A DNA stretch of 25,027 nucleotides from a virus, in the IMG/VR virus record IMGVR_UViG_3300032820_000104, positions 1-25,027 of that record; one strand, given 5' to 3'. A model generated the notes under the pieces. The model had not been told where the DNA came from. It was given only the letters and a program-made list of their open reading frames with translations, and did no database searches. This document shows, piece after piece, positions 1 through 25,027 of the stretch (position 1 is the stretch's first letter; each line of letters starts with the position of its first letter). Both the position numbers and the translations under genes were made by a program.

Positions 1-293
1 ATCCAGACCCACGGTTTCTCTGTCCCCCTGAGGTCGACCAGTTCGATGAGCCCCAGCTCAACCTCGGACATGATGGTATCATACCCACCTCGGTCAGCTG
101 TGTAGAGGCGAGTCCGAAGTCCCCCAGCCAGGGTGCCATCCTCCTTGACGGTGCCCCCTGTGTGTTTGAAGAGTGCCTCCGCAAAGATCCCAATCTGTGG
201 GGTCTTCCCACTCCCCGACCGTCCATAGATACAGAATGAGGGGAACCCCCCTCGTCGCTCCTCGGCTCTGTCATTCACTCTGAGATTTCTCAT
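1..293 (-). CDS. P-loop ATPase, N-terminal part (cut by window edge)
   Basis: This gene starts at the ATG at 291-293 and runs off the left edge, so only its first 97 codons are visible. A Walker A motif, GRSGSGKT, lies at about residues 24-31 after a short basic N-terminus. The residues after it (RLYTADRGGYDTI) look like the second strand of a RecA-like or AAA core. Phage ATPases of this layout in replication or recombination operons include Sak4-type single-strand annealing proteins and NTP-binding AAA_24-type proteins, but Walker B and the C-terminus are outside the window, so the family is not settled. It overlaps the end of the upstream gene by 23 nt and sits downstream of a Cas4-like nuclease gene, which fits a recombination or replication role (inference). 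Confidence 0.75.
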   Translation of the reverse strand, partial: MRNLRVNDRAEERRGGFPSFCIYGRSGSGKTPQIGIFAEALFKHTGGTVKEDGTLAGGLRTRLYTADRGGYDTIMSEVELGLIELVDLRGTEKPWVW

Positions 294-615
294 GTGTGTC
301 TCCTTCTGTTTCCTTCCGTGTCTCCTGTTCCTTCCGTATCTCCTGCTTGAGGTCAGCAATCACCTCTGGCATACGATCCTCAACGAGGAGTTTCATCTGC
401 TCTTTTACTTCCTGTTCTGTGTTCAGTGATGCCAAGAGCACACCGACAAGATACATGCCTGTTGCCATGATGATCTGTCCGACCTCCTCCGGTGATCGGT
501 TGTGTACCCTGAGTGCGGCGATGACCTCGGCAGCACGGGCCTTGCCCACTTGTCCAATGGTGATTTCTACTTCTTCTTCTCTCTGACGCCGTGCTTCTTC
601 ACTCATACGGCTCAT
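271..615 (-). CDS. Hypothetical charged helical protein, 114 aa
   Basis: I do not recognise this protein. The start is set at the ATG at 613-615 because it overlaps the stop of the upstream gene as ATGA and has GAGGAT just upstream. A longer reading from 681 would run far into the neighbour. The sequence opens with an Arg/Glu-rich helix (MSRMSEEARRQREEE), has a more hydrophobic middle (MYLVGVLLASL) and ends in a Lys/Glu-rich helix that may be a coiled coil. No catalytic motif is visible. Its place between a nuclease operon and a P-loop ATPase suggests an accessory replication role, but this is only context. Confidence 0.65.
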   Translation of the reverse strand: MSRMSEEARRQREEEVEITIGQVGKARAAEVIAALRVHNRSPEEVGQIIMATGMYLVGVLLASLNTEQEVKEQMKLLVEDRMPEVIADLKQEIRKEQETRKETEGDTHEKSQSE

Positions 616-935
616 ACATCCTCCTCTGGGGGGATAGTGGTAAGTGATGCGTATGTCTCTATCCAGACACGGGCACCACAACTGAGGGGTTTCTCTTCAC
701 TATAACGCACGAGGCTTGGCCCATTGATCTTCACATGGTGGGCATAGCGCTTCTTCCGTCCTACCTCTTCGATTCCAATGGGGGGCTCCTCTTCCCCCAT
801 CTTATGGTTCCTGGCCAGGGTTTGTCGGTTGACATGGATACGCTTTCGGCGGGCCTTTCCAGAGGCTTCCTTGTTCGAGTTCTTGAGGTCGTGGATCAGT
901 TGGGCGAGATCTTCAATATAAAGATGGGGTTTCAT
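612..935 (-). CDS. Hypothetical basic protein, 107 aa
   Basis: Function unknown. The N-terminal half is strongly basic (KARRKRIHVNRQ), and the second half contains HHVKINGPSLVRY followed by a Pro/Cys stretch (KPLSCGARVWIE). The ATG at 933-935 overlaps the stop of the upstream nuclease gene as ATGA, and a GGAGGG site lies about 10 nt upstream. The basic patch would suit nucleic-acid binding. Coupling to the Cas4-like nuclease suggests the two are made in fixed ratio, but nothing in the sequence proves a partnership. Confidence 0.65.
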   Translation of the reverse strand: MKPHLYIEDLAQLIHDLKNSNKEASGKARRKRIHVNRQTLARNHKMGEEEPPIGIEEVGRKKRYAHHVKINGPSLVRYSEEKPLSCGARVWIETYASLTTIPPEEDV

Positions 936-2209
936 GGTTTAGTGCCCTCCTCTTGGCAGCGCTCCTCATAGGTGGGGCGACGACGGTAGATCCCACTCCC
1001 GATGGGATCCTGCCCAGTGGTGGGTGTGTGGCAGATATCATAGTAGTCACAGCGGAAGCCAATCACAGGGGAGCATTGATCGAAGTGCTGGGGGAAGACA
1101 CTATCCATGATGTATTGGGCCTTGGTTGTGCCTGGTTCAGAGGGTCCTTCCCTTGTGGTGCGGGTTCCCATGGAGGGACGGATTCCCAGGTCTGCTAGCT
1201 CCTGCTTGGCAGTCATGATAGCCGTCTCCTTGATGACCCGCTGCTGCCACCAGGTTTCTGCCAGGTCTCGGTCGATGATGATGGGAGGGGTACGAGGCAC
1301 CAGATTCATGGCGATCTCTTGTGGCATCTGTCGTGTCCACTCCTCCATGTTGAGGCCTGACTCCCACTGAGGGACACGCTTCCACTTGGCTCCTGCTGTG
1401 TATTTGTAGCGGAGTTCCCCATTGACGTGTTGATAGGCCCAGCACAGCGGGCTCTGTTGATAGCCATTCTGCCATCGTCCCTTGACCAGGGCCTGGATGT
1501 AGCAGTATTCCACCTCCTCACCTAGAGCCTGCTCTACTGCCAGGGCTGTGGTGTGGATTTGGGCGGCTCGGTTCCAGGAATCCATCCAGGCTCCGTTCAC
1601 CCAGGCTGCTGTCTTCCAGTCCGGGTAGACATACGAGCCATCATCCTTGGACTGCAGCACGACATCGGCCACCGTGGGGAGTACCATGGTTGTGTCTTCC
1701 GCTCGTGACGATAGCGGCAATCGGACGCTTCGTGAATAGGCAGCCCGCCTCTCAATCCCAATGATGTTGTAGTTCGCCTGGAGGAGCGGATAGATGTGCA
1801 ACCCCCAGGCCCAGATGAGTCCCTCAGCGAGGCACCGTGCTTCCTGCCTGAACTGCTCATGTGATTCCTCACTAATCTTTCGAGGCACCTCCCCATTCAA
1901 GACTACCTGTTCGATACGGTCGCCAGCGTTAGATGCGGCAAGGGTGAGGTAGAGCGCATCATGCTGTTCACGGAGGCGGTCGCCTGTTAACCAACTCTTA
2001 CCGGCTCGGTTTAGCAGGATATCCTCGATGGACTGGTGGATGATGCGGCCCAAGGATAGCTCAAAGGTTGAGCCTTGCTTGATGACGCCTCGTCCATCCA
2101 GGAGCGTGCGGTTGAAGCGTGCCCGTGGGCACCTGTCATAGAGTTCTGCATCTCCCCGACTGAAGTACCATTCAGTGCGCGGCAACGGTGATGTGTTTAC
2201 GTCTGTCAT
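932..2209 (-). CDS. Cas4/AddB-like PD-(D/E)XK nuclease with Fe-S cluster cysteines
   Basis: This 425-aa protein is probably a RecB-family exonuclease that resects DNA ends during phage recombination or replication. Visible motifs in order are Cys27 (LYDRCPRAR), His58 (GRIIHQSIEDIL), Glu152 (GIERR), Asp182 (VADVVL), the D-x-K core at Asp197/Lys199 (YPDWKT), and Gln217 (AAQIHTTALA), matching the RecB QhxxY helix. A C-terminal trio of cysteines at 379, 387 and 393 completes the pattern. One N-terminal and three C-terminal cysteines are the arrangement that holds a 4Fe-4S cluster in Cas4 and AddB. The start was set at the ATG at 2207-2209, behind GGGGGAA. The open frame continues 112 codons upstream, but that part overlaps the previous gene and looks non-coding. 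No cas1/cas2 or helicase partner lies beside it. Confidence 0.85.
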   Translation of the reverse strand: MTDVNTSPLPRTEWYFSRGDAELYDRCPRARFNRTLLDGRGVIKQGSTFELSLGRIIHQSIEDILLNRAGKSWLTGDRLREQHDALYLTLAASNAGDRIEQVVLNGEVPRKISEESHEQFRQEARCLAEGLIWAWGLHIYPLLQANYNIIGIERRAAYSRSVRLPLSSRAEDTTMVLPTVADVVLQSKDDGSYVYPDWKTAAWVNGAWMDSWNRAAQIHTTALAVEQALGEEVEYCYIQALVKGRWQNGYQQSPLCWAYQHVNGELRYKYTAGAKWKRVPQWESGLNMEEWTRQMPQEIAMNLVPRTPPIIIDRDLAETWWQQRVIKETAIMTAKQELADLGIRPSMGTRTTREGPSEPGTTKAQYIMDSVFPQHFDQCSPVIGFRCDYYDICHTPTTGQDPIGSGIYRRRPTYEERCQEEGTKP

Positions 2210-2876
2210 ATTCCCCCTTCTTTCCATCACAGATTCGGCATTTCTTGCAGGTGGTGCGATGACCGGCCTCTGGTGTTGCAGGGCAGGTAATCTCCTTGAT
2301 GTGGTTGTTTGGATGGGTATCCTCCTCCTGAATGATACGGAATGTGCGCCATCCCTGCTGGGCAGCACGGTGTTGCTCTGCTGCGCTATCGACTGAGGCC
2401 ATGGCATAGTGGCGAAGCCCACTGAATCGTCGCCACTGGTGGGTGTACATGGTGTAGCCCCTATAGCAGCGGGCAGTGAAGGCTTTCCATACGCTGAGTG
2501 GGACAGCGGCAGGGTCACCATAGGACCCAATACGAACAGGGTCATCGACTAGGTAGGGCCAGATGTTGGAGTAGTTCCCGGCATGGTAGGCCTTCCATAT
2601 CTGGTTCGGTCCATGAATGAGGGTGACGTAGCAGTTCTTTTTCTTAGGGTTCCCTCGTGCAAGATAGAGACGTAAGCTACACTGTGCACAGACAGCGTCG
2701 TCAGTGCCCTCAAGGGATGCCGTGGTGGGGGCACGGTCCTTGCGGAGCATCCATACCTGTGGCATGTTCCCCGTCTTTCTGTTCTCGCTCTTCATGGTGA
2801 GGATAGCCACGATGGAGTCCCCATCCCCCAGACGTGAGGGCCCATCGTAGAGGACGTAGCCAGGAGGGGCGCTCAT
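2172..2876 (-). CDS. Conserved-looking phage protein with cysteine clusters, 234 aa
   Basis: Function unknown, though the layout resembles a protein type often found in phage early regions. An N-terminal segment of alternating strands (SIVAILTM, NRKTGNMPQVWML) is followed by Cys63, Cys66 and Cys82 (VCAQC, NCYV). The C-terminal tail carries Cys198, Cys210, Cys213 and Cys216 (CKKCRIC). The spacing suggests two zinc-binding sites. The start ATG overlaps the stop of the upstream gene as ATGA, and the 3' end overlaps the nuclease gene by 38 nt. Association with the nuclease is inferred from the operon only. Confidence 0.7.
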   Translation of the reverse strand: MSAPPGYVLYDGPSRLGDGDSIVAILTMKSENRKTGNMPQVWMLRKDRAPTTASLEGTDDAVCAQCSLRLYLARGNPKKKNCYVTLIHGPNQIWKAYHAGNYSNIWPYLVDDPVRIGSYGDPAAVPLSVWKAFTARCYRGYTMYTHQWRRFSGLRHYAMASVDSAAEQHRAAQQGWRTFRIIQEEDTHPNNHIKEITCPATPEAGHRTTCKKCRICDGKKGEYDRRKHITVAAH

Positions 2877-3526
2877 TCCTCCCCCTGTGGCGCTACGAAG
2901 TCGTTATACTCCCCTGGCGGCCTCCCTGTGAAGGTCAGGGTGATACCAAGCTCCTGCTCAAAGACTTTGGTGAGAAGGAACTCCCGCTCATCGTCAGTGA
3001 TTTCCTTGTCGTCATTAATCCTGACGATGGCCCCAGCGGGGTTAGTATGGGCATATTCCAACGCTTCATAGGGAGTGAGGGCATGGATACGGAGCATCTG
3101 TCCTGTCTTAGGATTCACCCTATCTCCCCCCGTGAGGAGGGGCTTCATTTGTGGGTGTTGGTCTGGATAGCGTCCCTGGAAAGCAGGGCCACCAGCCTTG
3201 AACAGCTCGGTTCCCATCCAACCGGCGCCTCTACGGAGTTCCTGACCGCCGGGGGACTGGAGTACGCCATCATCAAATAGTTCCTCGAACTCCAGTTCAC
3301 TGGGCTCACCAACATTCTTGATGAATTCTTCGGGGAACCCTAGTGCACACATGTGGAACCCCATGGGACACATGTCTCCTTTCTCATTGAGGAGACAGGT
3401 GTGATAGGGCTCTACACCAACCGGTATGTTTCCTCCTCTGAGCCACTTGCTTCTATCGATGGTAAGGTTGTTGTAGCGAGGACCAGCATCAGTGGTGAGT
3501 TCATCCCATGGGTCTTTATTCTTCAT
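2873..3526 (-). CDS. Hypothetical protein, 217 aa
   Basis: No function recognised. Near the N-terminus is NNLTIDRSKWLRGG, followed by a short segment with three cysteines (HTCLLNEKGDMCPMGFHMCA) that could bind metal or form a structural core. The remainder is a Glu/Asp-rich helical region with an AHTNPAGAIVRIND segment. The ATG at 3524-3526 lies inside the last codons of a 52-aa upstream gene. The stop overlaps the next gene as ATGA, so it belongs to the same coupled series as the nuclease. Confidence 0.65.
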   Translation of the reverse strand: MKNKDPWDELTTDAGPRYNNLTIDRSKWLRGGNIPVGVEPYHTCLLNEKGDMCPMGFHMCALGFPEEFIKNVGEPSELEFEELFDDGVLQSPGGQELRRGAGWMGTELFKAGGPAFQGRYPDQHPQMKPLLTGGDRVNPKTGQMLRIHALTPYEALEYAHTNPAGAIVRINDDKEITDDEREFLLTKVFEQELGITLTFTGRPPGEYNDFVAPQGEE

Positions 3527-3674
3527 TTCTGAGCCACACTTTCTTTGTGATTGCGTCCATGTGCTTCTCTTGTTCGTCTTGTCTCTTCTTGACTTCTTCT
3601 ATTTCTTGTTTGAGTTTCCCTATCTCTTCCTTGAGATGCTTGGCATCACCAAAGACAACGGAGAGTCTGATCAT
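3516..3674 (-). CDS. Small coiled-coil protein, 52 aa
   Basis: This is a short gene with a clear reading frame from the ATG at 3672-3674 to TAA at 3516-3518. The product is mostly one charged helix (HLKEEIGKLKQEIEEVKK) with leucine/isoleucine heptads, so it should form a coiled coil. The start is fused to the upstream stop as TGATG, and the end overlaps the next start by 11 nt, the same coupling seen through the whole operon. That context is the main reason for calling it real. It may be a dimeric adaptor or a small regulator; function is unknown. Confidence 0.6.
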   Translation of the reverse strand: MIRLSVVFGDAKHLKEEIGKLKQEIEEVKKRQDEQEKHMDAITKKVWLRNEE

Positions 3675-3916
3675 CAGAGCACCTCAACTTTCGTTTCGGC
3701 TTCAATCTCGATGACTTTACTCCAGTCGATCTCGGTGAGGCAGTCATTAACTGACTGTCGAACAGACGCATCAAGGTAACTGGAGTCTTCATCAATGAAG
3801 TCTTGAAGGCTTCGGTTATCAAGTTGCCAGATAGTTTTGATATCGTCCAGCCATCCGTCCTCCTCATCGAGCACCCATCTGGCGAACCTGAGCAGCAGAC
3901 GTAGCTTGCGTAGCAT
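3674..3916 (-). CDS. Hypothetical protein, 80 aa
   Basis: The start is placed at the ATG at 3914-3916 because AAAGGGAGGGAACAC precedes it at ideal spacing. A GTG further up (3950-3952) would overlap the helicase gene. The product begins with a basic amphipathic helix (MLRKLRLLLRFARW) and continues with an acidic helical part (DEEDGWLDDIKTIW, DFIDEDSSYLD). The basic-then-acidic layout could be a small protein-protein or DNA-associated factor. It follows the helicase gene after a 13-nt gap, so it may be a helicase accessory (inference); no known family is recognised. Confidence 0.6.
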   Translation of the reverse strand: MLRKLRLLLRFARWVLDEEDGWLDDIKTIWQLDNRSLQDFIDEDSSYLDASVRQSVNDCLTEIDWSKVIEIEAETKVEVL

Positions 3917-3929
3917 GTGTTCCCTCCCT

Positions 3930-4940
3930 TTAATGTAGTCGTGTATAGCCACCGGGTACTTGTTTGATTGCGCCGACAGACTTGAGTCGTTTGAGCATGT
4001 TGTTTGCTGAGCTATCGCTCTTCCCTAATGTTTCCGATGCTGTCTTGAACGTGAAGGTCTCACCAGGAGCAGGGAGTTGGTGAAAGGCTGCACGATAGTC
4101 TGGTACAAGCAGGTCCAGAGAACTGGCCCGCATGTAGCCTTGTGGTTCTCCCGCATCGTTGTAGGCTCGGGTCAGGTAGAGTGGAGAAATCGGCCCCAGC
4201 ATACGAACGAAACCTCCCATGGTAAGGTCAGAAGCATCACGGTTTGGCGTAGCCTCTACCCCAAGCCGTGTGTCCACATGGTTGACGATGGCATGTTGTC
4301 CTGCGACTTCATGGAACCATGTGTGTGGGTTATCTTCGATAGGTGGAGGCCGCTCATCGATGCTCGGCTTCCGTGTGTGGTGCACGATGGTCCATGTCGA
4401 GGCTCCATCGTTGATACGACGCATCCGTTTCAGGATGCCTAGTGCGACATCTCGTTTCAGGTCTGCCTCTGGGAAGAAGACACGGAGTGGGTCTACGAAG
4501 ATGACTTCAGGCTGGAACCCATTCCATTCTGTCTTCTGAAACAGGGCATTGGCATAATCAATCCCTCGTAAGGATGTGTCCCAGTTCGGTGACCACACAT
4601 GGAAGTTTTGCGGCACTGACTTGAGACGGAGATACCGAGACAGGGTGGACACCACCCCATGGAACGCTGGTCGAGAGGATTCTGCATCGCAGTACAGCAC
4701 CCGTCGAGGACGGGATATCTTCATGCCCAGAAATGGGATACCTGCTGCAATGCACAGTGCCAGGGTCAGGCAGAGTGGGGTCTTCCCAATGCCTGAGTCC
4801 CCAGCAAGGATGTTGATTGACCGCTCTGTAAGCAAGCCGTCTATGACATAGTTAACTTCCTCTCCTAATGAGGCTTCTAGCGTCTCAAAGGTGTAAATGC
4901 CACGTTTCTGGAGTTCATTCGGGGATGACAAGGGAGTCAT
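3930..4940 (-). CDS. RepA-like hexameric helicase (AAA_25, RecA fold)
   Basis: This is a RecA-superfamily ATPase of the RepA/AAA_25 type, used as a replicative 5'-3' helicase by plasmids such as RSF1010 and by many phages. Walker A is GDSGIGKT at residues 47-54. A second strand ends in VLYCDAES with the likely catalytic Glu87. Walker B is VIFVD at 146-150, followed by a sensor-like segment with HHTRK at 187-191. The C-terminal part (FKTASETLGKSDSSANNML) looks like a winged helix. At 336 aa the length is normal for the family. The start has GAGGAG directly upstream. It is probably the phage's main replication ATPase, since no DnaB, primase or polymerase gene lies in this window. Confidence 0.85.
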   Translation of the reverse strand: MTPLSSPNELQKRGIYTFETLEASLGEEVNYVIDGLLTERSINILAGDSGIGKTPLCLTLALCIAAGIPFLGMKISRPRRVLYCDAESSRPAFHGVVSTLSRYLRLKSVPQNFHVWSPNWDTSLRGIDYANALFQKTEWNGFQPEVIFVDPLRVFFPEADLKRDVALGILKRMRRINDGASTWTIVHHTRKPSIDERPPPIEDNPHTWFHEVAGQHAIVNHVDTRLGVEATPNRDASDLTMGGFVRMLGPISPLYLTRAYNDAGEPQGYMRASSLDLLVPDYRAAFHQLPAPGETFTFKTASETLGKSDSSANNMLKRLKSVGAIKQVPGGYTRLH

Positions 4941-4967
4941 TATACTCCTCGATATCCTCCTCTCCTC

Positions 4968-5138
4968 CTAGTGCACGATGAGCGTGCCCTCTTCTTCATC
5001 TGTCATGAGCTTGGCTATGGCAAGACGAGCAGGAAGGACACGACGCTTGAAGCAGAGACTACAACAGGCCCCAGTTGTGAGTGGGTCAGCAGTGAGCACT
5101 CTACCAACAATCTCCTGGTCACAGAGATTACACATCAT
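4968..5138 (-). CDS. Small zinc-ribbon protein, 56 aa
   Basis: The product starts MMCNLCDQEI and carries CxxC at residues 3-6 and CCxxC at residues 25-29, a treble-clef or zinc-ribbon pattern typical of tiny phage DNA- or protein-binding factors. The rest is a helix (LPARLAIAKLM) and an acidic tail. I chose the start at 5136-5138 because the zinc knuckle begins there and AAAGGACGG lies upstream; the open frame reaches back to 5231, but that part looks non-coding. It is the first gene after the ACTCTAG repeat array and lies just ahead of the helicase gene. Confidence 0.6.
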   Translation of the reverse strand: MMCNLCDQEIVGRVLTADPLTTGACCSLCFKRRVLPARLAIAKLMTDEEEGTLIVH

Positions 5139-5224
5139 CCTTCGCCGTCCTTTCGCTACAAGGCACCCCACCCCCCTGAGTGGGGAGCAGGAGAGCCTCG
5201 TAAGTGATTGAAAACAAAGAACGA

Positions 5225-5387
5225 AACCCACTCTAACGGGGTGCTGTAGTGACTAGAGTGCCCTAGAGTAATACTCTAGTCACTCTAGACTACTCTACCC
5301 CCCACTAGAGTGGGTTAAGTCCAGTAGATAGAGAGAGATAGGAGAGGAGAGAGTAGTATACTCTCCCCCCCTTGGGAATCACTCTAG
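5225..5387. repeat. ACTCTAG inverted-repeat array (possible origin or operator)
   Basis: This region is non-coding except at its right end. It holds the heptamer ACTCTAG or its complement at 5253-5259, 5263-5269, 5273-5279, 5282-5288, 5305-5311 and 5381-5387, plus ACTCTA at 5230-5235 and 5292-5297. TGACTAGAGT (5250-5259) and ACTCTAGTCA (5273-5282) form a perfect 10-bp inverted repeat with a 13-nt loop. AACCCACTCTA (5225-5235) is matched by TAGAGTGGGTT (5307-5317), and GAGAGTA/TACTCTC (5349-5365) makes another hairpin. Dense iterons beside a RepA-type helicase gene fit a replication origin or a cooperative operator. The assignment is inference. Confidence 0.6.
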
Positions 5388-6142
5388 CTTGCCGTTAACA
5401 ACCCGGTATGGTCCCCCGTTGCTAGATGGAACTGTCGGCCAACGTCGATGGTGCTGGAGAACTGAGCCGCTGGCTTCAGCACCTTGATGGCACGAGTGCA
5501 GGCATTGTGCAGCCCGTACATCGAGCGAGGTTGACAGTCAGGCTGATCATCCTGTGTATCGAAGTAGTATCGACACACATCATCGAACAGGTGGAGTGGC
5601 ATCGCTCCCTTCTGGAACAGGTTGAAGATGCGGAGCTTGGCTGTCTGGTCACTAAGCCAGTTGTTCTTCATCATCTCGATGTCGAGGAAGAGTTGCTTGC
5701 TCTGGTCAAGGAACTTGTTGAGTGCTCTGCTCACAATCTCTGGCAGGTTCAGTAGTGTGGTGTGCTTCCTGCTCAGCACATGCTCTGTTCCAGACAGCAT
5801 GAGATTGTCACAGACGAAGACCCGAGCACCAGCTACGCCACGGATTGCAAAGGACTGGTTCGTAGATGACCTGAACCCGAAGCAGGGACCCGTGCCCTCT
5901 CCTGCTTCTGGGCCATGCAGCTGCATGGTGCCAAAGACCCGTGCTCCCTTCTGTGAAATCCCCAACTCCCTCCGTACGACCCTTATCCCTCGGTCAGACA
6001 CCTGATTCTCTATCTCATCGATGAGACGCCAGTGTGGGACAGGCAGGTGCCTCGTGCCCATGGGCTCTGGTGTTGGTAGGTGCCTTAGCTGATCAAGTGT
6101 GACTCTGTGTGACCCTGGTGTGTGCATGAATAACATACTCAT
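5384..6142 (-). CDS. DUF932-like phage/plasmid protein
   Basis: This 252-aa protein resembles the DUF932 (phage/plasmid TIGR03299) family. The central GFRSSTNQSFAIRGVAGARV followed by FVCDNLMLSG matches the family pattern in which a serine/asparagine-rich strand leads into a 'V(C/F).N' core. The C-terminal half is helical (ALNKFLDQSKQLFLDIEMMK) and ends with LHNACTRAIKVLKPAAQFSS. The start has an excellent GAGGAGGAAG site about 6 nt upstream. The biochemical role of DUF932 is not firmly known; such genes cluster with replication and recombination functions in phages and plasmids. Its 3' end borders the ACTCTAG array. Confidence 0.7.
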   Translation of the reverse strand: MSMLFMHTPGSHRVTLDQLRHLPTPEPMGTRHLPVPHWRLIDEIENQVSDRGIRVVRRELGISQKGARVFGTMQLHGPEAGEGTGPCFGFRSSTNQSFAIRGVAGARVFVCDNLMLSGTEHVLSRKHTTLLNLPEIVSRALNKFLDQSKQLFLDIEMMKNNWLSDQTAKLRIFNLFQKGAMPLHLFDDVCRYYFDTQDDQPDCQPRSMYGLHNACTRAIKVLKPAAQFSSTIDVGRQFHLATGDHTGLLTAS

Positions 6143-6157
6143 GGTGTGCTTCCTCCT

Positions 6158-6238
6158 CTATGATGCTCTGATTAGTGAGATGTATACGTAGATAAGGCCA
6201 ATGAGAATGACGACAGAAGAGAACTCACCAAAGGTCAT
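6158..6238 (-). CDS. Candidate 26-aa membrane microprotein
   Basis: The ATG at 6236-6238 overlaps the stop of the 145-aa gene as ATGA and opens a 26-codon frame. The frame encodes MTFGEFSSVVILIGLIYVYI and six more residues, nearly all one hydrophobic transmembrane helix with a short charged end. No strong ribosome site is visible, so translation would depend on coupling to the upstream gene. Such tiny membrane peptides occur in phage early regions. The call rests only on the overlap and the hydrophobic pattern. Confidence 0.4.
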   Translation of the reverse strand: MTFGEFSSVVILIGLIYVYISLIRAS

Positions 6239-6672
6239 ATGATGGGATCATCTGCTGTCTGTGGCGCACTGCTGCTCAGTGCCCTGTCTTCCTCCCTATT
6301 AAATGTGGATGATGGTGCTGTTCTGATACCGTCCTTGTCGTACTTCCACTCAGCCTCACGGCCCCACACCCCCTTCTGCTTGTTCTTGGTCCGCTTGAAG
6401 CGCACACTTGTTGCAGCCCACAGTGCACGATTGCCAGATGGTAGTTCCATGCTGCGTATGCCCAGCCCTCTCTTCCTGAGCATCCTGCCAAGCTGTGCGT
6501 AGGGCCTGGACTTGGGATGGAACTCCCCCCCTGTCTCCACAGCCTGCCCTGATTTCTCTGTCCTGACGACTGCTCGCACGAGCAGGTTGAAGGGAGTAAG
6601 TTCTCCCCTTGGTCGGTCGATGACCTTGTACTTTCGTGAGATGACATCGAAATCCACTCGCTTGCTTCCCAT
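6235..6672 (-). CDS. Hypothetical basic protein behind a structured leader, 145 aa
   Basis: Function unknown. The protein is rich in Arg and Lys (KRVDFDVISRKYKVIDRPRG, RMLRKRGLGIRS, RFKRTKNKQK) and has an acidic, serine-rich tail, so it could bind DNA or RNA. The start at 6670-6672 is secured by AAGGAGGAATAAGC just upstream. That ribosome site lies only a short distance after the 32-bp helix of the structured RNA at 6705-6855, so expression is likely tied to that leader. A basic protein encoded directly behind a structured leader could be the ligand of that RNA (speculative). Confidence 0.65.
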   Translation of the reverse strand: MGSKRVDFDVISRKYKVIDRPRGELTPFNLLVRAVVRTEKSGQAVETGGEFHPKSRPYAQLGRMLRKRGLGIRSMELPSGNRALWAATSVRFKRTKNKQKGVWGREAEWKYDKDGIRTAPSSTFNREEDRALSSSAPQTADDPII

Positions 6673-6704
6673 GCTTATTCCTCCTTCTGTGTGTGTGTAT
6701 TGGT

Positions 6705-6855
6705 GGTGCCCTGGTCAACGGAGGGAGCACATGAGCGCGGCGCTCGTGTGGCCCGAAGGTCAACTACCCAGCCACGGGAGGGGAGGCTGAGGAGCAGCCT
6801 GGCCCTGGAGGGAAGACAGGGCTGCTCATGTGCTCGCCCCGTCAACCAGAGCACC
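6705..6855 (-). ncRNA. Structured RNA or 5' leader with a 32-bp closing helix
   Basis: This non-coding stretch folds on the minus strand. Bases 6824-6855 pair with 6705-6736 over 32 positions: 27 Watson-Crick pairs, four G-U wobbles and a single C-C mismatch. On the plus strand the wobbles become A-C mismatches, so the fold favours the leftward transcript. Inside the closing helix are three further hairpins: 6802-6807 with 6817-6822, 6784-6789 with 6795-6800, and 6748-6752 with 6771-6775. An extended -10 promoter places the start near 6855, the first base of the helix. No U-tract follows, so it may be the leader of the 145-aa gene. It is not a tRNA and matches no riboswitch I recognise. Confidence 0.6.
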
Positions 6856-6861
6856 GTGGCT

Positions 6862-6870
6862 ATTATGCCA
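6862..6870 (-). promoter_or_regulatory. Extended -10 promoter of the structured RNA
   Basis: On the minus strand the sequence reads TGGCATAAT, a TGn extension plus a -10 box with five of six consensus bases. Counting 7 nt downstream gives a start at about 6855, exactly the first G of the 32-bp helix. A weak -35 (TTAAGT) lies 18 nt upstream. It sits in the last codons of the Rmf-like gene. Confidence 0.5.
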
Positions 6871-7231
6871 TATCCCAGTGACGCCACTTAAGCGCCCTAC
6901 CCAGATTCCACCTCCTGAGCCACTCACCATAGGTTGGTGGCGTTACCAGTGTCCCTGACTCGCACTGTTCACAGCCTTTACAGGCCTTCTCTTTCCCTTT
7001 CATGTGGGCTCGTTCCCAACCAAACGTCCATTCTCGTGCGCTTCCTGCCTCATAGGGGTTGGCCCAGCGTTTGAGCCCCTTTTGATATGCCACTCCTCCC
7101 TGCTTGGCATGCTGAGCAATGTTTGAACCATTCTTTCTTCCCTCCTTGTCTCCGTCCCTGGTTCTTGAGACGATGTAGTCACGCCTCTTGTACCCGCCCC
7201 CGGTTAGTGTGGGCGTTGGTTTCCAGACCAT
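6863..7231 (-). CDS. Rmf-like (ribosome modulation factor-like) protein with CxxCxxC, 122 aa
   Basis: The middle of this protein matches the spacing of ribosome modulation factor, the small protein that promotes 100S ribosome dimers in Gammaproteobacteria. It has AYQKG at 48-52, then NPY at 58-60, then W68 and GW at 71-72, comparable to Rmf's GYQAG...CPY...W.GGW. It is longer than Rmf (about 55 aa), with a basic Gly/Arg-rich N-terminal tail and a CKGCEQC cluster at 84-90 that may bind zinc. The start has GGGAGGTAAGC just upstream and lies 2 nt after the previous stop. A role in modifying host translation is possible. The homology is judged by eye, so confidence is moderate. Confidence 0.55.
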   Translation of the reverse strand: MVWKPTPTLTGGGYKRRDYIVSRTRDGDKEGRKNGSNIAQHAKQGGVAYQKGLKRWANPYEAGSAREWTFGWERAHMKGKEKACKGCEQCESGTLVTPPTYGEWLRRWNLGRALKWRHWDMA

Positions 7232-7233
7232 GC

Positions 7234-7485
7234 TTACCTCCCGATTGTGTGTGGTACTCGGTTTGATCTTCCGCTGATCTCCCTGTCCTTGGAGCGGATG
7301 TTCCGTGCCTTGTCGAGTGTCTCCTCGATAGCTTGGCAGTCCCTGCAGGGTATCTCCCCATGCTTGGCCTCTTGCTGCTTTTGGAGCCTCCGTATCTCCC
7401 AGAACTTCTGCTCATCCTCGATGTTGGAGTTCGTCAGATGTACTCGTTGGTAGTGGCCTAGTAGGGCCAGCCATGTGGCGCTCAT
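7234..7485 (-). CDS. Hypothetical protein, 83 aa
   Basis: No function recognised. The start at 7483-7485 is chosen because ATGA overlaps the previous stop and GGAGGAGTTT precedes it. The product begins MSATWLALLGHYQRVHLTNS and then forms charged helices (EDEQKFWEIRRLQKQQEAK). A CRDC pair sits at about residues 47-50, and the C-terminus is basic. It lies between an RHH-like protein and the Rmf-like protein and is probably co-translated with both. Confidence 0.6.
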   Translation of the reverse strand: MSATWLALLGHYQRVHLTNSNIEDEQKFWEIRRLQKQQEAKHGEIPCRDCQAIEETLDKARNIRSKDREISGRSNRVPHTIGR

Positions 7486-7745
7486 AAACTCCTCCATTGA
7501 GGCACGTCACCTACAAACGGCCTGACCACCCGTTGCCCCTCGCTGCCTGGCTCCTGCTTCTCCGAAAGTCTTACGTCGGACTCAGTATCCTTCGCCCAGT
7601 TCACGGTAAGTATCCTGACGACCTCTGTCTTGGTGCGTCTGTTGTGGAGTGGTGTCACACGGTTTCTCTCTTCCATGGCTGTCTCTATCAGCTTCATCTC
7701 ATCTGGTGTGAAGGTGACGGAGACACTGGTATTCTTCTTTGGCAT
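7482..7745 (-). CDS. Ribbon-helix-helix-like regulator, 87 aa
   Basis: The N-terminus (TSVSVTFTPDEMKLIETAME) followed by RRTKTEVVRILTVNWA reads as one strand and two helices, the layout of Arc/MetJ/CopG-type ribbon-helix-helix DNA-binding proteins. The C-terminal third is polar and probably disordered. The start at 7743-7745 has GGAGGATACCAAC upstream. It is the first gene after a strong terminator whose U-tract almost touches this ribosome site, so it needs readthrough or antitermination to be expressed. It may regulate the phage's own promoters (inference). Confidence 0.55.
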   Translation of the reverse strand: MPKKNTSVSVTFTPDEMKLIETAMEERNRVTPLHNRRTKTEVVRILTVNWAKDTESDVRLSEKQEPGSEGQRVVRPFVGDVPQWRSL

Positions 7746-7761
7746 GTTGGTATCCTCCCTC

Positions 7762-7794
7762 AAAAAAAGGGGACACACCACAGGGTGTGCCCCC
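7762..7794 (-). terminator. Rho-independent terminator (leftward)
   Basis: On the minus strand a GC-rich stem pairs 7784-7794 with 7769-7779, eleven pairs including one G-U, with a 4-nt loop. Seven U follow at 7768-7762. It lies 10 nt after the stop of the 121-aa gene and ends the operon starting near 8731. On the plus strand the A-run precedes the stem, so it acts only leftward. Confidence 0.85.
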
Positions 7795-7804
7795 GGTTTA
7801 ACGC

Positions 7805-8170
7805 TTAGAAGATGCCTTCACTCATCTTCACTACTTTGACGCATGTTGGGTCAAAGCCAGCATCCTTGACCTTCCTCTCGATGTGGTCGACGAGTTCCAG
7901 GAGCCTGTCTTTGTAGGTGTCCCCTGAGACGGTGGCCTCCTCAATGTATACCTTGTTATAGGAGAAGCCCTTCACCTGAGCCTTCGCTGATGAGGTATGT
8001 GTGGCAGCCGTTGCAACATGGACCACGATGCTCTGGAACGTCTGCGTGAAGGCAGCTGAGTGGAACCGCTGCTTGAATACGGCTTGTTGCTCATCGTACT
8101 TTTCAGACTCAACTTGCATTAGGTCCTCCAGTGATGGTCCCTCTTCTAGCTGTTCTTCTCTCATCGTCAT
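7805..8170 (-). CDS. Hypothetical protein, 121 aa
   Basis: Function unknown. After an acidic helical N-terminus (EEQLEEGPSLEDLMQVESEK) comes a mixed region (TQTFQSIVVHVATAATHTSS) and a C-terminal helix with DRLLELVDHIERKVKDAG, ending KVVKMSEGIF. The start at 8168-8170 follows AAGGGAGGGACAC at ideal spacing; upstream in-frame codons are less likely. It is the last gene before the terminator at 7762-7794. Confidence 0.65.
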   Translation of the reverse strand: MTMREEQLEEGPSLEDLMQVESEKYDEQQAVFKQRFHSAAFTQTFQSIVVHVATAATHTSSAKAQVKGFSYNKVYIEEATVSGDTYKDRLLELVDHIERKVKDAGFDPTCVKVVKMSEGIF

Positions 8171-8297
8171 GTGTCCCTCCCTTGGATTCGTTTCTGAGAT
8201 TGGCATTGTTCTCCCTCTTTATCCTGGCTCTCTCCTCAGCAGCCTCCCTTCGTTCTGTCCTTCGTGTTGGTGAGTTGTTTACTCGTCTCCTTCCCAT
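8109..8297 (-). CDS. Small Arg-rich protein, 62 aa
   Basis: The ATG at 8295-8297 has AAGGGAGGACAC upstream, almost the same cassette as at the next gene's start. The product is very basic (MGRRRVNNSPTRRTERREAA) and likely unstructured or nucleic-acid binding. Its last part overlaps the 121-aa gene by 62 nt, which is long compared with other overlaps here and lowers confidence that the full length is correct. The ribosome site is the main support. Confidence 0.45.
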   Translation of the reverse strand: MGRRRVNNSPTRRTERREAAEERARIKRENNANLRNESKGGTHDDERRTARRGTITGGPNAS

Positions 8298-8311
8298 GTG
8301 TCCTCCCTTGG

Positions 8312-8431
8312 CTATAATACATACAGCATCACGGCTAGCATGTAGATGAATGCCCCCACAATCACTGCCATTAGCGTGTCAGCCTCCCGGTAGGTCCACG
8401 TCTCCGAGCGGCGGATACGACGCTTATTCAT
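8312..8431 (-). CDS. Small single-pass membrane protein, 39 aa
   Basis: The frame runs from ATG at 8429-8431 to TAG at 8312-8314. It encodes a basic start (MNKRRIRRSETW) and then one transmembrane helix (LMAVIVGAFIYMLAVMLYVL), so the N-terminus is likely cytoplasmic. GGAGGG lies about 11 nt upstream of the ATG, and the start overlaps the end of the previous small membrane gene. It is one of three tiny membrane peptides in this arm; the function is unknown. Confidence 0.5.
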   Translation of the reverse strand: MNKRRIRRSETWTYREADTLMAVIVGAFIYMLAVMLYVL

Positions 8432-8609
8432 GAGATATGCCCTCCTCCCTGAGGAGAGGTGTCCAGTCTACGAAGGCACATCGACGGGATTGCCGTCCAG
8501 TGGCATAGTAGATGCGAGTACCCTCTGATACATACAGGCTCATGGTAGGTGGCTTGAACAGCCACATACCATAGAGCACTGCTGCTCCAACGATGGCTAG
8601 GTAAATCAT
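8424..8609 (-). CDS. Small membrane-anchored protein, 61 aa
   Basis: The N-terminus is a single hydrophobic helix (MIYLAIVGAAVLYGMWLF), followed by a polar domain of about 40 residues (SLYVSEGTRIYYATGRQSRR) that would lie outside or inside the membrane depending on topology. The ATG at 8607-8609 overlaps the upstream stop as ATGA. It could instead be a short signal-anchor protein. No family is recognised. Confidence 0.6.
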   Translation of the reverse strand: MIYLAIVGAAVLYGMWLFKPPTMSLYVSEGTRIYYATGRQSRRCAFVDWTPLLREEGISHE

Positions 8610-8731
8610 CTTGTCAGCCTCTCCTCCCTCTCTCTTCGCTTCACCATGGTGCAGTTCAGCTTGATGAGCCTCCTCATGTTGGCTATCTCAGCTGGTGTAG
8701 GCTGTTGGTACTGTCTTAGGCTCTTCTTCAT
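8606..8731 (-). CDS. Small basic protein, 41 aa, first gene of its operon
   Basis: The ATG at 8729-8731 follows CAGGGAGGGAGCGC, and the promoter at 8754-8782 lies just before it. The product (MKKSLRQYQQPTPAEIANMR and 21 more residues) is a basic helical peptide ending in KRREREERLTR. The open frame extends to 8998 but would cross the terminator and promoter, so the short form is preferred. Function unknown. Confidence 0.6.
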   Translation of the reverse strand: MKKSLRQYQQPTPAEIANMRRLIKLNCTMVKRREREERLTR

Positions 8732-8753
8732 GCGCTCCCTCCCTGCGAATAGG

Positions 8754-8782
8754 ACCATACCGTTCTTTCCACGCCATCTCAA
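8754..8782 (-). promoter_or_regulatory. Sigma70-like promoter for the leftward small-gene operon
   Basis: On the minus strand, TTGAGA (8777-8782; five of six consensus bases) and TATGGT (8754-8759; four of six) are separated by the optimal 17 nt. The start would fall near 8747, leaving a short leader with the GGGAGGG ribosome site before the ATG at 8731. It lies just downstream of a terminator, as expected for a new transcription unit. Confidence 0.6.
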
Positions 8783-8816
8783 CCCAATACGCTCTGTGTT
8801 GGGCTGGGAAAGAGCG

Positions 8817-8860
8817 AAAAAAAGGGGGAACCCCCTAGGGGCTGGATAGCCCCTAGAGGG
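8817..8860 (-). terminator. Terminator-like hairpin after the 235-aa gene
   Basis: Bases 8831-8843 pair with 8848-8860 (13 pairs on the minus strand, one of them G-U) around a 4-nt loop. On the minus strand the stem is followed by TTCCCCC and seven U. The C-run can pair with the same G-run as the stem base, so two folds compete. On the plus strand the stem is followed by a weaker T-rich tail (TCGTTTTC). Confidence 0.65.
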
Positions 8861-8876
8861 TCGTTTTCTCCCTACC

Positions 8877-9584
8877 CTAGAGCTTGATGATCGACCGACC
8901 GGGTCGGCTCTGAGTTTTGGGTGTGAAGCCTCCAGCGGAGGGACGTCCAAGTTGGACAATCTGGCGAGCGATATCGCCCTTGAACGCGTCCCTGGCACTC
9001 CGCAGTTTGATGGTGCAAGTCATGTCAGACTCGTCACCAGCCTCTGCAGCGAGTACTCTGAAGGCTTCAATCGGGTCTGCGATGATTGACTCCCAGGTGA
9101 TTCGACCACCTAGGGTGGCAACATCGTCCATGGACAGGTCACCATAATGCCCCAGAATAGCTTCGGCAAGTCTGGTGATGTAGCCCTTACCCGATTGTTT
9201 CAGCTCCCCAGCGACTGTAATCTCTCCGTCGAGCGCCTTGGCGTATTGAAGCCAGTACACTTCAGGGACGGCTGAAGACTTCACAGGGTCCTGACCGAAG
9301 CTGATCTCAGTCCCGAGATTCCAGCTGATGGTGGAGGTGCGAAGGGGATTGAAAGTGCAAAGTCCCCATCCGCCTTCCCGCTTGGACTTCGGAGAGAGCT
9401 TAGTCGCGCTCTCATGGAGGTCCCGAGCGCTAGTCAGCAACTGCACTGGGGTCAGCTGTTTGGAGCTGGCATACTGCACGATGCCATCTGCCACACTCTG
9501 AGCTGGCCTCCCAATGTAATCACCAAAGGTGGGAGCGTTCGGATTACGGACCATCGAAGTCAGGTCGAGATGTGTATTAGGCAC
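8877..9584 (-). CDS. Hypothetical protein, 235 aa, single-gene unit
   Basis: The function is unknown. The start is GTG at 9582-9584 with GGAGAGTAT just upstream. The product has a helical N-terminal third (IGRPAQSVADGIVQYASSKQ), a central mixed segment (WGLCTFNPLRTSTISWNLGT) and a helical segment (GYITRLAEAILGHYGD). A basic, Gly/Pro-rich tail (RPSAGGFTPKTQSRPGRS) could be disordered or bind nucleic acid. It stands alone between the divergent promoter region and a terminator, so it is regulated separately from the other leftward genes. That position often belongs to a regulator or an abundant DNA-binding protein, but no HTH is visible. Confidence 0.7.
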   Translation of the reverse strand: MPNTHLDLTSMVRNPNAPTFGDYIGRPAQSVADGIVQYASSKQLTPVQLLTSARDLHESATKLSPKSKREGGWGLCTFNPLRTSTISWNLGTEISFGQDPVKSSAVPEVYWLQYAKALDGEITVAGELKQSGKGYITRLAEAILGHYGDLSMDDVATLGGRITWESIIADPIEAFRVLAAEAGDESDMTCTIKLRSARDAFKGDIARQIVQLGRPSAGGFTPKTQSRPGRSIIKL

Positions 9585-9835
9585 ATACTCTCCAAGAGAT
9601 AAGCACTATATGGGGTAAACCCATTTCTCGGCCTATCTGGTAATACTCCGTTTTCTATCGACCGGGGGGCTGTAAGTCGTTGAGCCCAAAGAACTTAGCA
9701 GAGGGGGGGTCGGGCCGGTTAATGTCCAAGGGGCAAATGCCCCCCGCCCCTCGCGGGGATGACGTCAGCGATTCCTCAGAAAAAAAATTCCGTCAAAATC
9801 TTGACACATTCTCCCCCTCCCTATACCCTCTCCAG
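9585..9835. other. Divergent intergenic control region
   Basis: About 250 nt separate the leftward and rightward arms. It contains the perfect palindrome GGGGCAAATGCCCC near 9731-9744, the hairpin CCCCTCGCGGGG near 9748-9759, the palindrome TGACGTCA near 9762-9769, an eight-A tract near 9780-9787 and the rightward promoter. On the leftward side a TATAGT near 9605-9610 could be a -10, but no good -35 matches it. An open frame continues through from a TTG at 9680, but its composition looks non-coding until about 9836. Confidence 0.5.
9801..9829 (+). promoter_or_regulatory. Rightward (late) promoter with UP-like A-tract
   Basis: TTGACA at 9801-9806 is a perfect -35. TATACC at 9822-9827 (15-nt spacing) or TACCCT at 9824-9829 (17-nt spacing) could be the -10. 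The eight-A run just upstream could act as an UP element. GTCAA/TTGAC (9792-9805) is an inverted repeat covering the -35 and could be an operator. Transcription would start near 9834. Confidence 0.55.
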
Positions 9836-10345
9836 GTGCCCTCCCCTCCTCACCACCCCCCAGGCGTGCCACCGATCTCCTTCCACGCCAGGGCTTTAGG
9901 CACGATAGAGTTTGTCTGCCCCCACTGTTTCCGGTTCCAGCACGTCCTTACCGTCAACTGGCGCAAGCCCCGCTGGCGCTGCACCAACCGGCACTGCAAC
10001 CGGCTGATCAGCTTCGGCATTCACGCGGGCCTGCAGCTGATTCGTCAGCCCCCATGGGGCGCGTTGCTGGTCACGGACTCCGGGGAGGAGGTCACGGTGA
10101 ATTCTCTGGGAGGAGCCCCAGTGGGGAGCGCCCGTGCCATCGGGCAAGTTGTCGGCCCAATGGAGTGGTGGTGCCCGGACTGCGCCACCCGAAATCTGGG
10201 CAAGCCCCTACCGGGGGTGGGGCAGGTGACCTGCACCCGCTGTCGTACCCCGATCTTCGTTTCGTTGGTGTTGCGGCAACCTACGCCGGGAGCCCACGCA
10301 CGGACCCCGGCAGACTGGATCCCTCCGATGGAGTATACCAAATGA
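9836..10345 (+). CDS. Double zinc-ribbon protein, first gene of the late operon (start uncertain)
   Basis: The conserved-looking part begins near residue 24 of this reading, with FVCPHC and CTNRHC forming one zinc site and WWCPDC and CTRC forming a second. Between them is a mixed segment (QPPWGALLVTDSGEEVTVNS). Proteins with paired zinc ribbons are often DNA-binding factors or structural chaperones. The start is the weak point: GTG at 9836 has no ribosome site and lies almost at the predicted transcription start, GTG at 9866 is also possible, and the frame is open back to 9680. The stop overlaps the next gene as ATGA. Function unknown. Confidence 0.6.
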   Translation: MPSPPHHPPGVPPISFHARALGTIEFVCPHCFRFQHVLTVNWRKPRWRCTNRHCNRLISFGIHAGLQLIRQPPWGALLVTDSGEEVTVNSLGGAPVGSARAIGQVVGPMEWWCPDCATRNLGKPLPGVGQVTCTRCRTPIFVSLVLRQPTPGAHARTPADWIPPMEYTK

Positions 10346-10575
10346 CGGCAAAGCGTTGCTCGGCGGTATTCCTGCTTCGACGGGTGCTTCGGGCCCTGGA
10401 GCGGATAGCGACGGCATTGGAATCACTGGATGAGGCGATACGGGAGGGCCTGGATCAGCCTGATCCCCGCCTGACCATGGACCTGGGAGCGGCGGAAGCA
10501 TCGGTCACGGTCATGACGGATCGAGAGTCACGAGAGTATGAAGAAGAAGACGAGCGAGACACCCGGCTCCGGTAA
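10342..10575 (+). CDS. Small helical protein, 77 aa
   Basis: The ATG at 10342-10344 overlaps the previous stop (ATGA). The product has a basic N-terminus (MTAKRCSAVFLLRRVLRALE), a leucine/alanine heptad-like helix (RIATALESLDEAIREGL) and a very acidic tail (REYEEEDERDTR). It could form a small coiled-coil oligomer. The last 38 nt overlap the next gene. I do not recognise it; a small head or packaging protein is possible from position only. Confidence 0.55.
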   Translation: MTAKRCSAVFLLRRVLRALERIATALESLDEAIREGLDQPDPRLTMDLGAAEASVTVMTDRESREYEEEDERDTRLR

Positions 10576-11197
10576 GCCCCGGCGGCTCACGGCCCAACGG
10601 ACAGCGGCGGCAGAGTTCGAGACAGCGGTCGGGGGACGGGACCAGTTGGTCGAAGTGCTGTCCTCACAGGTGCGGGGCACCAAGCAGGACATCTTACTGC
10701 GGTTGTTGTCGGACCCTGGGCGGGCCGGGGACTCCCTGGTGCGGATTTGCCAGGATGCCGGGATGAGTACGACGGAAGTGCTGGGGATGTTCCGGGATGC
10801 TGCCGTGGCGCGCAGTATGGTGCAGGCGCAGAACACCCTGGCCGAGAAGCTCGATGTCGTCGTTAGGGATGTGGCAGAGAAAGCCGCCAATCATGTGGAG
10901 GAGTGTCGGTGTCAGGTGCTGAGTGCTGTGGGGGAACCGGACCCAACCTGCCCAGACTGTGGGGGGCGAGGGCACCTGTTCTTCCGGGGAGACCTGAAAC
11001 ATGCGGAGATGGTGTTCAAGGCCACGGGCCTGACGAAAGAGGGCGGCGGCGTGAACGTAAGTGTGAACCAACAGGTCGGCCTGTCTATGGGGGGAGGGTT
11101 CCTGGATAAATTCGTGCAGGCGACAGATGAGGCAGCGTTTGATGTGGTGGACGTTGACCCGATTGATGCCGAAGAAATTGACCCCGAAGCAGATTGA
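10538..11197 (+). CDS. Putative terminase small subunit-like protein with zinc knuckle, 219 aa
   Basis: It is placed shortly before the large terminase genes. After a basic, disordered N-terminus comes a helical region with repeated turns (LVRICQDAGMSTTEVLGMFR) that could be an HTH, as in small terminases that recognise pac or cos DNA. A CPDCGGRG knuckle (the CxxCxGxG type) lies near residue 138, and the C-terminal part is Gly-rich then acidic. The packaging assignment is inferred from position and the helical pattern. It could instead be an unrelated DNA-binding protein. The ATG has only a weak CGAGAG upstream. Confidence 0.5.
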   Translation: MKKKTSETPGSGKPRRLTAQRTAAAEFETAVGGRDQLVEVLSSQVRGTKQDILLRLLSDPGRAGDSLVRICQDAGMSTTEVLGMFRDAAVARSMVQAQNTLAEKLDVVVRDVAEKAANHVEECRCQVLSAVGEPDPTCPDCGGRGHLFFRGDLKHAEMVFKATGLTKEGGGVNVSVNQQVGLSMGGGFLDKFVQATDEAAFDVVDVDPIDAEEIDPEAD

Positions 11198-11327
11198 ACG
11201 TGTCATTGCGTTGCGTCAGGCGGATGAGCCCGTGACGATAGCGAACCTTTCAGCCCGATTCGGTGTGTCGGAGCGGACGATCTACTATTATCTGGCCCTG
11301 TGGCGGGAAGCGGGGGGAGATGTATAG
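11166..11327 (+). CDS. Small helix-turn-helix protein, 53 aa
   Basis: The protein is almost only an HTH of the resolvase/transposase-like type: LTPKQIERVIALRQAD, then IANLSARFGVSERTIYYYLA, where the Gly-Val-Ser turn precedes the recognition helix. The ATG at 11166-11168 lies inside the end of the 219-aa gene, and the stop overlaps the ATPase start. Its position directly before the terminase suggests it could supply the DNA-recognition function of a small terminase, alone or with the 219-aa protein. An alternative is a local transcription factor. Confidence 0.65.
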   Translation: MPKKLTPKQIERVIALRQADEPVTIANLSARFGVSERTIYYYLALWREAGGDV

Positions 11328-12600
11328 CCCACTGGTCTCAGAGAAACGGCTGGCCAAGATTGTCGATGCGATTCGGGTGGCCGATCCGTCGTTCGACCCG
11401 GTTCCCACGTCACAGGGGGAGGCGGCGAGTCGGACGGCACATTTGGCAACCCTTCGGGGGGAGGGCGGAGCCCTGCTCCGCCCACTGAAGCCGGAAGAGG
11501 AACGGTGGATCCTGAATGAACTGGTGCTCTGCAAGTCGTCCTTCACGTATTGGGCGACTCGATACACGCTGATCAAGACGAAAGAGACGTCGTCAACGAC
11601 GTTATTCCCTCTGTTCGAGAGTCAGGAGATCATTCTTGAACGGATTGGGAAGATTGAGGAGCAGTGTAACAGCCGAGAACGGTTGGATGGCATCTTGGTT
11701 GCCATCCTGAAGGCACGGCAACTGGGCGCTTCGACGCTGAGTGAGGCCATGTTGGCCCATCGGGCGTTCTTGTATGGCAATACGACGGCGCTGATTGCCG
11801 CAGATGTCCCGGCGCAGTCCGCCTACCTCTACAATATGTTGGAACGCATCTACGATAACCTACCGTGGTGGATGCAACCGGAGCAAAAGTATCGGGAGAA
11901 GGAAGCGCAGCTGTATTTCGACCAGACAGACAGCCTGATTCTGGTGGAATCGGGGAAATCGGTGCGGGGTGGGTCCACCTTGGGGCAGGAACGGGGCCAG
12001 ATGGCACGAGGAAAGACCATTCCCCTGGCCCATCTGTCCGAAATCTCCACCTGGGAGAATGCAGGGCAGATTGATGACTCGTTAATGCCTGCCATCCCCC
12101 GACATCCCCGGACATTGGCGATTTTCGAGTCCACCGCACGGGGACGGGGCAATGAATGGCACGATATGTGGTTAGTTGCCTGCCGGGGCATCGGTCGGGT
12201 GGTCCCGATCTTCATTCCCTGGTATGGCGAGTCCCACACATACATTGCCAGGGCTCCAGAGGGCTGGGAACCCAGGGATTTGACCAAAGCGCACGCGGAA
12301 CGGGCGGTGGATGTGTCATCCCGATGGTGCGGGAAGACGATTCGACTGACACGGGAGCAGTTGTTCTGGTGGGAAACGACACGGGAAGAGGCCAAGGAGA
12401 AACGGCGGCTGCACACCTTCCTGGCCGAGTATTGTGCGGACCCAAATGAGGCGTTTCAGAACACAGGACAGTCTGTGTTCCCGTTTGAAGTGCTGCATGA
12501 TGTCCGTCAGCGACTGAAGAAGCCGGTTGGGCTGGTTGAGATCCAGCCGAAGACCTATCTTGCGGGGCTGGATAAGGAAGGATTACGTGAACATGACTAA
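11320..12600 (+). CDS. terL: Terminase large subunit, ATPase part (split gene)
   Basis: This is the motor that drives DNA into the procapsid. Motifs are KARQLGASTL at 131-140 (the terminase-style Walker A with Arg before Gln), HLSEIS near 239-243 (Walker B region with catalytic Glu241) and ESTARGRGNEW at 270-280 (coupling motif III). A C-terminal EYCADPNEAFQ...VFPFE normally sits just before the nuclease domain. The protein is 426 aa and stops there; the RNase H-fold nuclease is in a separate gene at 12765. The ATG at 11320-11322 overlaps the HTH gene's stop. A longer reading from 11263 would overlap that gene completely. The two halves may work together without covalent linkage. Confidence 0.9.
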   Translation: MYSPLVSEKRLAKIVDAIRVADPSFDPVPTSQGEAASRTAHLATLRGEGGALLRPLKPEEERWILNELVLCKSSFTYWATRYTLIKTKETSSTTLFPLFESQEIILERIGKIEEQCNSRERLDGILVAILKARQLGASTLSEAMLAHRAFLYGNTTALIAADVPAQSAYLYNMLERIYDNLPWWMQPEQKYREKEAQLYFDQTDSLILVESGKSVRGGSTLGQERGQMARGKTIPLAHLSEISTWENAGQIDDSLMPAIPRHPRTLAIFESTARGRGNEWHDMWLVACRGIGRVVPIFIPWYGESHTYIARAPEGWEPRDLTKAHAERAVDVSSRWCGKTIRLTREQLFWWETTREEAKEKRRLHTFLAEYCADPNEAFQNTGQSVFPFEVLHDVRQRLKKPVGLVEIQPKTYLAGLDKEGLREHD

Positions 12601-12772
12601 ACCAATGTCGTTACCAGAGCGAGAGAAGATCCCCTGCCCTGTCTGTGAGGGGGAAGGGGAAGAGGTCATGGAGATGCAGGGGCATGAGGTCGTAATGGGC
12701 TGTGAGGCGTGTCGTGGCACTGGGGAGAAGGTGGCCCTGGTAAGTGATGATCTCCCGAAGATCAATGCGTAA
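12593..12772 (+). CDS. Small DnaJ-type zinc-finger protein between the two terminase halves, 59 aa
   Basis: The product has two complete CxxCxGxG knuckles, CPVCEGEG at 15-22 and CEACRGTG at 37-44, which is the DnaJ zinc-finger motif. It is short and lies exactly at the split of the large terminase. The ATG at 12593 overlaps the last 8 nt of the ATPase gene, and its stop overlaps the first codons of the nuclease gene. It could bridge or chaperone the two halves, or bind DNA; alternatively it is just an inserted morphogenesis gene. The frame is +1 relative to the ATPase gene. Confidence 0.7.
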   Translation: MTKPMSLPEREKIPCPVCEGEGEEVMEMQGHEVVMGCEACRGTGEKVALVSDDLPKINA

Positions 12773-13607
12773 CGCCTTTCTTGACCGAGTGCCATCGGGG
12801 TGGGGGTTCAAGGGACTGCCTGAGCCAAAGGAGTTCGACCTGAACTACTGGAACGGGCGGCTACTGGTCTTTGAAGACCCGGAACCGGAGTCGGAATATG
12901 TCCTGGGAGTGGACCCGGCTGGGGGAAAGGGTGCAGATCGGTCGGTGATTCAGGTGCTGCGTGTGGGGGACAAGAGACGGCCTGACGCGCAGGTGGCGGA
13001 GTTTGCCAGTGACTTCCATGGCCCGCACGATCTGGCTCCGGTCGTGGCCTTGGTGGGGCGGCTCTACGGGGATGGCGCGGGGGGTGAGGCCATGGTTATC
13101 GTGGAGTGCAACGGGGAGTTCGGGGACTCCTGTTTGTTTGACCTGCGGAGCCGGATGGCATATGGGAATCACTTCATCTGGAAGATCTATGATAAGACCA
13201 AGAACCTCCAGACCTCTCGCCTGGGTTGGTGGACGACGCCCTCGACACGCCCGAAGCTCATTGCCAGGGGACATCATGCCCTGGTGAATGATGACCTGAT
13301 GATCCATTCCGAGTTCCTGCTGGATGAGTTAGAAGACTTCCAGGGGGATCTCTATATGTCGAAGGCGCAGGCAATTTCGGGACGGCATGACGACCGCGTG
13401 ATGGCCATGCTGATGGCGTATTGGGCAGCACATGACAATGAATGGCTAGCAGGGATTGATACATCTGCGGAGCGAAAGCGCTTGCAAGCTGCAGGCAAAC
13501 TAGAGGAGGCTGAAGAGGCAACAGCCTCCCAAAAGCCCACATGGCAGAACACGGCTGTGTCGTATCAGGAGATGATGGACCAGTGGGATGAGGAGGCGAT
13601 TAACTAA
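12765..13607 (+). CDS. terL: Terminase large subunit, nuclease part (split gene)
   Basis: This 280-aa protein is the RNase H-fold nuclease of the terminase that cuts concatemeric DNA. EYVLGVDPAGGKGADRS at 44-60 carries the first catalytic Asp50. VECNGEFGD at 113-121 carries a second acidic residue, and GRHDDRVMAMLMAYW at 206-220 holds the HDD motif. The N-terminal part (FLDRVPSGWGFKGL, YWNGRLLVFEDPEPE) is the linker that would normally join the ATPase part. The ATG at 12765 overlaps the stop of the zinc-finger gene. Separate translation or frameshifting are both possible; no classical slippery site was seen at either junction. Confidence 0.88.
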   Translation: MRNAFLDRVPSGWGFKGLPEPKEFDLNYWNGRLLVFEDPEPESEYVLGVDPAGGKGADRSVIQVLRVGDKRRPDAQVAEFASDFHGPHDLAPVVALVGRLYGDGAGGEAMVIVECNGEFGDSCLFDLRSRMAYGNHFIWKIYDKTKNLQTSRLGWWTTPSTRPKLIARGHHALVNDDLMIHSEFLLDELEDFQGDLYMSKAQAISGRHDDRVMAMLMAYWAAHDNEWLAGIDTSAERKRLQAAGKLEEAEEATASQKPTWQNTAVSYQEMMDQWDEEAIN

Positions 13608-13617
13608 AGGAGCCACG

Positions 13618-14361
13618 GTGCGCCGAATCATTCTCACGTCCTTATTGTTGACGACTATTCTGTTCTCTCCTGTTAGAGCAGAGGGGCTACCGGATTCGAC
13701 CATTGCAGAACGTGCGTATGCGGCAACAGCAATTCTATACAAGCAGACCGCCTCAGGCGGGATGGACATGGCCTGTACGGCAACAGCGTTTGAGAAGGGC
13801 TCGAAGGGATACCTCTTCGTAAGTGCGTCTCACTGCGTAGCCGAAGATGATAAGACGCATCAGAAGGCGGTGGTCTCCTCATCACCGTTTTACATTTCGT
13901 TCGATCAGGTGAATGACAAGACGTTCCACAGGGCCGAAGTCGTGATGGCAGGCTACCAGGGGCGTGGTGATGACTTCGCGGTTCTCAGTGTGGATACAAA
14001 GGAAGAGTGGCCGACAATGCCACTGGGACAGGCAGGGCAGGTGAAGATGGGCGAGGAAGTCCTGAATGTCGCCGCCCCTGTCGGCTTAGGTCGTCAGTTG
14101 TTCTTCGGACGAGTCAGTCTAGTGAACATGGACCGCCCGGTGACCAGCCGCGAGATTAACTGGAAGAACGCGATGCTCCTGCAGGTGGATGGGGGACCAG
14201 GATCGAGTGGTTCCTCTGTTATCTCACTGGAGCAGGAAGCGATCATCTGTTTCATTGTTGGGAGTGTGAAGGGAAACCCAAGCGTGGTGTCCATCCCGGT
14301 CTCTCGCTTCCTGTCGTTCCGGGATGCAGTGCGGCGAAGACAGTATAAGTGGTTCCCGTGA
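13618..14361 (+). CDS. Secreted trypsin-like (S1 family) serine protease
   Basis: This 247-aa protein has a complete chymotrypsin-type triad: His72 in SASHC, Asp119 in GDDFAVLSV and Ser197 in GPGSSGSSV. Cys53 and Cys73 sit where chymotrypsin has the Cys42-Cys58 disulfide next to the catalytic His. The N-terminus, after a GTG start with AAAGGAGCCACG upstream, is a signal peptide (VRRIILTSLLLTTILFSPVR followed by AEG), so it should be exported. Phage maturation proteases are usually from other families and act inside the cell. Its place between terminase and portal genes is unusual. Substrate unknown; candidates are envelope proteins, a lysis function or virion processing. Confidence 0.88.
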   Translation: MRRIILTSLLLTTILFSPVRAEGLPDSTIAERAYAATAILYKQTASGGMDMACTATAFEKGSKGYLFVSASHCVAEDDKTHQKAVVSSSPFYISFDQVNDKTFHRAEVVMAGYQGRGDDFAVLSVDTKEEWPTMPLGQAGQVKMGEEVLNVAAPVGLGRQLFFGRVSLVNMDRPVTSREINWKNAMLLQVDGGPGSSGSSVISLEQEAIICFIVGSVKGNPSVVSIPVSRFLSFRDAVRRRQYKWFP

Positions 14362-14371
14362 AGGAGGTAGC

Positions 14372-14770
14372 GTGCGCGTAACGATTGACATCCCTGATGG
14401 GCTGTATGCAGACCTGAAGAAGCGCTGTAAGGAGCCAAGGCCCAGTAAGGCTGAGGTAAATGATCGAATCCGTGAGGTGCTGAAGGAATTCAACGCGGTA
14501 GGCGCTGATGGACAGCGCTATTTCCTGGTAGCAGGAAAAGAGCGGCAGCAGCTGGAAAGAGTCTTCCAGACGACGATCTCCTCAGCAGAAGAACTCGCCA
14601 AACGGGTAGAGATTCTCTCGCAAGTGGGTATTGGGGATGCAGTACGGGCATTGGGCCCTGGTGAATCGATTCAACTGACGGAACAGGCGCAGTTCTGGGG
14701 GCAAACCCCGAAGGAATACATCGAGAACACAGTGAATCGGGTCATGGATGAGGTGCTAAACAGGGTATAG
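14372..14770 (+). CDS. RHH-like protein, 132 aa
   Basis: The start is GTG at 14372-14374 with a near-perfect AAGGAGGTAGC. The N-terminus (VRVTIDIPDGLYADLKKRCK) reads as a strand followed by a helix, and KAEVNDRIREVLKEF as a second helix, as in ribbon-helix-helix proteins. The C-terminal two-thirds is helical (AEELAKRVEILSQVGIGDAV, YIENTVNRVMDEVLNRV). It may regulate late genes or act as a head-assembly factor; no further assignment is possible. Confidence 0.6.
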   Translation: MRVTIDIPDGLYADLKKRCKEPRPSKAEVNDRIREVLKEFNAVGADGQRYFLVAGKERQQLERVFQTTISSAEELAKRVEILSQVGIGDAVRALGPGESIQLTEQAQFWGQTPKEYIENTVNRVMDEVLNRV

Positions 14771-14773
14771 ACC

Positions 14774-15151
14774 ATGCCATTACGTGATTTTGAGTGCCAA
14801 ACGTGCCAATCCGTGCCTGAAGAGCGGCTGTATACCGTAAAACAGGGTGAAATCACCCTTCCATCGTGTCAGACGTGTGGGGCGGATTTAGCCATGTTAC
14901 CCCTCTCATCGGGCCGTATTTACGGGAAAACCGCCGTATTCCCTTACACAACCACGCATGTAAGCGGTGATGGGCGGCCCGTAACGGTCGAAAGCCTGGG
15001 CCATCTCCGCCGATTAGAGCATCAGTACGGAGTATGTGTGTCGGGGTTCTCACAGGATCCGGGAAACCCGGACTCCCCCCGTGACCTACCGGTCAATCGT
15101 CCCGGTGGGCGAGCCTATCATGGACCACGAGCCCCCTGGATGGAGGGATAG
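14774..15151 (+). CDS. FmdB-like zinc-ribbon protein, 125 aa
   Basis: The N-terminal MPLRDFECQTC...LPSCQTCGADL is the FmdB-type single zinc ribbon (CxxC ... CxxC) that starts many small bacterial and phage proteins. The C-terminal half is Gly/Pro-rich (PRDLPVNRPGGRAYHGPRAP) and probably disordered. It lies 3 nt after the previous stop and its own stop touches the portal start, so it is in the head operon. Function unknown; a metal-dependent structural or regulatory role is plausible. Confidence 0.6.
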   Translation: MPLRDFECQTCQSVPEERLYTVKQGEITLPSCQTCGADLAMLPLSSGRIYGKTAVFPYTTTHVSGDGRPVTVESLGHLRRLEHQYGVCVSGFSQDPGNPDSPRDLPVNRPGGRAYHGPRAPWMEG

Positions 15152-17098
15152 ATGGACTTTCCGCTACCAAATGAGAAGTACGAGAAGTCGATGCTGGAAT
15201 GGATCTCGATGGCCCGCACAGAGGGCGAACGAGTCCTCCAGGCGGAGCCGATGTATGGGGAGATTGAGAAGGCTATCTCCTACATCATGGGGGATCAGAT
15301 TGAATCTCAGCGTCCCTCGACCCTATCGAACGTCTACAATAACCGCACTAAGCATATCGTGCTGCAGCAGGTAGCGGCCCTCACTGACATCCATCCCTTG
15401 TTCGGGTTCAAGACACAGAATGACCAGTTCCAGCCACAGGCAGAGGTGCTGAACAAGCTGGCCACAGCATGGTGGACCAACACCCAGGCAGACCTGCAAC
15501 TCTCGAATGTGTTGCGGTATGCCACAGGACCGGGCACGGGCTACTGCGAGGTGCACTGGGATGCGTCGGCAGCACAGGGTGCTGGGGAGATTGTGCTGAT
15601 CCCCAGAGACCCACGGGATGTCATCCCGATCCGACCGACTCTGGATGGGGACGTGCAGGACTGGGAAGGGGTCATCATCCGTACAGCGAAGACGGTCAAT
15701 GAACTCCAGTCCCGGTTCCCTGCCAAGGCGCACCGGATCACAGCGTCACGGTCGGGGGCTATCCCGGATCGAACGTGGGGGAACTCCAAGGGGGCGCACA
15801 AGCTGATGTCCCCAGCAGCAGGGTTCCTGTCGTCCACACCGAAGAATGTCTCGGCGTCTGTGGCGACGTCAAACCTGTATTACGTCTACATCAAGGACCG
15901 GCGGCTCCACACCGGGGTGTCTCCTATCACGATTGGCGATCCGAATACGTCGTGGTCCTACACGGTGCAACCGGCTGATGCCAGGAAGCCGAATGGACAG
16001 CGATATGACGATGATGAATACAAACTCTATCCGCGTGGGCGGCTGCTCATCGCAACGGATGACTGCATTCTGTTCGATGGGCCGAATCCGTTCTGGCACG
16101 GCATGTTCCCGATTGCCCGGTTGCGGCTGGATCCCTGGCCCTGGGGCCTGCTGGGTGTGGGGATTACACGGGACCTGATGCCCCTGCAGGATGCTGTGAA
16201 CGAGACATCAAATGGCATCTTGGACATGGTCAGGAAAGCGCTCCGTCCTGGATTGAAGGGGGATGCGCGGGCCATGCCAGAGTCGCTGTGGAACCGGTTG
16301 GACACCCGAATCCCTGGCACCAAGGTGCGGCATAACCCCGTGATGGGAAGCATTGAGTTCGAGCCTCCACCCAACATCCCGTCCTACGTCTTTGAGTTCC
16401 TGAAGATGATGGTGTCGGAGATGGATTACCACGGGGGTGTCGGGAACCTACAGGCCCTGACGCAGCTAAAACAGGCTCCTGGTGCAGACAGCATCGAGCA
16501 GATGATGGAAGCCCTGAGCCCCACGCTGCGGATGAAAGGCCGGTTGCTGGAGGTGTTCCTGCGTGATGTTGGGGAGATGGTCAAGGCCAACTTCTTCCAG
16601 TTCTACACGATGCAACGACGGGTCTCCATGCTGGGTGAGCAGGGGATTGACATGGAGGACTTCCAGTTCGATCCGGGGTCCCTCGTGCCTGCGTATAGTA
16701 AGGAAGCGGATGGGGATGCGTATAACCCGACATACGATATGTATCTCCCACGAGCGAAGCGTGCCAAGATCCACCACAAGCAGTTCACCTTCCAGATCAC
16801 GCCAAATAGCCTGCTGGCTATCTCGCAGATTTCGCGGAAGATGATGTATCTTCGGTTGCACCGGGAAGGCTTGATGGATCCGTGGACTCTGTACGAAGTG
16901 CTGGAAATCCCGAATGGGGGCTCGCCTCCGTCTGGCACGAAGGAGATCCCGAAGCGGTTGCAGGAGGCCATGGCGATGGGGATCGGACAGGAGATCCCAA
17001 CACCGGGGCCCAAGCCGACAGGGCAGTCTCCACCAAAGATGGAGCAGAAGCCTGATGCAGACGGAATTCCCCGCCCCGTCATCTCGGAGTCAAATTAG
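15152..17098 (+). CDS. Portal protein
   Basis: At 648 aa and immediately downstream of the packaging genes, this is the portal through which DNA enters the capsid and onto which the tail or adaptor is built. It starts with a helical region (MDFPLPNEKYEKSMLEWISM) after a strong GGAGGGATAG site. Portal-typical features are the N-terminal helices and strands before residue 200, a central core with HGMFPIARLRLDPWPWGLLG and a long helical stretch (VFEFLKMMVSEMDYHGGVGN, LRDVGEMVKANFFQFY), with a Pro-rich C-terminal tail (PTPGPKPTGQSPP). No fusion or frameshift is seen. The assignment is from length, position and pattern. Confidence 0.8.
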   Translation: MDFPLPNEKYEKSMLEWISMARTEGERVLQAEPMYGEIEKAISYIMGDQIESQRPSTLSNVYNNRTKHIVLQQVAALTDIHPLFGFKTQNDQFQPQAEVLNKLATAWWTNTQADLQLSNVLRYATGPGTGYCEVHWDASAAQGAGEIVLIPRDPRDVIPIRPTLDGDVQDWEGVIIRTAKTVNELQSRFPAKAHRITASRSGAIPDRTWGNSKGAHKLMSPAAGFLSSTPKNVSASVATSNLYYVYIKDRRLHTGVSPITIGDPNTSWSYTVQPADARKPNGQRYDDDEYKLYPRGRLLIATDDCILFDGPNPFWHGMFPIARLRLDPWPWGLLGVGITRDLMPLQDAVNETSNGILDMVRKALRPGLKGDARAMPESLWNRLDTRIPGTKVRHNPVMGSIEFEPPPNIPSYVFEFLKMMVSEMDYHGGVGNLQALTQLKQAPGADSIEQMMEALSPTLRMKGRLLEVFLRDVGEMVKANFFQFYTMQRRVSMLGEQGIDMEDFQFDPGSLVPAYSKEADGDAYNPTYDMYLPRAKRAKIHHKQFTFQITPNSLLAISQISRKMMYLRLHREGLMDPWTLYEVLEIPNGGSPPSGTKEIPKRLQEAMAMGIGQEIPTPGPKPTGQSPPKMEQKPDADGIPRPVISESN

Positions 17099-17114
17099 GT
17101 AAGGAGCGTTGAGC

Positions 17115-17303
17115 ATGCTAGCACGAGAGCCGGTATTGGTTGGACAGATCGTCGCGGTGATTGGGGTAGCAGGACTCTTCTGGGATCCTGTGCGGTCGGC
17201 CCTGGAAGCGGTGGGGGGTGAGATAGGGTTAATGACAGCTGTCGGCACCGTGGTCACATTTGTGACCACCATCGTCCGAAGCCGCGTAACCCCAATGGAG
17301 TAA
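17115..17303 (+). CDS. Small membrane protein, holin-like, 62 aa
   Basis: Two hydrophobic stretches (VLVGQIVAVIGVAGLFW and IGLMTAVGTVVTFVTTIV), with a short charged loop between and a basic tail (RSRVTP), suggest two membrane helices. The ATG at 17115 is 8 nt after AGGAG. This layout is seen in small holins, which form pores for lysis, but no endolysin gene is next to it in this window, so 'holin-like' is a guess from topology only. Confidence 0.5.
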   Translation: MLAREPVLVGQIVAVIGVAGLFWDPVRSALEAVGGEIGLMTAVGTVVTFVTTIVRSRVTPME

Positions 17304-17306
17304 CTT

Positions 17307-17432
17307 ATGTGGAAACGTCTGCTAAATATGATCCTGACGATTCTGACACTGGCCAAGAGCAAGGGGCTCTTCCACAAGACGCCGGGAGTCTCGCCACGGC
17401 GAGTGCCAAGAGACTTTTCACCAGACGAGTAG
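17307..17432 (+). CDS. Small protein, 41 aa, overlapping the lipoprotein-like frame
   Basis: The ATG at 17307-17309 lies 6 nt after GGAG. The product (MWKRLLNMILTILTLAKSKG and 21 more residues) has a basic-amphipathic N-terminus and a polar tail. Codon choice looks like the neighbouring genes, more so than the other frame covering this stretch. The GTG two bases downstream opens a second, longer frame (17309-17578). The two may be alternatives, or both may be translated as in nested lysis genes. Confidence 0.5.
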   Translation: MWKRLLNMILTILTLAKSKGLFHKTPGVSPRRVPRDFSPDE

Positions 17433-17578
17433 CTCGTTGGTATTGGTGGGGATTCTGCTTCTGGTCCATTTTCTACCTGTTGTCGTTGTATGGATGTGAT
17501 AAAGGCTTGACGGCTGCAGTCTTATCAGATGACGATATCGCCAATGGCGACTCCTCCTTCCGCCAAGAACCCTGGTGA
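17309..17578 (+). CDS. Candidate lipoprotein (lipobox LYGC), 89 aa, overlapping frame
   Basis: After a polar start, the sequence has a basic segment (KRLFTRRVAR), a hydrophobic helix (WYWWGFCFWSIFYLLS) and LYGC, a plausible lipobox, then an acidic tail (DKGLTAAVLSDDDIANGDSS). That is the layout of a short lipoprotein such as a spanin-type outer-membrane partner. The start, GTG at 17309, is only 2 nt from the ATG of the other frame and its early codons are less typical, so the true start or a frameshift from the 41-aa frame is unclear. Confidence 0.4.
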   Translation: METSAKYDPDDSDTGQEQGALPQDAGSLATASAKRLFTRRVARWYWWGFCFWSIFYLLSLYGCDKGLTAAVLSDDDIANGDSSFRQEPW

Positions 17579-17601
17579 GGCCTGGGGAAAACCCTGGGCC
17601 T
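17578..17601 (+). other. RNA hairpin with GAAAA loop
   Basis: AGGCCTGGG pairs with CCCTGGGCCT (two G-U pairs) around a GAAAA-type loop, starting at the stop codon of the lipoprotein-like frame. No U-tract follows, so it is not an ordinary terminator. It may shape the mRNA between the small membrane genes and the next ribosome site. Confidence 0.4.
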
Positions 17602-17636
17602 CTACCGACTCGGAGGAGGAATAGAAGGAGGAAAGT

Positions 17637-17690
17637 ATGATCAAGACGCCTTTCTCAGACGCGATCTGCAAGCCAGGTAAAGGGAGCTAG
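17637..17690 (+). CDS. Micro-ORF with strong ribosome site, 17 aa
   Basis: A strong site (GAAGGAGGAAAGT) precedes ATG at 17637. The frame encodes MIKTPFSDAICKPGKGS and stops 3 nt before the ATG of the next gene. It could be a leader peptide that couples translation into the next gene, or a degenerate gene start. Only the ribosome site and tight spacing support it. Confidence 0.35.
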   Translation: MIKTPFSDAICKPGKGS

Positions 17691-17693
17691 TAG

Positions 17694-18041
17694 ATGCCTG
17701 CCATGCCCGGAATGGGTGCCCCCCCTCTACCGCCTATGGGCGGAGGTGAGGGTTCACCTACGTATAGCAACATGCTGCCAGCGGAACAGCAACAACCTGA
17801 TATGACAGGGGCTGGGACGGGGCAGAACCAGATGGGGAATGCGGCTATGCGTTTGGCCATGGAGCTAGATGCCTCCATGAAACTGCTCGCCCAGATGGTC
17901 CCACAGTTGGGCCCTTGGGCGGAGCAAGCAACCTCTCAACTGCGAGCACAGTTGGGGCAAGCCCTCATGGGGGGCGACGTCCCGACAGGCGCTGAACCAT
18001 CAGAGAACGCAGCGTTCCCTGGTGGGCAGGGCCGACTCTAA
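17694..18041 (+). CDS. Met/Pro/Gly-rich structural protein, 115 aa
   Basis: The N-terminal third is extremely rich in Met, Pro and Gly (MPAMPGMGAPPLPPMGGGEG), followed by a helical part (NAAMRLAMELDASMKLLAQM, QATSQLRAQLGQALM) and a Gly-rich tail. Proteins of this composition lie between portal and scaffold genes in some phages and may be head or internal proteins; I know no defined function. GGGAG lies 8-10 nt before the ATG. Confidence 0.6.
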   Translation: MPAMPGMGAPPLPPMGGGEGSPTYSNMLPAEQQQPDMTGAGTGQNQMGNAAMRLAMELDASMKLLAQMVPQLGPWAEQATSQLRAQLGQALMGGDVPTGAEPSENAAFPGGQGRL

Positions 18042-18116
18042 CGGAAGGGATAGGTGGTTCGCTGGATCCCAGCAGGGAAGGTGAACCCATAATATCCTGG
18101 ACCCAAAGGAGCATGT

Positions 18117-18908
18117 ATGGCGTTTGACACAGAACAGTTTCTGGCCGATGTCCTGAAGAATGTCCCTGAAGACAAGAAGCAGGTTGTCGAGGAAGCTCTG
18201 GGAATGGAAGCCGTCTCCAAGGAATTGGGGGAAGGGTATTCCCGGCAGTCAGATTATTCTCGAAAGATGGACGAGTTGCGAACAGCGCGGGATCAGGCGC
18301 AGCAGGAGATTGTCCAACAACAAGGGGTAGTGGACGCGGAGCGAGCCCGATATACCGAGTGGTACGAAGGGGCGAACAAAGACTACACTACTGCGGTGGA
18401 TCAGCTAAATGCCTACAAGGAGGAGTACGGCGATCTTGAGGCTGGAGAAGGAAAGGAACCGACTGTGGCTTCAGTCCCGTCGAACGCCCTCACTCGTGAT
18501 GAGCATGAGCGTATCCTCGCTGAACAGTTTGATCGGCATGACCGCCAAGCGATTCAATTCGCTGATATCCTGACCGATCTAAAGCTGGAGCATAACCAAC
18601 GCTTCAGTGAGAAGCTGGACACAGCAAGACTGTTCGACCATGTGAGTAAGAGTGGGTTGCCCATTCAGGCAGCCTACCAGGACTTGATCTCGGAGCGGGT
18701 GCAGAAAGCCCAGGAAGAGAAGGTCCAGGAGCAGATTAAGCAAGCGAGAGAAGAAGGTGTAATGGAGGGGCGGAGTCAATCGCAGCTTCCAGTACGACCT
18801 GATTCTTCCGGTCCTCGCCCACTTGATGGGCTGGACAAGGAGTCAACTTCGGAGGATCGTGTAAATGCGGCTGCATCTGCATGGAGGCAGGCACAGCTAT
18901 CACGATAG
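18117..18908 (+). CDS. Scaffolding protein
   Basis: At 263 aa, acidic and mostly helical with coiled-coil segments (RKMDELRTARDQAQQEIVQQ, AQEEKVQEQIKQAREE), it lies directly before the major capsid gene, the usual place for the internal scaffold that guides procapsid assembly and is then removed. The N-terminus (MAFDTEQFLADVLKNVPEDK) and the C-terminal acidic/basic tail fit a scaffold whose end contacts the coat. The ATG has GGAG 5 nt upstream. The exported protease upstream carries a signal peptide, so it is not an obvious scaffold-removing enzyme. Confidence 0.75.
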   Translation: MAFDTEQFLADVLKNVPEDKKQVVEEALGMEAVSKELGEGYSRQSDYSRKMDELRTARDQAQQEIVQQQGVVDAERARYTEWYEGANKDYTTAVDQLNAYKEEYGDLEAGEGKEPTVASVPSNALTRDEHERILAEQFDRHDRQAIQFADILTDLKLEHNQRFSEKLDTARLFDHVSKSGLPIQAAYQDLISERVQKAQEEKVQEQIKQAREEGVMEGRSQSQLPVRPDSSGPRPLDGLDKESTSEDRVNAAASAWRQAQLSR

Positions 18909-18933
18909 CCTCTCTTCCTAGAGGAAGGTAAGC

Positions 18934-19962
18934 ATGGCGTTCCTTGATGAACTGAACACCTACACACGGAAGCACATCGTAGGTGGGGTTGTGGACAATG
19001 TGTTCAAGAACGACCCTGTCCTAGCGATGATCAAGGCGAACCACTCCGTGAAGTTTACGGGCGGGACGCTGATTCAGGAGAACTTCCTGTATGCGCCGAT
19101 GGCCGGTGGTTCGTATGCCAGGGGTGATACCTTTGACATCAGCCGCCGACAGACAGCCACTGGAGCAAGCTTCGATCCGAAGCACTACCAAGTGAATGTC
19201 ACGGAGTTTAAGGAAGATATCCAGATTTTCAACAAGGGTGAGAATTCAGTATTCCGGTTGATCGATGCCGATCTCCAGAATGCGGCCCTAACCATGTCGG
19301 CTATCCTCGCCATCGCGCAATACCGCGAAGGGCAGTCTGCGTCCCGTTCGAATGAGATGAACGGGTTCTCAGAGATGCTCAATGATGGCTCGGTCAATAG
19401 CTGGGATGGAGCAGCCTACACCACATATGGCAGCCTCTCTCGTGGGGGCACCATTGGGACGGCGCTGAACTCTCCCATGACGTCGCCTGCGGCGTCAGTT
19501 GGTGGTCCAATCACGTATAAGATTCTAGAGGAAGCGTATAACAGCATCGTCATTGGTGCTGAGCATCCTGACGTGATGGTCACAACGAACCTGGGCTACT
19601 CCTACATCAAGGAGAAGTTCCAGCCACAGTGGCGAGTGGAATCTCAGGACCCGAAGATTGGTTTCAACAGCCTAACCTTCAATGGGTCCCGTATCTTCCA
19701 GTCGCAGTATGCCCCTGGGGCGCAGGGAGTCAACGACTCCAACCTGGGGAACTATCTCGCATCTGCCGGTGAGACGTTGTTCTACCTGAACACGAAGTAC
19801 CTTCGGTTCTGGGTTACGGATGACGCTGAGTTTGGCTTTGGATTCACTGGATTCAAGCCAGCGCAGGACAACACGCAGGTAGCTGGACAGTATCTGGCGA
19901 CATGCAATATGACAAATCAGGCTCCGCGACTGATGCGGCACCTGTATGCCATCACCGGATAA
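18934..19962 (+). CDS. Major capsid protein (HK97-like fold likely)
   Basis: This 342-aa protein follows the scaffold and is the expected coat protein of the icosahedral head. An N-terminal helix (MAFLDELNTYTRKHIVGGVV) is followed by a segment like an E-loop (APMAGGSYARGDTFDISRRQ). The central region has a spine-like helix (NAALTMSAILAIAQYREG), and the C-terminal part has the A-domain-like strands and GYSYIKEKFQPQWRVESQ. GGAAGGTAAGC precedes the ATG. The HK97 fold is inferred from position and helix/strand pattern. It is a very likely coat gene but the exact family is not known. Confidence 0.8.
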   Translation: MAFLDELNTYTRKHIVGGVVDNVFKNDPVLAMIKANHSVKFTGGTLIQENFLYAPMAGGSYARGDTFDISRRQTATGASFDPKHYQVNVTEFKEDIQIFNKGENSVFRLIDADLQNAALTMSAILAIAQYREGQSASRSNEMNGFSEMLNDGSVNSWDGAAYTTYGSLSRGGTIGTALNSPMTSPAASVGGPITYKILEEAYNSIVIGAEHPDVMVTTNLGYSYIKEKFQPQWRVESQDPKIGFNSLTFNGSRIFQSQYAPGAQGVNDSNLGNYLASAGETLFYLNTKYLRFWVTDDAEFGFGFTGFKPAQDNTQVAGQYLATCNMTNQAPRLMRHLYAITG

Positions 19963-19974
19963 GGAGCGATTGAT

Positions 19975-20541
19975 ATGGCAGGTGGACGAGGTTCGCATTT
20001 CCCAGTCCAGACAGTAGATCTGGGCCCGACTGGGTCTCCGCTAACGTACAACGAAGCGACACTCCCAAATGGGGGTAAGCTCGGGATGCTCATGGAATGG
20101 AGCAACCGTGTCTTTCGTCTTGTAAAGGTGGACGTCAGCGAGACTGCAGTAGACAGTCTTGACGGTGGCGTTGCGTATTGGGAAGACAGGTCCAATTGGA
20201 CTGTCAACACAGACGCATCAGCTGGTGAAGGACTGGCAAACGGTGTAGCTGGTGGCACTCATGTCGTCGTTGATGTCTCGGTTGGGACTGACCGGTATAT
20301 CTTCGTCCAGGTGGGCGGAGATCAAGCAGCGGTTCAAGTCGCGGCGAGCACAGCAATCTCCGACCAGATGAGTGGCCATGCATCGACTGACAACATCCTT
20401 ACCCGCACAGCGGCAGGAACAGCAGTGATCAACCCACTCGTCGCCGTTGCACTCAGTGCCCGTGGGACAACGACGACTGACAACGGTGTCTCTCTCGCCA
20501 ACAGTGCTAAGGTGCGGTGGCATCTTGGCATGTTGATGTAA
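19975..20541 (+). CDS. Putative head decoration or structural protein, 188 aa
   Basis: It begins 12 nt after the coat gene with AAGGAGCG upstream. The protein is Gly/Ser/Thr/Val-rich and beta-like, with an N-terminal segment (GSHFPVQTVDLGPTGSPLTY) and a repeated beta pattern (VVVDVSVGTDRYIFVQVGGD). It ends in NSAKVRWHLGMLM. Decoration proteins and other small virion proteins often follow the coat gene. I do not recognise the family. Confidence 0.6.
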   Translation: MAGGRGSHFPVQTVDLGPTGSPLTYNEATLPNGGKLGMLMEWSNRVFRLVKVDVSETAVDSLDGGVAYWEDRSNWTVNTDASAGEGLANGVAGGTHVVVDVSVGTDRYIFVQVGGDQAAVQVAASTAISDQMSGHASTDNILTRTAAGTAVINPLVAVALSARGTTTTDNGVSLANSAKVRWHLGMLM

Positions 20542-20554
20542 AGGAGATCTGACT

Positions 20555-20878
20555 ATGGCACTTTCTGTCTCCCTTACTGGAGATTGGCTGACCAGTGTCG
20601 GTAACCGTCAGCAATCGCATGGAACCATCACCATGGACTCGTCGTATGCCACGGGGGGTGAGACCCTCGCGGCAGCAGATGTTGGGCTAGGTACGCTTGA
20701 TTCCTTGCAGCTAAACCAGGGTGAAGACGGGTATGTCTTCCACTGGGATAAGGCGAACGGCAAAGTGATGGCCTTCTATGGCGATAACGATGCTGGTGCT
20801 GACGGGGTCCTGGCGCAGGTAGCGAGCGCTGTCAACCTCTCTGCAGTCGTTGTCGAATTTGTTGCGACTGGACGTTAG
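20555..20878 (+). CDS. Putative small virion protein, 107 aa
   Basis: The product is beta-rich and acidic (MALSVSLTGDWLTSVGNRQQ, VFHWDKANGKVMAFYGD) with a hydrophobic C-terminal strand (AVNLSAVVVEFVATG). AAGGAGATCTGACT precedes the ATG. Its position just after a decoration-like gene and its size suit a second decoration or head-completion protein. Function unknown. Confidence 0.6.
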   Translation: MALSVSLTGDWLTSVGNRQQSHGTITMDSSYATGGETLAAADVGLGTLDSLQLNQGEDGYVFHWDKANGKVMAFYGDNDAGADGVLAQVASAVNLSAVVVEFVATGR

Positions 20879-20887
20879 GAGGGGTAG

Positions 20888-21823
20888 GTGGCTGTTGACA
20901 CCTTCTCCAGTATGTACCGGTCGTTGCGACTCTGGGTCCCGGATCTTCCGATCTTCCTTGCGAAGCAGTTGGTCCGGGACCGGTATCGCCGCGTTGCTGA
21001 ACGCCGGGTGTGGTCAGCCCTTCGGGCGGAGGACGAGTTCATTCTGAACGACGCCAAAACCGCTGGAACGGTCACCGCGACAAGGAACTCAGCAACAATT
21101 ACAGGATCAGGCACGGCGTTCGCGTCGTCTGATATCGGTCGCCAATTCCAGGTTGGGAATCGGGCACCGGTCTATACCGTCTCCGCAGTGGACAGTACGA
21201 CGTCATTAATCTTGGATCGTGTCTATGGAGATACGACTGTGGGTGCAGGGCTGGCGTATCGCATCCTGGATGCCTATGTCACCTGCCCAGCAGACTTCAA
21301 ACACTTCCTGGTGGTCTATGACCCGAAGCAGAATTGGCGGCTTCGGCATTTCGTCACCCAGGATGACATTGCCCAGCTTGACCCCGCACGTACCTCAGCG
21401 GGTACACCCTGGGCGCTGATTGATCGGCGTTACTCAACACTGGCTGGCACGCTGGGGAGAGCTACCTACGAGATGTGGCCGTATTCCACGTCAGCCCGGA
21501 ACTACCCCTTCTACTATGAGAAGTCGATAGCGGATCTGACCGATGATTCGGACACACCAGAAATCCCCATTCGGGGAGACCTCCTGGTGCGCGGAGCCCT
21601 CGCGGATGTATGTCGCTGGCCAGGGTCTATCGAACGGCCAAATCCCATGTATGACCCAAGAGGCGCTGTCTCTCGGACATGGGAAGCGGAGTTTGAGCAG
21701 GGGGTAGCGGAGCTAGAGCGTCAAGATGAGAACACCTACCTGACATGGTGGGGGACAAGCGACTGGAGTGCGTGGCCGTATGCACCGATGGATGCGGCCT
21801 TCCTTCAGAAACACGGGTATTAG
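20888..21823 (+). CDS. Putative head-tail adaptor/connector protein, 311 aa
   Basis: The GTG start at 20888 has AGGAGGGGTAG upstream. The N-terminal part (LRLWVPDLPIFLAKQLVRDR, RRVAERRVWSALRAEDEFIL) is a long helical domain as in connector proteins that bind the portal. The middle (TITGSGTAFASSDIGRQFQV) is beta-like, and the end is a mixed region with RSQ-like polar residues. Position after the capsid genes and length fit a portal-to-tail adaptor. This is an inference from layout. Confidence 0.55.
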   Translation: MAVDTFSSMYRSLRLWVPDLPIFLAKQLVRDRYRRVAERRVWSALRAEDEFILNDAKTAGTVTATRNSATITGSGTAFASSDIGRQFQVGNRAPVYTVSAVDSTTSLILDRVYGDTTVGAGLAYRILDAYVTCPADFKHFLVVYDPKQNWRLRHFVTQDDIAQLDPARTSAGTPWALIDRRYSTLAGTLGRATYEMWPYSTSARNYPFYYEKSIADLTDDSDTPEIPIRGDLLVRGALADVCRWPGSIERPNPMYDPRGAVSRTWEAEFEQGVAELERQDENTYLTWWGTSDWSAWPYAPMDAAFLQKHGY

Positions 21824-21833
21824 TGAGGAGATT

Positions 21834-22040
21834 ATGGGGTTCAATACACCTTTCAAGAACATCGTTGGCCGCTCTGAGGTTCCAAAGCGTGGATCGTCAG
21901 GCACGTATGATAAAGAACCGCACTTCCCTGGGCGGGCCAGAACAGGTGGCATGCTCCCAGAGAAGCTCCGGGACGACATCACGCCAAAGACACCAGGGTT
22001 CATCTCGCCAAGCAAAACAGACATGATCTGGGGGAAGTAA
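21834..22040 (+). CDS. Hypothetical small basic protein, 68 aa
   Basis: The start at 21834 follows GAGGAGATT. The product is basic and Gly/Pro-rich (MGFNTPFKNIVGRSEVPKRG, DDITPKTPGFISPSKTDMIW) with little predicted helix, so it may be a flexible virion component. The stop TAA overlaps the next ATG by one base (TAATG), coupling it to the fibre-like gene downstream. Confidence 0.6.
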   Translation: MGFNTPFKNIVGRSEVPKRGSSGTYDKEPHFPGRARTGGMLPEKLRDDITPKTPGFISPSKTDMIWGK

Positions 22041-22981
22041 TGCGCCGATACGGCATCGTTTTGTTCCTTCTCGTTGCAACTGCAGCGCTGGGGATTGGTG
22101 TCCCTGAGCTACGAGCACAGGGTCCGTTCTCGGCACAAATCCGTCGTGCCCTGGATGCATGGGGACTGACGACGCCTGGAGTGTTTACTGGTACCCTTGA
22201 CATCACCAGCACAGCTGCCGATGCCCTCGACGTAGCCGGGGGTATCCAGGCTGGCTCTGGAGACGTAGCAATCATCAACGCGGCAGGAAAGCTTACTGCC
22301 CTGACCTCGACATACCTCAACGACCTCAGCGGGGCGGCACTTACGAGCTTGGATGCCGGGAACATCTCGGCAGGTACCCTTGCCACCGCCAGGCTCCCTG
22401 CTGTAATGACCGGCATTACAAGTGTTGATATGGGCACCACGACGGTCTATGGTTCCCGCGCTATCACGGTCGATACCGGGGGCGTCCTAGACGTCGTCCT
22501 GGCATCAGCGGCTGGTGACGATTTCACGGTCGATACAGACAAGATCGTGGTCAGTGGAGATTCGGACTATGTTGGCATCGGCGTCACTGATCCCGATGTG
22601 AACCTCGACGTGTCCGGCGGCGACAACGTATTAAACATTTTCCGCATCACGCAGCGGGCATCAGGTGCAGCGGCATATGGGTTGCAGGTTGGATTGGATA
22701 GTAATGGAGATACCGTCTGGCAACGGTTGGTGAACGATACCGCGACAGAGTCGTTCCGCATGGTGCGGGGGGATGGTAATGTCACTTTCTCCGGGGATGT
22801 CGGGGTCGGAGCCAGTGCTGATACCGCATTGCACCTCCATCACGCCACGCCAACATTCTTTATCGAAGCAACTGGCTCGACAGACGCCACGATCATCTTG
22901 GAAGATAACGACGAAGCTGGGTGCACCTCCATCACGGCGCTGAATGGGGCGTTGGTGCTCGCTTCGGTCTCTTGCCCGTAG
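22040..22981 (+). CDS. Tail-fibre-like protein with signal peptide, 313 aa
   Basis: The N-terminus (MRRYGIVLFLLVATAALGIG, then VPELRAQG) is a Sec signal peptide. After it comes an amphipathic segment (FSAQIRRALDAWGL), then beta-rich repeats rich in Thr, Gly and Ala, including DAGNISAGTLATARLP, a motif shared with the next fibre gene. The C-terminal part contains VGIGVTDPDVNLDVSG and ALHLHHATPTFFIEATGSTD, like trimeric tail-spike or fibre ends. A signal peptide on a tail-fibre-like protein is unexpected. It overlaps the previous stop by one base. Confidence 0.65.
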   Translation: MRRYGIVLFLLVATAALGIGVPELRAQGPFSAQIRRALDAWGLTTPGVFTGTLDITSTAADALDVAGGIQAGSGDVAIINAAGKLTALTSTYLNDLSGAALTSLDAGNISAGTLATARLPAVMTGITSVDMGTTTVYGSRAITVDTGGVLDVVLASAAGDDFTVDTDKIVVSGDSDYVGIGVTDPDVNLDVSGGDNVLNIFRITQRASGAAAYGLQVGLDSNGDTVWQRLVNDTATESFRMVRGDGNVTFSGDVGVGASADTALHLHHATPTFFIEATGSTDATIILEDNDEAGCTSITALNGALVLASVSCP

Positions 22982-22992
22982 AAAGGTCTGCC

Positions 22993-23463
22993 ATGGCATT
23001 TCAGTTCACCGTGCGAACGGATAAGGATACGCACTTCACCGGAGCTATCGCCCAGAACGCGAAGGAAGATGAGAATGTTGTCCTCCCTGGGGCCATGGCT
23101 GGGATGAATGGCAACGCCAGGAATATGGTCCGCAGCATCATGCTGCAGTCTGACGAGAACCTTGCCTGGGAGGTGACGTTCTGGTCGAAAGACTCTTTCG
23201 AGGATACCAGTGACCTGGATCTGGACTCCTTCCGGTCTCGTTGGTCATTTGTTGTCGCAGATGGAGTGCGGTATGGGGGGACTGGCCAGTATTACTACTA
23301 CATCGATGGCCTAAACATCCCCTATCAGGACGAAGATAACTCAGGCGAACTCCACATCAGTCTGGTAAACCGAAGCGCGGGGGCGAAGAGCGCCGGATCA
23401 TCAGGTGAAGCCATCATTGCTGTCACCATGCAACCAATCGGACCAGAAGGCGGCACGCAATAG
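22993..23463 (+). CDS. Hypothetical virion-type protein, 156 aa
   Basis: The start at 22993 lies 11 nt after the fibre gene stop with GAAAGG upstream. The product has no signal peptide and is beta-rich (AFQFTVRTDKDTHFTGAIAQ, WEVTFWSKDSFEDTSDLD) with an aromatic patch (GQYYYYIDGL) and ends in a Gly/Ser/Ala segment. It may be a receptor-binding or tail accessory protein between two fibre-like genes, but no family is recognised. Confidence 0.6.
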   Translation: MAFQFTVRTDKDTHFTGAIAQNAKEDENVVLPGAMAGMNGNARNMVRSIMLQSDENLAWEVTFWSKDSFEDTSDLDLDSFRSRWSFVVADGVRYGGTGQYYYYIDGLNIPYQDEDNSGELHISLVNRSAGAKSAGSSGEAIIAVTMQPIGPEGGTQ

Positions 23464-23477
23464 AGGAGCATCAGACC

Positions 23478-25027
23478 ATGCGTAAGTGGGTTGCGGCAAT
23501 CAGCGTAGCAGCAATAGCGCTCGCGTTCATGGTGCCTGTGCGGGGTCAGACCCTCTCGGATCAGGTCTTACTCCTCCTGGCCAGAGCGAACTCATGGACG
23601 GCAAGACAGACTTTTACTGATGTTACCGTCACAGGCACTTGCACCGGGTGTGTCGGCTCAGGGGCAGGCACGGTCACCAGTGTGGCGATGACGATAAGCG
23701 ATGCGATAAGTACCCTCTTTAGCCTTTCTGGGTCTCCCATCACAGGCTCAGGTACCTTCTCGCTCTCAATGGACACACAGACCCCCAACAATGTCCTGAT
23801 TGGGCCTTCGACGGGAAGTGCTGCCGTCCCGACATTCCGCCCCCTGGTAGATGCTGACATCCCGAATGGGATCACAATCTCAGGGACAAATATCGTATCT
23901 TGGGCAGCACTTGACAAGTCAGCGTCAGACCTCGCTGATTTGGCCACGCGGAGTGCAGCATCGCTCTCTTCAGGCGCACTGGCCCTGGCTCGCTTGACAG
24001 ACAGTGGCACCGCGAATCTTCCCCTGGTCAGTGGCGGCAGCGGGGGAGACCCCGTGTATGAAGCCCTGGACCTAACGTCTAGTTCGATTGTCACGGGGCA
24101 GTTGGTGGCCGCGAGCTTTCCGGCCCTGACTGGGCATATCACCACGGCAGGAGGAGCCCTGGCCACAACCCTGGTCAACTCTGGGGTCACACTAGGCACG
24201 TATGGGGCATCAGGTACTATCCCCATCCTGACCGTGGATGCAACGGGGCGGGTCACTGTCGCAAGTGAGGCCACGGTCTCCTCTGTGGCGCTGTTGGATG
24301 CCTCACGCCACTCCGATACAGCATCGGACTCAGCAACACGAGGCTCCCTGATCTTTGGGAATACAGCGAATGCCTGGGATGAATTGGCCATAGGGGCAAC
24401 TGGTGAGGTCCTCAGGTCTGATGGAACAGATGTAGCCTGGGACAATGATGGGACCGGTCTGAAGATCAATGTGTCGAATGTGGACGGGGGCACGCTCTCA
24501 CTGGAGTACGGAGGGATAGGAGCAAGCCTGTCAGCCTCACAGGGATCTGTCATCTATGGCACCTCGACAGCGCTAGCCTTCACGGCAGTCGGCTCATCTG
24601 GAGAGTGCCTTGAGTCCAGAGGGACAGACCCGCCAGCATGGGATACCTGTGCAGCTGGTGGGACTACCCATCCACTCCTGTCACCTACCCACACAGATAC
24701 AACGGAGGCAGCAGTCAGTCGAGGCTCCATCATCATAGGGTCGGGAGGTGAGACCCCAAAATGGATAGAACTGCCTATTGGAAGCACAGGAGGCTCTTTC
24801 CTCAGGTCTGATGGGTTAGACGCGAGTTGGGGCATTAATGGATCAGCCCTGACCCAGTTGAATGCGGCTAATATCGCCAGCGGCACCCTGTCTACGGCAC
24901 GCCTGCCAACCCTCCCCGTGAATACGGGGGGCACAGGACTGACCGCCTTTGCCATAGGGGATCTCCTGACGGCAAATACCGCAACATCGCTGACGGCTAT
25001 AACAGCACCGGTAGCAGGCCAAGTGCT
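23478..25027 (+). CDS. Long tail-fibre-like protein with signal peptide and repeats (cut by window edge)
   Basis: The ATG at 23478 follows GAGGAGCATC. The frame stays open to the right edge, so at least 516 codons are present. It begins with a signal peptide (MRKWVAAISVAAIALAFMVP, then VRGQ), followed by LSDQVLLLLARANSWTARQT. Three related repeats of the form GS-(L/V/I)-I-G ... IG-x-G-x-x-L-x-S start near residues 288, 355 and 415; the first and third are each preceded by a His-Ser/Thr-Asp-Thr segment. NTGGTGLTAF and NIASGTLSTARLP are typical of beta-repeat tail fibres. Antisense frames here are shadows of this gene. The C-terminal receptor-binding end is outside the window. Confidence 0.8.
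   Translation, partial: MRKWVAAISVAAIALAFMVPVRGQTLSDQVLLLLARANSWTARQTFTDVTVTGTCTGCVGSGAGTVTSVAMTISDAISTLFSLSGSPITGSGTFSLSMDTQTPNNVLIGPSTGSAAVPTFRPLVDADIPNGITISGTNIVSWAALDKSASDLADLATRSAASLSSGALALARLTDSGTANLPLVSGGSGGDPVYEALDLTSSSIVTGQLVAASFPALTGHITTAGGALATTLVNSGVTLGTYGASGTIPILTVDATGRVTVASEATVSSVALLDASRHSDTASDSATRGSLIFGNTANAWDELAIGATGEVLRSDGTDVAWDNDGTGLKINVSNVDGGTLSLEYGGIGASLSASQGSVIYGTSTALAFTAVGSSGECLESRGTDPPAWDTCAAGGTTHPLLSPTHTDTTEAAVSRGSIIIGSGGETPKWIELPIGSTGGSFLRSDGLDASWGINGSALTQLNAANIASGTLSTARLPTLPVNTGGTGLTAFAIGDLLTANTATSLTAITAPVAGQV

Follow-up and report, generated by a model that had tools for sequence, protein, structure and literature searches.

A conserved long-stem RNA structure between two genes of a phage operon, possibly an element of the RNase III processing type

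An RNA structure in which a helix of 32 columns closes a branched domain is selectively maintained on the minus strand of an environmental phage genome, between two genes of a leftward operon. This conclusion is well supported by comparison with a second phage species. From the position and shape of the structure, we infer, with a probability of roughly 45%, that it is a cis-acting intercistronic element that would serve RNase III-type processing and insulation of the mRNA.

Genomic context and fold of the element

The analysed stretch of DNA (hereafter, the window) comprises 25,027 nucleotides of the IMG/VR virus record IMGVR_UViG_3300032820_000104. A nucleotide search against named phages detected no near relative of the window, and searches with the proteins flanking the element identified no close relatives either. 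The element starts 8 nt after the stop codon of the upstream gene (6863) and ends 32 nt before the ATG of the downstream gene (6672), all on the same strand. The features of the locus are as follows, with L004 denoting a genome of the second species.

6863-7231, minus strand: upstream gene encoding a 122-aa protein, with a homologue in L004
6862-6870, minus strand: TGGCATAAT, proposed extended -10
6824-6855, minus strand: 5' arm of the closing helix P1
6802-6822, minus strand: hairpin P2 (6 bp, loop UCUUCCCUC), with one compensatory U-A/C-G change
6739-6799, minus strand: arm P3 (7 bp, 6792-6799 with 6739-6745), bearing P4 and P5
6767-6791, minus strand: hairpin P4, on arm P3
6749-6762, minus strand: hairpin P5, on arm P3, with one compensatory pair
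6705-6736, minus strand: 3' arm of the closing helix P1; the C.C mismatch (6836 with 6724) is also found in the second species
6680-6685, minus strand: Shine-Dalgarno sequence AGGAGG of the 145-aa gene, about 20 nt past the helix
6235-6672, minus strand: downstream gene encoding a 145-aa basic protein of unknown family, with a 55% identical homologue in L004

The product of the upstream gene shows an NPY...W..GW..A motif, and its homologue in L004 (5244-5678) gives a weak match to the Pfam family RMF (ribosome modulation factor; E-value 4e-4, below the curated cut-off). The downstream protein contains about 30 K+R against 17 D+E by hand count, consistent with the description of this gene product as basic in an earlier, sequence-only reading of the locus. 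The 6705-6855 region is non-coding, given that it sits between two genes with homologues in the second species and differs between the species by a one-base indel.

On the minus strand, the two arms of P1 form 31 pairs (27 Watson-Crick and 4 G-U) and one C.C mismatch, exactly the helix that the sequence-only reading had proposed. The minus strand has a predicted folding energy of -96.4 kcal/mol (z -7.2), which none of 200 shuffles equalled. The plus strand folds well too, at z -6.4, although A.C mismatches break its closing helix, again as proposed. A helix scan that allowed no gaps gave the window a score of 53.4, against a maximum of 38.0 in 6 Mb of locally shuffled sequence. The interior is branched: in the two-species consensus, P2 adjoins the closing stem and two hairpins sit on a second arm, a pattern that differs somewhat from that of the single-sequence minimum-energy fold.

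Conservation in a second phage species

Relatives were collected via the terminase of the window (11263-12600). Two of the collected genomes, L004 and L005, differ at four places over 15.5 kb, count as one species, and retain the element together with both flanking genes. In the phages L091-L093, no such helix was found, and both flanking genes are absent as well. Scans with the exact arm and stem sequences produced matches in L004 and L005 only, plus two chance ones. The element is 85.6% identical between the window and L004/L005 over 153 bases, compared with 62-64% for the flanking segments. Identity is highest in the paired columns of P1 (94.6%), followed by the interior as a whole (80.5%) and the unpaired bases of the interior (74%). 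At fourfold-degenerate sites, in a comparison that leaves out the 145-aa downstream gene, the two closest neighbouring genes in the alignment are 53% and 40% identical, and the terminase genes 64-70%.

All 52 consensus pairs are kept in both species, including 2 that are changed on both sides and 6 changed on one side; in the latter, only the minus strand retains pairing, via G-U. A consensus fold of the plus strand is less stable, at -66.7 kcal/mol against -81.2 kcal/mol for the minus strand, and has 46 pairs. When the partners are slid by 1-3 columns, pairing falls to 35-42%. Because the exact element is represented by only two independent species, the formal power of the covariation analysis is low, and in the shuffle control 132 of 500 replicates do as well as the real data. 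The RNA reading is well supported because the 52 pairs persist and the one-sided changes work through minus-strand G-U only. Thus, the structured RNA that had been read from the minus strand is corroborated by compensatory and G-U changes and by conservation above that of the flanks, and the element is kept or missing along with its neighbours. Neither of the outcomes named beforehand as refuting the sequence-only reading was seen, be it a lack of compensatory changes or loss of the region from between retained neighbours.

The same data bear on the possibility that the inverted repeat functions at the level of DNA, as mobile element ends, an origin hairpin or a packaging site, rather than as RNA. 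A near-perfect 32-bp inverted repeat resembles terminal inverted repeats, and a single-stranded DNA hairpin, too, would tolerate G-T better than A-C. We nevertheless regard this possibility as very improbable: the repeat is present in a single copy per genome, with none elsewhere, and at the same position in both species; the changes preserve pairing on the transcribed strand; and in all groups of phages with such stems (see below), the strand matches that of the following gene. Its single copy and fixed place in both species also led us to reject a transposon with terminal inverted repeats. Furthermore, a separate repeat cluster at 5200-5400 is a likelier origin or operator.

This cluster belongs to a second conserved non-coding element of the window (5200-5400, minus strand), which aligns with L004 3585-3800 at a mean column identity of 88%. 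Within it, a long hairpin at 5219-5322 (z -6.4) accompanies CACTCTAG/CTAGAGTG repeats; the element lies near an AAA_25 helicase-like gene and is a candidate origin or operator.

Promoter and terminator signals

The sequence-only reading had also assigned the element its own promoter, and this part of the proposal is not supported. The extended -10, TGGCATAAT, is present but overlaps the TAA stop codon of the upstream gene (6863-6865), is accompanied by no -35, and is not conserved, its place in L004 being taken by an unrelated GGGGTGAC-TTCG-GTCACCCC hairpin. A scan of 6500-7200, covering promoters of the sigma-70 type only, detected none, and no terminator was found past the helix. Given that there is no convincing promoter and no terminator, and that a Shine-Dalgarno sequence and an ATG follow, the element is better read as intercistronic, or as the leader of the next gene, inside a leftward operon than as a stand-alone transcript. 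Of the original characterization as a dedicated non-coding RNA or structured 5' leader, then, the conserved structured RNA is supported, and the stand-alone transcript is less favoured.

The operon promoter possibly lies further upstream, past a strong terminator near 8695-8862. On the minus strand at 8690-8862, a conserved sequence containing TTGAGA-17-TATGGT comes after a strong hairpin resembling an intrinsic terminator, GACCCTCTAGGGG...CCCCTAGGGGGTTCCCCCTTTTTTT; this stretch is 80% identical to L004 7274-7436, its surroundings are not, and it is possibly the operon start.

Long-stem elements in other phages

We scanned 80 terminase relatives for long stems. When gaps were allowed in the helix scan, long arms within GC-rich coding DNA reached the scores of real elements, and the analysis was therefore restricted to compact helices. 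Long helices that fall inside the L066-L070 terminase gene were regarded as coding and excluded, and a helix in L009 (2616-2756) was left out because the gene starts inside it. Six long-stem elements without detectable sequence similarity to that of the window were identified, in L006, L007, L012, L018, L035 and the L065-L078 group. Each of the six shares its strand with the gene that comes after it. A Shine-Dalgarno sequence and a start codon are located 12-83 nt past the helix on the same strand in 6 of the 7 groups, the window included, and in the L065-L078 group there is a same-strand gene downstream, the start of which is less certain. The closing stems, counted once per group, contain 23 G-U pairs and no A.C in all seven groups (19 and none without the window); the scan strand was the better-scoring one, so this bias arises in part by selection, but the agreement with the strand of the following gene is independent of it.

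The elements of L006, L007, L012, L035, L067 and L073 fold with z -4.6 to -6.4 against shuffles; for L018, the fold test took in only part of the element. In the L065-L078 group, a covarying structured RNA is carried by L065, L066-L068, L072, L073, L075, L077 and L078 (for example, L073:3983-4105), with 48 pairs, 8 of them compensatory, which is matched by 0 of 500 shuffles; the tested copy of this RNA has no Rfam match. In L018 (5596-6095, minus strand), there is a tandem pair of long-stem hairpins, the second of which encloses a short open frame (69 aa). When genomes were searched for prophage relatives, just one terminase relative emerged, from an Acidobacteria genome, and it yielded no compact helix.

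In a control set of loci gathered with another protein (L089-L168), the frequency of strong helices is similar, but most of them lie within open frames or form palindromes on both strands, and few precede a same-strand gene. Given the similar rate in the control, we claim neither enrichment nor a clade-specific family; the long stems look like a recurrent solution rather than a single RNA family. One control locus, L139, contains a 31-bp inverted repeat (3040-3181), perfect except for one terminal G-U and palindromic on both strands, with a partial copy extending to 3247; this repeat may be a DNA-level element.

It appears quite unlikely that the stems of this terminase lineage constitute a shape-defined class of phage RNA, in which a 20-34-bp stem of unrelated sequence closes a branched domain before a gene and which would act as a dedicated RNA that binds a protein of the phage or the host, not as a simple cleavage site.

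Comparison with known RNAs

The window and 8 related loci have no Rfam matches above the gathering score (the best weak one being Atu_C7, with an E-value of 0.29), and ARAGORN predicts no tRNA or tmRNA genes. Like the proposed cis-acting element, the put-type antiterminator RNAs of HK022 are structured phage RNAs that act in cis from inside an operon or close to its start, but these are about 65-70 nt long and have two stem-loops, whereas the element described here has one long closing stem.

The pRNA of phi29-type phages is comparable to the element in size. It is also a phage RNA with a closing stem that leads into a junction and a shape kept despite little sequence similarity, but the element, in contrast, lies between genes of a non-structural operon and is not found throughout the terminase clade. 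The terminase of the window matches PHROG large terminases, not the phi29-type packaging ATPase, and terminase type, position and the Rfam test all fail to fit a phi29-type pRNA. The loops of P2 and P4, compared by eye only, are both C/U rich and show no complementarity in either species.

A dedicated phage small RNA acting in trans, transcribed from a promoter of its own or cut out of the operon transcript and functional through its branched domain, seems rather unlikely. The enclosed domain is conserved in both sequence and structure, Rfam offers no match, and phage pRNAs can retain their shape at a sequence similarity of only 12% (PMC5340915). These points are offset by the -10 that overlaps a stop codon and is not conserved, by the missing terminator, and by the location of the stem directly before a same-strand gene. 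This kind of element may already have been described under another name.

A possible RNase III-type processing element

RNase III cuts the early mRNA of phage T7 at five sites, producing mono- and dicistronic mRNAs (PMC4858673). Like those sites, the element is a double-stranded stem on the transcribed strand that precedes a gene of a polycistronic phage mRNA, and its near-continuous long stem (31 pairs) and intercistronic position on that strand are what an RNase III site calls for. Under the processing reading, the transcribed region between the RMF-like and basic-protein genes would fold into a stem of about 30 bp closing a branched domain, with the Shine-Dalgarno sequence of the next gene remaining just outside. 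The stem would be a substrate of RNase III from the host, in the manner of T7-type mRNA processing, and its cleavage would separate the two cistrons, providing the downstream mRNA with a defined 5' end and leaving the compact enclosed domain as a by-product or a small RNA. The finding of unrelated sequences with the same stem type before unrelated genes fits a recognised double-stranded stem better than one conserved RNA.

The fit to T7 is incomplete. The R1.1 substrate of T7 is a 60-nt hairpin, whereas here a 28-32-bp stem, the cleavage of which is predicted, encloses a conserved branched domain. The element exceeds R1.1 both in stem length and in the complexity of the domain it encloses. Moreover, the 74% identity of the unpaired interior bases exceeds what a pure double-strand substrate needs. 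This conservation leaves room for a functional RNA within the enclosed domain, or for a leader that is bound or pairs with the Shine-Dalgarno sequence.

Such a leader would control translation of the 145-aa protein, either through a protein or ligand that binds the branched domain or through pairing of CCUCC, in the loops and the 3' arm, with the GGAGG of the Shine-Dalgarno sequence. The element is positioned directly upstream of the latter, the encoded protein is basic, and CCUCC is present in two loops and the 3' arm in both species. Without its partner arm, the 3' arm reduces the accessibility of the Shine-Dalgarno sequence from 0.72 to 0.40 in the window, but the effect is weaker in L004 (from 0.44 to 0.28-0.49); the pairing between the loops and the Shine-Dalgarno sequence is weak, and any C-rich RNA would be expected to contain short CCUCC matches. 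The predicted structure of the 145-aa protein (pLDDT 41) is too poor for judging RNA binding, and the genes after the stems of the other phages have no detectable homology to the 145-aa gene. On balance, translational control appears unlikely, and we favor the processing reading.

Implications for the phage lineage

If the processing reading is correct, a little-known environmental phage lineage repeatedly puts very long RNA stems before operon genes, and the element would offer a small and clearly delimited substrate on which to test how phages beyond the model ones use host RNase III or structured leaders. If the enclosed domain acts on its own, it would represent a new class of phage RNA that is invisible to sequence searches.
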